Assembly (NCBI GenBank): GCA_002869615.1
Contig: PKUH01000095.1
Coordinates: forward strand, 1 to 64,000
Origin: Desulfuromonas sp.
GTDB taxonomy: Bacteria > Desulfobacterota > Desulfuromonadia > Desulfuromonadales > UBA2294
Direction: 5' to 3'
DNA: 64,000 nucleotides
Positions 1 through 64,000 of the stretch are shown piece after piece (position 1 is the stretch's first letter; every line of letters starts with the position of its first letter). A program made the translations under genes and the position numbers. The notes beneath the pieces were generated by a model that saw only the letters and a program-made list of their open reading frames with translations, had not been told where the DNA came from and ran no database searches.

Positions 1-246
1 AAATGCCGAAGCGGTGAGAATCTCGGCCTCGCTCTGGCCGGCCGCTAACTCAGCAGTGACATCAAACTGACTCTTTTGACCGAGCACACCGGAATCAGCT
101 TGCTGAACATCGAGCGCCACAACCTTGAGATCAAGATTGTTCTGCAAGCCGAGCACCAGTGCCTTCTTCAGATCCAGCGGTTCGGCACAGACCGGATTGG
201 CAACCAGCAGCAAAAATACAAGTATCAGACTTTTTTTAAGTCTCAT
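1..246 (-). CDS. TolC-family outer-membrane efflux protein (partial, N-terminal 82 residues)
   Basis: The reading frame starts with ATG at 246 and runs off the left edge, so only 82 codons are visible. It opens with a signal peptide (MRLKKS, a hydrophobic LILVFLLLVA stretch, cleavage probably after VCA). Next comes LDLKKALVLGLQNNLDLKV, which resembles the first helix of TolC/OprM-type proteins (a-x-NNLDLK pattern), and then helical sequence. Its ATG overlaps the TGA of the upstream TetR gene (ATGA), so the two are translationally coupled. In such operons the next genes are usually a membrane-fusion protein and an inner-membrane pump, but they lie outside the window. The TolC assignment is inferred from the signal peptide, the first repeat and the TetR context. 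Confidence 0.7.
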   Translation of the reverse strand, partial: MRLKKSLILVFLLLVANPVCAEPLDLKKALVLGLQNNLDLKVVALDVQQADSGVLGQKSQFDVTAELAAGQSEAEILTASAF

Positions 247-929
247 GACTCAAACTCCAGTTTTCGGCGCTCCAGCACCGCCTGTTTGAATTCATTCCAA
301 CGCTCGGAATCGGACTCTTTATATGGTTTGGCAGCCGGCCCCTGCAGGGTCTGCAGGACCAGCCCGTTCAGCATCAATTCCGCCTCCTCCAACGTTTCGA
401 GATCGCCCGTGTAGAAGGCAGACAGCGTCACCAGGTAAACCGCGTGCAGGTGGCCGATCAGCAGCAACAGGTCTGCCTCCTCCGGCAACTCTCCCGCTGC
501 CTGGGCCTGACCGAGAACTTCGCCAACTTTACTAAAGTAGCGCATATCGAGTTCGCGGCTGGTACCAACCGTCCTATCACTCGGGAAGGTCATTTCACGG
601 GCAAATAACCGGCCGAACTCGTGGTTGCTGGTGACATAGCTCAACTGAGCGAGCATCTGGGCAACGAGCTGCTCATGCAAGGGGGCAACCGCATCCCGTT
701 TGGCATCGAGCTCGCCAAAGGCGTGCTCGACTTCGTCTTCGAGAAAAGCAATCAGGATTTCGCTCTTGGTATTGAAATACCCATAGATCGTCCCTTTACC
801 GACGCCGGCTTCGCGGGCGAGTTCTTCCATACTGGTCTGCTCATAACCCTTTTCACCAAACAACTTCATCGCAGCGTCGATGATCGCCTTATGTGTTTTA
901 CGTTTTTTCTGTGCACGTATACCTGGCAT
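243..929 (-). CDS. TetR/AcrR-family transcriptional regulator
   Basis: This 228-residue protein has a TetR N-terminal helix-turn-helix at about residues 10-60: KTHKAIIDAAMKLFGEKGY, then TSMEELAREAGVGKGTIYGYF and the KSEIL segment. The rest is an all-helical ligand-binding and dimerisation domain without recognisable ligand specificity. ATG at 929 is preceded by GGAGG at good spacing. It is the first gene of an operon with a TolC-type efflux gene and is probably an autorepressor of that pump: its sigma-70 promoter lies between two copies of an inverted CGAC-N4-GTCG sequence. The inducer is unknown. Confidence 0.93.
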   Translation of the reverse strand: MPGIRAQKKRKTHKAIIDAAMKLFGEKGYEQTSMEELAREAGVGKGTIYGYFNTKSEILIAFLEDEVEHAFGELDAKRDAVAPLHEQLVAQMLAQLSYVTSNHEFGRLFAREMTFPSDRTVGTSRELDMRYFSKVGEVLGQAQAAGELPEEADLLLLIGHLHAVYLVTLSAFYTGDLETLEEAELMLNGLVLQTLQGPAAKPYKESDSERWNEFKQAVLERRKLEFES

Positions 930-940
930 AATTCCTCCGC

Positions 941-1016
941 AAAAAGTCGACTGCGGTCGGAATTATACCTGACGACACTGCCCTGTCAACAAGAATCCGA
1001 CCGCAGTCGACTTTTT
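941..1016 (-). promoter_or_regulatory. Consensus sigma-70 promoter between two inverted TetR-type operators
   Basis: A 21-bp arm at 941-961 recurs as an exact inverted copy at 996-1016. Each arm contains its own dyad CGAC-TGCG-GTCG, the shape expected for a TetR dimer site. Between the arms, on the minus strand, lie TTGACA (989-984) and TATAAT (967-962) with 16 bp spacing. One operator abuts the -35 side and the other overlaps the start site and leader. This arrangement fits tight autorepression of the tetR-efflux operon. Confidence 0.85.
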
Positions 1017-1385
1017 TGTTGTTATACGAATATTTCCACTGTGCGTAGGTAAAAATATTTCCAGGTAAAATTTTGTGGGATTGGAATAAAAGCCCGGTAC
1101 GACAAGAGCGTAATCGCAATAGTCTTGACACTGGACAATGAAATTTTGGCAGGGAGTGTTGATTGTGACAGGTTGCAAAAATTTAAAACATGATACCGTA
1201 TTTATTATGGACTTGATTCAAACAAAGGTTTGATCTTCTATCTGTCAAAAGTGCAAATGCGACATTAATTCTGCCGGGACATTCCTGAAGAGTGTCCCGG
1301 ATATCACACGGAAATTGATAGTTGGTTTATCTGGGATAGCTATTAACTCTAATATTCAGAACCTGAAATAATGACAAAGCAAAAC
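1017..1385. other. Intergenic region without a recognisable gene
   Basis: About 370 bp of AT-rich sequence lie between the TetR promoter and the end of the GGDEF gene. I see no convincing reading frame with a ribosome binding site. The only structure noted is the palindrome at 1274-1300, listed separately. Confidence 0.5.
1274..1300. repeat. REP-like palindrome of the GGGACA...TGTCCC family
   Basis: CCGGGACA at 1274-1281 pairs with TGTCCCGG at 1293-1300 around a loop containing CCTGAAG. The reverse complement resembles the hairpin at 21507-21540 (GGGACACT, TTCAGG core, TGTCCC), so it is probably a dispersed extragenic palindrome. It lacks a T-run, which argues against a terminator. Confidence 0.45.
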
Positions 1386-2600
1386 TTATTTGCCGGAATA
1401 CCCTTCACTTTGTCTATGCACCACCTTATTACGTCCCGTCTCCTTGGCCTGGTATAGCGCCTCGTCAACCCGGTTAAGAGTAACCTCAATGGCTTCCCCT
1501 GCTTCATATCTGGTCACGCCGACACTGGTCCTGAGTGGGATTTCATCTCCATTCGGAGCAGTCGCCTTCGTTACATAGCAGGACTCACGAATACGCTCCG
1601 CCACATCAATTGCCAAGTTAAGGCTGGTCCGGGGCAGAACTGCAACAAATTCTTCACCGCCGAAGCGGGCAACAATGTCATTACCACGCAATTCCTGCTG
1701 GAGAATAGTGGCGGTGGTTTTCAACACTTCATCGCCGGTCAGATGGCCATACTTATCGTTAATGCGCTTGAAGCGGTCGAGGTCGAACATCAAGATACAA
1801 AAAGAGGGGACGCCTTTACTGACTTGTTCAATTTCCGTGACCAGACGTTTCATCAGCACGCGCCGGTTGATCATACCTGTCAATGGATCCTGCGTCGACT
1901 CTCGGTAAAGTTTTAACAACATTAACAGCTGACTGGCTTGAATCCATAAGGATATGCCGCCGAGGATAAAAAATATCCATAACATATTGAGGGTGTCCAG
2001 AGTCATCAATTGGCCGAGTGCAACTTGCAGCCCCAGGTAGACAATCATAATCAACGCGATCAATATGACACCCCAGGCCACCGTAAAAGGAAATACCCCC
2101 AGCATTGCAACCATCATTAAAGGCATGAACTTGTATCCGGCGAGTGAAACTTCGGTGGCACCCTGGTTAAGAACCCACATGGACGCAAAATAGAACATAC
2201 CGGCAGCCAGGATGGTCAGCAAAAAAACAACATGCACCTGGATGTTGGTCAGTCGGCGCAAGGTGAGCAGCCCGAGCGGCAACAGGGCAGCCGAAAGTAA
2301 CAGCTTGAGGATGGTCAAATCAGCGAAATGCTCCTGATTAACGAGCAGATAGTCGATGGGTGTCCACAACGGAACAGCGATGACGTAAAAAAATGTCATG
2401 AACCGCAGGCGTACAAGAATATATTCAGCGCGGGTTTCGATAAAATCCCCGGAGTGTTGTCCGGCGCTAAGAATGTCGTAAAGCTTGAATCGGCCCATGA
2501 GCAGAAATGACTGGGACTGATTGCGTGTGGTATTTTCTGTCGCGGTCGGGAACTTTCGTCTTTCTTTCATGGGCTGCTTCTCAGTGGACATGGTTGGCAA
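1386..2600 (-). CDS. Membrane-anchored GGDEF diguanylate cyclase
   Basis: The N-terminal half carries about six hydrophobic membrane segments with no known sensor fold. The C-terminal half is a GGDEF domain with DPLTGMINRR, FDLDRFKRIND and RFGGEEF. RGND five residues before GGEEF is the RxxD inhibitory site, so product feedback is expected. The guanine-recognising Asp of the GD-EVL motif is present (TGDEVL), which argues for c-di-GMP rather than a Hypr-type cGAMP synthase. Start: TTG at 2600 has AGGAG six bases upstream; ATG at 2591 is the alternative, with a distant ribosome binding site. An open extension to 2675 has neither. It is transcribed alone, after the terminator of the next operon. 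Confidence 0.9.
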   Translation of the reverse strand: MPTMSTEKQPMKERRKFPTATENTTRNQSQSFLLMGRFKLYDILSAGQHSGDFIETRAEYILVRLRFMTFFYVIAVPLWTPIDYLLVNQEHFADLTILKLLLSAALLPLGLLTLRRLTNIQVHVVFLLTILAAGMFYFASMWVLNQGATEVSLAGYKFMPLMMVAMLGVFPFTVAWGVILIALIMIVYLGLQVALGQLMTLDTLNMLWIFFILGGISLWIQASQLLMLLKLYRESTQDPLTGMINRRVLMKRLVTEIEQVSKGVPSFCILMFDLDRFKRINDKYGHLTGDEVLKTTATILQQELRGNDIVARFGGEEFVAVLPRTSLNLAIDVAERIRESCYVTKATAPNGDEIPLRTSVGVTRYEAGEAIEVTLNRVDEALYQAKETGRNKVVHRQSEGYSGK

Positions 2601-2656
2601 TGGACTCTCCTTTGAATCGATTCTGGGGACAGTATATTTAGCAAACCTCATAAAAC

Positions 2657-2696
2657 AAAAAAGAGTCATCCACAATTAAGAAGACGACTCTTTTTT
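2657..2696 (-). terminator. Intrinsic terminator of the response-regulator operon
   Basis: An 11-bp inverted repeat has arms AAAAAAGAGTC at 2657-2667 and GACTCTTTTTT at 2686-2696. It gives a GAGTC stem flanked by A/T runs and can work in both directions. On the minus strand it follows the REC-PAS gene that stops at 2745. Confidence 0.8.
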
Positions 2697-2744
2697 ACAC
2701 CGAAATTTCAATAGCGGGTCATAGCCACAGATAAATACATCAGA

Positions 2745-3500
2745 TTATACTTCAATTTTTGTAAAGGGTTGCGACTCATCCCTCATTACCAACACCAAAT
2801 CGTTACCCTCTTTTGAGTATGATTGGATCGGATTGATATTAATCCCAAGTTGCAACTTGTTATTCGGTGAACTTTCAAAATCAATTTTATAGAACTCTCC
2901 TTCAACTCTTGATTGGAGCAAATCCTTGAGTTGCCAGATTATTTCGCTGCCAGATTCTTTCGTTAATTCATCTATTTTCTTGCCAAGAATATCGGAATCG
3001 ACATTCAAAAGCTGCATCGCCGAATAGTTTGCATCTATAATTTCAAGATCCGAGTTAAAAACTAAAATCCCTTCCTGCACACCCTCAAAGATTGCTCTTA
3101 ACCTTTTTTGATATCGTTCATTTTCATCCAAAGCATTTTTATATTGGACGGCTCTTTGCGCATGCCTAATAATCTCATTCTGAACGAGCGGCTTTGTTAA
3201 ATAATCAAAGGCTGACAACCTTACAGACTCGGCAGCGGTGTCAATACCAGGTGAACCTGTAATCATAATAACAGGACAGTTCGGGTTCAATTCCTTCGAT
3301 GCTTTCAGGATATCTATCCCGCTGTCCTGACCAAGGAGGATATCCAGAAATAAAGCATCATAAGTGTTTTCCTCCAGAAAATTCTTCGCCTGTTCAAAAG
3401 ACTCGGCAACATCAACAACATAACCTTCCTGTGTAAGAAATTCAGAAAACGAATAACGAATACTTTCCTCATCATCTACAATTAAAATTCGATGCGGCAT
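2745..3500 (-). CDS. Response regulator, REC-PAS, without DNA-binding output
   Basis: An N-terminal receiver domain (residues ~1-118) shows the acidic pair in VDDEE, the phosphorylatable Asp in FLDILLG, the Thr of MITGS and the Lys of LTKP. A short linker helix leads into a PAS-like domain (about residues 135-245: AIFEGVQEGILVFNSDLEII). There is no helix-turn-helix, GGDEF or kinase domain, so it probably acts by protein contacts. ATG at 3500 follows GAGAGG; an alternative ATG at 3512 overlaps the stop of the upstream REC gene but has no ribosome binding site. It is the second gene of the operon under the GEMM-I riboswitch. Confidence 0.85.
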   Translation of the reverse strand: MPHRILIVDDEESIRYSFSEFLTQEGYVVDVAESFEQAKNFLEENTYDALFLDILLGQDSGIDILKASKELNPNCPVIMITGSPGIDTAAESVRLSAFDYLTKPLVQNEIIRHAQRAVQYKNALDENERYQKRLRAIFEGVQEGILVFNSDLEIIDANYSAMQLLNVDSDILGKKIDELTKESGSEIIWQLKDLLQSRVEGEFYKIDFESSPNNKLQLGININPIQSYSKEGNDLVLVMRDESQPFTKIEV

Positions 3501-3508
3501 AATCCCTC

Positions 3509-3937
3509 TCATGTCGTTACGGATAGCTCTGTCAGTTTCCTGGCCGGATCTATCCTCTTTTTTGCTTCCTCTATTATTAACTCAAGTTGTGTTAAAGAAA
3601 TCGGTTTGTCAAGAACAGAACAACCCAGCTTCCGGGCTTTTGCCATGTCAATGTCGCTCGTGTTTCCAGACATGATGAATTTGTTTTCGGTCGCCCCTTT
3701 ACATCCCCTTTGCGCCATCTGATCAATAAATTCAATCCCGTTCATGCGGGGCATATTGTAATCAACAAGAAGGACATCACCACATGCGTCGTCATGATCA
3801 CACTGATGTCCCTGGTAAACCGAACAAAGTAGCGGCTCAGGAGCCGTCAGGACTTCATGGCCAAACGATTCCAGATGCCACTTAAACGTGTCCCTGATAC
3901 ATTCTTCGTCATCAACAACAAATATTCTTAAGTTCAT
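3509..3937 (-). CDS. Single-domain response regulator with a Cys/His-rich insertion
   Basis: This 142-residue stand-alone receiver starts MNLRIFVVDDEE at 3937. An open extension to 4015 runs back through the terminator stem and is not credible. The phosphoacceptor Asp lies in LLVDYNMPRMNG, the switch residue in IMSGN and the Lys in LDKPIS. Between beta-2 and beta-3 there is an unusual insertion with CSVYQGHQCDHDDACGD, three Cys and two His, which could bind a metal or act as a redox switch. It is the first gene after the GEMM-I riboswitch and terminator, and is followed by a REC-PAS gene. The ribosome binding site is weak. Confidence 0.85.
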   Translation of the reverse strand: MNLRIFVVDDEECIRDTFKWHLESFGHEVLTAPEPLLCSVYQGHQCDHDDACGDVLLVDYNMPRMNGIEFIDQMAQRGCKGATENKFIMSGNTSDIDMAKARKLGCSVLDKPISLTQLELIIEEAKKRIDPARKLTELSVTT

Positions 3938-3963
3938 AAATAATATATACCTGTACCTGAAAT

Positions 3964-3999
3964 AAAAAAAGTCTATCCCCAAAACCGAAGATAGACTTT
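3964..3999 (-). terminator. Terminator forming the riboswitch expression platform
   Basis: On the minus strand AAAGTCTATC and GATAGACTTT (3999-3990 and 3977-3968) form a 10-bp stem followed by a run of T. It lies between the GEMM-I aptamer and the start codon at 3937, so it is most simply a ligand-controlled transcription terminator. Confidence 0.85.
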
Positions 4000-4015
4000 T
4001 ATAAGTGACTAACAT

Positions 4016-4098
4016 TTTCTCTTCGGCAACCGGGCTGACTCATTATTGAGCCCCCTAGCTTTGCGTCCTTGGGTCACCCCAAGTTTGCTCTTATCGGA
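4016..4098 (-). promoter_or_regulatory. GEMM-I cyclic dinucleotide riboswitch, probably the cGAMP-preferring GEMM-Ib type
   Basis: On the minus strand the conserved GEMM-I elements are in order: GAGCAAAC, a stem CTTGGG capped by a GTGA tetraloop and closed by CCCAAG, then GGACGCAAAGC, a second helix, and GGTTGCCGA. Counting from the conserved GCAAA, the nucleotide equal to Vc2 position 20 is A (complement of T at 4089), not G. In published work A20 marks GEMM-Ib RNAs from Geobacter that sense 3',3'-cGAMP. A strong terminator follows, so the switch probably controls transcription of the two REC genes. The class is clear from sequence; ligand preference is inferred from one nucleotide. Confidence 0.88.
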
Positions 4099-4107
4099 TG
4101 TAATTAC

Positions 4108-4136
4108 CTTGTATTATTTCAGGGAGGAATTGTCAA
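4108..4136 (-). promoter_or_regulatory. Putative promoter of the riboswitch operon
   Basis: TTGACA at 4136-4131 is followed 17 bp later by TACAAG at 4113-4108. Transcription would start just upstream of the aptamer. The -35 box is perfect and the -10 box moderate. Confidence 0.55.
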
Positions 4137-4160
4137 GATATATCAAACAAAAACAAACAT

Positions 4161-4210
4161 CGGGGTCAGCCCTTGACTTGAAACATGTCCAATGTCAAGG
4201 CTGACCCCGG
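4161..4210. repeat. REP-like palindrome of the GGGGTCAGCC family
   Basis: Arms CGGGGTCAGCCCTTGAC (4161-4177) and GTCAAGGCTGACCCCGG (4194-4210) are complementary apart from one extra C. They flank a 16-base loop with ATGT. The form resembles extragenic palindromes mobilised by REP-associated transposases. It lies between the riboswitch operon and the end of the restriction island and may be near the island boundary. Confidence 0.6.
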
Positions 4211-4242
4211 ATCTATAGTCTTAATAAGTTCGGCTTATGAAA

Positions 4243-4626
4243 TTATCCGGCAAATTTTGCAATTTCCTCAAATTCGAGCTCACTCAAATACCGACCAAAC
4301 TGAAATCCAGTGATGTTTAAATTAGATAACTTCACTTTGTTTCGATACAGAATAGACTTCGCAATACAATAAACCTGTTTTACCTTCGGATAAGCCTGAA
4401 TGTCATGAGGACTTGGAGCATCCATTGAACTCACGACAAAATGGCCGTGGGCAAACCCTTCCCGTGAAAGGACTATAATGTCAGCCTTCTTTTTTTGGGT
4501 AAACCGATAACGGCCACCTTCATCTGAAAATATCCCTTCAGCAATGTAATGCCGAAAATGCTGTTCTGTTGGAAAACCGAGTTCAGTTCGATCAGGATTA
4601 CCGTAAACGATTATCTTCCTTTCCAT
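4243..4626 (-). CDS. Hypothetical protein, last gene of the restriction operon
   Basis: I do not recognise this 127-residue protein. It begins MERKIIVYGNPDRTELGF and contains a beta-rich stretch (RYRFTQKKKADIIVLSREG, then HGHFVVSSMDAP). Nothing suggests a signal peptide, membrane segment or metal site. Its ATG lies six bases after the hsdM stop, so it belongs to the hsd transcription unit. It could be a nucleic-acid-binding accessory or a methylation-associated factor, but that is context only. Confidence 0.75.
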   Translation of the reverse strand: MERKIIVYGNPDRTELGFPTEQHFRHYIAEGIFSDEGGRYRFTQKKKADIIVLSREGFAHGHFVVSSMDAPSPHDIQAYPKVKQVYCIAKSILYRNKVKLSNLNITGFQFGRYLSELEFEEIAKFAG

Positions 4627-4632
4627 ACTCTG

Positions 4633-6216
4633 TTATTCCTCCTCTACTTCCTCACCCAAATCCTCAGCAATCTCCCGGAACTGCTCCAGTGCCGCCTGAA
4701 GGTCTTCAATGATCTCCGCAGCAAGCACACCTGGTTCCGGGAGGTTCTCAGAATCCTCCAGGGAGTCGTCTTTGAGCCAGAAGATATCCAGACTCGCCTT
4801 ATCGCGGGCAATCAACTCTTCATAGTCGTAACTGCGCCACCTGCCGTTTGGATTTTTTTCGCTCCATGTGGGTTGGCGGCTTGCCTGCGCGGAGCCTCGC
4901 GAGGCAGGCAGGTAGAGCTTGACGAACTCGTCAAGGTCGCTGCGCTTGAGCGGGTTAGTCTTGAGGGTGAAGTGCATGTTGGTGCGCAGATCGTAAATCC
5001 ACAGTTTCTTGGTCCACGGGGTTTCGCTGGCCGGTTTGCGGTCGAAGAAGATCACGTTCGCCTTCACGCCCTGAGCGTAGAAGAGACCGGTCGGCAGGCG
5101 CAGGATGGTGTGGACGTTACACTCGTGCAGCAGCTTGCGGCGGATGGTCTCCCCTGCCCCGCCTTCGAACAGTACGTTGTCCGGCACGACTACGGCGGCG
5201 CGACCGTGCTGCTTGAGAAGGGTTTTGACGTGCTGCATGAAGTTGAGCTGCTTGTTCGAGGTGGTCGCCCAGAAGTCGTCGCGCTCGACGGTCTCCTTCT
5301 CCTTGGCGACCTTGCCATCTTCGCCGACGATGGTGGTGCTGCTCTTCTTACCGAAGGGGGGATTGGTCAGGATAATATCGAAGCGGTCACCCGGATCGGC
5401 GGCGAGGGAATCGGAGACTGCCAGTGGCAGGTCGCTGTCGAGGCCTGCCTGCCCATCGGGCGCAGGTAAACCACTGATACCGTGCAACATAAAGTTCATT
5501 GCACAGAGCCGCGCGGTCGATTGCACCAACTCCCATCCCTTGAAGGTTCCTTCCTTGAGCGCCTTGCTCTCGGCCTTGGTCATGTGGGGATGATTGGAAA
5601 CAATGCTGTCATGGGCCGCGAGCAGAAAGCCGCCGGTACCGCAGGCCGGGTCGCAGATCGTTTCTCCCGGTTTGGGTGCAATACAATCGACGATCGCCTG
5701 GATCAACGGACGCGGGGTGAAGTACTGCCCGGCACCGCTCTTGGTGTCCTGGGCGTTCTTCTCCAGCAACCCCTCGTAGGCATCGCCCTTGACGTCGGCA
5801 CTCATCACCGACCAGTTTTCCTTGTCGAGCAGATCGACGATCAGGCGACGCAGCTTGGCTGGGTCCTGGAACTTGTTCTGCGACTTGTTGAAGATCAGCC
5901 CGAGCAGGCCCTTTTCGTTGCCGAGATTTTCCAGAGTGTGGCGGTAGTGGTCGAAGAGTTCGTCGCCGTCCTTCTTGAGCAGCGTCGGCCAGGAGTATTC
6001 GGCGGGGACGGTGCTCGGTTGCTTGTGTGCGCCTGCCTGCATATTCTGCGCAGGCGAGCCCGAGGCAGGCACATACGGCGGTTTGGTCCGCTCATCGGCC
6101 ATCTTGAGGAAGAGCAGATAGGTGAGCTGTTCGACGTAATCGCCATAGCTCATGCCGTCATCCCTCAATACATTACAAAAATTCCAAAGCTTACTAACTA
6201 TCGCTGCGGGAGTCAT
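4633..6216 (-). CDS. hsdM: Type I restriction-modification system DNA methyltransferase subunit HsdM
   Basis: This 527-residue N6-adenine methyltransferase has the helical HsdM N-terminus (SKLWNFCNVLRDDGM, YGDYVEQLTYLLFLKM). It also has the SAM-binding motif CDPACGTGGFLL with TPRPLI before it, and the catalytic NPPF of ILTNPPFGKKSS. The C-terminal DESLxxExxNLPEP-type tail is typical. Three in-frame palindromic elements interrupt it: YVPASGSPAQNMQAGAHK near the N-terminus, SGLPAPDGQAGLDS in the middle, and YLPASRGSAQASRQP near the C-terminus. All sit where homologues have loops, so function may survive. Its ATG overlaps the stop of a short ORF that repeats its own first ten residues. Confidence 0.95.
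   Translation of the reverse strand: MTPAAIVSKLWNFCNVLRDDGMSYGDYVEQLTYLLFLKMADERTKPPYVPASGSPAQNMQAGAHKQPSTVPAEYSWPTLLKKDGDELFDHYRHTLENLGNEKGLLGLIFNKSQNKFQDPAKLRRLIVDLLDKENWSVMSADVKGDAYEGLLEKNAQDTKSGAGQYFTPRPLIQAIVDCIAPKPGETICDPACGTGGFLLAAHDSIVSNHPHMTKAESKALKEGTFKGWELVQSTARLCAMNFMLHGISGLPAPDGQAGLDSDLPLAVSDSLAADPGDRFDIILTNPPFGKKSSTTIVGEDGKVAKEKETVERDDFWATTSNKQLNFMQHVKTLLKQHGRAAVVVPDNVLFEGGAGETIRRKLLHECNVHTILRLPTGLFYAQGVKANVIFFDRKPASETPWTKKLWIYDLRTNMHFTLKTNPLKRSDLDEFVKLYLPASRGSAQASRQPTWSEKNPNGRWRSYDYEELIARDKASLDIFWLKDDSLEDSENLPEPGVLAAEIIEDLQAALEQFREIAEDLGEEVEEE
4880..4914. repeat. Intragenic palindromic element in hsdM (C-terminal part)
   Basis: GCTTGCCTGCGCGGAGC and GCGAGGCAGGCAGGTAG form a long imperfect palindrome inside hsdM. 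It reads in frame as LPASRGSAQAS. It is the reverse orientation of the element at 9782-9816. Confidence 0.75.
5443..5472. repeat. Intragenic palindromic element in hsdM (central part)
   Basis: On the coding strand TTTACCTGCGCCC is followed by GATGGGCAGGCAGGC. It has the family ends TTACCTGCGC and GGCAGGCAGG and encodes LPAPDGQAG in frame, just before the catalytic domain's substrate region. Confidence 0.75.
6029..6075. repeat. Intragenic palindromic element in hsdM (N-terminal part)
   Basis: On the coding strand GTGCCTGCCTCGGGC, TCGCCTGCGCAG and ATGCAGGCAGGCGCAC follow each other as a compound palindrome, perhaps two fused copies. It encodes VPASGSPAQNMQAGAHK in frame, between the KPPY and PSTVPAEYSWP segments that are adjacent in typical HsdM proteins. 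Confidence 0.75.
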
Positions 6217-6240
6217 AAATCACTTTCTTGATATGTCACG

Positions 6241-6300
6241 CTTGCCTGCCTGTCTGCGTGCAACGCACAGGTAGACGCCGAGCCTGTGAGGCAGGCAGGG
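6241..6300. repeat. Palindromic element, long copy, in the hsdM relic
   Basis: CTTGCCTGCCTG at the left pairs with GAGGCAGGCAGGG at the right, with an inner TGCGTG-CAACGCA hairpin and a CAGGTAGACGCCGAGCCTG segment. It is the longest non-coding member of the family and replaces the sequence after NVL in the relic. Confidence 0.7.
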
Positions 6301-6320
6301 AGAACGTTACAGTAGTTACA

Positions 6321-6348
6321 GTTTATCTGCGCACGAAGTGCAGGCAGG
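6321..6348. repeat. Palindromic element, short copy, in the hsdM relic
   Basis: GTTTATCTGCGCAC-GAA-GTGCAGGCAGG is a near-minimal family member (GTTTAcCTGCGC...GCAGGCAGG). It sits between the relic codons for SKL and CNYCNVL and keeps the frame open. Confidence 0.7.
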
Positions 6349-6380
6349 AGTTTGGATACAATTGCTGCTGGTGTCATTAT

Positions 6381-7814
6381 TTATTCACCATTACCGGAGA
6401 TAGTGTCGAATCGTTTTTGAAGGATTTTCACTAAGTAATTAAGTACAGGATTAGGAGATTTTGGTGTTACTTTATTCGAGTGGTAGTCAGGTTTTTCTGC
6501 AAGACCAACGAAGGCAGTTCCCGCGATTTCCTCCTTAAATTGTGGAGCTTGTCGCTGAAAACCATCGACACTCATTGCTATTGCAGCTTTGAAGGAATAT
6601 TCTCTGTGCAACTGAAATAAAGACGAATGACGATGCGCTGTAAAAGAAGTAAGCCAAACTGTTGGCAACAACAAAACACCTCTTGCAATTACACCGCCCA
6701 GAGTTACACCACTATTTATCTCCATCGCGGTGCCATCAATCCCGGGTATTTTGAAAACATAAAGAGCCAGTGGCAGTGCTGACCCGATTAAAAATGCAAT
6801 TGCCCAATAAAAAGCTTTCTTTGCGTCAATAGCTTCACTGCCATATTTTTCAGCCGCATCATTAAAAGCTTTTGCTAAACCAGCATTCGTAGCACCTTGA
6901 AGCATCCCGTCTGCTTTTTGCAGCAGTGCATCTATTTCATTACCTCGATCCTCATTCTCTTCTAGGACTTTTGAAGTCAGAGTTTCAAATTCTTCCATTT
7001 TTGTATTTTTTTTAGACAGATCTTCTTCAAATGCATCAAACTCCTCCTGATAAGAAATAACGGACTCTTTAAGAGACTCTGCACGAGTCTTGATTTCCTC
7101 AATAAGCCCTACTTTTTCAGTTATCAGATTTCTTGCAGATTCCGAATGGTCTAATACTTCTTTTGCAGTAACGTGTGTTTCCTCTATTTCCTCCAGAATC
7201 TGTTTGGAGGAAGATAGCTTTTCTTCAATTGAGACATTCCAACTTTCAGCATTTGCTAGTAAAGGTTTGATTTTTTTATTTATGGTTACTACTTCCTCAG
7301 ATAAATCCCGAAATTTTTCAATTCGATCGGCAAGATCCGAGACTCTTCCACTCAATACCAAGTCTTTAAATAGTGCAAATTTGGAAATAAAACTACCTGC
7401 GCCACTTCGGATTTCTTTCAATGATTGCCCATAATTGATTTGTCCGGCTGTAGGGTTATCTGCTCTGTTTAAATCAATAAACCTTACCCCTTGACCGGAT
7501 TCTTTTGCTTTTATAAAAAATCCGTTTATAGCATCAGCTTGGCTTTTGATATTTACTAAAGAATCGTTAACCATCTTGAACTCTGGGGACAAGCTCAATG
7601 CTGACAAAAGAGCCTTGCTGGCATTCTTTTTAGGAGGGCTAACCAGACTAAGAGCAGCGTTGAACTTGGCGTCAAACTCTGCCAGTGGCATACCCAAGGA
7701 AGGGTGCTCAGTAGTCCAATCGAATGAAAGACTTTCTAGAAATTTGACTGTAGTAGCCCATGATTTCTCACAATCGGCTGCTAGTTTTGGCAATTTTTCA
7801 AAATGGTTATCCAT
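6381..7814 (-). CDS. Coiled-coil membrane protein encoded inside the hsd operon
   Basis: I do not recognise this 477-residue protein. ATG at 7814 follows GGGAGG; an ATG 15 bases upstream overlaps that site and is less likely. Residues ~1-150 are soluble and helical. Residues ~190-320 are a long charged coiled coil (for example EKLSSSKQILEEIEETH). Two membrane spans follow at about 336-356 (AIAFLIGSALPLALYVF) and 371-390 (GVIARGVLLLPTVWLTSF), and then a soluble tail of about 80 residues. It lies between hsdS and hsdM, three bases before the original hsdM start. It could be an accessory defence effector or sensor at the membrane; no nuclease or NTPase motif is visible. Confidence 0.85.
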   Translation of the reverse strand: MDNHFEKLPKLAADCEKSWATTVKFLESLSFDWTTEHPSLGMPLAEFDAKFNAALSLVSPPKKNASKALLSALSLSPEFKMVNDSLVNIKSQADAINGFFIKAKESGQGVRFIDLNRADNPTAGQINYGQSLKEIRSGAGSFISKFALFKDLVLSGRVSDLADRIEKFRDLSEEVVTINKKIKPLLANAESWNVSIEEKLSSSKQILEEIEETHVTAKEVLDHSESARNLITEKVGLIEEIKTRAESLKESVISYQEEFDAFEEDLSKKNTKMEEFETLTSKVLEENEDRGNEIDALLQKADGMLQGATNAGLAKAFNDAAEKYGSEAIDAKKAFYWAIAFLIGSALPLALYVFKIPGIDGTAMEINSGVTLGGVIARGVLLLPTVWLTSFTAHRHSSLFQLHREYSFKAAIAMSVDGFQRQAPQFKEEIAGTAFVGLAEKPDYHSNKVTPKSPNPVLNYLVKILQKRFDTISGNGE

Positions 7815-7885
7815 TCCCGCCTCCCTCAAGTAAATTATTAAAACATCAACCTAGCAAAATATATTCAAAATATTTCCCACAAGAA

Positions 7886-9595
7886 TCAACTACAGAGCTC
7901 ACCTGAAAATGCATTTTTCAGAATCGACTGGCGCAAACGATCAGAGCGCTGTGAATTTGCCTCAATTCCTTCAACCAAGCCTGCCTCAATTGATGCAATC
8001 CGATCAAACTCTTCAAGAATTTTGGACTGTTCACTCACTGGTGGCAGGGGTATGGGTATCCCCTTAAGAATACCTAAGTTCAAAATGTCCATAGTTCCAC
8101 CATGTGAAGCTATGGCGAACATGGCCTTTACAGAAGTTGATTGCAGATAAATCTTAATAAACAACGGGTTGATTATTTCTTTATTCAGGCTGATTTTTAC
8201 TAACCGCGGATTTATTATTCCGGGCTCAATACCATCTGGGAGAATCAATACTCGCCCTATGGTACCCACTAGGCTAATAAGCAAGTCTCCTGATTTTACA
8301 GCACAAGAAAGAAGATCTTGATATTTTTGCTCATCAACATAATAGTCTCCATAATAGGGATCTTCCCTGATTACTTGCTCTTGGCCATAAATCTTATAGC
8401 CCTTCTGAACGTAGAATAACTTTTTAAGGGCTGACCCAAATGGGCCAGCCTTTATTGCATTTGGAATTCCTTCAGCAAGTTGTTCGAAGTTAGTCCAAAC
8501 CCACCCCTCCGGCAACTCCGGCAAACCATCCGTATCCGGCGCAACAGGCTCCTTGTACTTCCCCCTCCCCTGCCAATTCGCACGCCGCTCTTCAAGAATC
8601 CGCTCCAACAGCTTGTCGGCAGGTTCAACATCACCTGCCTGCCTCGTTCTCCCGGCTGCAAGCTCTCGCTTCAACCATTTGCGACCAAAGCCGGTCTTGA
8701 GCCATTTTTCTCTTTCAGCAGCCTCAGCTCTCGTGTCGTGTTCTTCGTAATGGGCGATCTTCACCGGCTTGTGCTTTTGAGTCCATTCGGCCCCTTGCCC
8801 CTGGCGGTGTTCCTTCCAGCGACGCTCGATGTCATCGGTGTGCCCGATATAGATGCTGTCATCGTCACACAGGATGGCGTAGGTGTAGAACTTGCCGGGA
8901 ACCGAACTCGGCGCAGGTAAATGCTGCTTGCGCCATTCTTCGGTGAGCTTGCCTTCGACGGAGGCTTTGAGGACGGAGGCTTTGTAGCGCTTGAGATTGG
9001 CCTTGACGCGCTTGAGGTTGGCGACGGCTTCATCGAGGCGGGAGAATTGCTTTTCGATCTCCGCGACGATGCGTTTTTGTTGTTCAAGGGGAGCAATGGG
9101 TATCTCAATCGGATAAATCTCGCCTTTGTTAAAACCATTTTGCGCTGACCGCGAGATCATGTGAATAGGAGTTTGAAACAATGGGGTCTGAAGCAAATAA
9201 AATAGATATTTGGGGAAGATTATTTCCTTATCGAAAATAGTCTTGGCAAGGGCGACGTTATATGCGCCCTCCATACCCGTCAAGATCCTGCCAAGTGAAG
9301 CTCCATAACGAGCAATTAAGACATCATCTTTTTCACAAAATTTAGTAACTTTATTTCTTGGAACGTAAGTTGGTACAGGTTTCTTTCCAAAATCTCTAAT
9401 TTGGAGGAGTCGAACATAATCGTCTTTCGGTTCATATATAAAATTACTTTTAGGAGGCTGACTACCACCTTGAATATCTATCACATCACCGAGTTGAACA
9501 ACTTTCCACCCTGAAGGAAAGGTCTTCACATCAAGCTTGATGATTCTCTGACCTACATTTTCGGCCTTATATTGTGATTCTGCTATAACACTCAC
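7886..9595 (-). CDS. hsdS: Type I restriction-modification specificity subunit HsdS with an internal GIY-YIG domain
   Basis: This 569-residue protein starts by overlapping the hsdR stop (ATGA). Target-recognition domain 1 spans about residues 28-175 (PSGWKVVQLGDV...IPIAPLEQQKRIV) and the first conserved coiled coil about 180-225 (ending TEEWRKQH). Residues 226-321 are an inserted GIY-YIG domain: YTYAIL at 237-242, YIG at 249-251, Arg258-Arg259, and REK with the probable catalytic Glu296. After it the usual DVEPADKLLERILEERRANW resumes, followed by target-recognition domain 2 (LPEGWVWTNFEQLAEG) and its distal conserved region. The insert is exactly 96 codons, bounded by palindromic-element ends, in a loop between conserved helices. 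Confidence 0.93.
   Translation of the reverse strand: MSVIAESQYKAENVGQRIIKLDVKTFPSGWKVVQLGDVIDIQGGSQPPKSNFIYEPKDDYVRLLQIRDFGKKPVPTYVPRNKVTKFCEKDDVLIARYGASLGRILTGMEGAYNVALAKTIFDKEIIFPKYLFYLLQTPLFQTPIHMISRSAQNGFNKGEIYPIEIPIAPLEQQKRIVAEIEKQFSRLDEAVANLKRVKANLKRYKASVLKASVEGKLTEEWRKQHLPAPSSVPGKFYTYAILCDDDSIYIGHTDDIERRWKEHRQGQGAEWTQKHKPVKIAHYEEHDTRAEAAEREKWLKTGFGRKWLKRELAAGRTRQAGDVEPADKLLERILEERRANWQGRGKYKEPVAPDTDGLPELPEGWVWTNFEQLAEGIPNAIKAGPFGSALKKLFYVQKGYKIYGQEQVIREDPYYGDYYVDEQKYQDLLSCAVKSGDLLISLVGTIGRVLILPDGIEPGIINPRLVKISLNKEIINPLFIKIYLQSTSVKAMFAIASHGGTMDILNLGILKGIPIPLPPVSEQSKILEEFDRIASIEAGLVEGIEANSQRSDRLRQSILKNAFSGELCS
8634..8921 (-). mobile_element. GIY-YIG-encoding palindromic element inserted in hsdS
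   Basis: The 288-bp insert is bounded on the coding strand by TTTACCTGCGCC (8921-8910) and GAGGCAGGCAGG (8645-8634). These are the same ends as the short palindromic elements in hsdR and hsdM. Between them lies a complete GIY-YIG domain of about 80 residues in frame with hsdS. The simplest reading is that this is a nuclease-bearing member of the family and the 30-60 bp copies are internally deleted relatives. No target-site duplication can be assigned with certainty. Confidence 0.65.
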
Positions 9596-12504
9596 GCCGC
9601 CAAAACCTCATTCAATTCATCAATAATCAAATTCAAATCTTCCCCAAACAGTTGCCACACCTTGCCAATGCCTCCCTCCTGCGCAAACGGCGCATAATCG
9701 AAATCATCCGTCTCAATCTGAAGGTTGGCGGCAATGTGATCACGAATCATCTCCAGCCACTTGCGCTGCTCGGCGGTAAAACCTGCCTGCCTCGCTCCGC
9801 TCCGCGCAGGCAAGCTCTCTTGTTGTGCCATCCACGCCTTAAAGTTGACATTAACCCGTTCCGGGAACGGCACCAGCTCATTATCCTGATGCATGGCAAA
9901 CCGCACCAGCGAGACCAGATCGGTCAAGATATGATTCGCCGCAGCTCCCCGCACCTTGCCCGCCTCCAGCTTCTGGTAGGCCGCCCACAGCTCATCGGGC
10001 ACCCGCTTCTCCCACCCCTGCGGATGGGTCTGGTAGATGCGGAGCTGCTCGACCTGGGCCACCAGCTTCTCGGCCAAGTCTTTAATATGGCCGTAGGTGA
10101 GACGTTTGCCTGCCTGCGTCACGGTGTGACGCGCAGGTAAACTGTAAAGAATCTGCAAGGCGGTGATTTCGTCTTTATTCTCTTCAATAAACTGCTCGAA
10201 CGATTCGACCACCCCCCTGGCCTTCTCCTCGGTGAAGCCGGAGAAAATCACCGTATCGGTGCTGACCGTATCGATAATCTGCTCGTTCTTCTTCTTAATC
10301 TCCAACAGCAGCTCACGCAACTGCGGGTTGCAGAGTGGCTTGACCGCTTCACCAATCACCTGGGCTGCCGCCTGTTTCATTTCCTGATCGGTTGGTTCAC
10401 TTCTGTCCGCCTGCCTGCCTTGCTCCACGCGGCGCAGGTAAACCCGGGCCAGATGATTATCCGGATCGAGGGCTTCGACCAGGTCACCGTTCAATTCCTT
10501 CAAACTCTTGCCGTCGAGAAGCTCCGTCACCTCGGCCTGCTCGTCTGCCGTCAGCTTCTTCTCCATCCGCGCCAGTCGTGCCGCGACCGATGAGACCACA
10601 TCGATCTCGGCATTGCCGAAGGCGACCGCCTGCAACAGCTTCTCGAAGCCGACATTCTTCTTCCGCTCCATGGGGAGCGAATCGGTCTGGTCCATCTCAC
10701 AGACCCCGACCGCATAGACGATGACGAAATGATCCTTGGTGACGGCGTCAGGAGTAACCGCTTGCAGGTCGTTGTCGTTGATGATGCGGACCCCGCGCCC
10801 TTTCATCTGCTCGAAGTAGGCGCGCGACTTGACGGTGCGCATGAAGAACACGCACTCGCAGGCCTTGATGTCGGTGCCGGTAGCGATCATATCGACGGTG
10901 ACGGCGATACGCGGGAAGTAACTGTTGCGGAAGGCGGCGATCAGATCTTCCGGCTTCTGCCCAGTAGTGCGGTAAGTGATCTTCTGGGCGAAATCGTTCC
11001 CCTTGCCGAACTCCTCGCGGACAATCTTGACGATATCCTCGGCGTGAGAGTCGTCCTTGGCGAAGATCAGAGTCTTCGGCACCTCGGTCCGGTTCGGGAA
11101 TATCTCGGTAAAGAGCTTGTCGCGGAAGGTGCGGATAACGGTGCGGATTTGGTCGACGGCGACCACGTCACGATCGAGCTGCTTGGCCTCGTAGCTGACA
11201 TCGTCGTCGAGCTGCTCCCAGCGCACCTCGCGGGTCTCGCGATCGCGCTTATCGACGTAATAGCCTGCCTCGACCTCGCCCCCCTGCTCGCTGATGGCCG
11301 TCTTGATGCGGTAGACGTCGTAATTGACATTAACCCCATCGGCAACGGCGTGCGGATGGCCATATTCCATAACCAGGTTCTTGTTGAAAAAACCAAAGGT
11401 CTGCTTCGAGGGAGTCGCGGTCAGGCCGATCAGGTAGGCATCGAAATATTCGAGCACCTGGCGCCAGAGGTTATAGATCGAGCGGTGGCATTCGTCGGTG
11501 ACGATGATATCGAAGGTGCCGATCGGGAAGTCGGGGTTGTACTCAATCGGCTCCGGCTCCTTGAACAGCGAGCCGAGTTCATCCATCGACTCTTCGTCCA
11601 TCTCCTCCGGCAGCTCGCGACCCTTGAGCATCGAGAAGAGCCGCTGGATGGTGCAGATGGTGACCCGCGCGGTGGTGTCGAGTATGTTGCTGGTCATATG
11701 CTGGACGATGTACTCCTCGCTGAACTTGAAGTTGTTATACGGTGAGACGAACTGCTGGAACTCCTTGAGGGTCTGCCGCCCGAGGTTGCCACGATCGACC
11801 AGGAACAATACCCGCCGTGCGCCGGCGAACTTGATGAGCCGGTAGATGAAGTTGATGGCGGTAAAGGTCTTGCCTGAGCCGGTCGCCATCTGGATCAATG
11901 CACGCGGACGGTTCTCCTTGAGGGAGACTTCAAGATTCTCAATTGCCTTGATCTGTGCCGGCCACAATCCTTCGGTGATCAACTCCGGCATCTGCTGCAT
12001 GCGTGAGAGAAAGGTCGCCGGTTGGCCATAAGCAGAAAACGAGTCAGCCGCTACTTGACCGATTTCTGGCGAGACAGTAAGAGCGCTATCCAGCAGACTT
12101 GCTAGCATCTCCGGTCGATGGAAAGCAAAGACATTACGTGAGCGGGGCTCTGGATCGAGACTATTGGTGAAGCGGGTTTCAATCCCAGTCGATTCATAGC
12201 AAAATGGCAGCGGGTTATGCCAAGCAGGGAGACTTACTGGCAAGCCTGTAGTGTACTTGGCAGACTGCACCTCAACACCTGTCAGTGTTGAGCCGACCTT
12301 TTTTGCCTCAATGACTCCTGCAGCTTTTTGATCGACATACAACAGGTAGTCAGCAAAACCATAACCAGAAAGCGGAAACTCTCGGATCGCCACGCCACGA
12401 CCAGCATGAATGTTGGTAGCAGAGACATCCTGCACCTGCCACCCACATGCTGTGAGCATAGCATCAATTTGTTTTCTGGCTTCAGCTTCTGGTGCGGGAG
12501 TCAT
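9592..12504 (-). CDS. hsdR: Type I restriction-modification system endonuclease/translocase subunit HsdR
   Basis: This 970-residue protein has an N-terminal PD-(D/E)xK nuclease domain (FADYLLYVDQKAAGVIEAKK). An SF2 helicase follows, with Walker A in ATGSGKTFTA, DECH in TDECHRSIYN, LTATP, and QMKGRGVR as motif VI. The C-terminal helical region binds the HsdM/HsdS core. ATG at 12504 gives MTPAPEAEARKQID; the ribosome binding site is weak. Three in-frame palindromic elements lie in the C-terminal third (VYLRRVEQGRQADRS, SLPARHTVTQAGKR, SLPARSGARQAGF). The stop overlaps the hsdS start. The long open frames on the opposite strand are coding shadows. Confidence 0.96.
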   Translation of the reverse strand: MTPAPEAEARKQIDAMLTACGWQVQDVSATNIHAGRGVAIREFPLSGYGFADYLLYVDQKAAGVIEAKKVGSTLTGVEVQSAKYTTGLPVSLPAWHNPLPFCYESTGIETRFTNSLDPEPRSRNVFAFHRPEMLASLLDSALTVSPEIGQVAADSFSAYGQPATFLSRMQQMPELITEGLWPAQIKAIENLEVSLKENRPRALIQMATGSGKTFTAINFIYRLIKFAGARRVLFLVDRGNLGRQTLKEFQQFVSPYNNFKFSEEYIVQHMTSNILDTTARVTICTIQRLFSMLKGRELPEEMDEESMDELGSLFKEPEPIEYNPDFPIGTFDIIVTDECHRSIYNLWRQVLEYFDAYLIGLTATPSKQTFGFFNKNLVMEYGHPHAVADGVNVNYDVYRIKTAISEQGGEVEAGYYVDKRDRETREVRWEQLDDDVSYEAKQLDRDVVAVDQIRTVIRTFRDKLFTEIFPNRTEVPKTLIFAKDDSHAEDIVKIVREEFGKGNDFAQKITYRTTGQKPEDLIAAFRNSYFPRIAVTVDMIATGTDIKACECVFFMRTVKSRAYFEQMKGRGVRIINDNDLQAVTPDAVTKDHFVIVYAVGVCEMDQTDSLPMERKKNVGFEKLLQAVAFGNAEIDVVSSVAARLARMEKKLTADEQAEVTELLDGKSLKELNGDLVEALDPDNHLARVYLRRVEQGRQADRSEPTDQEMKQAAAQVIGEAVKPLCNPQLRELLLEIKKKNEQIIDTVSTDTVIFSGFTEEKARGVVESFEQFIEENKDEITALQILYSLPARHTVTQAGKRLTYGHIKDLAEKLVAQVEQLRIYQTHPQGWEKRVPDELWAAYQKLEAGKVRGAAANHILTDLVSLVRFAMHQDNELVPFPERVNVNFKAWMAQQESLPARSGARQAGFTAEQRKWLEMIRDHIAANLQIETDDFDYAPFAQEGGIGKVWQLFGEDLNLIIDELNEVLAA
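9782..9816. repeat. Intragenic palindromic element in hsdR (C-terminal)
   Basis: On the coding strand AGCTTGCCTGCGCGGAGC is followed by GGAGCGAGGCAGGCAGG. It encodes LPARSGARQAG. It is nearly the mirror of the hsdM copy at 4880-4914. Confidence 0.75.
10108..10141. repeat. Intragenic palindromic element in hsdR (central)
   Basis: On the coding strand TTTACCTGCGCGTCAC pairs with GTGACGCAGGCAGGC around ACC. It has the family ends and a strong GCGTCAC/GTGACGC stem, and encodes LPARHTVTQAG in frame. Confidence 0.78.
10409..10442. repeat. Intragenic palindromic element in hsdR
   Basis: On the coding strand GTTTACCTGCGCCGCG leads to CAAGGCAGGCAGGCG. This copy is read in a different phase (YLRRVEQGRQAD), so the LPA...QAG peptide is lost while the DNA ends are kept. 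Confidence 0.7.
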
Positions 12505-12580
12505 AATAAATTTTCTTCATCAATAATAAATTTGATTTCTGAATAAGAGTAAGATATAAATTGCTACATGGAGTTGGGAT

Positions 12581-12617
12581 GAGACCTGCCCGGTCTCAAT
12601 GAGGTCCTTCCCGGACT
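12581..12617. other. Tandem hairpins between the DUF3800 gene and hsdR
   Basis: GAGACC-TGCCC-GGTCTC (12581-12597) and GGTCC-TTCCC-GGACT (12603-12617) are two compact hairpins inside a larger GGAGT...ACTCC pairing. In the direction of the operon (minus) no T-run follows, so they may be RNA-processing or stability elements rather than a terminator. Confidence 0.4.
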
Positions 12618-12639
12618 GGCCCTGACTCCTTTTTTATTT

Positions 12640-13410
12640 CTACCATGTCCCTCTGATTGTGTATTTCACTTCCCCATCAACCTTCTTTTCATCGTATCTT
12701 ACAAAACCAAATCGCTTCCCATCTTTCGATTCCCATTGTAATTTGCACATTGATTTATAAAGGCTCATAACGGCTTGCTTTTTCTGCGCTCTCTTTGAAA
12801 GCAGATGCGCCATAATATCTGCTACTTGCACTCCTGGACTCACATTCGAAACGGCGAAATAAGGGTAACTCGATATATTTTTCAAGCCCATACCATTTAT
12901 GTAATTGTGTATAGCGATTGCAATCCCCTGCTGCGCCCCAAGTCTCTGATCAAAAACCAAATTAACCTTCTTCCCTTTGTGATCCTCACGAGCAGCTTGA
13001 GAAACGTTTTCAAGCATTTCTTTAAATGGTCTTGAAAGTTTCTTTGGGTCCGGGGAAAGTAAAGATGGATTTGCGTCCTCTCTGAAAACAGTTGAGGCAA
13101 AGGCTTTAAGGTAGAAATCTCCATGGTCTACTATTGGAAATGAGAGAATCTCTTTTACAATACTGATGTTGTTAGGAAATGGTTTCCCCGGCGTAATCAT
13201 TTCCAAAACTTTTTTAGATAGTAGTTGTTTCCCTTTTAAATCCTTCGTCTTGTCTTTGGCGTTTTCTTTACCAAAATATTTCTTTCTGGTGTCATATAAA
13301 AACTTATCGAGCCGCATCAGCTGGTTTTCTAGAACCAGGATTCCAAACAACACACCAAAATGCGGATTATGGTTTTCCGGCGGCCAGCTTTCATCAACAA
13401 ATAGCCACAT
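12640..13410 (-). CDS. DUF3800 domain protein, first gene of the restriction operon
   Basis: This 256-residue protein starts MWLFVDESWPPENH at 13410 behind GAGGGAGGGG. The early acidic motif VDES, the central LVFDQR and the late VQVADIMAHL match the DUF3800 family, whose members carry an RNase H-like arrangement of acidic residues and are common in defence islands. Biochemical activity is not established for the family. It is the promoter-proximal gene before hsdR, separated by 135 bp with hairpins. The stop is TAG. Confidence 0.8.
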   Translation of the reverse strand: MWLFVDESWPPENHNPHFGVLFGILVLENQLMRLDKFLYDTRKKYFGKENAKDKTKDLKGKQLLSKKVLEMITPGKPFPNNISIVKEILSFPIVDHGDFYLKAFASTVFREDANPSLLSPDPKKLSRPFKEMLENVSQAAREDHKGKKVNLVFDQRLGAQQGIAIAIHNYINGMGLKNISSYPYFAVSNVSPGVQVADIMAHLLSKRAQKKQAVMSLYKSMCKLQWESKDGKRFGFVRYDEKKVDGEVKYTIRGTW

Positions 13411-13431
13411 TCCACCCCTCCCTCAAAAAAC

Positions 13432-13467
13432 AAAAAACCGCCTGGCCATCACACCGGCCCAAGCGGT
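13432..13467 (-). terminator. Intrinsic terminator just upstream of the DUF3800 start codon
   Basis: On the minus strand ACCGCTTGGGCC pairs with GGCCAGGCGGT and is followed by TTTTTTGTTTTTTG. It ends only about 20 bases before the DUF3800 start. It either isolates the operon from upstream transcription or acts as an attenuator in its leader. Confidence 0.75.
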
Positions 13468-13470
13468 CAT

Positions 13471-13702
13471 CCTCAAGTATTCAACTAACCCCGCCTCCAG
13501 CAAACCCATCTGAAACTCCAGTAAAACCAGTTGTCAGATATCAGTTGGCAGTCATCAGTGAAACCAACCGAAACAACCCAAATAAAAACAATAAATATTG
13601 ATCAATCAAAGCCGATCAACTCAAAATAATTAACTTAAACAAACTACAGGTTTTTCATTCAAAAAGCAAAGCTGGATTGCCGATCAAGTCGAGAATGAAA
13701 CA
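13471..13702. other. Intergenic leader without a gene
   Basis: AT-rich sequence lies between two minus-strand terminators. A weak promoter-like TTGATC plus downstream AT-rich box can be found on the minus strand, but nothing strong. No reading frame with a ribosome binding site is visible. Confidence 0.4.
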
Positions 13703-13735
13703 CAAAAAAGGCCCCGGAATAATCCGGAGCCTTTT
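13703..13735 (-). terminator. Terminator after the tRNA-Val 3' remnant
   Basis: On the minus strand GGCTCCGG-ATTATT-CCGGGGCC forms a stem followed by TTTTTTG. It lies directly after the duplicated tRNA-Val 3' end and was probably the original terminator of this tRNA gene before insertion of the mini-island. Confidence 0.8.
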
Positions 13736-13740
13736 GTTTC

Positions 13741-13789
13741 TGGTGGGCGTTACTGGGATCGAACCAGTGCCCCCTGCCGTGTGAAGGCT
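13741..13789 (-). repeat. Duplicated 3' end of tRNA-Val: attachment-site remnant
   Basis: This 48-bp stretch copies the anticodon loop, T arm, acceptor 3' strand and CCA of the intact tRNA-Val at 15128-15202, with two mismatches. It is in the same orientation. Upstream of the anticodon arm the match ends abruptly. Such partial duplication is the usual trace of tyrosine-recombinase integration at a tRNA 3' end. Everything between 13790 and 15127 would be the inserted segment. Confidence 0.85.
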
Positions 13790-13882
13790 TTTTCGACTTT
13801 CACCAATCTTTCAAAACCCCTATTTTTAGGGGCTTCTGAGATTTCACCACCTTATTTTTGGTATTTACATCATCCATAATAG

Positions 13883-14593
13883 TCACTTTTTAGTCACTGT
13901 ATCCTTCAAAATTATATGGGATGGTTCGAAGCCGATAGCCTTGCAGGATTCTCGAATCATGTACCGGGTCTTCTTGCTCATCCTGTATCCCCCGGCCATC
14001 GCCTCAAGCACCTTAATATCCAATTGCCCGGCAAGAAGACCACATTGCTCCAGATCTTTCTCCTTTTTCCACTCTTGAGGACGCCGCTGGGCGACGATCA
14101 GTTTTTGGAAAAAGAGTGCTTCCGGCCGGGGAATGCGAATCAGGCAGCCCGCGAACTCAACCTCGATCGGATCGATAAACAGAATATCAATGAACGGCAT
14201 CGCCTGGGCAATGACATTGAATTTCCGAACCATCTTGACCTCTTCTCGTCCACCCGGGCGATGCACCAGGAATTCAACCTCATACAAATCGGTCAAAAAC
14301 TTCTGCAAGCCGGTTTCACTGTCAGTGACCGGCTCCATCCCCAGAGCCTTGAATTCTGCTTCGAGGTCAATCGCTCTGGCTTCCTTCAAAATCCCCGGCA
14401 CCAGTGCAAAGTCTATATCGCCAGTCCGCAGCACATACTTTATACCGAGCACCTCTTCATAGAAGAGCATTGCCCAGCTACCGACAAGCAGACCGTCATT
14501 AAAGAAATCGGCTTTATCGAGAACTTTCAGCAGTTCGAGGATTTCGGCAGGCAACCCAAGGTCACTATCAACTTTGTACTTGGCCAACTTCAA
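13883..14593 (-). CDS. Nucleotidyltransferase-fold protein in the tRNA-Val mini-island
   Basis: The 236-residue protein carries the nucleotidyltransferase signature GSWAMLFYEEVLG (G-S helix), followed by RTGDIDFAL, where the two Asp are expected to bind metal. This resembles minimal or AbiEii-type nucleotidyltransferases. Later it has VEFLVHRPGG and IPRPEALFFQKLIVAQRR, like the helical part of such proteins. Its ATG overlaps the upstream gene's stop by four bases. With the small upstream partner and operator-like boxes it could be a toxin-antitoxin-like module; that role is inferred. Confidence 0.75.
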   Translation of the reverse strand: MKLAKYKVDSDLGLPAEILELLKVLDKADFFNDGLLVGSWAMLFYEEVLGIKYVLRTGDIDFALVPGILKEARAIDLEAEFKALGMEPVTDSETGLQKFLTDLYEVEFLVHRPGGREEVKMVRKFNVIAQAMPFIDILFIDPIEVEFAGCLIRIPRPEALFFQKLIVAQRRPQEWKKEKDLEQCGLLAGQLDIKVLEAMAGGYRMSKKTRYMIRESCKAIGFEPSHIILKDTVTKK

Positions 14594-14922
14594 ACCTTTA
14601 ACAATTTCTCAAGATAGCGTGACCTGTCGGCAAACTTCTTCAACGAGGCATCCTTCTTCCGGCGAGCTTCAATCTGCTCTTTCAGGTGGTCCAACTGATC
14701 CGCAGGAATATGCTCATAAACGCTTTTCCCCGCTTTGCGGAACTTGCGATAGTGATATACGGATACCTTGCCTTTGTAGTTTCGTTCCCGCTGGTGGATT
14801 GACCCCTTAGGCAACTCGGCGATATCCGCACGCAGGGAATCCATCAACTTCTGGCATCGATCCAGTTCATCCCGAAGCATTCCCTGCAAAACTTCATCAT
14901 TTTTTTTGTGCACCACTTTCAT
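14590..14922 (-). CDS. Small basic protein resembling the DUF6788 family
   Basis: This 110-residue protein is helix-rich and basic, with a central LPKGSIHQRERNYKGKVSVYHYRKFR, a beta-hairpin-like segment, then YEHIPADQLDHLKEQIEARR. I place it with DUF6788-like proteins from memory of that pattern; no function is known to me. It is the first gene of the pair with the nucleotidyltransferase (4-bp overlap). Its first codons contain a copy of the GTGGTGCACA box repeated in the promoter region, so it or its partner may be an autoregulator. Confidence 0.65.
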   Translation of the reverse strand: MKVVHKKNDEVLQGMLRDELDRCQKLMDSLRADIAELPKGSIHQRERNYKGKVSVYHYRKFRKAGKSVYEHIPADQLDHLKEQIEARRKKDASLKKFADRSRYLEKLLKV

Positions 14923-15005
14923 ATTAATTACATATCATGTGGTGCATACATTGGCAAGATTATTGTACACCACATAAAACAAAATAACAGCTATTGTGGT
15001 GCACA
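14906..15005. promoter_or_regulatory. Four iterated TGTGGTGCACA-type boxes at the mini-island promoter
   Basis: Copies lie at 14906-14916 (inverted, inside the first codons), 14938-14948 (direct), 14964-14974 (inverted) and 14995-15005 (direct, itself palindromic as TTGTG-GTG-CACAA). Spacings are about 21-32 bp centre to centre. The array fits cooperative autorepression of the downstream gene pair. Confidence 0.65.
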
Positions 15006-15084
15006 AACATTTAGGTGGCGGGAATCGTATCAATATATTAAATAATAATCTTTGAATTATTGATCGGCACAAAAAAGGCACAAC

Positions 15085-15117
15085 GAAAAAAGGGTTACAG
15101 CATCTTAGCTGTAACCC
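15085..15117 (-). terminator. Terminator of tRNA-Val
   Basis: On the minus strand GGGTTACAGC and GCTGTAACCC form a 10-bp stem with a six-base loop, followed by TTTTTTCG, just after the tRNA-Val CCA end. Confidence 0.9.
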
Positions 15118-15127
15118 CTTGATTTTA

Positions 15128-15202
15128 TGGTGGGCGTTACTGGGATTGAACCAGTGACCCCTGCCGTGTGAAGGCAGTGCTCTCCCGCTGAGCTAAACGC
15201 CC
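15128..15202 (-). tRNA. tRNA-Val (anticodon CAC)
   Basis: The 75-nt gene folds into a full cloverleaf: acceptor GGGCGTT/AACGCCC, D arm GCTC/GAGC, anticodon stem CTGCC/GGCAG with loop TTCACAC (anticodon CAC), T arm ACTGG/CCAGT with TTCAATC, and encoded CCA. It is the integration site of the mini-island to its left. Confidence 0.97.
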
Positions 15203-15213
15203 TTTGCTTCAGT

Positions 15214-15669
15214 TTAAAGTTTATGGTTATCAGATGCCAGTTTTTTATCCCGCGCCTGAATCTTCTCCAGTTGTTCGATAAAGGAATCGGGCAAGGCTGT
15301 CGGTCGTTTATCCGGCCCGACGACCACATGCGCCGTCTCCCCTTCGGCCCTCACTTTCCCGTCTTTGTCGAGAACGCGGTAACTGAATTTCATGATCCGG
15401 CTCCGGAACGAGGTCAGAGTTGTTTCGATTGTCAGCTGATCTTCATAAAAGATCGGTGCCTTGTACCTGACATTTGCCTCGGCAACGACGAGAAAATAGC
15501 CGGCTTTTTCAAAATCGGTATAATGCAGTCCATTCTGCCGCAGGGCATCGGAACGCCCCTCTTCGAACCAGATCAGGTAGTTGGCATGATGCGCCACGCC
15601 CTGCGCGTCGGTTTCAGCGTAACGGACAATCAGGGGCATTTCAGTTTTCATTAAGGGGTCGGCTTTCAT
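15214..15669 (-). CDS. Acyl-CoA thioesterase, YbgC/4-hydroxybenzoyl-CoA type hotdog fold
   Basis: The 151-residue protein has the hotdog signature RYAETDAQGVAHHANYLIWFEEGR, with the catalytic Asp followed by the HHANYL segment typical of YbgC-type enzymes. It probably hydrolyses short or medium acyl-CoA; the substrate is not visible. ATG at 15669 follows GAGGA at normal spacing and overlaps the end of the upstream AAA+ gene by 29 bases, so the two are probably co-transcribed. Confidence 0.9.
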   Translation of the reverse strand: MKADPLMKTEMPLIVRYAETDAQGVAHHANYLIWFEEGRSDALRQNGLHYTDFEKAGYFLVVAEANVRYKAPIFYEDQLTIETTLTSFRSRIMKFSYRVLDKDGKVRAEGETAHVVVGPDKRPTALPDSFIEQLEKIQARDKKLASDNHKL

Positions 15670-16930
15670 AATTCCTCACCAGCAGTATCTTTTTAACGAT
15701 TTGTTCGAGTTCACTGATATTACCGGGCCAATGATAACCTGGGCGCACATGATCATGCAGTCCTTCAATCACCCGGCCGACCAGGTTGTCTGAATCCTGT
15801 CCGGTGAATTGCCTGATCACGTGGCGGATCATCATTTCAAATTCATCCGGCAGTTCCTTGAAGCGTTGACGTAACGGCGGGATATGGATTTCATTGACGC
15901 AGAGTTGGTAGTAGAGATCTTCGCGCAACTGTCCGGCCTCGACCAGTTCCTTCGACGAAACCCGGCTCGACGCCATAATCCGGCCAGCGAAAGACTGGGA
16001 GCTATGCCCTCCGACCGGGGTGAAGTTGCGGAACTGCAAAACCGATGAAAGCTTGGCCTGAACCGGATCCGGCATCTTGCTGATTTCATCGAGGTAGATA
16101 ACGTCATAACTTGAACAGCGGCTCAGAACTCCCTGATAATTTTCCACCGCTTCGGAATAGGCACCCTTCTGATGACCGAACAATTCCGACTCGAGCCGAA
16201 CACCTGAATGCTGGGCCAGATTGACCACCTTGAAAAAATCGGTAAACGGTTCGACAAAGGTCATGGTTTTGTCTTCGAATGGGACAAAACCGGAGCAGAC
16301 GACCGCTCTGGCTGCGGTCGCCTTGCCGACCCCGGATTCACCGGTAAAAACGGTCGAGACACTCCTGATACTCTCCCAGAGGAACTGCTCATACAGTTTG
16401 AAGTCATAGGTGAAGATGGTATTCCATAGATCGTGACGCAACTTCATCATCGATGAACTCTCGCCGATCAGGGTTCTATTGAGAAAATAATGAGCCCGAT
16501 GTATCTGGTAGAAGAATGCTAAGTGGCGCTGGGCAATCTCAGACGACATTCCGGCCCGGGTCATCATCCCCAAGGCATCAGCAGCGAAAGGAACCGGAAC
16601 ATTGAGCGAGCCTTGCCGGAACTGCTCAGTGATCAGTTTTTCAAAACCGGACTTGAACCGATTAAGACAGAGAAACAGAACACCATGATGCAGCAGCCAG
16701 CGATCCTCTTCGCTGTACTGTGCCAGGTCCATGTTGTTTTCATTCTTGAGACGCCCGAGAAGTTGATCGACTTGCCGGGATGCTGACTCAAGCAAGTCAG
16801 GTGGGGCCGCGATCTTGTTGTTGGAAAAATCGAGACAGGCCTGCCGGCATTCCTCACCATAAGGATTACTGAATGCGATTTTCTGGATTGTTCCGAGAAA
16901 ATTCCTCTCGGTTGCCGTCAAGCTCTTCAA
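15641..16930 (-). CDS. Sigma-54-activator-type AAA+ protein without DNA-binding domain and with degenerate GAFTGA
   Basis: The start is TTG at 16930 behind AAGGGG. Residues ~1-150 are a helical domain I do not recognise. The AAA+ core has Walker A TGESGVGKA at ~196-204 and Walker B VIYLDEIS. The segment ELFGHQKGAYSEA at ~253 occupies the place of ELFGHxKGAFTGA. The sigma-54-contacting GAFTGA loop is therefore GAYSEA, and the protein ends without a Fis-type helix-turn-helix (last residues NYESRPLNEN). Classical sigma-54 activation looks unlikely. It may be a repurposed regulator or an RtcR-like oddity. Confidence 0.85.
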   Translation of the reverse strand: MKSLTATERNFLGTIQKIAFSNPYGEECRQACLDFSNNKIAAPPDLLESASRQVDQLLGRLKNENNMDLAQYSEEDRWLLHHGVLFLCLNRFKSGFEKLITEQFRQGSLNVPVPFAADALGMMTRAGMSSEIAQRHLAFFYQIHRAHYFLNRTLIGESSSMMKLRHDLWNTIFTYDFKLYEQFLWESIRSVSTVFTGESGVGKATAARAVVCSGFVPFEDKTMTFVEPFTDFFKVVNLAQHSGVRLESELFGHQKGAYSEAVENYQGVLSRCSSYDVIYLDEISKMPDPVQAKLSSVLQFRNFTPVGGHSSQSFAGRIMASSRVSSKELVEAGQLREDLYYQLCVNEIHIPPLRQRFKELPDEFEMMIRHVIRQFTGQDSDNLVGRVIEGLHDHVRPGYHWPGNISELEQIVKKILLVRNYESRPLNEN

Positions 16931-16985
16931 GTAATGCCCCTTCCGTATTTCATTGCAAAGTCATTTTAATTATATCAGCAATTTA

Positions 16986-17549
16986 TCAAAGCCCAAGATC
17001 ATCTGCGATTTCCTGCATCGCCTCAAGACAGAGATTACAAAACTCATCGAGCGGAATGCCGATCCGCTCGCACTCGCGGATGATATCGCGGTTGGCTCCG
17101 GCGGCAAAAGCCTTCTCCTTGATCCGCTTACGTACTGACTTCGGTTTGACCGAAGCGAGTTTTTTGTCGGGATAAACCAGGGCGGTGGCAACGATCAGGC
17201 CGGTGATGGTCTCGCCGGCTGCGAGGGCATGTTCAAAGGTCGATGAACGTTTACGATCACGGGCCGTTTCGTTATGCATGCCGATCGCTTCAATGATTTC
17301 CGCATCGACACCCTTCTCACGCAGAACCTCTTCGGTCTCCCGGGTGTGGATTTCAAGATCGGGCTGGGTTTCGGCATCCAGGTCATGCAGCAAACCGGCC
17401 AGCCCCCATTTTTCGGGATCTTCATTGAATCGGGGCGCCAGAGCCCGCATCACCGCTTCGGTCGCCAGGCAGTGTTTGATCAGGTTGTCGTTTTCGAGCG
17501 TGTCGGCAACCAGTTTGAACGCTTCTTCGCGGCTTATACCGTATGACAT
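16986..17549 (-). CDS. HD-domain phosphohydrolase
   Basis: ATG at 17549 follows AGGAGG; an open extension to 17720 has no start support. The 187-residue protein has the HD pattern: NLIKHCLATEAVMR, GLLHDLDAET (the HD pair) and IGMHNE. These match the metal-binding His/Asp set of small HDIG-type predicted hydrolases. The substrate is unknown. It is transcribed in the same direction as the AAA+ gene with a 55-bp gap. Confidence 0.85.
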   Translation of the reverse strand: MSYGISREEAFKLVADTLENDNLIKHCLATEAVMRALAPRFNEDPEKWGLAGLLHDLDAETQPDLEIHTRETEEVLREKGVDAEIIEAIGMHNETARDRKRSSTFEHALAAGETITGLIVATALVYPDKKLASVKPKSVRKRIKEKAFAAGANRDIIRECERIGIPLDEFCNLCLEAMQEIADDLGL

Positions 17550-17669
17550 ACAACCTCCTTCAATATGCACAAATGAATTCAATTTACGGCAGCGCAGGAA
17601 GCCTGTCAAACGGTTAATCTTGGTGTGAAAAGATGAATTAACAGTCAGAGGTGAAATAGCTGATATGCA

Positions 17670-17699
17670 AAATAAAGGGCAGCCGTTTCGGGCTGCCCT
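17670..17699 (-). terminator. Terminator after the ferredoxin-protein gene
   Basis: On the minus strand GGGCAGCC-CGAAAC-GGCTGCCC is followed by TTTATTTT, about 40 bases after the stop at 17740. Confidence 0.85.
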
Positions 17700-17739
17700 G
17701 CTTACTATCTTCATGCTCATGACTGATTAAAGTTTCGAT

Positions 17740-18531
17740 TCACTTGATATTGCCCTGGATTCCAACCACGATCGTCTCCAGCGGAATGTCGCGGCCGCTG
17801 TTGGCAATCGCCTGCTTGGCCATGGCGAGCAGGCCACCGCAACAGGGAACTTCCATCAGCACTACGGTCAGGCTCTTGATTCCGCTTTCGGTGATCATTG
17901 CCGTCAGCTTATCGACATACGGCGAGGTATCATCAAGTTTCGGGCAGGCAATCGCCAGCGCCTTGTCCTTGAGTATATCCTTATGGAAGTCGGCATAGGT
18001 AAAAGGTGCACAGTCCGCTGCGAGCACAACATCAGCACCATGGAAAAACGGCGCGGTCGGCGGTACCAGGTGCAGCTGAACCGGCCACTGACGGAGTTCC
18101 GAGGGGCGCTGTCCTTCTACATTGCCTGCCTCTTGCGGCTTTTTGTCAAAGTTCATCATCCGGGCCGAAGGACATCCACCGCCGGCTGCAGCTTCCGGCT
18201 TGGCAAAACTCTGAACACGGGCCGAAGGGCAACCGCCACCGGCCGGAGCGTTCTGGTGCTCGGCATGGAACGCCTCCAGCTTTTCCGGAGCGGTCTGTTT
18301 GAGATGTTCCTCGACCGCCTATTCATCAAACTCATCCGCTTCGCGCTTGACGACCTTGATCGCATCTTGCGGGCAATGGCCGAGACAGGCTCCGAGTCCG
18401 TCACAAAGATTGTCGGCGGAGAGTTTGGCTTTACCATCAACAATCTGGATCGCGCCCTCGGCACAGGCTGGCACACAGAGTCCGCAGCCGTCACACTTGT
18501 CTTCATCAATCAATACAATATCGCGAATCAT
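17740..18531 (-). pseudogene. 2x[4Fe-4S] ferredoxin-domain protein (FrdX-like) interrupted by one in-frame UAG
   Basis: From ATG 18531 the frame encodes two [4Fe-4S] motifs, CDGCGLCVPAC and CDGLGACLGHC, and reaches EADEFDE, then TAG at codon 71 (18321-18319). Without any frame change it continues AVEEHLKQTAPEKLEAF, two copies of GGGCPSAR and then the conserved domain with LRQWPVQLHLVPPTAPFF and MEVPCCGG, up to TGA at 17740. The intact family protein, as I recall it, is one polypeptide of this length. It lies behind an HcpR-type operator, where Rodionov-type HcpR regulons place the ferredoxin frdX. Either a nonsense mutation or read-through is possible. A separately initiated C-terminal piece could start at 18159. 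Confidence 0.75.
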
Positions 18532-18583
18532 TTACATTCTCCTTTTATCTGAAAAATATCCGTAATGCGTCGAAGTTGACCCG

Positions 18584-18626
18584 ATGATAACAAAGAGAAA
18601 CTGACTCGACTTTGACCGGGGTCAAA
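18584..18626 (-). promoter_or_regulatory. HcpR/FNR-type operator and promoter of the ferredoxin-protein gene
   Basis: A perfect palindrome TTGAC-CGGG-GTCAA lies at 18612-18625. On the minus strand TATCAT (18589-18584) is a -10 box that puts the start site near 18577, so the operator is centred about 41.5 bp upstream, the class II activator position. Confidence 0.78.
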
Positions 18627-18660
18627 AAACAGCTATTTAATATAAAAACACAGATTGCGG

Positions 18661-19023
18661 TTAAAAGAAATAATGCCAGAGCAGATCGATTCGTCCACGC
18701 TTCAGCAGGTATTGGCCGGAAAAACGCATGATCTCGCGCACCTTCCGGCGATATTCCTCTTTGTAGCAATGAACATGACAATGCTTGCAGACCGGACGCG
18801 GGTCCAGCGGGCAGCGCAGGCGCCGTTCAATAGCGTAATCGAGGAAATCACGACAGGCATCGCAGACCGGGTAATTTTCGACTTCGAGCCCGGGAATATT
18901 GGCCGCCAAGAAACCTTTTCCCGGGTGCTGGTGTGCCCGGCAGTAAACGGAAGTAAATTGTGCCAGAACGCGCAAATCCTTGATCTCTTTACGGCTTAGA
19001 TCTGGCAATGTCTCTACGGTCAT
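18661..19023 (-). CDS. Nitrous oxide-stimulated promoter family protein (PF11756-like)
   Basis: The 120-residue protein (ATG at 19023, MTVETLPDLSRK) has the Cys/His spacing of PF11756: VYCRAHQH, VCDACRDFLDYAIERRLRCP, then CKHCHVHCY and VREIMRFSG. The Cys clusters suggest a metal or Fe-S site. Its molecular role is unknown. Upstream ATG 19053 and TTG 19068 are possible starts. An HcpR-type operator with a -10 box lies upstream, which places this gene in the same nitrosative-stress response as the ferredoxin and hcp genes. Confidence 0.85.
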   Translation of the reverse strand: MTVETLPDLSRKEIKDLRVLAQFTSVYCRAHQHPGKGFLAANIPGLEVENYPVCDACRDFLDYAIERRLRCPLDPRPVCKHCHVHCYKEEYRRKVREIMRFSGQYLLKRGRIDLLWHYFF

Positions 19024-19101
19024 GACGGTCCCGCGTAAACGGCTGCATATCATTGAAAGAGGCAGCAAGTGTAAAGTGGATTTGTATTTTTAATAGTTGA
19101 T

Positions 19102-19141
19102 TTTATACGCAACAGGTATTACGCACATTGACGCAAGTCAA
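19102..19141 (-). promoter_or_regulatory. HcpR/FNR-type operator and promoter of the PF11756 gene
   Basis: TTGAC-GCAA-GTCAA at 19128-19141 is a perfect dyad. On the minus strand TATAAA at 19107-19102 serves as -10, placing the start site near 19094 and the operator about 40.5 bp upstream. Confidence 0.75.
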
Positions 19142-19153
19142 AAAATGCGCGCA

Positions 19154-19831
19154 TCAGCGTTCCTTGGTACTTTCCGAAAGATCTTCAAGCCGGTCGCGAT
19201 CGTCGATCGTGATCACCTTCCCCTTAACCGTGATCAGGCCTTCACTTGTCATCTTGCGGAAGGTTCGTGAAAGCGTTTCACTGACCGTGCCGAGGTTGGA
19301 GGCCAATTGGCCTTTCGGTATCGGCAGGGTCACCTCTTCTTCCTCGTCGCCGGCAAGATCGAGAATATAGCGGGCCAGGCGGGCCGGCACGTCCTGGAAA
19401 GTCAACTGTTCAACCTGACTGGCAAACTCGCGTAAAAACCGGGAGAGGCCACCGATCATATTGATCGCAATCTGTGATTTGCGATTCAGCAGATCAAGGA
19501 AATTACGTTTCGGAAAAAAAAGCAGTCGTGACGGTTGTAACGGTTCGGCATAGGCCGGATAATGACCATCTCCGAAGATCGCTGCTTCGGCGAACGAGGT
19601 TCCCGGTTGAACGATATGCAGGATTCTTTCTTTCCCTTCGGCCGAGAGCTTATAAACCTTGACCCGCCCCTCGGCCAGGATATAGAAACCGTTTGCCTCG
19701 TCACCTTCGGAGAATAGCAGTTCACCCTGCTGACAGTTTTTCAGTCGGATAATTTCGGATAATGAATTGATATCCTCGTCGGTCACTCCGGAAAACATCG
19801 GACATGACAACAGATCATCTTTAAGAGTCAT
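19154..19831 (-). CDS. Crp/Fnr-family regulator, probably HcpR
   Basis: This 225-residue protein starts at ATG 19831 behind GGGGAGG. An N-terminal cyclic-nucleotide-like beta-roll (FSGVTDEDI, GELLFSEGDEANGFYILAEGRVKVYK) precedes the dimer helix. A winged helix-turn-helix follows with KGQLASNLGTVSETLSRTFRKM, whose E-x-x-SR recognition pattern fits a TTGAC-type half site. There is no FNR-type N-terminal Cys cluster. It sits beside two genes with TTGAC-N4-GTCAA operators, and a third such site precedes hcp, so the HcpR role (response to NO or nitrite) is a strong inference. Confidence 0.85.
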   Translation of the reverse strand: MTLKDDLLSCPMFSGVTDEDINSLSEIIRLKNCQQGELLFSEGDEANGFYILAEGRVKVYKLSAEGKERILHIVQPGTSFAEAAIFGDGHYPAYAEPLQPSRLLFFPKRNFLDLLNRKSQIAINMIGGLSRFLREFASQVEQLTFQDVPARLARYILDLAGDEEEEVTLPIPKGQLASNLGTVSETLSRTFRKMTSEGLITVKGKVITIDDRDRLEDLSESTKER

Positions 19832-20085
19832 ACGACCTCCCCTGACACAATCAATTGCTAATGTTAAATCTAGCTATACTGACACAAGATATTGATATAA
19901 TAATACTTAAAATTCTGAAAAAACACTCTCGGCAAGACTCAATTTTTTTCGCAGGTGCAACAAAAACCCGACAGCGTGCCTCCGCAGGAAGACAGGCCTA
20001 TCAGTTGCAAAATAAACACATGCAGCACCCTGGATATGATCGCGAATGATATCACAACTTGAGATCAAACAAACAGAAGGGTAAT
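19832..20085. other. Intergenic region upstream of the HcpR-like gene
   Basis: AT-rich next to the regulator, with promoter-like sequence on the minus strand (TATAGC and TATTAT boxes of uncertain pairing). No credible gene was seen. Confidence 0.4.
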
Positions 20086-20116
20086 AAAAAAGCCGCATTC
20101 ACCAAGTGGATGCGGC
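20086..20116 (-). terminator. Terminator of the rhodanese gene
   Basis: On the minus strand GCCGCATCCAC-TTG-GTGAATGCGGC (one mismatch) is followed by TTTTTTA. Confidence 0.88.
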
Positions 20117-20142
20117 TCAATGTATATTTCACAGGTATTCGT

Positions 20143-20901
20143 TTAACTGGATTTGGTTTTGACTGGCTTGCCTTCAAGAATCCATTGCTGCATACCCCCC
20201 TTGATTGAAAGCAGATCGGTGAAGCCTTTGGCCGTAAGATATCGAATAGCGGTCGGGGAGCGCTTGCCTTTCAGGCAGATAACGGCAATCTTTTTATCTT
20301 TCGGGATTTCGTTAATACGGGCTTCAAGTTCATCCAGGGGAATGTGAATCCGTTTCGGCGAATCAATCCAAAATTTTTCAGCATCGCGTTTCAGGCAGAC
20401 ATCAAGAACAACGATATCATCGTCCCCTTCTACCATGCCGTAAAGTTTATCGGTCGAGATCTTCTCGACATCGACCTTCGGCAACTTCACTGTTGAAACC
20501 GTCGGATAGCCGGCGGCAACCCAGGCCGGAAGACCAGCCCTGAAGGCGAAAACATTGCTGTACCCAAATTTCACAGCTTTTTCGGCGGCCCGCCAGGAAG
20601 CCGTGCATTTCATACCAAGACAGTAAAAAACCAGAGTTCGCTCTTTATCTGTCGGTAGCTGTTCATTAAGTGCATGTAACGGAATATTAACAGAACCGGC
20701 TATATGAAGATCATTGAATTCGATTGAACTTAACGGAAAAACAACGAGAGGGTCACTTTCATCCATTATTGTTTTCAACTTTGTCGCATTGATTTCCTGG
20801 TAACCGTTGATCAGATTCGATTTGGCGACCGCCGGAACCGAGGCGATTGCGATAATCAGAAGAACCAGCACACCGACCTTGACCATTCGCTCTATTATCA
20901 T
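20143..20901 (-). CDS. Exported tandem rhodanese-domain protein
   Basis: ATG at 20901 has GGGAG seven bases upstream. The protein starts with a Sec signal (VKVGVLVLLIIAIASVPAVA), so it is probably periplasmic. Domain 1 (about residues 30-130) has the loop FYCLGMKCTAS. Domain 2 (about 145-250) has ICLKGKRSPTA. Both have a Cys at the rhodanese active-site position. It is transcribed alone with its own terminator. The role could be sulfur transfer or sulfide handling; the substrate is not visible. Confidence 0.88.
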   Translation of the reverse strand: MIIERMVKVGVLVLLIIAIASVPAVAKSNLINGYQEINATKLKTIMDESDPLVVFPLSSIEFNDLHIAGSVNIPLHALNEQLPTDKERTLVFYCLGMKCTASWRAAEKAVKFGYSNVFAFRAGLPAWVAAGYPTVSTVKLPKVDVEKISTDKLYGMVEGDDDIVVLDVCLKRDAEKFWIDSPKRIHIPLDELEARINEIPKDKKIAVICLKGKRSPTAIRYLTAKGFTDLLSIKGGMQQWILEGKPVKTKSS

Positions 20902-20931
20902 CACAGAACTCCCGAGGTTAGGATTTTCCAA

Positions 20932-21185
20932 TAAAATCTCACGGCTCGAGCGCTCAAGTCAAGACAAAAACCACAACCAGAAATCGCTCACATCAAGCAC
21001 TTTGTAGCTTTGTAGCGAGTCGGTATATACGATGCTGTCAGGAACAAGTATGAAAATTCATTCAAACACTCAGGTACAGTCAATAAAAAAAAGTTCTTCG
21101 CAGATGAGAGTGAATACAGCATTAAACTCCCCCTTCAGCTGACTCAGGACAGGCAAAAAGAGTCAGGTAGGGAGGACACGATCCG
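20932..21185. other. Intergenic region, no gene seen
   Basis: Non-coding in appearance, between the rhodanese gene and the structured repeats that follow. No good ribosome binding site plus reading frame was found on either strand. Confidence 0.4.
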
Positions 21186-21188
21186 ACT

Positions 21189-21245
21189 TTCAGGGAAGTG
21201 TCCCTGACCTGAAGACTGAAGATAGTAAAACCGCGCGGTCGCGGC
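21189..21245. repeat. First copy of a structured intergenic repeat
   Basis: It contains TTCAGGGAAGTGTCCCTGA (21189-21207) and GCGCGGTCGCGGC (21233-21245). Both blocks recur in the same order at 21524-21569 with a shorter spacer. Confidence 0.6.
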
Positions 21246-21257
21246 CGCGCACTCCGC

Positions 21258-21322
21258 CATACTCTTTTATTGAGCCATAAAAGAGTATGCAGAAAACGGC
21301 TCCCTGGCCGGGGGCTTTTTTT
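21258..21322 (+). ncRNA. Possible small RNA: perfect hairpin followed by terminator-like hairpin
   Basis: CATACTCTTTTAT (21258-21270) and ATAAAAGAGTATG (21277-21289) form a perfect 13-bp stem with a six-base loop. It is followed by GCTCCC-TGGCC-GGGGGC and a run of seven T (to 21322), which looks like a plus-strand intrinsic terminator. No gene lies upstream on that strand. A small RNA ending here is possible; a promoter was not identified. Confidence 0.35.
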
Positions 21323-21506
21323 CCGACTTAAATATTTCTGTTCAACTGTGTTATCAGGGAGTTTGCCTTGAGGCAAACGCAGTTCGACTCCGTGGCGGTT
21401 GCGGTCGGGCTGCGGTGCAGTGACCGTGCTGCCGAAAGCGACCTCAAGAGCAAAGGGGGTGAGTCAAAATCATCAATCGGCCCCCAAACGGAGTCGAAAA
21501 GTTGGT

Positions 21507-21569
21507 GGGGACACTACCCGAAGTTCAGGGAAGTGTCCCCTGAAGACATGAGAACTGCGCGGTCGCGGC
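21507..21569. repeat. Second copy of the structured repeat with a GGGGACACT...AGTGTCCCC hairpin
   Basis: GGGGACACT (21507-21515) pairs exactly with AGTGTCCCC (21532-21540). The block TTCAGGGAAGTGTCCCCTGA (21524-21543) and GCGCGGTCGCGGC (21557-21569) repeat the copy near 21.2 kb. The hairpin resembles the palindrome at 1274-1300. Confidence 0.6.
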
Positions 21570-21650
21570 TGCGGCTTTCCGGATGCGATTGGAAAAGTAT
21601 GGAGGAATTTGAGTACGCACCACTAATTCCCGGTAAAGTGCGATGAACCT

Positions 21651-21681
21651 AAAAAAAGGACCGGCTTTACAGCCGGTCCCG
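21651..21681 (-). terminator. Terminator of tRNA-Leu
   Basis: On the minus strand GGACCGGCT-GTAA-AGCCGGTCC is followed by TTTTTTT. Confidence 0.92.
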
Positions 21682-21689
21682 TTTTCAAC

Positions 21690-21777
21690 TGGTGCTCTGG
21701 GGGAGAGTCGAACTCCCACGTCCCTACGGACACTAGACCCTGAACCTAGCGTGTCTACCAATTCCACCACCAGAGCC
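21690..21777 (-). tRNA. tRNA-Leu (anticodon CAG)
   Basis: The 88-nt class II tRNA has acceptor GGCTCTG/CAGAGC, D-loop GGTGGAATTGGTAGAC, anticodon stem CTAGG/TCTAG with loop TTCAGGG (CAG), a long variable arm (TGTCCGTAGGGACG), T arm GGGAG-TTCGACT-CTCCC and encoded CCA. Confidence 0.96.
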
Positions 21778-21917
21778 AAGAGAGAGTTTTTATATCAAAT
21801 GGATATACGCAATGCAATAAAAAAAAGACTGGGTTTCATGATACGATCTGATATCTTTTAAGAGTCTCCTCTGACCACTCGGGCCAATCAGTTTCCATGA
21901 ACAGCGGCAGGTTCTTC

Positions 21918-21947
21918 TTGACAATTACAATAAAGTATAAATATTAT
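21918..21947 (+). promoter_or_regulatory. Putative promoter of the O-acetylhomoserine sulfhydrylase gene
   Basis: TTGACA at 21918-21923 and TATTAT at 21942-21947 are separated by 18 bp. The leader to ATG 22001 is about 45 bases, too short for a SAM riboswitch. Confidence 0.55.
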
Positions 21948-21970
21948 CTAAAACCTGATATGCACATTAA

Positions 21971-23290
<1,320 letters not shown>

Positions 23291-23315
23291 TCACAACGCG
23301 CATTACAAAATCACC

Positions 23316-23344
23316 AGGCGGACTCCTTTGAGTCCGCCTTTTTA
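23316..23344 (+). terminator. Terminator of metY
   Basis: AGGCGGACTC-CTTT-GAGTCCGCCT, a 10-bp perfect stem, is followed by TTTT. Confidence 0.92.
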
Positions 23345-23407
23345 TTGTCGATTGCTGCCCGATCATGCTAGAATTCTTCCGTTTTCGATCCCTGAACAGA
23401 GGCAGCA

Positions 23408-24295
23408 ATGGCCCGCAACCGTACCCTGCAAAACAAGCTCGAATACCTGGTTTTTTTACCTGTCGTTGTCTTCTTCAGAGCCCTGCCGCGAACCCTCTCC
23501 CTGCGCTGTGGCGAGCGACTCGGTTCACTCGCGCTAATCCTGATGGCCGGCCGCCGGAAACTGGTCCTGCGCAACCTGTCCCGCTCCTTCCCGGAAAAAA
23601 GTTCAAGCGAGATCGAAACCCTCTGCAAGAAAACATTCCGTCACATTGGCATCAGCGTTGCCGAGATGATCAATATCGACAGGTTCCACGGCAAACAAGA
23701 CCTTGATCGATACTTTACCTTTGAAGGACTTGAGCACCTCGAGGCGGCAAAATCCATGGGGCGGGGCGTTCTGCTTGCAACCGGCCATGTCGGGTTCTGG
23801 GAAATCGGCGCATTTTTCCTGCCGGAACTCGGGTTCAAGCCGGCCTTTGTAGCCAAAAAAGCAAAGAACCCATACATCAATGACTACATGATCCGCTTGC
23901 GCGAACATGGCGGCGCCCAGGTGATCGATGCCAACAAGGGAGCCCGGCAGATCGTCAAGAACCTGATGGAAGGGAACTGCGTCGGCGTTTTGATCGATCA
24001 CCACATGCACGCCAGGGAGGCCGTTCAGGTGCCGTTCTTCGATCGTCCGGCCTGGACCACCCCGATTATCACCCAGATCGCCATGAAACGGAACATCCCG
24101 GTCATTCCGATTTTTGTCTACAGAACTGAAGATTTCAAGTATCGGGTTGTTATCGACGCGGCAATCTTTCTCGAAGGCGAGATCAATGATGAGAATGTCA
24201 CTGCCAATACCGCTCGGCTGACCAACATCATCGAGGATGCGATCCGGGTCGAGCCGAGCCAGTGGTTCTGGGTCCACAAACGATGGAAACAATAA
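23408..24295 (+). CDS. LpxL/HtrB-family lysophospholipid or lipid A acyltransferase
   Basis: The 295-residue inner-membrane acyltransferase has the catalytic HX4E motif in TGHVGFWEIG. Typical LpxL segments include RNLSRSFPEKS, KKAKNPYINDYMIRLREHGG, LIDHHMHAREAVQVPFF and a C-terminal SQWFWVHKRWK. It most likely adds a secondary acyl chain to lipid A; a role in another lipid is possible. The trmL start lies two bases after its stop codon, so the genes are co-transcribed. Confidence 0.88.
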   Translation: MARNRTLQNKLEYLVFLPVVVFFRALPRTLSLRCGERLGSLALILMAGRRKLVLRNLSRSFPEKSSSEIETLCKKTFRHIGISVAEMINIDRFHGKQDLDRYFTFEGLEHLEAAKSMGRGVLLATGHVGFWEIGAFFLPELGFKPAFVAKKAKNPYINDYMIRLREHGGAQVIDANKGARQIVKNLMEGNCVGVLIDHHMHAREAVQVPFFDRPAWTTPIITQIAMKRNIPVIPIFVYRTEDFKYRVVIDAAIFLEGEINDENVTANTARLTNIIEDAIRVEPSQWFWVHKRWKQ

Positions 24296-24296
24296 C

Positions 24297-24773
24297 ATGC
24301 CGACCGTAAGCTGCCCCTTTCACATCGTTTTGATCGAACCGGAAATCCCGCCCAACACCGGAAATATCGCCCGTCTCTGCGCCGCCACGGGAAGTATTCT
24401 CCACCTTGTCGGCAAGCTCGGGTTTTCCCTTGACGACAAGCACCTCAAACGGGCCGGCCTTGATTACTGGCCATCGGTTCAACTCAGGCGGTGGACGTCT
24501 TTCGAGGAGTTGCGGATCAACTATCCGGATGGACGGTTCTGGTTCACTTCGAAGAAGGCTGAAAAAAGCTATGCCGGGGTCGGCTATAAAACCGGTGATT
24601 TCATCGTTTTTGGCAAGGAGACTCTCGGATTACCCGATACAATGATCGAAAATAACCGGGAACGGGCGATCCGGATACCGGTGAACAGCGACGCGGTCAG
24701 GAGTCTGAACCTGTCAACGGCGGCAGGGATTGTTCTTTATGAAGCACTCCGACAAACCGGCGTACTCAAATGA
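24297..24773 (+). CDS. trmL: tRNA (cytidine(34)-2'-O)-methyltransferase TrmL
   Basis: ATG at 24297 gives a 158-residue SPOUT methyltransferase, the length of E. coli TrmL. A longer open frame starting inside the acyltransferase is spurious. Motifs are IVLIEPEIPPNTGNIARLCAATG, LKRAGLDYWPSV, DFIVFGKETLGLP and VRSLNLSTAAGIVLYEALRQ, the trefoil-knot SAM site. It methylates the wobble ribose of tRNA-Leu isoacceptors. It converges on the alkyltransferase homologue, with 8 bp of 3' overlap. Confidence 0.95.
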   Translation: MPTVSCPFHIVLIEPEIPPNTGNIARLCAATGSILHLVGKLGFSLDDKHLKRAGLDYWPSVQLRRWTSFEELRINYPDGRFWFTSKKAEKSYAGVGYKTGDFIVFGKETLGLPDTMIENNRERAIRIPVNSDAVRSLNLSTAAGIVLYEALRQTGVLK

Positions 24774-25266
24774 CAGCATGTTGCCGTTCAAACGCCAGCA
24801 GCCATTCCTTGGTGGCAATTCCGGAACCACCCGAATAACCGGTCATCTTGCCGGTCGAGCCAACGATACGATGAAACGGCACAATAATCGGTATCGGGTT
24901 GGCGGCCATTACCCGCCCGACAGCACGGGCCGCTTGAGCATGCCCGGACAGCTCGGCGAGGGCACCGTAAGAGAGGATCTGACCAAACGGAACACCTTGC
25001 AGGCAGTCCAGAACGTCGCGTGAAAATGGCGACAATCCATCAAGACATAGCGGCAGTTCAAAGACGAAACGTTCACCGGAAAAGTACTCCTGCAGCTGCT
25101 TAGCGGCCTCTTCACTGACCGCATTGGCGGACTGCTCACTCTGAACCTCGAACCGTGACAACTTGGCATTGCTGCCGGGGTTGAATCCAACCGCGACAAC
25201 GGCATTTTCATCGGCAATCACCCGGAGCAGACCGAGCGGCGTAGCAACATCACTCAGAGACTTCAT
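24766..25266 (-). CDS. O6-alkylguanine-DNA alkyltransferase homologue lacking the catalytic Cys (PFHR)
   Basis: This 166-residue full-length Ogt/MGMT-type protein has an N-terminal RNase H-like region and a C-terminal domain with SYGALAELSG, RAVGRVMAANP and GYSGG. The active-site motif PCHR is PFHR here: the codon at 24876-24874 is TTT (Phe131) where Cys (TGT or TGC) is expected. It therefore cannot accept the alkyl group. Alkyltransferase-like proteins also lack Cys (often Trp) and flag damage for excision repair, but they are shorter. Its start overlaps the murJ stop (ATGA). Confidence 0.9.
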   Translation of the reverse strand: MKSLSDVATPLGLLRVIADENAVVAVGFNPGSNAKLSRFEVQSEQSANAVSEEAAKQLQEYFSGERFVFELPLCLDGLSPFSRDVLDCLQGVPFGQILSYGALAELSGHAQAARAVGRVMAANPIPIIVPFHRIVGSTGKMTGYSGGSGIATKEWLLAFERQHAVI

Positions 25267-26828
25267 CGATCCTTCTTTCTTCGCAAAATACTACCGAGCT
25301 CATTAAGGGCGTTCACCCCGAACAGCCTGCAGATGACCAGATATATCGCACCTCCGGAAAAGACAGCGGTCAGAAGGACAGCGGAATTGCGAATCCGTTC
25401 AGTATCGGCATTCCAATGACCAAACTGCAAGACCGCCCAGACGACCACAGACATGACCAAAAGCGCGGGAGCCACCTTGACAAGCATCACTGAAAGGGAT
25501 GACAGCCGCAGCCCGCCGATGCGGCGCTGAATCAACCAGAGGAGAACGATGGCATTAAACAATGATGCCAGGGTCAGGGCAACAGCGAGACCGACATGAG
25601 CCCAGAACTGCATCAGGAGAAGTCCGAGCCCGGCGTTTGCCAGCAGTGTCCAGAAAGATACCCAGACCGGTGTCCGCGTGTCCTTCATGGCGTAAAAGGC
25701 CGGGACGACGACCCGGCTCAGCCCGACACAAATCAATCCCGGTGCATAGGCGACCAGCGCCAGGCCCGATTGGCGGACTGCAGCGGCGGTAAACTCGCCG
25801 CTCATAAAGAAAACCGAATAGACCGGAACGGCACAGAGCATAAGGCCGAGCGTTGCCGGCAGAATCAGAAACAACAACAGTTCAAAGGAATAATGCAAGG
25901 ATTCCCTGAAACCATCGAGATCATCATCTGCAAGTTGCCGACTCATCGCCGGCAACACCGCCTGGGCCAAAGAGGCAATGATGATTCCCTGGGGAAACTC
26001 GAAGAGACGTTGTCCATAGTAAAGATAAGAGACCGAACCTTCGGGCAGAAATGAGGCCAGCAGGCGGGTCACAACGACGTTAATCTGGTAAATTGCCACC
26101 CCGGCAATACCGGGGAGCATCAGCAGTGAGATCTGCCGAATCGCCGGATGGGAAAAGTTAAACGATGGCTTGAGGCTGTAGCCGAAGCGGAACAGGAGCG
26201 GAAACTGCATCAGTAATTGCAAAATACCACCGAGCAGTACGCCGATGGCCAGTGCTGCTATCGGGGTCTCAAGCCGGGGCGACAACAGAACAGCCGCCCC
26301 GATCATCGACAGGTTGAGCACAACCGGCGAAAATGAGGGCAGAAAATAATGGCCTCGAACATTGAGGATGCCGGTTACCAGCGCCAGCAATGAAACAAAT
26401 AATATGTACGGAAACATCAACCGGTTCAGCATGTCGGTTAATTCAAGCTTCCCCGGAACCGCTTCAAATCCAAAACCGATCAAGCGTACAACTTCCGGCG
26501 AAGCAACAATACCGATAACCGTGACAGCCGCCATGATGACAAACAACAGCGTAAAGCAGATAGAGGCGACCCGGCGGGCTTCTTCCTCACCCTCTTTATG
26601 GTAGATATCGGAGAAGGTTGGAACGAATGCTGCGGTCAACGATCCTTCAGCAAAAAAACGCCGTAAAAGGTTCGGGATGGTAAATGCCATGAAAAAAGCA
26701 TCTGTGACAAAACCGGCACCGAACAGTCTGGCGACGACAATATCGCGTACCAGTCCGGCGACACGGCTGACGCCGGTAGCGGCTCCCATTAAACCTGTAG
26801 CCATGGCTATTCTGTGCTTCTCTGACAT
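25263..26828 (-). CDS. murJ: Lipid II flippase MurJ
   Basis: The 521-residue polytopic membrane protein starts MSEKHRIAMATGLMGAATGVSRVAGLVRDIV, the classical MurJ/MviN N-terminus. It has RRFFAEGSLTAAFVP and about 14 membrane spans. It flips lipid II for peptidoglycan synthesis. A TTG-initiated extension to 26864 is unlikely; ATG at 26828 lacks a clear ribosome binding site. It is followed directly by the alkyltransferase homologue and is divergent from rpsT. Confidence 0.95.
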   Translation of the reverse strand: MSEKHRIAMATGLMGAATGVSRVAGLVRDIVVARLFGAGFVTDAFFMAFTIPNLLRRFFAEGSLTAAFVPTFSDIYHKEGEEEARRVASICFTLLFVIMAAVTVIGIVASPEVVRLIGFGFEAVPGKLELTDMLNRLMFPYILFVSLLALVTGILNVRGHYFLPSFSPVVLNLSMIGAAVLLSPRLETPIAALAIGVLLGGILQLLMQFPLLFRFGYSLKPSFNFSHPAIRQISLLMLPGIAGVAIYQINVVVTRLLASFLPEGSVSYLYYGQRLFEFPQGIIIASLAQAVLPAMSRQLADDDLDGFRESLHYSFELLLFLILPATLGLMLCAVPVYSVFFMSGEFTAAAVRQSGLALVAYAPGLICVGLSRVVVPAFYAMKDTRTPVWVSFWTLLANAGLGLLLMQFWAHVGLAVALTLASLFNAIVLLWLIQRRIGGLRLSSLSVMLVKVAPALLVMSVVVWAVLQFGHWNADTERIRNSAVLLTAVFSGGAIYLVICRLFGVNALNELGSILRRKKDR

Positions 26829-26991
26829 TCTGAATGATTTAACACACCGATATGGCGGTCGCAACGAATTTCATGTAGCAGACGTTTCGGGCCATGCGAC
26901 TTTCAAGGATTATATTATTTTAATCCTGATTAAAAGGGCTACAATCCCAGCATTTCAGGGGGTTTACGTTTCCAGATTAGCATATTTTAAC

Positions 26992-27020
26992 TTGACTGCA
27001 CGTTTCGACAATGGTAAAAG
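26992..27020 (+). promoter_or_regulatory. Putative rpsT promoter
   Basis: TTGACT at 26992-26997 and TAAAAG at 27015-27020, with 17 bp spacing, lie 45 bases before the rpsT start. Confidence 0.5.
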
Positions 27021-27064
27021 AACGCTCCGTTAAACAATCAATCAATTTTCTGGAGGAATCAAGA

Positions 27065-27328
27065 GTGGCCAACCATAAATCTGCTATCAAGAGAAATCGT
27101 CAGAACGCAATTCGCAATGCCCGCAACACTCATGTCCGCACGACCATGCGCACGTATGTCAAAAATTTCCGTACTGCCGTTGCTGATGGCGACAAGGAAG
27201 CAGCAACTGCGGCGCTGAAGGTTGTCGTACCATATATTGACAAGGCTTCAACCAAAGGCGTTATTCATAAGGCGACTGCCAGCCGCAAGATTTCCCGCCT
27301 GAACAAGCTGATGAATACCCTCGACTAG
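27065..27328 (+). CDS. rpsT: 30S ribosomal protein S20
   Basis: The 87-residue protein (VANHKSAIKRNRQNAIRNARN) starts with GTG at 27065, placed eight bases after GGAGG. A longer ATG frame from 27011 runs through that ribosome binding site and is not used. S20 binds 16S rRNA early in 30S assembly. It ends in TAG, which matters for the UAG discussion, because UAG is a working stop in this genome. It is monocistronic. Confidence 0.97.
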   Translation: MANHKSAIKRNRQNAIRNARNTHVRTTMRTYVKNFRTAVADGDKEAATAALKVVVPYIDKASTKGVIHKATASRKISRLNKLMNTLD

Positions 27329-27349
27329 ACGGTATAACAAATTATATTT

Positions 27350-27381
27350 AAAAGGCCTGAACATCTGTTCAGGCCTTTTTT
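27350..27381 (+). terminator. Terminator of rpsT
   Basis: AAAGGCCTGAAC-ATCT-GTTCAGGCCTTT is followed by further T. It can also serve holA on the opposite strand. Confidence 0.93.
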
Positions 27382-27403
27382 GTAGTTACTCGCTGCTATT
27401 GAA

Positions 27404-28408
27404 TCAGGCCTCGAGACCGGAAATCTCGAGCAGCAGCTCCTCGAGAAGCGCCCCGGGATTATTGCCGGTCGACTTGAGGGCGATATCGGTCGTCAAGAAA
27501 AGCTCAAAAGAACGGCGATACTGTTTGTGATTAAACAGTTTGGCCTGCTTGAGCAAACCATCGATGAAATATGGGTTTACGCCGATCCTCTTGGAAATAT
27601 CCTTGCGTCCGACCCGCTCATCAATCAGCTCTCGCGACATCCAGAGCTGGCGAAAGTGGCGCGCCAACATGCTCAGGACAACCAGCGGAGCGATCCCTTC
27701 ATCGAGCAGTCGACCGAGCAGGCGGAGGGCCTCCCCGGCATCGCGCTGCCCGATCGCGTTGACCATATCGAAGATACTGTCAACCCGGGTATCAGAGACA
27801 ATCTCCTCGACATCAGAAACATCGACCAGGGTGCGCTCCTGCCCGACGTACTGAAAGAGTTTCTGCAGTTCGCCGTCGATCTCCATCAGGCTGGTTCCGG
27901 AGCGTCGACAAAACAGTGCCAGGGCATCTTCGGTAAAGCGGTATCCAGCCGCCCCAGCCTGATCCTTGACAAAAGACGGTATCTGGTTTTCATACAACCC
28001 CCTGAATTCGACCAGGGCACCTTTCTTTGCAAACTGCTGAAAGAATTTCTTTCTTTTGTCAATTTTATCTCCAACCATAACCAGGCATGTCTCAGGAACC
28101 GGTTCTTCGACATAAGGAGACAGGGCATCGAGGTCAACCGCCGGCAGCTTATCGGCCTCCTTGACGACGACCATCCTTTTCGGCGCAAAGACCGGGAGCG
28201 TGCGGATACTATCGAGAAGGTCCTCTATCCTGGTCTCTTTGCCATGATAAACCTGGAAATTGAAGTCACGGGCATCTGCGGCAACAATGGCATCGATGAG
28301 TTGTTTGAGGGTGCGCTGAATAAAGAACGATTCCGAGCCATAAAGATAAATCAAACCAGGGATTTCGGCCGACTTGATTTTTTTCTGCAACTCACCGGGC
28401 GTCATCAT
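27404..28408 (-). CDS. holA: DNA polymerase III subunit delta
   Basis: The 334-residue clamp-loader delta subunit has the divergent AAA+ fold (LIYLYGSESFFIQRTLKQL, FAPKRMVVVKEADKLP), DTRVDSIFDMVNAIGQRDAGEAL and the C-terminal collar LFLTTDIALKSTGNNPGALLEELLL. It opens the beta clamp. Start and lptE stop overlap as ATGA. It lies in the leuS-lptE-holA operon. Confidence 0.95.
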   Translation of the reverse strand: MMTPGELQKKIKSAEIPGLIYLYGSESFFIQRTLKQLIDAIVAADARDFNFQVYHGKETRIEDLLDSIRTLPVFAPKRMVVVKEADKLPAVDLDALSPYVEEPVPETCLVMVGDKIDKRKKFFQQFAKKGALVEFRGLYENQIPSFVKDQAGAAGYRFTEDALALFCRRSGTSLMEIDGELQKLFQYVGQERTLVDVSDVEEIVSDTRVDSIFDMVNAIGQRDAGEALRLLGRLLDEGIAPLVVLSMLARHFRQLWMSRELIDERVGRKDISKRIGVNPYFIDGLLKQAKLFNHKQYRRSFELFLTTDIALKSTGNNPGALLEELLLEISGLEA

Positions 28409-28926
28409 TCCCCTCCGAAACCTGTGGCCATCTGCCAGGCGAGGTCTTCTGCGATCCGCTCTGAAAGCGCCTTCTGGGCTGCTGATTCCCGATCTTCCTG
28501 GGCGATAATTGACGTGCCATAAGTGACAAAGTCATGATAACGAACAATCTCACCCCGCCAGAGGATTTTACCATCACTCAGTCTTTTCAGGCTGGCGCCA
28601 ACCCGCACTGTCATACGGTATGATTGAATATTATCGAGTGAATCATAACTGATGGCCGCCAGACGGTACTGCAAAATCTGGCCCTGCAGAACAGCTTCGG
28701 CCGCCTCTTGAGACTCAACCAGAACGACCTCGGACTGTCGCATCAACCTGAGATTCGTACTGGCGGTGATATAGCTTTCAAGATAGGGCTCGGCGGTCAG
28801 ATTTTCAAACAGGTTAACCTTGATCCGGGAGATATCACCGGGCAGAGCATGAGTTGCTCCGCTGAACTGATAACCACACCCTGCAACGAACAACAGGAGC
28901 GTAAAAATGTATATTCTGATGATCAA
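28405..28926 (-). CDS. lptE: LPS-assembly lipoprotein LptE
   Basis: The 173-residue lipoprotein has a lipobox FVAGC with Cys at residue 17, followed by GYQFSG, typical of LptE. The LptE fold is suggested by [28 protein letters not shown] and by its place between leuS and holA, a well-known gene order. It helps LptD insert LPS in the outer membrane. Both ends overlap the neighbours by four bases. Confidence 0.92.
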
Positions 28927-31475
28927 GAGACAACCACATTCACAAGGCGTCCTGGAATAACAATAACTTTCCGGACGGTTTTGTCAGCAATAAAGCGAGC
29001 GACATTCTCTTCTTCAATTGCGGCTTCTTTCAGATCATCCTCGGCAATATCGGCCGGCACCTTAACCTTGCCGCGAACTTTGCCATTGACCTGGACAACA
29101 ATCAGCTTACTCTCTTCAACCAGCGCTGCCTCATCCCATTGCGGCCAGGATCCGGTCGACAGCCGATCTTCATTTCCAAGCAGGCTCCACATCTCTTCGG
29201 CAACATGCGGTACGAACGGTGTCAGCAGAACAACAACGGTTTCCAGTGCCTCGCGCATAACCTCAGGGTGCTGATCTTTTTCAGCAAAACCATAGATAGC
29301 ATTGACCAGTTCCATAATCGCGGCAATAGCCGTATTGAAATGGAATCGGCCGTCAATATCGTCGGTGACTTTTTTGATTGTCTTGTGAACAATCCGCCGG
29401 AGATCACGACCTTTCCCTTCGGCCGAAGTCGCCGGTGCAACATCACGAATCAATTCGAAGTTATCAAAAACACCACGCCAGACCCGGTTCAGGAAACGAT
29501 AGCACCCCTCAACACCCTGTTCGTTCCACTCAAGGTCCTTTTCCGGCGGTGACGCGAAAAGAGAGAATAACCGGGCCGTATCAGCGCCGTAATGCTGAAT
29601 CAGGTGGTCCGGGTCGACAACATTCTTCTTCGACTTACTCATCTTTTCATTACGCCCGGTGACGACGCTATTCTGACATTTGGTACAGGTACCGTCGACA
29701 ATCTCTTCCGGATAGAGCCAGCCATGCTCGGGGCACTCCTTGGTCTCCATACAGACCATACCCTGGGTCAGCAGGTTGGTAAAAGGCTCGTCGATATCCA
29801 TCAACCCGAGATCGCGCAGAACCTTGGTATAAAACCGGGCATACAGAAGATGCATGACGGCGTGTTCTACTCCGCCGATATACTGATCAACGGGCATCCA
29901 GTACTCGGCCCTCGATTTATCAAGAACGCCCTGATCGTAATCAGCACAGGCATAGCGGGCAAAATACCAGGAACTTTCAACAAACGTATCAAACGTGTCG
30001 GTCTCGCGCCGGGCTGGCTTGCCGCATGCCGGACAATCGGTTCCGGCAAAAGACTCGAGGGCGGCCAGCGGGCTCCCCCCCCCGCCGGTAAATTTGACGT
30101 CGGTCGGCAGAACGACCGGCAACTGATCTTCCGGGACCGGAACCACTCCGCAGGCATCACAGTAAACAACCGGAATCGGCGTCCCCCAGTAACGCTGCCG
30201 GGAAACACCCCAGTCACGTAAACGGAAATTGACCGCTTTTGTTCCAAGGCCTTCAGCCTCGAGATAATCTGCTATTTCTTCCTTGGCCGTCTCATTATCA
30301 AGCCCGTCAAAGCTTCCGGAATTCGCCATCGTACCGGGTCCGGTCCACGCTTCGGACATTGAGTCGACATCCAGAGCCTCATCCGGCTGGATAACGACCA
30401 CCATTGGCAGGTCATATTTTTTCGCAAACTCAAAGTCACGCTGATCGTGGGTCGGAACAGCCATAACCGCACCGGTTCCGTAATCCATCAACACAAAATT
30501 GGCAATATAGACAGGCATCTTCCGACCGCTGACCGGGTTGATGCAATAACTTCCGGTAAAAACACCCTCTTTTTCGTAATCCTCGCTGGTTCGCTTGTTT
30601 TTATCCTGCTTGCCAACCTTGGCAATAAAGGCTTCTACGTCCTTCCTGTTATCTCCGGTTGTCAGTTCAAGGGCTTTTGGATGTTCCGGTGCAAGGCTCA
30701 TGAAGGTTGCGCCATACAGAGTGTCCTGTCGGGTGGTGAATATCCGGATCGATTGCTCACTATTTTCAAGCGGGAAGTCTATTTCACAACCGATACTTTT
30801 ACCGATCCAGTTGCGTTGCATGGTCAGAACAGATTCCGGCCAGCCATCGAGTTGATCTATACATTCAAGCAACTCTTCGGCGTAGTCGGTGATCCGAAAG
30901 AACCACTGCTCAAGCTCTTTATCAACGACCTCGTTGTCACAACGCCAGCAGCAGCCATCCTCAACCTGTTCGTTGGCCAGTACCGTCTCACAATCGGGGC
31001 ACCAGTTCACCGAAGAGCTTTTCTTGTAGGCCAGGCCCTGTTCCAGCATTTTCAGAAAGACCAGTTGTTCCCAACGATAGTAATCGGCATCGCATGTCGC
31101 AAATTCCCGATTCCAGTCATACGACAGGCCCATGCGTTTAAGCTGAACCCGCATGTTATCGATGTTTTCATAGGTCCACTTGGCCGGATGGGTGCCATGC
31201 TGGATCGCCGCATTTTCAGCCGGCATGCCGAAAGCATCCCATCCCATCGGATGGAGGACATTGAAACCCTGCATTGTCTTGAAACGGGCGACAACATCGC
31301 CAATCGAGTAATTACGAACGTGCCCCATGTGAATCCGGCCTGACGGATAAGGGAACATTTCAAGGACATAATATTTCGGACGGTCCGAATCCTCGGAAAC
31401 AGCAAACGATTCTTCCGACTCCCAGATCTGCTGCCATTTCTTTTCGACAGCAGCGGCATCATAACGCTCTTGCAT
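28923..31475 (-). CDS. leuS: Leucyl-tRNA synthetase
   Basis: The 850-residue class Ia synthetase has HIGH as HMGH in [20 protein letters not shown] in [14 protein letters not shown], an editing domain ([13 protein letters not shown]) and zinc-type Cys pairs. ATG at 31475 ([15 protein letters not shown]) is preceded by AGGTG. An open extension of 32 codons is not conserved in type. It heads the leuS-lptE-holA operon. Confidence 0.97.
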
Positions 31476-31504
31476 AAAAAACACCTGTAGGTAATTAGAA
31501 ACAG

Positions 31505-31526
31505 GAATACCGGCAACAGCCGGTAT
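31505..31526 (-). other. Hairpin between infA and leuS
   Basis: ATACCGGC-AACA-GCCGGTAT forms an 8-bp perfect stem, but only a weak T-rich tail follows on the minus strand. It could be a partial terminator or a processing site. Confidence 0.4.
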
Positions 31527-31594
31527 CAACACTGACAGATTCAAATTTACCAGCCCGGCATTGCGACGCATCGCCAGACTGGTGATCGTTCTGC

Positions 31595-31813
31595 TTATTT
31601 CTCCCGATAGGTAATACGGCCACGGGTCAGATCATACGGCGACAACTCAACGGTCACCCGGTCACCCGGAAGAATCCGGATATAATATTTCCGCATTTTT
31701 CCCGAAATGTGGGCCAGAACGACATGGTCGTTGTCGAGTTTAACCCGAAACATTGCATTCGGTAGCGGCTCAATAACTTCACCTTCAACTTCAATCGCTT
31801 CTTCTTTAGCCAA
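31595..31813 (-). CDS. infA: Translation initiation factor IF-1
   Basis: The 72-residue OB-fold protein [26 protein letters not shown]...[15 protein letters not shown] has standard length and sequence. It binds the 30S A site during initiation. It follows the chemosensory cluster in the same direction with a 32-bp gap. Confidence 0.98.
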
Positions 31814-31845
31814 AAGACTTCTCCTTCACATGCGCTTTATTATAA

Positions 31846-32220
31846 TCAGATATTCAGTAACCGCCTGGTCACATCAATGATTTTGGTCGTCTGGATCGGT
31901 TTGGTGATATAGTCGTTCGCACCGATTGCCATGGCCCTTTCCTTGTCCTCATTGGCACCCTCGGTCGTAATGATAACGATGGGGACATCCTTGTAGTTCG
32001 GATCATTCCGAACCAGGCTAACCAGTTTCAAGCCATCCATAATCGGCATATTGATATCGGTCAGAATGAGGTCAAACTTTTCCGCTGAAATCTTCTTCAG
32101 ACCATCAACACCATCGTTTGCTTCGGTGATATTGAGGCCTCGAACCCTCTTTAACGCAAACACAATAAGTTGACGCATAGTGGGTGAATCTTCAACAACG
32201 AGGACATTGAATGTCGACAT
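31846..32220 (-). CDS. CheY-like response regulator, last gene of the chemosensory operon
   Basis: The 124-residue single receiver has VVEDSPTMRQL, the phosphorylatable Asp in LILTDINMPIMDG, Thr in VIITTEG and Lys in ITKPIQ. It resembles the receiver at 42690-43073. With no output domain it acts as a phosphate shuttle or protein switch. Confidence 0.93.
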   Translation of the reverse strand: MSTFNVLVVEDSPTMRQLIVFALKRVRGLNITEANDGVDGLKKISAEKFDLILTDINMPIMDGLKLVSLVRNDPNYKDVPIVIITTEGANEDKERAMAIGANDYITKPIQTTKIIDVTRRLLNI

Positions 32221-32236
32221 TTATCCCTCCGGTACC

Positions 32237-33067
32237 TTACTTGGTCATCAGATCTATGAAGCCCTGAATCGTCGAGAGTTTTCGCTCCGATTCCGTATAG
32301 AGCTTCGAAGAAAAAATTGCGGTCGCAGCATGACCGGCCATCAACGTGAAGAGCTCATAGTCAACATCGCTGAATTTTTCCTTCTGAACCAATATTTTAT
32401 ATATGACAATAACGCCAATGACGTGTTCCTTGATTTTCAGGGGGATACAGACGAGAGGATGATGGAAATCCCTTTCGTACCCTTCGAGATCATCATTAAA
32501 GTAGTTTTCACCGGTCTTGGCCATTTCGCCGATAATCCCCTCACCCAGTTCAAAAGAAGGCAATTCGCTGTTCTGCAAGCCTTCACTGGCAACGGCCTGG
32601 AGTTTATTGGTCTTTTCGTCGAGCAGAAGGACCGAAAACTCTTCTGCCCCGATCAGGTTAATGACTATTTCAAGAATAACCTGAAGGACCTCCTTGAAAT
32701 CTAGCGTCGAATGCAGCTGATAAGAAGCAATGTAGAGATTTGCCAGCATGTTGTTTTCATTTTCAATCTCAACATAGCGGTTGGCAAAGTCGACATTTTC
32801 TGCTTCTACCTGCTTGATCCGGCCGAGAATTTCATTTTTTTCGTCTTCAAGCTTCTTGATTTTATCAAGCAGTTCACTCGAATCAGCAGAACCTTCCGAG
32901 CTTTTGAGTGCCTTCATCTGCTCTTCAATTTGCACAACCTGATAACGCAGACGTTCATTCTCTTTGAGCAGGTCGTGGGTAAAATCAGCCCCCTTCTTGA
33001 AAACCTGAAGAAACTCCTCAGCCCTTTTTTCCTGATCAGGCACTTGTTCTTTATCCTTTTCTGTCAT
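32237..33067 (-). CDS. Coiled-coil GAF-domain protein
   Basis: In this 276-residue protein residues ~1-105 form a charged coiled coil (DLLKENERLRYQVVQIEEQMK). Residues ~115-265 form a GAF domain (DFKEVLQVILEIVINLIGAEEFSVLLLD...GEGIIGEMAKTGENYF). No kinase or output domain. It lies between cheB and a cheY-like gene, so it may be a soluble input or scaffold of this chemosensory system. Confidence 0.87.
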   Translation of the reverse strand: MTEKDKEQVPDQEKRAEEFLQVFKKGADFTHDLLKENERLRYQVVQIEEQMKALKSSEGSADSSELLDKIKKLEDEKNEILGRIKQVEAENVDFANRYVEIENENNMLANLYIASYQLHSTLDFKEVLQVILEIVINLIGAEEFSVLLLDEKTNKLQAVASEGLQNSELPSFELGEGIIGEMAKTGENYFNDDLEGYERDFHHPLVCIPLKIKEHVIGVIVIYKILVQKEKFSDVDYELFTLMAGHAATAIFSSKLYTESERKLSTIQGFIDLMTK

Positions 33068-33151
33068 TTACCTCTCCTCGTAGCAGGAAAATCTAATCAG
33101 GACATCCTAACAGTCTCATTTGAAAATTTCCACAAATTACCACAGATTATT

Positions 33152-34216
33152 CTAAAAACCACATTCATTGAGAATAGCATCGCACATCCCGTCAAGATCG
33201 ACAACACGACTCACTTTTCCGGTTGCGATCGCCTCTTTCGGCATCCCGAAGACGACGCTACTCTCCTCGGATTCAGCAAGAACCTTGCCTCCCGCCTCAC
33301 TGATCCGAAAAGAACCGGCTGCGCCGTCATTACCCATTCCCGTCAGGACAACACCGAGGGTGGCCAGCCCGAAAAAACCGGCAACCGAATCAAACATTTT
33401 GTCGACAGAAGGAACATAGCGCTGGCCGGGGTCAGGATCCTGAATATGGGCAACGATTGTGTTGCCGCGCCGCCTGAACGTCATATTGGCGCCACCCGGA
33501 GCTACCAGAACCCGTCCCGGCCGAACTTCATCGCCATTTGCAGCTTCCTTGACTTCTAGTGCTGAAAACTTGTTCAGCCTATCAGCAAACGCCCTGGTGA
33601 AGCCGGGCGGCATATGCTGAGAAACAACGAAGGCGATCGGAATCGGATCCTGAATTTCAGAGAAGATCTTCTGCAGGGCCGGCGGCCCGCCAGTCGATGC
33701 TCCGATCGCAACAAGTTCGAATGGACTTTTTTTGCGGCCCTCCTTCAGTGCGCTTCGGAGTCTCTGCGGTTTGGGTACCCCTCCCTCTTGCGAACGACGC
33801 AGAACCTTGTCCATGTCAGTTTCGACGATCGCCGCTACCTTCGCGTGCAGATCGTCACGGATATTGAACAGCTCGGGCTATATCCTGGCACTCGGCTTCG
33901 GAATGAATGTTACGGCGCCGAATTCCATTGCGCGAAAAACGTTTTCATCGTCAGACCGGGAGGAAACGACAATGACCGGAACCGGCCGATTCTGCATAAT
34001 AATCCGCAAAACGGTAAAACCGTCCATGCGGGGCATTTCAAGATCCAGGGTAATCAGATCAGGCTTCAGGTCGATGGCCTTGCGCAGCGCTTCTTCACCA
34101 TCACATGCATAATCAACAACCTTAACCCCCGGGATCTCCTCGAGCATCCGGATGATGGTACGACGATTATAAGCCGAGTCGTCAACAACCAGGACTTTTA
34201 TCGTGTTTTTACTCAT
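33152..34216 (-). pseudogene. cheB: Protein-glutamate methylesterase CheB interrupted by one in-frame UAG
   Basis: From ATG 34216 the frame encodes a complete receiver ([30 protein letters not shown]) and meets TAG at codon 113 (33880-33878). Without a frame change it continues PELFNIRDDLHAKVAAIVETDMDKVLRRS, the normal linker, into the methylesterase with the catalytic Ser in GASTGG, His in SQHMPPGFTRAF and GMGNDGA. It ends at another TAG (33152). As read by the standard code it makes a free receiver. A separate esterase could start at 33814. The esterase half keeps all catalytic residues. Neighbour cheR overlaps its start. Confidence 0.85.
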
Positions 34217-35106
34217 GGCTGCACCATAAAGCTTTGCGGGGCCGGACGCTGGTAGACCATGTCATTGATAAAATGGCGCAGGGCAAAGGCACTGGTTATG
34301 TTCATCAGGGATTCGGAATGGCCGAGCAGAAGAAATCCCTCAGGCCGTAATCGCTGAAAAAAACTTTCAATGACTTTCTTTTTCGCAGCGACATCGAAAT
34401 AGATAATGACGTTACGGCAGAAGATGACATCCATTTTACCTAGGAGTGACACCCGGGGCGCATCAAACAGGTTCAGATGGCTGATCGATACCAGATTCTT
34501 TATTTCGTCGTTAATTCGGAACTTATCGTCAACCGGAGTAAAAAATCTTTTTTTGATCGCCTCATCGGTCGATCGGAACGAGGCGTCGCCATAAACTCCC
34601 TTACGAGCAACCTGCAGGACGCGATGGCTGATATCAGTACCGACAATTTCAATCTGCCAATCCTTGAATTCCGGTTTATCGAATATCAACATTGCAATTG
34701 TATAAGGCTCTTCACCGGTTGAACATCCGGCACTCCAGATGCGGATTTTTTTCTCTTCGTTGTTCGCTTCCTTGCGTATCTTCAATTCCGGCAGAATTTC
34801 ATCGGTAAATGTTTTGAGCTGAAAATCTTCACGAAAAAAATAGGTCTCATTGGTAGTGATGATATTGATGACTTCGTTGAGCTCCTGATCTTTCACCTTA
34901 TTGTAACGCAACAGGTAGTAGTAATCCTTGAAATTGGAGAGGCGATGATATTGCAGGCGCTTGCCGATACGTCTCTCAAGCAGGAACTTGGATCCTTCAT
35001 CAAAGAAAATTCCACAATGCTGATAGATGAAATCCCGCAACAGGCGGAACTCCTCATCATTCATTTCTATTTCCGGACCTGAAAACAACATCTCGTGGTT
35101 ATTCAA
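34213..35106 (-). CDS. cheR: Chemotaxis protein methyltransferase CheR
   Basis: The 297-residue protein has the N-terminal helical domain ([25 protein letters not shown]), NETYFFRE, the SAM motif [17 protein letters not shown] and [11 protein letters not shown]. It methylates chemoreceptor glutamates. ATGA overlap with cheB, and an 8-base overlap with the HEAT-repeat gene upstream. Confidence 0.96.
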
Positions 35107-37123
35107 TCCCCTGTTTCAAGCCAGAAAGAAGATATTGCAATTCCTGACGAACGATGTCGTTATCTTCATTCTGCATCATAATTTCCAACCTGTTGCAGCA
35201 AGCAGGACCTTCTATTTCCGCCAGTACCCGCGCCGCTTCGAGTCGTATTTCCTGATGTGAGTGATTCAGTAATTTCTCTTCAACACCCCTGATCCAGTCT
35301 CTGCTTCCCGAATACTGAAGGAACTTCAGTGCTGCACTGACCACTTCATCATCATTATGTTCGAGGGCACGCAATAAATAATCCTGAAAATCACACAGGC
35401 CGAGGGTATCCAGGGTCTCCAGGACAGCAATACTGACCATACCGACCGGATCCATCAACACCGGAGCAATCATCGGCGCGGCATCGGCACCACAGAGTCG
35501 ACCGAGTGAACGGACTGCCGCCGACCTGACCCACATATCTTCATCCTGAAGAGCCAGACAGAGCGGATCGACGACCTCATGATCGCCGGTCAGTCCGAGG
35601 GTCTCGGCTGCAAGGGCCCGTACTTCATTTTCTTCATCGGTCAGGGCTAGCATCAGGGCGGGAAGATGCCCGGCACCTGTTTTCCCTTCGATTGACCTGA
35701 TCGCCGCACTCCGCACCTGAGCTGATTCATCCTTGATGGCAAAGGCAAGATGTTCCTCGATCTCATCTCCGTCGAGGCGCCCAAGAACCGTAACGGCATA
35801 CATTCTGATTTGTGGATCACTATGCTCGAGTAGCGGGCTCACACTTTTTACCGTTTGCTCCCGATAACGCTCGCCAAAAAGCGAAAGGGCCTGAAGTGCC
35901 GTTTCACAGATCTCCTCGACATCGTCGCCGAGGGCTTCAATCAATACAGGGAGCGCCTTTTCATTACTGACCTTGCCAAGCGACTGGATTACAACCTGCC
36001 GCATTTCAGGATCAGGGTCCTTGCTGACCGACAACAACAGATCTACCGCCGAGGTTGCCCCGACTTCGCCATACAGATATGCCAGATAGGCCTTGGCCCG
36101 ACCTTCGACTCCACCCCAGGCACCGAGAAGTGCCGCCGTATCCATCCGGCCAAGAGCGACAAGGGCGCTGACGGCATCCTCACGGAGATCAGGATCATCG
36201 ATTAACCCGAGCAAACTCGACACACTGTCCTTGTTGCCGATACAGGAAAGCAGAGATATCGCGGCCTTCTGAATCGACGGCCCACCATCTACGAGCAACT
36301 CTTTGACCGCTGCAGTAACCGACTCATTAGAGCGCATCACCATGACATTGCCGAAAAAGTCACGGGCCTGATAAGAAATCTGTCCGAGAGCCATGACGGC
36401 GGCCTCGCGCACATTCTTCATTTCATCTGACAGGCTCTGAACCAGAAAAGGAATAGCCGCAGCATCGCCGACCCGGCCAAGACAATCGAGCAGGGCTTTG
36501 CGCAACAACTTATCATCACTGTAATCAAGTAATCGATCAACCGGAACCGAGGCATCAATCTGCCCCAGGGCTTCGAGAATGGTGAAGCGGAACAACAGAT
36601 CCGGCTTCTCCATCGCCTCGAGCAACGGCGTAACCGCTTCGGAGGCACCAAGCTTGCCGAGGTTTTCGGCCGCCGCCGCCCGGACATTGCTGTCATCATC
36701 CTTGAGGGCTTCAATCATCGCCGGGATGGAACGATCATCCGGAATCTCACCAAGTATATCGAGTGCGAATTTACGAACGTCCTGATCTTCGGATTTAATC
36801 TCACGGATCAGCGGCGGAACAGAGAACCGGCCGAGGCGGATCAGAATTTCCACGGCGGTATTACGCAATCCGGCATTGTCCTCAGAGTAAAGAAACCTGA
36901 TAATTTCCTCGATATGCTCTTCGACCCGAGGAATCAGCAGGAAAATCTCGGTTGCTTCCTTGCGAACCCGCCAACTGGAATCGGTGAAAGCAGTATAAAG
37001 TTGTGCCAGATACGAGTTTGCATTTTTCCGGTCAACCAGATGTAAAGCACCGAGCCGCTCTTCTTCCTGCTCCGACTTCAGCAACTGTTGAATTTTTGCG
37101 ATATTGTCCGACAGCTCTGCCAT
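35099..37123 (-). CDS. HEAT-repeat protein of the chemosensory cluster
   Basis: This 674-residue protein consists almost entirely of HEAT/PBS-lyase-like repeats of about 31 residues (pattern D-x-x-VR-x-x-A-x-x-LG, for example NVRAAAAENLGKLG and WVRSAAVRSLGRL). The super-helix is a protein-binding scaffold. ATG at 37123 follows AGGAG; the preceding TTG is less likely. It probably docks a receiver, CheR or CheB, by position; the partner is unknown. Confidence 0.92.
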   Translation of the reverse strand: MAELSDNIAKIQQLLKSEQEEERLGALHLVDRKNANSYLAQLYTAFTDSSWRVRKEATEIFLLIPRVEEHIEEIIRFLYSEDNAGLRNTAVEILIRLGRFSVPPLIREIKSEDQDVRKFALDILGEIPDDRSIPAMIEALKDDDSNVRAAAAENLGKLGASEAVTPLLEAMEKPDLLFRFTILEALGQIDASVPVDRLLDYSDDKLLRKALLDCLGRVGDAAAIPFLVQSLSDEMKNVREAAVMALGQISYQARDFFGNVMVMRSNESVTAAVKELLVDGGPSIQKAAISLLSCIGNKDSVSSLLGLIDDPDLREDAVSALVALGRMDTAALLGAWGGVEGRAKAYLAYLYGEVGATSAVDLLLSVSKDPDPEMRQVVIQSLGKVSNEKALPVLIEALGDDVEEICETALQALSLFGERYREQTVKSVSPLLEHSDPQIRMYAVTVLGRLDGDEIEEHLAFAIKDESAQVRSAAIRSIEGKTGAGHLPALMLALTDEENEVRALAAETLGLTGDHEVVDPLCLALQDEDMWVRSAAVRSLGRLCGADAAPMIAPVLMDPVGMVSIAVLETLDTLGLCDFQDYLLRALEHNDDEVVSAALKFLQYSGSRDWIRGVEEKLLNHSHQEIRLEAARVLAEIEGPACCNRLEIMMQNEDNDIVRQELQYLLSGLKQGIE

Positions 37124-37132
37124 CAATAACTC

Positions 37133-38050
37133 CTACGGGGCTCCTTCAGCTCGTCGACGGGCGATAAATGCCTCAAATTCGACCTGCAACACATCGTTGC
37201 CATTCTCGACAAGGCCCGGAAAACGTTCCTTGAAAAGTTTTCTGCCCTCGTTTATCTCTTTGGCCAAAAGATCAAAAAAGGTGCCGGAATGAATCCCCTC
37301 TTCAACTTTCTCCTGATTATACAGGGCTATATCAGAGACGATATTACGGGCGAGGCGGTGCGCCTTTTCCGGGACTTCAGCTTTTTCGGACGCCGAAATC
37401 TCATCTTCTTCAGCCTGCTGAATCTTGTTGTTCATTTCGTCGGTGAATTGCCTGGCTATCTGCTCCTCGCCCGGTGCGGGAACTTCGCCGGGAACCTGTA
37501 CTTCAGAGGGGTCAGGTGGTTCGGAAGTCGCCGGTTCAGCACCACTGACCAATTGGTGGATATAAGCAACCAGATCATTCGGAATATGATGTTTTTCGAT
37601 ATAGGCATCGGCACCGTACAATGACGCCGGCGTCCGCTTGTAAGCCATCTTGTTGTAGACAGAAGAGAGAAGAATGATTTTGACATTTTCAAGGCCGGGA
37701 ATTGCCCGGACCTTTTCGACTACCTCAAAAGCGTACAATCCCGGCAACGCAACATCGACAATAATCGCCTGAGGCGGCTTTGCCTTCATCAGGGTCAGAG
37801 CGCTCGGCCCGTCGTGACTGATGTGGCAACTGATTTCCGCCTTCTGCAGAATAGCACTGATCGTTTCACACAGAGCCTGATCATTATGCGCGATCAGAAC
37901 ATGGATCGAGACTGCCGGTTGTGATAATGCCGGGACCTGTGCCTGGAAAACCTTTTGGCATTTAACGCATTTCAAAGTGACCTGTTTACCGCCAAACTTC
38001 TCCTTATTCAATCGGTACTGGGAAGAACAGGTTGGACAATTGGTTATCAT
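37133..38050 (-). CDS. Zinc-ribbon response regulator (MJ0042-type finger plus receiver)
   Basis: It starts MITNCPTCSSQYRL with CxxC...CVKC, an MJ0042-type zinc ribbon (residues ~1-40). A receiver follows at about 52-170, with phosphoacceptor Asp in AIIVDVALPGL. The last ~120 residues are acidic and helical, with no known fold (NNKIQQAEEDEISASEKAEVPEKA). No DNA-binding output is visible. It ends in TAG, ten bases before the HEAT gene start. An ATG 12 bases upstream of the chosen start is also possible. Confidence 0.85.
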   Translation of the reverse strand: MITNCPTCSSQYRLNKEKFGGKQVTLKCVKCQKVFQAQVPALSQPAVSIHVLIAHNDQALCETISAILQKAEISCHISHDGPSALTLMKAKPPQAIIVDVALPGLYAFEVVEKVRAIPGLENVKIILLSSVYNKMAYKRTPASLYGADAYIEKHHIPNDLVAYIHQLVSGAEPATSEPPDPSEVQVPGEVPAPGEEQIARQFTDEMNNKIQQAEEDEISASEKAEVPEKAHRLARNIVSDIALYNQEKVEEGIHSGTFFDLLAKEINEGRKLFKERFPGLVENGNDVLQVEFEAFIARRRAEGAP

Positions 38051-38089
38051 ATCTATTTCCATTTAAATGATTTATTGAATCCTATTTCT

Positions 38090-38620
38090 TTAATCGACAA
38101 TCTCATTGAGATTCGTGCGGATCTGGTCGAGATCAAGTTTTTCATCGGTTGAAAGGATTTTCTCAAGATTAAGGATCATGACCAGGTCTTCATCGCGCTG
38201 ACATACGCCGAGAAAATAGTCGGCCTCCTGTCCTTTCAAAAACCTTGGTGCCGGCTGAATCTCCTGCCGGGTAAAGGTCCTCACTTCAGCGACCTCATCC
38301 ACCATCAGACCGATAACCTTGCCGGCAAGGACAGATATGATCGTCCTGTTTTTATGGCCGCCATCGACGACCGGCTGATCAAAGCGACGACGCAGATCAA
38401 CAACCGGGATCACAGCCCCACGCAGGTTGATTACCCCTTCGATAAATCGAGGCGCTTTCGGAACAGGAGTCAGCTTCTGCGGCCTGATTACCTCCTTGAT
38501 CCGGAGGATGTCGAGTGCATACAACTGATCGCCAACCTGAAAACAGGCAAGCTGAATCTCCTTCCGCGAGGTTTCTTCCGATTCAGATGCTGCATCGGAG
38601 TGAGAAAACTCTTTAATCAT
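38090..38620 (-). CDS. cheW: Chemotaxis coupling protein CheW
   Basis: The 176-residue single CheW domain has IQLACFQVGDQLYALDILRIKEVIR, FIEGVINLRGAVIPVVDLRRRF and VIGLMVDEVAEV. It couples receptors to CheA. Its start overlaps the stop of the upstream cheY-like gene by four bases. Confidence 0.95.
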   Translation of the reverse strand: MIKEFSHSDAASESEETSRKEIQLACFQVGDQLYALDILRIKEVIRPQKLTPVPKAPRFIEGVINLRGAVIPVVDLRRRFDQPVVDGGHKNRTIISVLAGKVIGLMVDEVAEVRTFTRQEIQPAPRFLKGQEADYFLGVCQRDEDLVMILNLEKILSTDEKLDLDQIRTNLNEIVD

Positions 38621-38988
38621 TTTGCCAAAAACCGCTGTATTGTCTCGATAACCATAACCGACTTGAATGGTTTGGTGATGTACCAGTCGGCTCCGACTTT
38701 TTCACCGCGAGCCATATCTTCCCGGCTTTTCTTCGCAGTCAGCATAATCACCGGGATGTCGGTGGTTTCCGGATCATCCTTAATGCGCTGGCAGACTTCA
38801 AAGCCATCAATTTCAGGCAACATGATATCGAGCAGTACCAGGTCCGGCTTCTCTTCGGCAATGGCATCCAGCGCTTGCTGCCCGTTGGAAACACCGCGAA
38901 CATCATACCCCTTCGATGTAAGAAGAATGCTTTCCAGTTTGAGCAAGCTCTCTTCATCTTCGACAATCAGAATCTTCTTCTTAGCCAC
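38617..38988 (-). CDS. CheY-like response regulator
   Basis: The 123-residue receiver has ILIVEDEESLL, LVLLDIMLPEIDG, IMLTAKK and ITKPFKS. It sits between two cheW genes and has no output domain. Confidence 0.93.
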   Translation of the reverse strand: MAKKKILIVEDEESLLKLESILLTSKGYDVRGVSNGQQALDAIAEEKPDLVLLDIMLPEIDGFEVCQRIKDDPETTDIPVIMLTAKKSREDMARGEKVGADWYITKPFKSVMVIETIQRFLAK

Positions 38989-39010
38989 GGGAGACTCCTT
39001 TCTCCTTCAA

Positions 39011-39808
39011 TCAAACGAGTTCAGCATCCATAACGCTTGATAAATGCAATAAAATCAACATCTTGCCATCAACCCTGCCAACTCCTTCAACGAAGTCACG
39101 ATCAAGGCCCGACAAAACCGTTGGTGGCGGTTCAATATTTGCTAATGGAACATTTACAACCTGATTAATCCTGTCAACGATAAAACCGGCCAGACGTTCG
39201 TTATTCTGGCAAACGATAATTCTCGACGAAGAACTGACTTCGGTCTGATCAAGGTTCAAACGGCGGTTCAGATCAAACACCGGGACAATGATGCCACGGA
39301 GAGAGATAATGCCCTTGATAAAATCAGGAACACGTGGAATATCTGTCACTTCACGGGGTTTTATAATCTCACTCACCGAATCAATCGTCAGCGCATACTC
39401 TTCATTGGCCAGAGCAAACGTCAACCATTGTTGAACATCCTGATCGACGCTATCATCATCGTTGGTCAGCGCCTGCAGATAGTTCGCCTCAGTTGCCAGG
39501 CCACCGTCGACAGTGAAAGCGAAAAGGGCATCGAGAGGATCGTTTTCCACCGGTTCTTGCTGCTCCGGTTCGGTTGCAACCGGGTCTTCGATAAAAGGCT
39601 CGTCGGCAACCTTAACCTCTTCCCCGGCAACGGCATCTTCCTGCATCGGCTCTTCGTCCGGTTCGATTGGAGGAGGCTCAGCTACAGGCGGTTCATCAAC
39701 CGGCGGCTGATCAACCTGATCCGCGACCGGCTCACTGACCGGTTTTTCCGAATCACGTTTATCCTGCTGTCTGACTTTCGCTTTTTTTCTGATCTCAACA
39801 AGATCCAT
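39011..39808 (-). CDS. CheW-domain protein with a long acidic, Pro-rich N-terminal extension
   Basis: In this 265-residue protein the first ~120 residues are disordered-looking (repeated EPVADQVDQPPVDEPP and acidic stretches). The CheW domain follows (WLTFALANEEYALTIDSVSEIIK, FIKGIISLRGIIVPVFDLNRRL). The extension could be a flexible tether that alters array geometry. It lies between the AAA+ ATPase gene and the cheY-cheW pair. Confidence 0.9.
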   Translation of the reverse strand: MDLVEIRKKAKVRQQDKRDSEKPVSEPVADQVDQPPVDEPPVAEPPPIEPDEEPMQEDAVAGEEVKVADEPFIEDPVATEPEQQEPVENDPLDALFAFTVDGGLATEANYLQALTNDDDSVDQDVQQWLTFALANEEYALTIDSVSEIIKPREVTDIPRVPDFIKGIISLRGIIVPVFDLNRRLNLDQTEVSSSSRIIVCQNNERLAGFIVDRINQVVNVPLANIEPPPTVLSGLDRDFVEGVGRVDGKMLILLHLSSVMDAELV

Positions 39809-39835
39809 CTGTCACTGCTTTCACTTATGTAGAAT

Positions 39836-40639
39836 CTAGTTCATATCAAGTTCAGCCATCACGGCCTGCATGACAGAGCCATCAATGGTCGAGACATCCC
39901 TGCCAAATCCCTCGAGCAGGGCCAGGGTCGCAGCATGATTAATTTTGCGGGGAATCCCGTCGGAATACTCATAAATCCGGTCAATCGCATCCGGTAGAAA
40001 AATCCCGGATGGACCACCCGCAATCTCGATCCGGCAATCGATATAGTCTCCGATCTCTTCCCGATCAAGAGGCTTGAGATCATACTGCATGCCGAAGCGC
40101 TGCCTTAAAGGTTCATAAACACGATGTGCCAGGCGTTTGCGCAACTCGGGTTGTCCCATCAGAACAACGCTGATCAGGTTTTGATCGTCGAGTTGATAAT
40201 TGGTTAACAACCTGATTTCATCAAAAGTCTCCTTATGCGGAACCAGTTGGGCTTCATCTACAATTAAAACCGGACAGACTCCCGTTTCATAAAGACCATA
40301 TAGCTGACCACCAATTTGTTCAAGGAGATCAACCTTGAACCGGGCCGGTTCTTCAATCCCGATTCGCACCGCCAATGAGCGCAGGAATTCCATCGGAGAC
40401 AACCGGGGGTTAATCAGAAGAATCACCTTATATGATTCATCGAGCTCATCAATCAGGGCACGGGACAGTGTTGTTTTACCACAGCCAATCTCGCCGGTCA
40501 GAAGAATAAGATCCCGCTCTTCAACCGCATAGACCAGGCGGGAAAGAGCCTCCTTGTGCTTCTTGCTGAGATACATGAAGCGAGGATCCGGTGTTTTACT
40601 GAACGGCTTGTCAGTCAGTCCGTAAAATGCCTCATACAT
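39836..40639 (-). CDS. ExeA/GspA-type AAA+ ATPase in the chemosensory cluster
   Basis: ATG at 40639 gives MYEAFYGLTDKPFSKTPDPRFMYLSKKHKEAL, the classical ExeA-family start. Walker A is GEIGCGKTT, Walker B LIVDEAQ, with a C-terminal helical lid (YSDGIPRKINHAATLALL). It lacks the C-terminal membrane and peptidoglycan-binding parts of ExeA. Its start overlaps the cheA stop, so it is co-translated. A GTG extension of six codons is possible. It may position or activate the Che array; this is unusual company for such an ATPase. Confidence 0.88.
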   Translation of the reverse strand: MYEAFYGLTDKPFSKTPDPRFMYLSKKHKEALSRLVYAVEERDLILLTGEIGCGKTTLSRALIDELDESYKVILLINPRLSPMEFLRSLAVRIGIEEPARFKVDLLEQIGGQLYGLYETGVCPVLIVDEAQLVPHKETFDEIRLLTNYQLDDQNLISVVLMGQPELRKRLAHRVYEPLRQRFGMQYDLKPLDREEIGDYIDCRIEIAGGPSGIFLPDAIDRIYEYSDGIPRKINHAATLALLEGFGRDVSTIDGSVMQAVMAELDMN

Positions 40640-42680
40640 TGACGTTACTGTCTCCACGCAGCGCTTCAGTCATCAGACCGCCAACATCAAGAACCAGAAT
40701 AGTTTTCTGGTTTCCGAGATCGGCAGCACCGGCAATCCCCTTGACAAAGGATAACGTGTTGCCAAGAGACTTGATCACTACATCCTGTTGACCCAGCAGA
40801 TCATCGACAACAATACCGAGCCGTTTTTCGGCCAGGCCGACAACGGCGACGAAACAACGACCATCCTGACTCTCTTTTTTCGGTAAATCGAAAATCTCAG
40901 CCAAACGGAGCAACGGCAAGGTATTCTGGCGCAGTTCAATAACTTCCTTGCGTTCAATCGTCTTGATCGAGGATTCTTCTATCATCAGGGTTTCGAGAAC
41001 CGAGTTAATCGGAACTGCGTAGGTTCTGTCGGAAACGTCGACAATCAGAGCCTTTATAATCGCCAGCGTGATCGGTAGAGTAATTGCCAACGAAGTACCT
41101 CTGCCAACTTCACTGTCAATTTCAATCATGCCGGAGAGTGCGGCAATATTGTTTTTGACGACATCCATACCGACACCGCGCCCCGACAGCTCACTGACCT
41201 CTTCCCGGGTTGAAAATCCGGGCATAAAAATTAGATCGTAGACATCTTCCCGGGTCAATTCGGTATTACTGCTGATCAACCCCTTGCTGACTGCTTTTTT
41301 CCGGATGATTTCCTCGTCTATGCCGCGGCCATCATCCTTTATTTCAATAACGACATGATTACCCTTCTGCGAAGCCCAGAGGCAGATTGTCGCCTGCTCC
41401 GGTTTGCCGGCTGCCTTGCGCTCGGCCGGTGACTCAATACCATGATCAATCGCGTTGCGGATGATGTGTTGCAAAGGATCAGAAAGGTCTTCAACAATCA
41501 GCTTATCAAGCTCCGTATCTGCGCCCTGAATATCAAGTGCGACTTTTTTATCCTGGGATTTGGCGACCTGGCGGACGATCCGCAACATCTTATCGAATAT
41601 CTGGGCAACCGGAACCATACGGACATCCATGACCCCTTTTTGCAGATCCTCGAGTTTACGTTCAAGTTCCCGGGTCGCCTTCTGTATTTTATTGACAATT
41701 TCATCCCGACCGCTCGATTTCAGTCGATCAACAATATCGATGAATGCCCCCTTTGAAAGGACAAGTTCACCGACGATATTCATCAGCTCGTCGAGTTTGT
41801 CGATATCAACCCGAACCGTGCGACTGATCGATCGGAGACTACTTCCGGCATCCTGTTGACCCGGTGCAGCAATATCGACCTCGGGCTCGACATAACCTGC
41901 AGTATCATCCACAGAAGTATCGGCCACAGATTGTGAGGTGCCACCGATGATCGATTCTACAACAATTTCGTCGTCGGCGATCAACTCGACAACATCTGCG
42001 ACACTGCGGTCCGTTCCGAGAAGGAGCTGGAAAGCAATTTTTTCGGCCAGGTCACCGGCATAAGGCAGCGTACTGATAACCTCACCAAGCTGTTTTAGCA
42101 GATCAGAGACCGATGCCAGTCCCTGATCAAAATTGGAAAGATCAAAACTGACCTTGACCCGGTAAAGATTGTTCCCTTTTTTCAGGTTTTCGAGTAAACG
42201 ATGTTCTTCATACTCGGTCAGAACATTAAGAATTTCCGGATCGATATCGTAGTCAGCCAGACCTGAACCGCCAGCGGCGTTGCCTGACATAACCAACTGT
42301 ATACGGGCGATAACAGATGATATATCGCAACTGAAAGATTCATCTTCACTTTTGCCGTGAACAAGCTGGGTCAGAAAAGAGAGGGACTCGAAAAGGGTTT
42401 CAATCAGGTTGTCACTGAGCGGGATTTTGCCAAGTCGGAAATTATCGAGCAGATTCTCCATATGGTGCGCCAGGTCGGCGACATCGCTGAAACCGAACAT
42501 CCCGGCCAGCCCTTTGAGCGAGTGCGCGCCACGGAAGATACTGTTGATCAGCTCAGGATCGGACTCACCCTGCTCTACCGAATCCCCGAGGGTTACGAGA
42601 TCAAGATTGAGCTTCTCGATTATCTCTTCAGCCTCGCCAAGAAATTCTTTTAGCGCTTGTGAGGACGTGTCGCTGGACAA
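40632..42680 (-). CDS. cheA: Chemotaxis histidine kinase CheA
   Basis: The 682-residue kinase has one Hpt domain (FRGAHSLKGLAGMFGF, with phospho-His), a second poorly recognised region at about 165-240, and dimerisation helices (RTVRVDIDKLDELMNIVGELV). The HATPase has RNAIDHGIESPAER, DDGRGID and RGVGMDVVKNNI, and a CheW-like P5 follows. A CheY-binding P2 is not obvious. It is the core kinase of the cluster. No methyl-accepting receptor gene lies in this operon. Confidence 0.96.
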   Translation of the reverse strand: MSSDTSSQALKEFLGEAEEIIEKLNLDLVTLGDSVEQGESDPELINSIFRGAHSLKGLAGMFGFSDVADLAHHMENLLDNFRLGKIPLSDNLIETLFESLSFLTQLVHGKSEDESFSCDISSVIARIQLVMSGNAAGGSGLADYDIDPEILNVLTEYEEHRLLENLKKGNNLYRVKVSFDLSNFDQGLASVSDLLKQLGEVISTLPYAGDLAEKIAFQLLLGTDRSVADVVELIADDEIVVESIIGGTSQSVADTSVDDTAGYVEPEVDIAAPGQQDAGSSLRSISRTVRVDIDKLDELMNIVGELVLSKGAFIDIVDRLKSSGRDEIVNKIQKATRELERKLEDLQKGVMDVRMVPVAQIFDKMLRIVRQVAKSQDKKVALDIQGADTELDKLIVEDLSDPLQHIIRNAIDHGIESPAERKAAGKPEQATICLWASQKGNHVVIEIKDDGRGIDEEIIRKKAVSKGLISSNTELTREDVYDLIFMPGFSTREEVSELSGRGVGMDVVKNNIAALSGMIEIDSEVGRGTSLAITLPITLAIIKALIVDVSDRTYAVPINSVLETLMIEESSIKTIERKEVIELRQNTLPLLRLAEIFDLPKKESQDGRCFVAVVGLAEKRLGIVVDDLLGQQDVVIKSLGNTLSFVKGIAGAADLGNQKTILVLDVGGLMTEALRGDSNVNV

Positions 42681-42689
42681 AGAGGCCTC

Positions 42690-43073
42690 CTAAACAAGGT
42701 ATTGCCGGATGAGCGCCTGCAATTCCTCGGGATTAAAAGGCTTGACCAAGTAGGCATCAGCCCCGAGAGAAATTCCCTTTTCGCGGTCTTTTTCACTCCC
42801 CTCCGTACTGATAATAAACAGAGGTGTTTCCTTATAATTCGGATTGTTTTTGATAAAACTGATCAGTTCGAGACCATTAATATCCGGCATATTGATGTCG
42901 GTAATAACCAGATCAACCTTTTCCCGCGGCAGGATCCTGAGCGCCTCGAAACCATTGGCCGCTTCGATCAGTTCATAACCACCCATAACAGAGATTGTCG
43001 AAGCGATCAGCGACCGCATCGTCTGGGAATCTTCAGCAATCAGAATTTTTTTGGACACCGATCCAGTCTCCAT
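42690..43073 (-). CDS. CheY-like response regulator
   Basis: The 127-residue receiver has ILIAEDSQTMRSL, LVITDINMPDING, FIISTEG and LVKPFNP. It lies directly before cheA (9-bp gap) and closely resembles the last receiver of the cluster. It ends in TAG at a natural domain end. Confidence 0.94.
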   Translation of the reverse strand: METGSVSKKILIAEDSQTMRSLIASTISVMGGYELIEAANGFEALRILPREKVDLVITDINMPDINGLELISFIKNNPNYKETPLFIISTEGSEKDREKGISLGADAYLVKPFNPEELQALIRQYLV

Positions 43074-43089
43074 TGCAAATCATATTTCA

Positions 43090-44838
43090 TTAAACTGCCT
43101 GGCCATCCTTCATCCGCCGCTCAAGCAGGGCACGCTCCATTGCCATACCTGCCTGCGACAAAAAAATCTCAAGTGATTCGGTATCACCAACCGGTTTATG
43201 CTCCGGCAGGTTGTCGCCGTAAATAACCGCGACAACGCTCCCCTCACTCAAAATCGGACCGACAAAGATATCATTCGGCCGTTCTCCGCCGAGTTGACTG
43301 ACCAGGTAATTGTCCCACTCGCCTTCGCCAAAAGCTGTATGTTTTGGCGTACGCTCCTGCAATGCCCTCTGGAAGATCGAATCAACGTTTGTTGGCACCT
43401 TGATTCGACGAACCATATCATCGGGGTTACCCTTTTCGAGATCGAGACCGAACTGACCGAGACCGACAATTTCGTCAGCTTTGACAAAGAAGATAACAGC
43501 ACGATTCATCAACTCGCTGGCAAAACGGAGTACCAGAAGGATAATCCCACCGCCGAGCGCCGGGTTATTCAGTTCCTGTAGCATGCCACCGAGCAGATGA
43601 ATTCCGGGGGTCGGCTCGATCCGGGTTGGCTTGGCCTGAAGCTCCGCATCGTTGACCTCCTCAAGCAATTCAGCGCCAAAATTGATGCCGGTTTCGGCAG
43701 ACCGTACGACTTCCTGGGCTGAAGCCAGCGGCATATCGTCTGTGCCGATAACCTGCGAAATCAATTGCGCCATTTCGGCAAGAACCTGCTTGCCCTGATC
43801 ATCGCCAAGATGGCTTTTCTTTGGCTTGAGAACGAGCGCCCCGAGATTGAGCGGCACGAGTTTCTGTTCGAGTTCGGAAGTAACCTGATCGCTCATCAGC
43901 ATAATAACCAGATCAGGATATTTCTCGCGAACAATCTTGACAACTTCAATGCCGCCTGAAATTCCGCTCCCATCGAGCTTTGGCATAATAAGGTCAATCA
44001 GCAGGTAGGGCTTTGCGCCATTGGCAACAGCAGATTCGAGCGCCTTGAGATAGTCCTTCGATGAGGTAAAGACCGAAACATCAAGGTTCAGATCGCGCAT
44101 CTGACGAGCGACCACCTGGGCGGTCAACTGATCGTCATCAACAAGAAAAAGGGGTGGACCGGTCGGCTTTTCCTCTACTGCAGGCTGATCATCAACCTCC
44201 AGATCTTCAACCGACGAAGCCGCCGGTGCCGACTCCTCGGAGATTTCAGCCGCCAGTTCATCGCCAAGCAGATCTACAAGATCAACGATTGACTCTTCTT
44301 CTTCTATTTCGACCGACTCGCCAGCATGCCGTTTTTCGTCAAGCAGACGGCTCCCCTCCATGGCCAGCCATTGCGGATTCAACCCCTGGTCCAGCATGAG
44401 TTGCAGCGGATTGACACTACCTGAAGCGAGCTCTGCCGGCTCACCTAGCTGGAATGAAAAGGTTCCTTCATTCCAGGCAAAAAAACCGTAAACAATTTTC
44501 TCGATCTGCTCTTTGGCAACTTCCTCTATTTTTTCGGCCGAAACACCGAACTTTTCTGAAAGGATCGCACCGAGACGAGGCGGGCTGTCAGAGTTTCGCT
44601 GGATAAAGAGAGCCTTCTTCAGCGTCTCCAGGTCAACCAGGTTGTGCCGGACCAGCATATCTCCAAGATTAACCTTACTGGCACTGGTCGTCGCACGAAT
44701 AACCTGACCCTCAAGGAAAGTCACCTTACCTTCCCGGCCAACACTTTCGAGGGTTAAAATACCCGATTTGCGGCTGAGGCTGACAATCTGAAGAATTTCA
44801 CCCAGACCCAGGTCCTCAAGGTTTCCGACCAAACTCAT
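43090..44838 (-). CDS. DUF4388-REC-GAF protein heading the chemosensory operon
   Basis: ATG at 44838 follows AGGAG. Residues ~1-165 are a DUF4388/PATAN-type module (LVGNLEDLGLGEILQIVSLSRKSGILTLE). Then comes an acidic linker, a receiver at about 230-360 (PLFLVDDDQLTAQ, YLLIDLIMPKLDG, VLKPKK) and a C-terminal GAF-like domain (about 420-582, FLSQAGMAMERALLERR). DUF4388 proteins accompany motility and polarity systems in delta-proteobacteria. It probably integrates a signal into this Che system. Confidence 0.9.
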   Translation of the reverse strand: MSLVGNLEDLGLGEILQIVSLSRKSGILTLESVGREGKVTFLEGQVIRATTSASKVNLGDMLVRHNLVDLETLKKALFIQRNSDSPPRLGAILSEKFGVSAEKIEEVAKEQIEKIVYGFFAWNEGTFSFQLGEPAELASGSVNPLQLMLDQGLNPQWLAMEGSRLLDEKRHAGESVEIEEEESIVDLVDLLGDELAAEISEESAPAASSVEDLEVDDQPAVEEKPTGPPLFLVDDDQLTAQVVARQMRDLNLDVSVFTSSKDYLKALESAVANGAKPYLLIDLIMPKLDGSGISGGIEVVKIVREKYPDLVIMLMSDQVTSELEQKLVPLNLGALVLKPKKSHLGDDQGKQVLAEMAQLISQVIGTDDMPLASAQEVVRSAETGINFGAELLEEVNDAELQAKPTRIEPTPGIHLLGGMLQELNNPALGGGIILLVLRFASELMNRAVIFFVKADEIVGLGQFGLDLEKGNPDDMVRRIKVPTNVDSIFQRALQERTPKHTAFGEGEWDNYLVSQLGGERPNDIFVGPILSEGSVVAVIYGDNLPEHKPVGDTESLEIFLSQAGMAMERALLERRMKDGQAV

Positions 44839-44945
44839 TTCTACTCCTGGCAACTGACTCCGTGTCCGGAGGAAAAACAACGCCTAAGAGGCGGATATTA
44901 AACAAGAAAACATAATAATACAGCAAACAGTGCAAGTAAAGTAAA

Positions 44946-46265
44946 TTAACCGGCCCTTTCCCGGTCACGGTAATGCACCCGAAAAGGCACGCCGCTAAAG
45001 CCGAACGCCTCCCGAATCTTATTGTCGAGATATCTTCGATAAGAGAAATGAACCCCTTCAGCCTTGTTGACAAAAACCATGAATGTCGGAGGCCGGACTG
45101 CGGTCTGGGTGATGTAAAAGAACTTCAACCGTTTCCCCCGATAAATAGATGGTTGATGGGCTTCGACCGCATCCTGCAAAACCCGGTTCAGCTTACTCGT
45201 CGATACCTTTCGGTTAAACTCTTCAGCGACCGCTTCGACTTCAGCCATGATCTTGCTGACGCGCTGGCCGGTCAACGCCGAAACGAAAAGAACCGGGACG
45301 TCACCCAGAAACCTGAAGCGGTACCGCAAATCCTTGAGATAGCTCCCCATTGTCTGATGATCCTTATCGAGCAGATCCCACTTATTGACGACCAGAACAA
45401 CTGCTCGCCCTTTCTCGTAGGCATATCCGGCAACCGTCAGGTCCTGCTCCGAAACCCCCTCTGAAGCATCAACAACGGTCAGAACGACATGCGCCCGATC
45501 CATTGCCTTCAACGCCTGTACGACACTGAACTTCTCGAGCCGCTGGCTGACCTTTCCCTTGCGCCTTATGCCGGCAGTATCGATCAGAACATAATCCTTT
45601 TTATTATAAGTAAAGACCGAGTCGATACTGTCCCGGGTGGTTCCGGCAACCGGATTGGCCACGACCCGCTCCTTGCCGAGCAACCGGTTGACGAGAGAAG
45701 ACTTTCCGACATTGGGCCGGCCGATGATAGCCAGCCTTGTCTCACTGTCACGCTCATCATCCTCATCTCCCGGCGGCAGACTGGCAAGAACCTGATCCAT
45801 CAGGCCGTGAATTCCCCGGCCATGTTCAGCCGAAAGAGGATACAACAATTCAGCACCGATCTCATAAAACTCGGCAACATTCTCCTCCTGTCGATCACCG
45901 TCAATTTTATTCACGACATACAGCACCGGTTTCTCGACCCGGCGCAGCATGTTAACAACCTCGTGATCGGAAGGTGTCACCCCCTCGCGGCCATCCATGA
46001 CAAACAGAATCAAATCCGCTTCTTCAATTGCCAACTGCGACTGCTCGCGCATCTGCACCAGAAGCCTTTCTTCGCTGACTGGCTCAAAACCGCCGGTATC
46101 GATCAACGTAAATGACCTGTCATAACGATTGACATCAGCATAATTCCGGTCTCGGGTCACACCCGGAAAATCTTCGACGATAGCGCGGCGCTCACCGAGT
46201 ATCCGATTAAAAAGAGTCGACTTGCCGACATTTGGGCGGCCGACGATGGCAACAATTGGTTTCAT
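44946..46265 (-). CDS. der: Ribosome assembly GTPase Der (EngA)
   Basis: The 439-residue protein has two tandem GTPase domains, each with GRPNVGKS (residue 8 and about 180), DTGGF and DTAGI switches, NKxD motifs and a C-terminal KH-like domain ([11 protein letters not shown]). It functions in 50S maturation. It is followed by the DUF4388 gene, separated by 107 bp. Confidence 0.97.
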
Positions 46266-46307
46266 TGAGTTTACTCTACCTACTCTTTCAGTAAAAATTC
46301 CAGAATA

Positions 46308-47207
46308 CTACTCATAACCGAAGCGGCGCAGCTGCCCGACCGAATCGGTCCAGTTTTTCTGAACATGGACAAAAAGCTCCAGATAAACACGACTGTCAAG
46401 AAAGGATTCAATCTCCTTCCGCGCAGACTGACCGACAGCACGTATCCGACTGCCATTCTTGCCGAGAATGATCCGTTTATGGGCATCACGTTCGACATGA
46501 ATTACGGCACCAATGACAATCAGGCCCTTATCCATCTTTTCTTCAAAACTCTCGACTTCAACCGCGACACCGTACGGAATTTCGTCACGCGTCTGCAACA
46601 GTAACTGTTCACGAACCATTTCGGCGACGATAAAACGTTCCGGCAAGTCGGTGACCATATCATCCGGGTAATAACGTGGACCATTTGGAAGATATTCCAT
46701 GCAGGTATCGATCAACGGCGCGACGCCCTCCCCGGTTGCCGCTGATATCGGAACAATTTCAACAAAATCATGAAGCTTTGAATAATGATCGATCAGCGGC
46801 AATAAATTTTCCCTTTTAACGAGATCGACCTTGTTGATAACCAGAAATACTTTACAGCCGCTTTGCCGCAGGATATCGAGTACGAACCGGTCGCCGCCAC
46901 CCGGCTTCTCCATCGCCTCTACCAGAAAGAAGACCAGATCAACGCCGCGGCAGGCCTGAAGGGCCTGGTCAACCATATACCTGTTCAGCTTGCCGGTCGG
47001 TCGATGAATACCCGGAGTATCAATGAACAGAATCTGCCCGTCGGCACGCGACTCTATCCCGAGAATGCGGTTGCGGGTTGTTTGCGGCTTATTACTGGTA
47101 ATCGCGATTTTCTGGCCAAGAATCCGGTTCAGCAACGTTGATTTTCCGACGTTCGGACGGCCAACGATCGAGACAAACCCCGATTTATATTTCGTGTCAT
47201 TTCCCAT
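46308..47207 (-). CDS. era: GTPase Era
   Basis: The 299-residue protein from ATG 47207 ([24 protein letters not shown]) has G2-G4 motifs (FIDTPGIH, NKVDL) and a C-terminal KH domain (IILGKNGSRIRAVGQSARKEIE). It binds the 16S rRNA 3' end. It follows the radical SAM gene after two bases. An upstream extension lies in that gene and is rejected. It ends in TAG. Confidence 0.97.
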   Translation of the reverse strand: MGNDTKYKSGFVSIVGRPNVGKSTLLNRILGQKIAITSNKPQTTRNRILGIESRADGQILFIDTPGIHRPTGKLNRYMVDQALQACRGVDLVFFLVEAMEKPGGGDRFVLDILRQSGCKVFLVINKVDLVKRENLLPLIDHYSKLHDFVEIVPISAATGEGVAPLIDTCMEYLPNGPRYYPDDMVTDLPERFIVAEMVREQLLLQTRDEIPYGVAVEVESFEEKMDKGLIVIGAVIHVERDAHKRIILGKNGSRIRAVGQSARKEIESFLDSRVYLELFVHVQKNWTDSVGQLRRFGYE

Positions 47208-47209
47208 GT

Positions 47210-48226
47210 TCACCTTCTGAAGTTCAAACGGCTCACTTCGGCTACAGGTCGTGCCTGGCAACCGACAGCAATAAAGCCCTTCTCAACCTGTGAGTCACAT
47301 TCTATCGAGAAGTTGTTCCCGCGCTGCTGCAGTCGTTCCAGATTGCAACGACGATGTCCGATTGCATCGGAAAAATCGTGCGGATGGACAGATACCGACG
47401 TGAACCTTTCGTTTGCCAGTGACTCGAGCGCCGACAGCCATAACCGCGACCGAACCAGTTGGCCGAATGCCGGATGATATGGCCCGGCCAATACGGCTTC
47501 CGAATCAAGTCCACTGTTCGACTGTAGGCCGAAGCGAATTATCGGCACATCAGCCTGCCGACAGATCAGCGCTATTTCAGTACAAATACTGACCGCCTCT
47601 TCGAGAGAAAGCGGCGTGTAACCTCCCTGCCGCCAGAGATTGGCCAGAGCCGTTCCGGCAAGAACAACGGTCGGGTAAATTCTGAGGAAATCCGGAGCCA
47701 ATGCCAATGCCTGATCTAATGACGAAAGTGCTTCCGACCGGCTCGATCCGGGCAGGCCGGGCATCAGCTGAAGGCCGAGCTGAATGCCGCCGGTACGAAT
47801 CATGACAGCGGCCCGAACCGAATCAGCGGCGCTGTGCCCACGTCCGGAACTGTCAAGGACCTTATCAGAGAATGACTGACAGCCGAGTTCAATCGTCGTG
47901 ACCGATGCTGATTTCAACTGCAAAATCATCGTCTTATCAAGTGCATCAGGTCGGGTTGAGAGGCGAATCCCGCCGACAACGCCACGTTTAATGTAGGGCT
48001 GGACCAGACCGAGCCAGGCGGCTATTTCATCAGACGGCAAAGCGGTGAAAGAGCCACCGTAGAAAGCAACCTGATCGATCGGTCCGGCGACCAGGGACTG
48101 TTCAATAAGGTTTCTGGTCTCTTCAGGATCCGGCATGCCGGAAACGGCGCTGGTCCGGGTCTGACTACAGAAGACGCAGGCCTCGGCGCAGCCTGCGTGG
48201 GGGATAAATATCGGAAGGATTCTCAT
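47210..48226 (-). CDS. Elp3-like radical SAM protein
   Basis: The 338-residue protein has a radical SAM cluster motif CAEACVFC (Cx3Cx2C) near the N-terminus, the conserved VAFYGGSFTALP and GIRLSTRPDAL, and QLMPGLPG. This pattern fits the Elp3/MiaB-like bacterial family often encoded beside rnc and era. The substrate is unknown; tRNA modification is a possibility. It lies three bases after rnc. Confidence 0.88.
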   Translation of the reverse strand: MRILPIFIPHAGCAEACVFCSQTRTSAVSGMPDPEETRNLIEQSLVAGPIDQVAFYGGSFTALPSDEIAAWLGLVQPYIKRGVVGGIRLSTRPDALDKTMILQLKSASVTTIELGCQSFSDKVLDSSGRGHSAADSVRAAVMIRTGGIQLGLQLMPGLPGSSRSEALSSLDQALALAPDFLRIYPTVVLAGTALANLWRQGGYTPLSLEEAVSICTEIALICRQADVPIIRFGLQSNSGLDSEAVLAGPYHPAFGQLVRSRLWLSALESLANERFTSVSVHPHDFSDAIGHRRCNLERLQQRGNNFSIECDSQVEKGFIAVGCQARPVAEVSRLNFRR

Positions 48227-48229
48227 CAG

Positions 48230-48934
48230 TTAACGATCCAGTTCTGCCTGAGCAGCCCGGGCCGCGTCCTTTTCTGCAAGTTTTTTTGAGCGACCTTCCC
48301 CGCTACTGATTTTTTTGCCCTTAAGATGCACCTCAACGGTGTAGTGGCGCTGATGATCAGGGCCGGTTTCATCGACCAGAACATAATCGGGGGTTTGACG
48401 ATGGATCCGCTGACAGAACTCCTGCAACCTGGTCTTATGATCAACATCAAATTCGTTCCGCACCGCTAAGACAATCTCATCCCGGAATACACTCTCAATA
48501 ACCGATTGCGCCTGATCGTACCCGCCATCGAGAAACAAGGCACCAAAAAAAGCTTCGACCGCGTTGGCGAGGATACTATCCTTGTCCACACCGCCGCTCC
48601 GGCGCTCGCCCCTGCCCATTTTAAGACAGCTACCGATCTCAAAACGACGACCGACATCAGCCAGGTTCTTTTCACGAACCAGTTCTGCCCGAATGCGGGT
48701 TAATTCACCCTCTGGCAGATCAGGGTAATCGAGAAAAGTCCGTTGACTGATGACAAGGTCAAGTACGGCATCGCCTAGGAATTCGAGACGCTCATTATGC
48801 ACCTGGGCAATGTCCGGACGTTCGTTGCTGAACGACTTGTGCGTCAATGCCTCGAGCAAAAAACCGGGTTGCCGAAAACGGTATCCGACCCGGTTCTGGA
48901 GTCTATCGATATTCGCGTCGAAATCAATCAGCAT
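48230..48934 (-). CDS. rnc: Ribonuclease III
   Basis: The 234-residue protein has the RNase III signature HNERLEFLGDAVLDLVIS with catalytic acids, VEAFFGALFLDGG, and a C-terminal dsRBD (KTRLQEFCQRIHRQTPDYVL...KLAEKDAARAAQAEL). It heads the rnc-radical SAM-era cluster and is divergent from tmk. Confidence 0.97.
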   Translation of the reverse strand: MLIDFDANIDRLQNRVGYRFRQPGFLLEALTHKSFSNERPDIAQVHNERLEFLGDAVLDLVISQRTFLDYPDLPEGELTRIRAELVREKNLADVGRRFEIGSCLKMGRGERRSGGVDKDSILANAVEAFFGALFLDGGYDQAQSVIESVFRDEIVLAVRNEFDVDHKTRLQEFCQRIHRQTPDYVLVDETGPDHQRHYTVEVHLKGKKISSGEGRSKKLAEKDAARAAQAELDR

Positions 48935-49127
48935 GAAAATCCGTTTTTTGATGTTAATACAGACATTTCGATCAGTATACTGATACTTCCTCCGATGTTC
49001 AATAGAAGCCTTGTCCGGAAAACCTTTCCTCTTGCTTCAGAAACTTTCGCTACATATAATGGCTGACCGGATATTTCCCAAACGACGGCCAACGCCACTC
49101 CGTACAGCCGGAGAGCAAGAGATACAG

Positions 49128-49778
49128 ATGTCTTTTTTTATAACCTTTGAAGGGATCGAGGGTTCGGGCAAAACGACCCAGATTGAGCTGGCCAGGCAAT
49201 GGCTCGAAAATGAGTTTGAACGCCCCATCGTGGTGACACGTGAGCCGGGCGGCTGCCCGATAGCCGATCAGATCAGAAGCACACTTCTCGATTCAGCCAA
49301 TAAGGACATGGATGAACGAACCGAGTTGCTGCTCTACGCGGCGGCCCGGGCCCAGCACATGGCCGAAAGGATTCAGCCGGCACTGGCCGAAGGCAAACCG
49401 GTTTTATGTGACCGCTTCACCGATGCAACCCTTGCTTATCAGGGTTACGGACGCGGTCTTTCAATCGAGCTGATTGAAGAACTGAACCATTTGGCAACCC
49501 GCGGTGTAGCGCCGGACCTGACGATCCTGCTCGATTTCCCACCGGAAAGCGGAATAAAAAGAGCCCGGCAGCGCAACGCCGACACGACCGGTCCCGACGA
49601 AGACCGATTTGAAAAGGAAGCCCTTGCGTTTCACCACCGGGTGAGGATCGGCTACCTGGCCCTTGAACATAAGTTCCCACGAATCCGGAAGGTTGAAGCC
49701 GACGGCCCTGTTGAAGAAGTCGCAGCGCGGATCAGAATCGTTTTACAGTCATTCCTTGAGGATATGAAAACCGTATGA
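49128..49778 (+). CDS. tmk: Thymidylate kinase
   Basis: ATG at 49128 gives MSFFITFEGIEGSGKTTQIEL with the P-loop GIEGSGKTT, REPGGCPIAD and DRFTDATLAYQGYGR. It is 216 residues, the usual length. It phosphorylates dTMP. The open frame upstream (from 49011) is not part of it. Its stop overlaps the holB start (ATGA). Confidence 0.96.
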   Translation: MSFFITFEGIEGSGKTTQIELARQWLENEFERPIVVTREPGGCPIADQIRSTLLDSANKDMDERTELLLYAAARAQHMAERIQPALAEGKPVLCDRFTDATLAYQGYGRGLSIELIEELNHLATRGVAPDLTILLDFPPESGIKRARQRNADTTGPDEDRFEKEALAFHHRVRIGYLALEHKFPRIRKVEADGPVEEVAARIRIVLQSFLEDMKTV

Positions 49779-50743
49779 CCTTTGCTCAGATCATCGGACA
49801 CGATCGGCAGAAAGATATTCTGCGCCGGGCATTATCCTCCGAACGCCTGGCACACGCTTATCTTTTTGAAGGCCCTGAAGGTATTGGCAAGCGCCTGATG
49901 GCTCTTAGCCTGGCCCGGGCTGTATTCTGTGAGAACAGGAATGGCTGCGGCGAATGCCCGCCGTGCCGAAAGGTAGACCATAACAACCATCCGGACTTGC
50001 ATATTTTCGAACCGGACGGCCCACAAATCAAGATAGACCAGATCCGCAATTTACAAAAAGACCTCTCATTCAGGCCCCTGGAAGCCGAGAAGAAAATTTG
50101 CCTCCTTGATGATGCCGACCGGATGAACCGGGCCGCCGCCAACGCACTTCTTAAAACACTTGAAGAACCGACCGCCAACACCCTGATTATCCTTCTCTGC
50201 TCACACCCGGAAGCCATGTTGTCGACGGTCCTTTCTCGTTGCCAACGGCTACCATTTTCAAGACTGCCGCAACAACGCATTGAAGAGGCGCTTCTTGAAA
50301 AAAGAGACATCGGCCCGGATGCGGCACATATACTGGCGGCTCTAGCTGAAGGAAGCTTTCACAGCGCCCTCGGCCGGGATGACGATTTCTACCTGGAAAA
50401 AAGACGGGAAATTCTTAAAAGCGTAACCGGGCTTTCCCGCGGGAGCATCCTGCCGCTCCTCGAACTTGCCCGTGAACTGGCGAGCGACAAGGAACTTATC
50501 CCGGATCTGTTTGAAATTCTGATTTCGTTCTATCGGGACCTGTTACTGTACCGGATGGGACGACCCGACGATGCCCTGGTCAACATAGATCTGCTGGAAA
50601 AAATACGGCGGGTCGGTGGACGTGAAGACACCCCGCAACTGTTACGCAAACTGGAAGCGCTTATGACCGGGCAAAAGAACCTTGATCGCAATGTTAATGC
50701 CCAGCTGAACCTTGAAGTTTTACTCCTTCGCCTTGCGGCCTAG
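49775..50743 (+). CDS. holB: DNA polymerase III subunit delta'
   Basis: The 322-residue clamp-loader subunit has LAHAYLFEGPEGIGKRLMALSLARAVFC, a zinc motif CGECPPCRKVDHNNHPD, LLDDADRMNRAAANALLKTLEEP and SRCQRLPF. It is translationally coupled to tmk. It ends in TAG. Confidence 0.95.
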   Translation: MTFAQIIGHDRQKDILRRALSSERLAHAYLFEGPEGIGKRLMALSLARAVFCENRNGCGECPPCRKVDHNNHPDLHIFEPDGPQIKIDQIRNLQKDLSFRPLEAEKKICLLDDADRMNRAAANALLKTLEEPTANTLIILLCSHPEAMLSTVLSRCQRLPFSRLPQQRIEEALLEKRDIGPDAAHILAALAEGSFHSALGRDDDFYLEKRREILKSVTGLSRGSILPLLELARELASDKELIPDLFEILISFYRDLLLYRMGRPDDALVNIDLLEKIRRVGGREDTPQLLRKLEALMTGQKNLDRNVNAQLNLEVLLLRLAA

Positions 50744-50829
50744 ATTACGCTGACGGGTGTTGACAATCAGTCGGCAAAATGGTCTTATCTCAGGTTCAGA
50801 ATTCAACTAATCAGAAGTGAAGATTTGAT

Positions 50830-52011
50830 ATGACGCGTGTTGCAACAATTAAATTCCGCACAGCCGGCAAACACTACAACTTCAACGCCCGGGAGATTGA
50901 GCTCAAAGCAGGCGATCAGGTTATTGTTGAAACCGATCGCGGGCGAGCCCTCGGGTCCGTTGTCGTTGAACCGACCGAGATCGACCAGACTTCCGAAAAC
51001 AGAGAGCTGAAAAATGTCCTCAGAATAGCCACAGAGGAGGACCTCCAACTGGCTTCGACCAATGCTGAGCGCGAAGAAGATGCCTTGCGTTACTGCAAAT
51101 CCAAGGTCATTGAGCGAAACATGGCGATGAAGATGGTCAAGGCGGAATATCTTTTTGACGGCTCAAAGATCATATTCTACTTCACCGCCGACAACCGTGT
51201 CGATTTCCGTGAACTGGTCAAGGACCTTGCCCATCATTTCCATACACGAATCGAAATGCGCCAGATCGGGGTTCGGGACGAAGCAAAATTGATCGGCGGT
51301 CTCGGGATCTGCGGACAGGCTCTTTGCTGCTGCAGCTTCCTGACTGATTTCACGCCGGTTTCGGTCAAAATGGCCAAAGAGCAGCAACTGGCGCTCAACC
51401 CGAACAAAATCTCCGGCCAGTGCGGTCGACTTCTCTGCTGCCTCAGTTACGAATATGAAACATACCGCATGATGCGCAAGGGGATGCCGAAGAATGGACT
51501 TAAATTAACAGCAGACGGTCTGAATGCCCAGGTCACCGAGCTCGATATTCTGAGGCAGGTAGTAAGCCTGAGGATTGAAGATGGTCGTTTCCTCAAGTTG
51601 AGCAAAGAGCAGTTCACTGAACTCCAGTCGACCGGGAAATTGCCTGAACAAGAAGCTCCCCCCGAGATCATGGTCCGGAACGAGCCAAAACCGAAAGCCG
51701 AAAGCAAAAAGGAAATCCCGGCAGACGATAATGACGACAGCGACAGACCGAAAAGAAAACGCCGGCGGCGGCGGCGCAAGCCATCCGGCGGCGGTGGCAA
51801 TTCGCCCGACAATTCCGGTAAAAGCGGAAAAGAGAACAAACCGGAACACAAGGAAAAATCGACACCGTCTGAAGAGACTAAACGGCAGCAAAAAAATGAG
51901 GATAAGCAGGCAGACAATAACAACTCTGCACCATCGGGAGAGCAAAAGAAGCGTCGGCGCAGAAGGCGCAGGCGGAGCGGACCAAAACCGGAAAACAATG
52001 ACAAGTCCTGA
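50830..52011 (+). CDS. ricT: PSP1-domain protein RicT (YaaT) with an Arg-rich C-terminal tail
   Basis: Residues ~1-260 are the PSP1/RicT core with the Cys-rich LGICGQALCCCSF and SGQCGRLLCCLSYEY that bind [4Fe-4S] clusters in the Bacillus Ric complex. After about residue 275 comes a low-complexity tail with two Arg tracts (KRKRRRRRRK and KKRRRRRRRR) separated by Gly, Ser, Asn and Lys. The tail suggests RNA or nucleic-acid binding. It sits between holB and metG, the usual order for this family (with tmk and tatD). Confidence 0.9.
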   Translation: MTRVATIKFRTAGKHYNFNAREIELKAGDQVIVETDRGRALGSVVVEPTEIDQTSENRELKNVLRIATEEDLQLASTNAEREEDALRYCKSKVIERNMAMKMVKAEYLFDGSKIIFYFTADNRVDFRELVKDLAHHFHTRIEMRQIGVRDEAKLIGGLGICGQALCCCSFLTDFTPVSVKMAKEQQLALNPNKISGQCGRLLCCLSYEYETYRMMRKGMPKNGLKLTADGLNAQVTELDILRQVVSLRIEDGRFLKLSKEQFTELQSTGKLPEQEAPPEIMVRNEPKPKAESKKEIPADDNDDSDRPKRKRRRRRRKPSGGGGNSPDNSGKSGKENKPEHKEKSTPSEETKRQQKNEDKQADNNNSAPSGEQKKRRRRRRRRSGPKPENNDKS

Positions 52012-52027
52012 AGCAGGAGCAGATTAA

Positions 52028-53560
52028 ATGGACAAGCATTTTTATATTACAACACCGATATATTACGTGAACGACGTGCCGCATATCGGACACGCCTACA
52101 CGACAATCGCCTGCGATGTCCTGTCCCGCTACAAGCGTGAGCGCGGCTACAAGGTCTTTTTCCTGACCGGCACCGACGAGCACGGCCAGAAGGTAGAAAA
52201 AGCAGCCCAGGCCAACGGTGAAACCCCGCTTGAACTCGCCGACCGGGTGGTCAAGCGGTTCCAGTCGTTATGGGATAAACTCGATATCGACCATACCGAT
52301 TTCATCCGCACGACCCAGGAACGGCACAAGAAAGCGGTTGAGGAAATCTTCCGACGGATCGAGACAAAAGGGGATATTTATCTCGGCGAATATGTCGACT
52401 GGTATTGTACTCCATGCGAAACTTTCTGGACCGAAACACAGTTACTCGATGGGAACTGCCCTGATTGCGGTCGCAAAACCGACAAGCTTAAAGAAGAATC
52501 CTATTTCTTCAGGATGAGCAAATACCAGGACGCACTGCTCAGGCATATCGAGGAGAATCCTGAATTTATCCAGCCGCGATCCCGTCGCAACGAAATCCTC
52601 AGTTTTATCAAGGAAGGGTTGCGCGACCTGTCGATTTCACGGACAACGTTCAACTGGGGGATACCGGTACCGGGCAATGACAAACATGTTATCTACGTCT
52701 GGTTCGACGCCCTGACCAACTATATTTCGGCGCTCGGTTTTCCGGACGATCCGGACGGGAACTTTAAAGATTTCTGGCCCTGTACTGCCCATGTCATCGG
52801 CAAAGACATCCTCCGCTTTCACACCGTTTACTGGCCGACCTTTCTGCTCGCCGCAGGCCTCCCCTTGCCGGAAAAAGTTTTAGCCCATGGCTGGTGGACA
52901 GTCGAGGGCCAGAAAATGAGCAAATCGCTGCGCAACGTCGTCGAGCCGAACATGCTGGTCGACAAATACGGTGTCGATGCGATTCGTTACTTTCTGATGC
53001 GCGAAGTTCCGTTCGGCCTTGACGGTGACTTCTCCCACTCGGCCCTGGTACATCGCATTAATTCCGACCTTGCCAACGATCTGGGTAATCTGGTCAGCCG
53101 CTCGACGGCGATGCTCAACAAGTATTTTGCCGGGGTTTTACCAGAATCAGGCCCGGTCGATGAAATCGACCAGACACTCAGCCAGAAGTTTGCCGATACG
53201 ATTCCGGTTGTCGATAAACAGATGGATGATCTCGCCTTCAACAAGGCATTACAGTCGATCTGGGAACTGGTGTCAGCAGCGAACAAGTATATTGACGATA
53301 CCGCCCCCTGGGCCCTGGCCAAGGACGATACACAAAAAGAGCGCCTCGGAACCGTCATGTACAACCTGCTTGAGGCTGTTCGGTTGATAGCCCTGTTCAC
53401 AACTCCGTTCATGCCGACGACCGGTCAAAATATTATCAGCATACTCGGTGGAGATCCTGACGCCATTCGTGATGACGCCCTCTTTGAATGGGGCGGGCTG
53501 CAGGCCGGCACCAAAATCGACAAGGCCCTCCCCTTGTTCCCACGGATTGAAGCGGACTGA
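52028..53560 (+). CDS. metG: Methionyl-tRNA synthetase
   Basis: The 510-residue class Ia enzyme has HIGH in VPHIGHAYTT, KMSKS in EGQKMSKSLRN, a zinc knuckle CTPCETFW...CPDCGRKTD, and an anticodon-binding helical domain. It ends without the C-terminal EMAP-type tRNA-binding domain. It follows ricT after 16 bases. Confidence 0.97.
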   Translation: MDKHFYITTPIYYVNDVPHIGHAYTTIACDVLSRYKRERGYKVFFLTGTDEHGQKVEKAAQANGETPLELADRVVKRFQSLWDKLDIDHTDFIRTTQERHKKAVEEIFRRIETKGDIYLGEYVDWYCTPCETFWTETQLLDGNCPDCGRKTDKLKEESYFFRMSKYQDALLRHIEENPEFIQPRSRRNEILSFIKEGLRDLSISRTTFNWGIPVPGNDKHVIYVWFDALTNYISALGFPDDPDGNFKDFWPCTAHVIGKDILRFHTVYWPTFLLAAGLPLPEKVLAHGWWTVEGQKMSKSLRNVVEPNMLVDKYGVDAIRYFLMREVPFGLDGDFSHSALVHRINSDLANDLGNLVSRSTAMLNKYFAGVLPESGPVDEIDQTLSQKFADTIPVVDKQMDDLAFNKALQSIWELVSAANKYIDDTAPWALAKDDTQKERLGTVMYNLLEAVRLIALFTTPFMPTTGQNIISILGGDPDAIRDDALFEWGGLQAGTKIDKALPLFPRIEAD

Positions 53561-53625
53561 ACCGAAACAGGAATTATTCTTACTAAAGAGGGGTGCCGAG
53601 GCGCCCCTTAGTTATTGGTGCAGGC

Positions 53626-55008
53626 ATGAAATACACCCTCGTTGATTCACACGCTCATCTTGACGGCAGTAAATTCACCGACGACCTTGATCAAGTCATA
53701 CAGCGGGCCAGCGAAAATGACGTCGAATACATCCTGACGATCGGTTGTGACCTTGAAAGCTCACGTAAAAGCATCGATCTGGCGCTACGCTACCCCAACA
53801 TTTACGCTTCGGTCGGAATTCACCCGCACGACGCCGCAAACGCCGATGACAAGGCAATCGAAGAACTTAGGCAGATGGCAACCTCGATCGGAAAAGTTGT
53901 TGCCATCGGCGAAACCGGACTCGATTTCTTCCGGGATAATGCACCCAGACCGGCTCAGCGCGAAGCTTTCCGCAAACAGGTTCGCCTGGCCCGCGACCTC
54001 AAGTTACCCCTGATTATTCATGACCGCGACGCCCACGACGAAACCGTCGCGATTCTCAAGGATGAAAAGGCCAGTGATGTCGGCGGTGTTCTCCACTGTT
54101 TTAGCGGCAACCTGAAGATGGCCCGAGCCTGTATCGATCTCGGCTTTTATATTTCATTTCCCGGGACCCTGACCTATCCGAAGAATGATGAACTCCGTGC
54201 CATCGCCCGGGCCTTGCCGATCGATGTGGCGCTGGTGGAAACCGATTGCCCTTACCTCGCACCCCAGAAATGGCGCGGCAAAAGGAATGAACCGGCTTAT
54301 GTCAGGACGACGGCAGAGCTGCTTGCCGAAATCAAGGGCCTGACTTTCGAGGATGTTGCGCGCGTCACATCTCTGAACACACATCGACTTTTCGGAATTG
54401 GCCGGATAGACCAGTCGGCAAAGATCGCCTACGTCATCCGGCATTCGCTGTACCTCAACATTACCAATCGTTGCACCAACAAGTGTACGTTTTGCGCAAA
54501 ATTCAGGGATTTTACCGTCAAGGGGCATCAACTCTGTCTAGAGCATGAACCGGACCTTTCCGAGGTTATTGCCGCCATTGGCGACCCGGCGCAATTTGAC
54601 GAAGTCGTCTTTTGCGGCTACGGCGAACCCCTGTTAAGACTTGACCTGGTGAAAGAAATAGCCGCCTGGCTGAAAAAAGAAGGGAAAAGAGTCCGGATCA
54701 ATAGCGACGGTCAGGCCAATCTCGTTTATGGACGCAATATCCTGCCGGAGTTGAGTAGTCTGGTCGATGCCATATCGATTTCACTCAATGCCGCCGATGC
54801 AACAACTTACCAGAAGTATTGTCAGTCAGATTTCGGAGAAAAAGGCTATGAAGCAATCAGGGCGTTTCTCGTCGAGGCGAAGAAAACAATCCCTTCAGTA
54901 ACGGCAACCGCAGTCGCCCTGCCCGGCCTCGACATTGATGCTTGCCGCAAAGTCGCCGATGAACTTGGCGTCGCATTCCGACCAAGGGAATATAACGATC
55001 TCGGATAA
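53626..55008 (+). CDS. TatD-family hydrolase fused to a radical SAM domain
   Basis: ATG at 53626 gives MKYTLVDSHAHLDGS. Residues ~1-255 are a TatD metal-dependent DNase (DSHAHLD, GIHPHDA, GETGLDFF, IIHDRDAH, HCFSG, ETDCPYLAP). From about 275 a second domain, LYLNITNRCTNKCTFCAKF, has the CxxxCxxC radical SAM motif, followed by FCGYGEPLLR. In many genomes the TatD-linked radical SAM protein is a separate neighbouring gene; here they are one polypeptide of 460 residues. The substrate is unknown. Confidence 0.92.
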   Translation: MKYTLVDSHAHLDGSKFTDDLDQVIQRASENDVEYILTIGCDLESSRKSIDLALRYPNIYASVGIHPHDAANADDKAIEELRQMATSIGKVVAIGETGLDFFRDNAPRPAQREAFRKQVRLARDLKLPLIIHDRDAHDETVAILKDEKASDVGGVLHCFSGNLKMARACIDLGFYISFPGTLTYPKNDELRAIARALPIDVALVETDCPYLAPQKWRGKRNEPAYVRTTAELLAEIKGLTFEDVARVTSLNTHRLFGIGRIDQSAKIAYVIRHSLYLNITNRCTNKCTFCAKFRDFTVKGHQLCLEHEPDLSEVIAAIGDPAQFDEVVFCGYGEPLLRLDLVKEIAAWLKKEGKRVRINSDGQANLVYGRNILPELSSLVDAISISLNAADATTYQKYCQSDFGEKGYEAIRAFLVEAKKTIPSVTATAVALPGLDIDACRKVADELGVAFRPREYNDLG

Positions 55009-55018
55009 AGATGGTTGG

Positions 55019-55123
55019 CTATTTCTTCCTTTTCCGGATAAAGGCGCGGACCCCGAAAAAAAGACCGATCAACGTCATCGACCAGATAAGAACAAGCAGA
55101 GCTATTTCACTGACACCGTTCAT
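55019..55123 (-). CDS. Possible 34-residue single-span membrane protein
   Basis: ATG 55123 to TAG 55019 encodes MNGVSEIALLVLIWSMTLIG, then LFFGVRAFIRKRKK. That is one hydrophobic span followed by a basic cytoplasmic tail, a typical micro-membrane-protein pattern. The ribosome binding site is weak and there is no family to compare. It converges on tatD. Confidence 0.35.
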   Translation of the reverse strand: MNGVSEIALLVLIWSMTLIGLFFGVRAFIRKRKK

Positions 55124-55182
55124 GCTTTCATACTAACAGAATATCAGTTCCCGACATTGATCGAAGTCAATTTCCGCAAAAC

Positions 55183-55223
55183 AAAAGGGCTGCCCCGGCA
55201 AACAACCCGGGGCAGCCCTTTTT
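55183..55223 (-). terminator. Bidirectional terminator
   Basis: GGGCTGCCCCGG (55187-55198) and CCGGGGCAGCCC (55207-55218) form a perfect 12-bp stem with T-runs on both strands. It ends the small Cys-rich gene on the minus strand. Confidence 0.9.
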
Positions 55224-55242
55224 ACGCGTGGACGGGACTGGC

Positions 55243-55422
55243 TTATAATTCTTTAGGGACACAGACATTGGCCGCCGAATGCACCTTGACCCCGCAGTTG
55301 GCACAGGCGAATTTCGGGTCTTCAAATCGCTTCTCAATCTCGGGATTCATCTCCTTGTACTGCAATTGGCATGCATGAAGATCACAATGTTCTTCAGGAT
55401 TAGTACAACTGTTTTCTGTCAT
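55243..55422 (-). CDS. Small Cys-rich protein (59 residues) with a CxxC motif
   Basis: ATG at 55422 follows a strong GAGGAGG. The 59-residue product has seven Cys: three in CTNPEEHCDLHAC near the N-terminus, then CANCG and VCVPKEL. The C-terminal CANCGVKVHSAANVCVP resembles a small zinc or iron ribbon. It has its own terminator. The family is not recognised. It may be a metal- or redox-related protein, expressed alone. Confidence 0.8.
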   Translation of the reverse strand: MTENSCTNPEEHCDLHACQLQYKEMNPEIEKRFEDPKFACANCGVKVHSAANVCVPKEL

Positions 55423-55567
55423 TTTTAACCTCCTCTTTTTGTATAAGATTAACGTCTATTCGATCAAGGTCAATTCGTTTAATACAGATTCCCTTAAATC
55501 ATCGATTGAACCCGGCCGGGAAATCCAGTAAACTCGTCGGAATATTAAAGAGTCGGGAGAGTTCGTT

Positions 55568-56209
55568 ATGATCATTGGCTTTGCCGGAAAAGCAGCCTCC
55601 GGAAAAACGACTGCAGCAAAACACCTGGCCCCTCTCCTGACCGGTCCCTTTCAAATAATTCCGATGGCCCAACTCTTGCGCGAGGAAGTAGAAAACTTCC
55701 TTGAGCTGATCGGGGCGACGGAGTACACGCCCCTTGTTTACGGATGTCAGGACGACAAGGTCAAAACCTTTTACGTTGACACCAGCCGGGCCCTCGCTAA
55801 CTGCCCCAAGTGGAATCACTTCATCTCGGAACATCAGGAGATTCAGGACCGGGACGACCGGACGGCGATAACTGTCAGGCGTATTCTCCAGTGGTGGGGA
55901 ACCGAATACAGGAGAGAGCAGGATCCCGACTATTGGACCTCGGCCTGGGCCAACAAGGTAAAAAGTTACGACCTCGAAAAAACCAACATTCTGGTCGATG
56001 ATATCCGCTTCAACAATGAACTGAAGACCCTCAAAGGATTGGGTGGATTGATTGTCAAGATTGAGCGCCCCGGATTCGCCGGCGCCGGCAACCACGCCAG
56101 TGAAACGTCTCTTGATGATTACTCTGAATGGGACCACATTGTACAGAACGATGGCACCCTCGAACAGTTCCTTGACAAAATATCTGACCTGCGTACAAAG
56201 CTGCCTTAA
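55568..56209 (+). CDS. Deoxynucleoside monophosphate kinase of the phage T4 gene 1 type
   Basis: This 213-residue P-loop kinase has GFAGKAASGKTTAAKHL (Walker A), TVRRILQWWGTEYRREQ, NILVDDIRFNNELKTLKGLGG and HASETSLDDYSEWDHIVQNDGT. The IRF-NE, H-SE and NDG motifs recall phage dNMP kinases. GGGAG precedes the ATG. No other phage gene is next to it, so it may be a domesticated or isolated acquired gene. Confidence 0.82.
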   Translation: MIIGFAGKAASGKTTAAKHLAPLLTGPFQIIPMAQLLREEVENFLELIGATEYTPLVYGCQDDKVKTFYVDTSRALANCPKWNHFISEHQEIQDRDDRTAITVRRILQWWGTEYRREQDPDYWTSAWANKVKSYDLEKTNILVDDIRFNNELKTLKGLGGLIVKIERPGFAGAGNHASETSLDDYSEWDHIVQNDGTLEQFLDKISDLRTKLP

Positions 56210-56247
56210 AAAAAGCTGCAGAACGGCAGTTTTCCAAGATTGAATCG

Positions 56248-57570
56248 CTACCGCGAAGCGCTCTTTGGCAACACCAGGTTGAGTATGACTCCGACAATGC
56301 CCGCAAGACCAATTCCGCCCAGCTTGACAACTGCAAAATCAAAGCTCATGCCGCCGATGCCGAAAACCAGGATAATCGCCACAATCGCCAGGTTGCGCGG
56401 CTCCATCAGATCTTCTCCGGCCCTGACCAGGGTGTTAATCCCAATCACGGTAATTGCACCGAACAACAAAACCATGATTCCGCCCATCACCGGCACCGGG
56501 ATGGTATTGAGAAAACCGCCGAGCTTCCCGATGAATGCAAGAAGGATTGCGGCAATCGCCGCCCAGGTCATGATCGCCGGATTAAAAGAACGGGTCAGGG
56601 CAACAGCACCGGAGACCTCGGAATAAGTTGTATTCGGAGGACCGCCGAGAAAAGCCGCCAGGCTCGTCGCCACACCGTCACCCAGCATGGTTTTCTGGAT
56701 GCCCGGTTTTTCCATATAATCCTTTCCGGTAATATTGCCGATCGCAAGAATGTCGCCAAAATGCTCAATCGCCGGAGCAATGGCGACCGGAACGATAAAC
56801 AGAATCGCCTCGAAATTCCATTCCGGAAAAGTAAAATCAGGCATCGCAAACCACGGAGCCTCGGCAACTTTCTGCAAGGAGATCAGAGCCGGGCCGGTCC
56901 AGTTCTTAAGATCACCGGGATTAAAAGTCCCCTGTATCGATGCCGAAACGCCGGAAACGTCAAGAACAATTGATGCAAGATAGCCGGCAGCAATACCGCA
57001 AAGGATAGGAATCAGTCTGAACAGACCTCTCCCCAGCAGAGAAACAAGAATTGTCGCAACAAGAGAAATGCCGGCTATGATAAACGCAGTCGTCTCCGGC
57101 ACCAGCCAGGCCGAGCCGTCACCGGTCCGTCCCGAAGCCATGTGAACCGCAACCGGCGCCAGCACCAGACCGATGACCATAATGACCGGGCCGGTCACAA
57201 CCGGGGGTAAAATTTTATGAAGAATTCCGGAACCGAAAACGCGGATAACCGCACTCAACAACATGTAGAGGAGACCGGCCGCCAGCAAACCGCACATAGT
57301 TCCCGGAATGCCCCAGGTATTCACTCCATGGATTATCGGCGCAATAAAGGCAAAACTTGAAGCGAGAAAGATCGGAACCTGTCCCCGGGTAATCAGCTGA
57401 AACACAAGTGTTCCGATACCGGCAGTGAATAGTGCCACGTTCGGGTTAAGCCCGGTCAGTAATGGCACCAGGACCAGGGCGCCAAAAGCAACAAACAGCA
57501 TCTGGGCACCGACGATACAATCCCTGCCCCTGAAATTATATTCTGTGGATGAAATTGGGATCTGACTCAT
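56248..57570 (-). CDS. uraA: Uracil permease, NCS2 family
   Basis: The 440-residue transporter has about 14 spans and the NCS2 signatures ALFTAGIGTLVFQLI, SSFAFIAPI, a conserved acidic residue in AIAPAIEHFGDI and the substrate motif near TTYSEVSGAVALTR. It imports uracil. It is followed by the upp gene upstream in transcription (17-bp gap), so it is co-expressed for uracil salvage. It ends in TAG at full family length. Confidence 0.94.
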   Translation of the reverse strand: MSQIPISSTEYNFRGRDCIVGAQMLFVAFGALVLVPLLTGLNPNVALFTAGIGTLVFQLITRGQVPIFLASSFAFIAPIIHGVNTWGIPGTMCGLLAAGLLYMLLSAVIRVFGSGILHKILPPVVTGPVIMVIGLVLAPVAVHMASGRTGDGSAWLVPETTAFIIAGISLVATILVSLLGRGLFRLIPILCGIAAGYLASIVLDVSGVSASIQGTFNPGDLKNWTGPALISLQKVAEAPWFAMPDFTFPEWNFEAILFIVPVAIAPAIEHFGDILAIGNITGKDYMEKPGIQKTMLGDGVATSLAAFLGGPPNTTYSEVSGAVALTRSFNPAIMTWAAIAAILLAFIGKLGGFLNTIPVPVMGGIMVLLFGAITVIGINTLVRAGEDLMEPRNLAIVAIILVFGIGGMSFDFAVVKLGGIGLAGIVGVILNLVLPKSASR

Positions 57571-57587
57571 AATTCCTCTACTCCTGT

Positions 57588-58214
57588 TTATTTGGTACCA
57601 AAAATTTTATCGCCGGCATCACCGAGGCCGGGCAGAATATAACCGACATCATTGAGACAATCATCGATCGAGGCGACGTAAAGATCAACATCAGGGTGGG
57701 TTTGATCAAGACGGGCGATCCCTTCCGGTGCCGCGACCAGGAAAAGCCCCTTGATGTTCTTGCAACCAGCCTCCTTAAGCATGTTGATGGTTGCGATCAG
57801 ACTGCCACCCGTTGCCAGCATCGGGTCGAGGATCAGGGCTGTCCGATCTTCCATCTTGCCGGCCAGTTTTTCAAAATAGGTCACCGGTTCAAGGGTTTCT
57901 TCGTTGCGGTAGAGCCCGACGACGCTGACCTTGGCGCTCGGGATCAGATCGAGCACCCCGTCCATCATGCCAAGGCCGGCCCGCAAAATCGGAACAACAG
58001 TGATCTTTTTTCCTTTAATTTTATGAACCGTGACCGGTCCGGCCCAGCCCGGCACCTGCTCCTCTTCGGTGGGCAGATCGCTGGTCGCCTCATAAGTCAG
58101 AAGTCGAGCGACCTCGGAGGCAAGTTCACGGAAATTTTTCGTACTGATACTTTCACGCCGCATCAGACCAAGCTTGTGCCTGACCAGCGGATGTTTCACT
58201 TCATGAACGGGCAT
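57588..58214 (-). CDS. upp: Uracil phosphoribosyltransferase
   Basis: The 208-residue enzyme has the PRPP-binding loop [28 protein letters not shown] and the C-terminal [11 protein letters not shown]. It converts uracil and PRPP to UMP. It is the first gene of the upp-uraA operon. Confidence 0.97.
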
Positions 58215-58234
58215 GTAAAATCTCCAGAAGATTA

Positions 58235-58576
58235 TTATAGATTTCTACGATACTCACACAGCAGACGATAGATCTCTTCATTCTCAATAAATTCGGTAAT
58301 CAGGAGCCCCATCCCGCCTTTGATGCGGTGCATCATGTTCTGCGGGACCTTTTTGGCCCACATAATGCGCCCTCTAAGAAGAATTTTTTCCTCTTTTAGT
58401 GTCGTAATTTCGACTGTCAATATCGTATTAGGTGCAACCGGAGCTGTTGAGCGAATAAAAATGCCCGTCTCGGAGATATCTTCTGTAAATCCGACCCGGC
58501 TAACATCATCGCCTGTACCGAATTTAAGCGTCAAACGTTTGCGATAACGAGCATCTTTTCTTTTGTCGTGCCCCAT
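58235..58576 (-). CDS. PilZ-domain c-di-GMP-binding protein
   Basis: The 113-residue single PilZ domain has RxxxR in [10 protein letters not shown] and the DxSxxG motif in DISETGIFI, the two halves of the c-di-GMP site. ATG at 58576 follows GGAG. It is probably a free adaptor. It is one of the possible receivers for the GGDEF protein at 1386-2600. Confidence 0.9.
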
Positions 58577-58633
58577 AAACACTCCTCATAAAATTAAATG
58601 ACGATAAACATACTACATCATTAAAAAAAGTAC

Positions 58634-58658
58634 AAAAAAAGAGCGCTCAATGCGCTCT
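58634..58658 (-). terminator. Terminator of the ferritin-like gene
   Basis: On the minus strand GAGCGC-ATTGA-GCGCTC is followed by TTTTTTT. Confidence 0.88.
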
Positions 58659-58663
58659 TTTAA

Positions 58664-59158
58664 TTATCTTTCGGCAAGAATTTTCTCCTTACGTTCCCTG
58701 AGAATGGCGGCATGTCGGTCTTCTTCTTTAGCCAGCCAGTGAAAAGCTTCACGACCTTCCGACGTACGGGCGTGTTTTGCTGCTACATGGAAATATTCAG
58801 AAAACTTCTCCTCTGCCTCAATCGCCAGACCCAGTGCACTGATATCGGGGTCGTTCTCTTGCAGGGCTTGCTCGAGGCGTTCGGCTGACGGAAAAATCTC
58901 CTTGTCCCGGAACCGTTGTAGATATGGCAGAAATTCCTCCTCATCGTCCCAGAACGCACCATCTTCATACTTGGGAACCAATGATTCAAGCGTTTTTAGA
59001 TGCTGAATTTCATCCTGGGCCAGAGATGAGAAAATATCCCTGGCGAGTTCATTAACAGCTTTTTCAGACATCGTTGAATAAAACCGATGTCCGTTATTCT
59101 CAACTTCCATGGCAGCGCGAATCACTTCAAATCCACTAAATTCTGTCAAACCGGACAT
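58664..59158 (-). CDS. Ferritin-like diiron protein (rubrerythrin type without rubredoxin domain)
   Basis: The 164-residue four-helix bundle starts at ATG 59158 behind AAGGAG. It carries the diiron ligands: Glu in AAMEVENNGHRFY, ExxH in DEIQHLK, Glu in AIEAEEKF and ExxH in EEDRHAAIL. There is no C-terminal rubredoxin CxxC. The role is probably peroxide detoxification or iron storage in an anaerobe. Confidence 0.9.
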   Translation of the reverse strand: MSGLTEFSGFEVIRAAMEVENNGHRFYSTMSEKAVNELARDIFSSLAQDEIQHLKTLESLVPKYEDGAFWDDEEEFLPYLQRFRDKEIFPSAERLEQALQENDPDISALGLAIEAEEKFSEYFHVAAKHARTSEGREAFHWLAKEEDRHAAILRERKEKILAER

Positions 59159-59205
59159 ACAGACTCCTTCATTAAAAGATGGGTTAAGGCCCAATAGGTA
59201 ATAGT

Positions 59206-61116
59206 TTACTTGCCGAATATATCTTGCAACCTGTTTTGTAACTTCTCTTCCAGTTTTTCCTGAACCTTCTTCCTGACTACTTCTTCCGCCTGTTTTTTAA
59301 GGCCGCTGCGGTCAAGACTGACCTCAGGGGAGCTGTAATCGCCCTTGATCCGGAGCGGCACCGAAGTCCAGCCATTTTCATCTCCGAGATAACGGGTCAG
59401 CTTTCCATTTTCGTGCAACCGTCCTCCCAGTTCGGGAGACAGGGCAACGCGTGAATGGATGTCCATACGCCCGCTCAAACCGATAATCCCGGAAGTTGAC
59501 AATCGTGTAGTCGGTCCGTCAATCATACTGCGAAGTTCCACCTCGCCGTTTTGAATCGTCAACGCAATATCACCGTCATCCAAGATAATCTTGCGCATCT
59601 CGCCAATACCGAGCAGCGTCGCAGTTGAATCGAGTGCCGGGATATTCTGCAGTTTGCCCTGAGCCAGGGTAAACAGCCCCTCTCCCGAAATCGTTTTCTT
59701 GATCGTTTCCGGTACCGTTCCCGTTCCGGCAAGATTAAGCTGGCCGGCCAGCACACCTTCAACAGAATCGGCCAATTCGGGCTTGACCAGCTTTATTATT
59801 TCCCCACCATTGACCCCCTTGAGGTCGATCCGGGTATCATAGACAAACCCCTTTGCGCCAAGATTGATTTTTGCCGTTTCTTTAAATTCTCCATCGGCGA
59901 CAGCCGCTGAAAGGTTATTGATCAGCAGAATGTTGTTTTTCAGAGTAACATTAAGCTGTAAATTCCTGAGAGGGATCTGATTATAAACGATACTGTCTAT
60001 GCGGACATCCCCGACCAGATCGACCGGGATTGAAAAGGGTCCGATCTCTTCAGCTTTGCTATTTGATTCACCACCGGAACCGGTGGCAGGCCCCTCATCA
60101 GTCGGCGGCAAAATTTCATCAATATTTATTGACTCGCTATTACAGGAGAACCGGATCTTAATGATCTCGTCAAAGAGGTTACTGGCTGACAGTTCAAGTT
60201 TAAGAACCTGACCATTGATCCTGGCAACAAAATCGGAAGTTTCGACGACATCATCATCGATCCGGATCAGGACCTGAATACTCCCCTTAAAGTCTGCAGT
60301 ATCAATATCGGGAGCATACTCATCCGGAATTGATTCGAAAATGTCGGCAAACGTTGTTTTCGGAAGTTCAACAGTCGCCTTGATTTTTTGATTTGACATG
60401 GCACCGGCAACAAGGACCTTGACCCGATTGAAAGTTGCTTCAAGATCACCGCCTGCGGCGACCGGGTTGATTTTCCCATGCAACCCGAGCGTATTTTCAT
60501 TCCAGATGGCGCTGAGATCAATCGGAAAGGGGCTGTCGACGGCCACGTTGCTGGCGTTGAAATTAAACGCTGACACCTCGTGCCGGATCGGGCCGCCGAC
60601 AGCTGCATGGTCGATAAAAAGCAGACGGCCATCAGTTACACCGATGCGTGAGACCTGGACATCGACAGGCGCACTCCCCGTTTCCGGCGTTACCGTCCCC
60701 GGAGAAACCTCCCCGGAATGATTTTTTTCATCGATCAGGTCACTGAAGTTGAATGAACCATCGTCATAACGAACAACTTCAAAGCGGGGCCTGACCAGGG
60801 AGGCTTCGTCAATTTCAACCTTCAGCATGAGCAGGGAGAGCAGACTGTAACGCAAAACCACGTTCTCGGCGGCAATAAAAGATCCGTTGCCATCCTTCCT
60901 GGCGATATCAAGATCTTGCAGGGTGATTCCGGAGAAAAGGCTGATCTGAATGTCACCGATGGAGACCTTGCGCTGGAGTGCATCCTCGGCCAGCGGCAGC
61001 ACGGTTTCACGCACCCGTTCCGGGGTAATTAAAACATTTACCAGCAGAATCAGGGCAACCAACAGCACAACCAGCAGGCCGCCGCTGATCAGGAGGATTT
61101 TCTTTATTTTTTTCAT
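59206..61116 (-). CDS. AsmA-family protein
   Basis: The 636-residue protein has one N-terminal membrane helix (LLISGGLLVVLLVALILLV) and then a long beta-rich region with the AsmA pattern (ITLQDLDIARKDGNGSFIAAENVVLRYSL). The C-terminal AsmA_2 segment follows (LSGRMDIHSRVALSPELG), and the end is a charged helix (VVRKKVQEKLEEKLQNRL). Such proteins take part in phospholipid traffic to the outer membrane or in envelope homeostasis. Confidence 0.88.
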   Translation of the reverse strand: MKKIKKILLISGGLLVVLLVALILLVNVLITPERVRETVLPLAEDALQRKVSIGDIQISLFSGITLQDLDIARKDGNGSFIAAENVVLRYSLLSLLMLKVEIDEASLVRPRFEVVRYDDGSFNFSDLIDEKNHSGEVSPGTVTPETGSAPVDVQVSRIGVTDGRLLFIDHAAVGGPIRHEVSAFNFNASNVAVDSPFPIDLSAIWNENTLGLHGKINPVAAGGDLEATFNRVKVLVAGAMSNQKIKATVELPKTTFADIFESIPDEYAPDIDTADFKGSIQVLIRIDDDVVETSDFVARINGQVLKLELSASNLFDEIIKIRFSCNSESINIDEILPPTDEGPATGSGGESNSKAEEIGPFSIPVDLVGDVRIDSIVYNQIPLRNLQLNVTLKNNILLINNLSAAVADGEFKETAKINLGAKGFVYDTRIDLKGVNGGEIIKLVKPELADSVEGVLAGQLNLAGTGTVPETIKKTISGEGLFTLAQGKLQNIPALDSTATLLGIGEMRKIILDDGDIALTIQNGEVELRSMIDGPTTRLSTSGIIGLSGRMDIHSRVALSPELGGRLHENGKLTRYLGDENGWTSVPLRIKGDYSSPEVSLDRSGLKKQAEEVVRKKVQEKLEEKLQNRLQDIFGK

Positions 61117-61134
61117 TCACGTAACTCCATCAAC

Positions 61135-61623
61135 TCATCCGAGTGGATCTGTAATTCCTGCGGTTTCGAGCACCGCCCGCCATTCCTGTTCGGTAACCGG
61201 CTGAACCGAAAGCCGGTTACCCTTGCGCAACACCCCCATGCCTGACAACACCGGGTGCTGGCGAAGAAAATCGCGCGTCAGTGAAAACGGCAGGTGACAG
61301 AGGTACTGGACATCGACCATGAACCAGCGCGGCCTGTCAGGATCGGATTTCGGGTCAAAATGTTTCTCCTCGGGATCGAACGCGGTGTGATCCGGATATC
61401 CCTCGCGCACAACCCGTGCCAGTCCGACAATCGACGGCTCGGCCGTGTTGCTGTGATAAAAAAGGACACCATCACCAGGCTTAATCTCGTCACGCAGCAG
61501 GTTGCGGGCCTGGTAATTACGCACTCCGTCCCAGTGCTCGATTCCATCCGGCATCGCCTTGAGATCATCGATCGAGAAGCAATCCGGTTCGGATTTCATC
61601 AGCCAGTAACGATGCTGGTTCAT
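61135..61623 (-). CDS. EVE-domain protein
   Basis: The 162-residue protein from ATG 61623 (MNQHRYWLMKSEPDCFSIDDL) is a full EVE domain: HWDGVRNYQARNLLRD, PGDGVLFYHSN and VGLARVVREGYPD. EVE proteins are PUA-like readers of modified bases in DNA or RNA. An open extension upstream covers the hcp promoter and is rejected. It is divergent from hcp. Confidence 0.92.
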   Translation of the reverse strand: MNQHRYWLMKSEPDCFSIDDLKAMPDGIEHWDGVRNYQARNLLRDEIKPGDGVLFYHSNTAEPSIVGLARVVREGYPDHTAFDPEEKHFDPKSDPDRPRWFMVDVQYLCHLPFSLTRDFLRQHPVLSGMGVLRKGNRLSVQPVTEQEWRAVLETAGITDPLG

Positions 61624-61650
61624 GAGTTTGCACCAAAAAAATGGATAATT

Positions 61651-61690
61651 TTGACTTACATCAAAGTTATGTTTAGCTAAGCAGTATATG
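61651..61690 (+). promoter_or_regulatory. HcpR/FNR-type operator and promoter of hcp
   Basis: TTGAC-TTAC-ATCAA at 61651-61664, with a -10 box TATATG at 61685-61690, puts the start site near 61698. The operator is centred about 40.5 bp upstream, matching the other two sites. Confidence 0.72.
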
Positions 61691-61776
61691 TTGCGACACA
61701 TCATCTTTGTGTCGCTTTTATTATACACATTTAAAGCACCCAGAACATAATCGTCAACACTAACAAGGAGAAAAAA

Positions 61777-63417
61777 ATGGAAAACATGTTTTGTTATCAA
61801 TGTGAACAGGCTGCCAAGGGAACCGGTTGCACCGCCATGGGCGTTTGCGGCAAGACTCCGGAGGTTGCCAAACTTCAGGATCTGCTGGTTTACGCGGTGA
61901 AGGGTATTTCTTTCTGGGCCAACCAGGCCCGGGAAAAAGGGGCCAGCAACGCCGAGGTTGACCATTTCGTTATCGAATCACTGTTTTCCACAGTCACTAA
62001 CGTCGATTTCGCCGCCGATTAGATCGTCCACATCATCGAGGAAGCGATTGAACTGCGGGAAAAAACCCGTGAGATGTACGAAGAAGCTGCCGGCGGCCCC
62101 TACCCGGATGCGGTTCCGGAAGCGGCCCAGAACTGGGCGCTGCCGGCCGAGCGATCGGCCCAGCTTGACCTTGCGGCGTTGCATGGCGTTAAAGATCCGA
62201 AGATCGATACCGACATTCAGTCAATCCGCGACGTCATCCTCTACGGTATCAAGGGCTATGCCGCTTACGCCGACCACGCCATGATCCTGGAGCGGGAAAA
62301 CGACGAAATCTTCGCCTTTACCCACCAGGCTCTCGCCGCCCTGCAGGACGACAGCCTGGACCTTATGGACTATATCAACCTGGCGATGGAGACCGGCCGC
62401 ATCAACTTTGTCACAATGGAGCTGCTCAACAAGGCCCACACCGACGCCTACGGCCACCCGGAACCGACCCCGGTCCAGCTTGGCACCAAATCCGGCAAGG
62501 CGATTCTCGTTTCCGGTCACGATCTCCGCTTTCTCGAAGAGCTGCTCAAGCAGACCGAAGGGACCGGCATCAATATCTACACCCACGGAGAAATGCTGCC
62601 GGCTCACTGCTACCCCGGTCTCAACAAGTACGAGCATCTCGCCGGTAACTACGGCGGCGCCTGGCAGGACCAGCACAAGGAATTCCAGAACTTCCCCGGA
62701 GCGATTATCTTCAACACCAACTGCATCCAGAAGCCGGCTGACAGCTACAAGGACCGTCTTTTCACCTGGGGCCGGGTCCAGTGGCCGGATGTCAGGCATA
62801 TCGAAGGCTGGGACTTCACTGAAGTCATCGCCAAGGCCCAGGAGTGCGCCGGGTTCGAGGATAATCCGGGTCAGGAAATCCTCACCGGGTTCGGACATAA
62901 TGCAGTCCTTGGTGTTGCAGACAAGGTGATCGAAGCGGTCAAAAGCGGTGCGATCAAGCACTTCTTTTTGGTCGGCGGCTGTGACGGCGCCAAGCCGGGG
63001 CGCAATTACTACACCGAGTTCGCCGAGCAGGCTCCGGAGGATACTGTTATCCTGACCCTTGCCTGCGGCAAGTTCCGTTTCAACAAGATGGATTTCGGCG
63101 ACATCGGCGGAATTCCGCGCCTGCTCGACGTCGGCCAGTGCAACGACGCCTACAGCGCCATCCAGATTGCCGTTGCCCTATCAGAGGCGTTCGAATGCGA
63201 GGTTAACGACCTGCCGCTTTCGATGGTCCTTTCCTGGTACGAACAGAAAGCGGTCACCATTCTGTTGACCCTGCTCTACCTCGGAATCAAGGACATCAAG
63301 ATTGGTCCGAGCCTGCCGGCATTCATGACGCCTAACGTGCTCAATTATCTTGTGGAAAATTTCAATATCGGGCCAATCACTACGGCCGAAGAAGACCTCA
63401 AGGCGATTCTCGGTTAA
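61777..63417 (+). pseudogene. hcp: Hydroxylamine reductase (hybrid cluster protein) interrupted by one in-frame UAG
   Basis: From ATG 61777, behind AAGGAG, it reads [18 protein letters not shown] with the N-terminal cluster Cys (Cx2Cx8Cx5C). It reaches VDFAAD and then TAG at codon 82 (62020-62022). It continues in the same frame with IVHIIEEAIELREK and the rest of a complete Hcp: hybrid-cluster ligands in GEMLPAHCYPGL, NTNCIQKP, GGCDGAKPGRNYY and LACGKFRF, to TAA 63417. Without read-through only an 81-residue fragment, or a product starting at 62074, is made. It is an HcpR-regulon member by its promoter, with its own terminator. Confidence 0.87.
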
Positions 63418-63440
63418 CAGCAACACCCGAAATGAACAGA

Positions 63441-63473
63441 CAAAGGGGCAGGTTTATCCTGCCCCTTTGTTGT
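63441..63473 (+). terminator. Terminator of hcp
   Basis: CAAAGGGGCAGG-TTTAT-CCTGCCCCTTTG is followed by TTGTT. Confidence 0.9.
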
Positions 63474-63537
63474 TATGAATAAAATTAAGCTGTTGCACTC
63501 AATATCATTGACAGGGGCAACGGCATCAGGTTAAATC

Positions 63538-64000
63538 ATGCATCCGGTCACCCCGACCGATACCATTACCAATTCAATAAAATACAGAGTCAATAAAATC
63601 CTTATGTCACCGGCAGAAATGACTATAGACCGGCTTTACAGCCTGAAAAAAAGAATCCTGGTGTCGATCCTGATTGTCCTGATCATCTCGATTCTGGTCA
63701 CCATGTTCTTTATTGCTGCAAAGCTGCGCTCAGCTCTGGTTGAAGATAGCCGGGACAAGACCGTTGAGATCGCAACAACCATTAATGCCAACCTGCATCA
63801 CCTGATGATCCTGCGGTCACCGGGGGCACTGCAGGACACTTTGCAGAAAGTTGCCGATCAGAGCGAATCGGTCAAGAAGGCATTTATCCTGAACAATGAC
63901 GGCCGGATCGTCTACTCCTCGACCATAACGGATATCGGCAAAAGCATTGACCGGTTCAAAGACGCAACCTGCCGCGATTGTCATCTCTCCAGCGAAGAGA
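63538..64000 (+). CDS. Membrane sensor protein with a periplasmic CxxCH heme motif (partial, N-terminal part)
   Basis: The frame is open to the right edge. ATG 63538 (after AGG) or, 22 codons later, ATG 63604 starts it. A membrane helix follows (ILVSILIVLIISILVTMFFIAA), then a periplasmic region with VEDSRDKTVEIATTINANL and KKAFILNNDGRIVYSS, and DATCRDCHLSSEE near the edge. CRDCH is a c-type heme-binding motif. Similar heme-bearing sensor domains occur in Geobacter chemoreceptors and kinases. The output domain lies outside the window. Confidence 0.75.
   Translation, partial: MHPVTPTDTITNSIKYRVNKILMSPAEMTIDRLYSLKKRILVSILIVLIISILVTMFFIAAKLRSALVEDSRDKTVEIATTINANLHHLMILRSPGALQDTLQKVADQSESVKKAFILNNDGRIVYSSTITDIGKSIDRFKDATCRDCHLSSEE

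Follow-up and report, generated by a model that had tools for sequence, protein, structure and literature searches.

The window, a 64,000-nucleotide stretch of contig PKUH01000095.1 from Desulfuromonas sp., contains an hsd operon in which hsdS, hsdM, and hsdR all carry inserts within their reading frames (Table 1). The HsdS protein matches two Pfam families, Methylase_S (6e-26) and GIY-YIG (PF01541; 1.3e-15, residues 235–302), and the second match, at 57.8 bits against a cut-off of 22.6, places the insert in the GIY-YIG family. The inserted peptide, LPAPSSV...GRTRQAG, corresponds to HsdS residues 226–321, and the complete domain of 96 codons that the initial annotation had read there, from the letters alone, was borne out by the profile match. 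The same annotation had taken the flanking segments (TEEWRKQH and its partner) to be exactly contiguous in ordinary HsdS proteins; they are nearly so, with one codon between them (QH-P-DVEP) in the closest insert-free HsdS homologue (G009). Alignment of HsdS proteins showed that close homologues in three genomes (G009, G026, and G177) have no insert, and the domain is therefore not fixed among close relatives. Two other GIY-YIG genes of the same genome (C73 and C9) are free-standing and do not have the ends of the HsdS insert. These ends had also been said to be common to at least eight short palindromes of the operon, and related ends were confirmed at all eight sets of coordinates, three in hsdR, three in hsdM, and two intergenic. 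Between hsdS and hsdM (6381–7829, minus strand) lies a gene for a 482-aa coiled-coil, probably membrane protein with a weak Taxilin match below the cut-off, and two near-identical 59-nt stretches near the operon (13730–13788 and 15117–15175) resemble tRNA gene ends (TGGTGGGCGTTACTGGGATCGAACC...) and are a possible integration point.

Table 1. Features of the hsd operon and its inserted elements, in positions of the window.
Feature	Position	Strand	Description
hsdS host gene	7886–9595	-	569 aa; reading frame open through the GIY-YIG element
GIY-YIG element in hsdS	8634–8921	-	288 nt, 96 codons in frame; coding-strand left end TTTACCTGCGCC, right end GAGGCAGGCAGG
Left terminal inverted repeat	8897–8921	-	Coding strand TTTACCTGCGCCGAGTTCGGTTCCC; imperfect pairing with the right end (alignment of the two ends)
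Right terminal inverted repeat	8634–8656	-	Coding strand GCCGGGAGAACGAGGCAGGCAGG
hsdR	9592–12504	-	970 aa; three in-frame short palindromes
Short palindrome in hsdR	9782–9814	-	33 nt, SLPARSGARQAGF
Short palindrome in hsdR	10109–10141	-	33 nt, SLPARHTVTQAGK; site also occupied in Nitrospira L119/L227
Short palindrome in hsdR	10410–10442	-	33 nt, VYLRRVEQGRQAD; site also occupied in L030/L225, L049, L082
hsdM	4633–6216	-	527 aa; three in-frame short palindromes
Short palindrome in hsdM	4880–4912	+	33 nt, opposite orientation, YLPASRGSAQAS
Short palindrome in hsdM	5444–5470	-	27 nt, GLPAPDGQAG
Compound palindrome, hsdM N-terminal region	6032–6071	unassigned	Site occupied in L039, L069, L079, L227; empty in L253, L254, L225
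Intergenic compound palindrome, upstream of hsdM	6241–6299	unassigned
Intergenic short palindrome	6322–6348	+	TTTATCTGCGCACGAAGTGCAGGCAGG

The short forms span 27–39 nt, are open in most frames, and are tolerated in several phases and in both orientations; in-frame short copies were counted within open frames chosen by hand, and the frame bias of the short copies is therefore not an unbiased measure. Genome-wide counts come from pattern searches, in which a strict form of the palindrome (CCTGCCTGCN{3,30}GCGCAGG) matches the 3.08-Mb genome six times, always within the hsd operon, and the reversed pattern used as a control has no match. Because the strict palindromes are confined to the operon, with no sign of spread beyond it in the Desulfuromonas genome, operon and elements probably entered this genome together. 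The same pattern gave scattered matches in 57 relatives, with at most five per genome, and none in viral contigs. Operons homologous to that of the window, at 81–85% identity, do not have most of the short elements, and occupancy is thus patchy. Some of the short-copy sites are not clean insertions; at hsdR 10109, for example, four host residues are missing as well.

Run against the genome_contigs collection (84,980 species), the palindrome pattern gave 109 loci, most of which appear to be chance hits or unrelated GC-rich sequence. Matches within hsd genes (14 of 110) represent, by a rough estimate, a share far above that of hsd genes in a genome, and often fall at the sites used in the window, namely hsdR 10410 (L030 and L049), hsdR 10109 (Nitrospira L119), and hsdM 6032 (L039, L069, and L079). 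The position occupied by the nuclease in the HsdS of the window is filled in two Aminicenantes HsdS proteins (L057 and L076) by a short palindrome, encoding LPASPCSAQAS between EWREQH and EDELEPADK. Among 15 genomes chosen solely for their short palindromes, four also have the nuclease form at the same hsd locus.

The nuclease form was sought with the insert and its flanks in 297 genomes of the phylum of the window, and then with alignments of the copies found in 21 chosen genomes and in three other phyla (297, 246, and 246 genomes); the queries of the later searches consisted solely of nuclease sequence and so carried no bias toward any host gene. Seventeen further copies of this GIY-YIG subfamily were found in other genomes, spread over several bacterial phyla, and 13 of them have both ends intact. 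The initial annotation had staked its proposal on the recurrence of the domain between these ends in other genomes, and this recurrence was found in many genomes, in frame and in different genes. The hosts are HsdS (the window, L163, L165, L166, L114, and L134), HsdR (L131 and L233), HsdM (L140, L240, and L234), HmaB/DUF1156 methylases (L132 and L133), HmaA-like helicases (L230 and L241), a DrmD-like helicase (L232), and a truncated PD-(D/E)XK nuclease protein (L130), and a further copy lies antisense within an adenine methylase gene (L235). Nearly all hosts are thus anti-phage or DNA-modification genes, and on the basis of 18 copies we conclude that the element prefers defence genes. Most nuclease frames are open, with a single stop in each of two copies (L133 and L241) and a frameshift in a third (L140); the copy in L134 has its own ATG. 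Plasmid and phage collections yielded only distant GIY-YIG relatives, none of them reaching 60% identity. Two host frames have a more complex structure: a 1239-aa HmaB/DUF1156 frame (L218 in G158, 11434–15150) contains, in frame, both the GIY-YIG element and at least four short palindromes, and the HsdS of G364 (L166/L026) has a second palindrome (SPAPKTKLRQAG) near the right end of its GIY-YIG copy and GAGKPTFSD in tandem repeat upstream of it, an arrangement that suggests a nested or repeated insertion.

The copy in the window and the 13 others with both ends intact were compared in detail. All 14 are 279–297 nt long, with a length that is a multiple of three, and all are inserted after codon position 2 (phase 2). 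The left end is CCTGCCTGCGCC (with variants CTTGCC and TTTACC) and the right end is GGCAGGCAGG or close to it, and in most copies the two form imperfect terminal inverted repeats of about 18–25 nt, the ends of a copy matching each other better than ends swapped between copies (permutation p = 0.002). The alanine codons at the ends are nearly invariant (GCG on the left in 13 of 14, GCA on the right in 14 of 14), whereas internal alanine codons vary (22 GCC, 20 GCA, 19 GCT, and 15 GCG), which indicates that conservation of the ends is at the DNA level. The flanks of the insertion favour (G/C)A^YG, a preference that may reflect DNA specificity or the tolerance of proteins for Asp-Gly turns. No target-site duplication was evident, and in the joined HsdM flanks no base is in excess, save perhaps for a 1-nt ambiguity. 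The GIY-YIG domain is the sole domain found in the element, with no transposase, and Pfam scans of the host reading frames gave host domains and GIY-YIG only, with no Hint splicing domain. Since stops usually interrupt the long element in its other frames, sense insertion in phase 2 is generally the only way to keep both host and nuclease readable, and selection therefore suffices to explain the frame.

Removal of the element leaves a plausible intact host in the 14 copies. With the element taken out of HsdM L240 (EDD joined to GVPFEEKM), a 59-aa stretch aligns to plasmid HsdM without a gap, and the same holds for 68 aa of HsdM L234 (VPD joined to AWI); in HsdR and the HmaA-like helicase the joined flanks also align through the insertion point but differ slightly in length. 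The L234 site, GGA^TGCCTGG, is found in three states, with the long form in L234, a 33-nt short form at the same nucleotide in L219, and no element in the plasmid homologues; an empty HsdM site has the sequence ...GTGCCGGATGCCTGG.... The initial annotation had proposed that the short copies are deletion derivatives of the nuclease form, and the relationship is upheld by the common ends and by the presence of both forms at one HsdM site, with the direction from long to short presumed.

The catalytic motif Y...YIG...R(x3)H...E is invariant across 10 copies (Y14, Y24-I-G26, R34, H38, and E71). By sequence, the nearest solved structures are UPF0213 proteins (1ywl and 1zg2) and SLX1, and a structure model with a mean pLDDT of 85.7 is consistent with this likeness, with modest fold matches (TM about 0.5–0.6) and a single match below E 0.001. 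SLX1 is a structure-specific endonuclease, and by analogy a nuclease of this kind would suit a palindrome that can fold.

For comparison, 41 GIY-YIG genes that belong to other subfamilies, most of them recovered in the searches above, were scored for inverted repeats around the gene. Their mean score was 19.4 against 14.6 for swapped ends, a value reached in none of 20,000 permutations, and eight of the 41 exceeded the 99th percentile of the controls, which suggests that small GIY-YIG nucleases and palindromic repeats are associated more generally. Some of these genes are clear families of their own. Small GIY-YIG nucleases could be the mobility enzymes of an unrecognised superfamily of bacterial palindromic elements, with the HsdS-insert subfamily specialised to translated in-frame inserts in anti-phage genes and other subfamilies working with other palindromes (CCCYGTTARATA, TTCGACAGGCTCA, and GTCATTGCGAGGAG...CAATCTC), a proposal whose chances we put at about even.

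Several individual arrangements outside the subfamily were also noted. An HsdR-like frame of 633 aa (L168 in G356, Brocadiaceae contig C503) contains a GIY-YIG domain of a different subfamily in frame, together with several adjacent palindromic repeats of the TTCGACAGGCTCACC type that are also translated (GSTGSPTT and VEGACPEPVEG). Five free-standing GIY-YIG genes (L157, L169, L156, L152, and L148) end in YLTG or YFTG followed by a stop and lie between inverted repeats (ACCCYGTTARATA or ACCCTGTGAAATA), the right repeat being formed by the C-terminal codons themselves. Another GIY-YIG gene (L187, G179:C10:31237–31470) is bounded by the palindromic repeat GTCATTGCGAGGAG...GCAATCTCA with an inverted match of 39 columns.

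Identity between copies from different genes reaches 72.6%, and in a tree built from 17 copies one well-supported clade (99/96) unites those in HmaA, HsdM, HmaB, and the adenine methylase gene; together these point to past movement between genes. Where one site is occupied in different phyla, the copies have diverged about as much as their hosts (77% vs. 79–85% for amino acids and 72% vs. 70–73% for DNA), which implies that spread between genomes has been largely by transfer of the host gene, with the element hitch-hiking. Recurrent occupancy of a site was considered as proof of homing and was rejected, the same-site copies being as diverged as the host genes. No near-identical copies were seen at different sites of one genome, and no movement was observed. 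As regards the mobile element that the initial annotation had put forward, the ends, the frame, the different hosts, and the empty sites can all be read in the sequence, and transposition itself is what we infer.

Taken on the sequence evidence, the insert at 8634–8921 is in all likelihood a mobile palindromic element that encodes a GIY-YIG nuclease and is translated in frame with its host. Such an element would be about 280–300 nt long, with imperfect inverted ends on the coding strand (5' CCTGCCTGCGCC(GCG) ... (CGC)GGCAGGCAGG 3') and a single open frame that encodes a small UPF0213/SLX1-like nuclease, usually without its own start codon. The nuclease would recognise the folded palindrome and cut both the end and the target, and host repair would join the element cleanly, without evident target duplication, at sites like (G/C)A^YG. 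Copies would be retained where they lie in the sense orientation after codon position 2, with host, element, and host read as one protein, the nuclease expressed from the host promoter, and the host protein still readable; this placement would come from selection and not from a frame-sensing mechanism. The short palindromes, with the same ends minus the nuclease frame, would most simply be internal-deletion copies, and the hosts, nearly all DNA-handling anti-phage genes, would move between phyla and carry the elements with them.

Other explanations were weighed. The element may have been mobile only in the past, with an ancient spread and a present distribution due solely to horizontal transfer and recombination of defence genes; this is a genuine possibility, if on balance a doubtful one, for the host-like divergence of same-site copies, the confinement of the elements of the Desulfuromonas genome to the hsd operon, and the decayed copies (the stops in L133 and L241 and the frameshift in L140) all agree with it, whereas the patchy occupancy among operons 81–85% identical to that of the window, the mostly open nuclease frames, and the invariant catalytic residues argue against it. 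The open frame and intact catalytic motif are equally what would be expected had HsdS recruited a GIY-YIG domain for its restriction system, with the palindromes as unrelated linkers, but such a functional fusion is scarcely credible when the same domain and DNA ends occur in different unrelated genes, close HsdS homologues have no insert, the ends are conserved at synonymous positions, and the same ends are found without the domain.

It is also very unlikely that the insert is removed after transcription, by ribosome bypass over a hairpin or by protein splicing, to leave an unaltered host product. Bypass elements involve an mRNA hairpin, and the inverted repeats could form a long one, but bypass would not need the nuclease frame to be continuous with the host on both sides, as it is in most copies, and Pfam shows no splicing domain. 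A GIY-YIG form that is mere cargo, among palindromes mobilised by an unrelated transposase, is somewhat easier to entertain and still unlikely: for small palindromes such as REPs, mobilisation by transposases whose genes lie at other loci has been suggested (PMC2817692; PMC8266576), but no other protein is common to the loci that were read, the nuclease is the only frame of the element, and other GIY-YIG subfamilies also tend to have flanking inverted repeats (8/41 above the 99th percentile of controls).

If the preferred reading of a mobile, nuclease-encoding palindromic element is correct, a mobile element keeps its host gene working through being translated as part of the host protein, its mobility is driven by a type of nuclease not known to move palindromes, and GIY-YIG nucleases are linked to palindromic repeats in a parasite travelling on defence genes. 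It would also suggest how palindromic inserts read in frame within bacterial proteins originate, a question that has stood since the Rickettsia elements were described, and a single purified domain of about 95 residues, together with short duplexes, would suffice to test it directly. Searches of open-access papers for GIY-YIG with palindromes, REP, MITE, HsdS, or the end sequences returned no description of such an element, in agreement with the initial annotation, which knew of none that spreads in frame in this way; a subscription paper may have been missed.

Among known systems, UPF0213 proteins (1ywl and 1zg2) and SLX1 are closest to the nuclease in sequence and fold among solved structures, and we know of no mobility or inverted-repeat ends in either. 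GIY-YIG homing endonucleases, the known ones of which are found in introns or free-standing, resemble the element in catalytic fold and motif, in having a nuclease gene as the mobile unit, and in recurrent occupancy of the same site, but the present element shows nothing that would allow splicing, is bounded by inverted repeats, and is found at many unrelated sites. Inteins are likewise inserted in frame in DNA-handling proteins, sometimes with a nuclease, whereas this element has no splicing domain, is only 93–99 codons long with the termini LPAP and RQAG, and nothing suggests its removal. With insertion sequences and MITEs it has in common the terminal inverted repeats and the pairing of an enzyme-bearing long form with enzyme-free short forms, but not a transposase or an evident target duplication. 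REP palindromes and REPINs also combine short palindromes with one small DNA-cutting protein, TnpA-REP (RAYT), their putative mobiliser in trans (PMC2817692; PMC3116915; PMC8266576); RAYT, however, is a tyrosine (HUH) transposase and REPs are extragenic, whereas here the enzyme is a GIY-YIG nuclease encoded inside the palindrome and the elements lie in frame inside genes. The Rickettsia palindromic elements (RPE), compared by their published description, are about 150 bp long, encode a conserved peptide, and lie in frame in many unrelated metabolic genes (PMC10969869), and the present elements, too, are palindromic and occur in unrelated genes as translational fusions. The two differ in that RPE are described in that paper without a nuclease and in metabolic hosts, whereas the element in the Desulfuromonas HsdS encodes its own nuclease and its relatives reside in defence genes.
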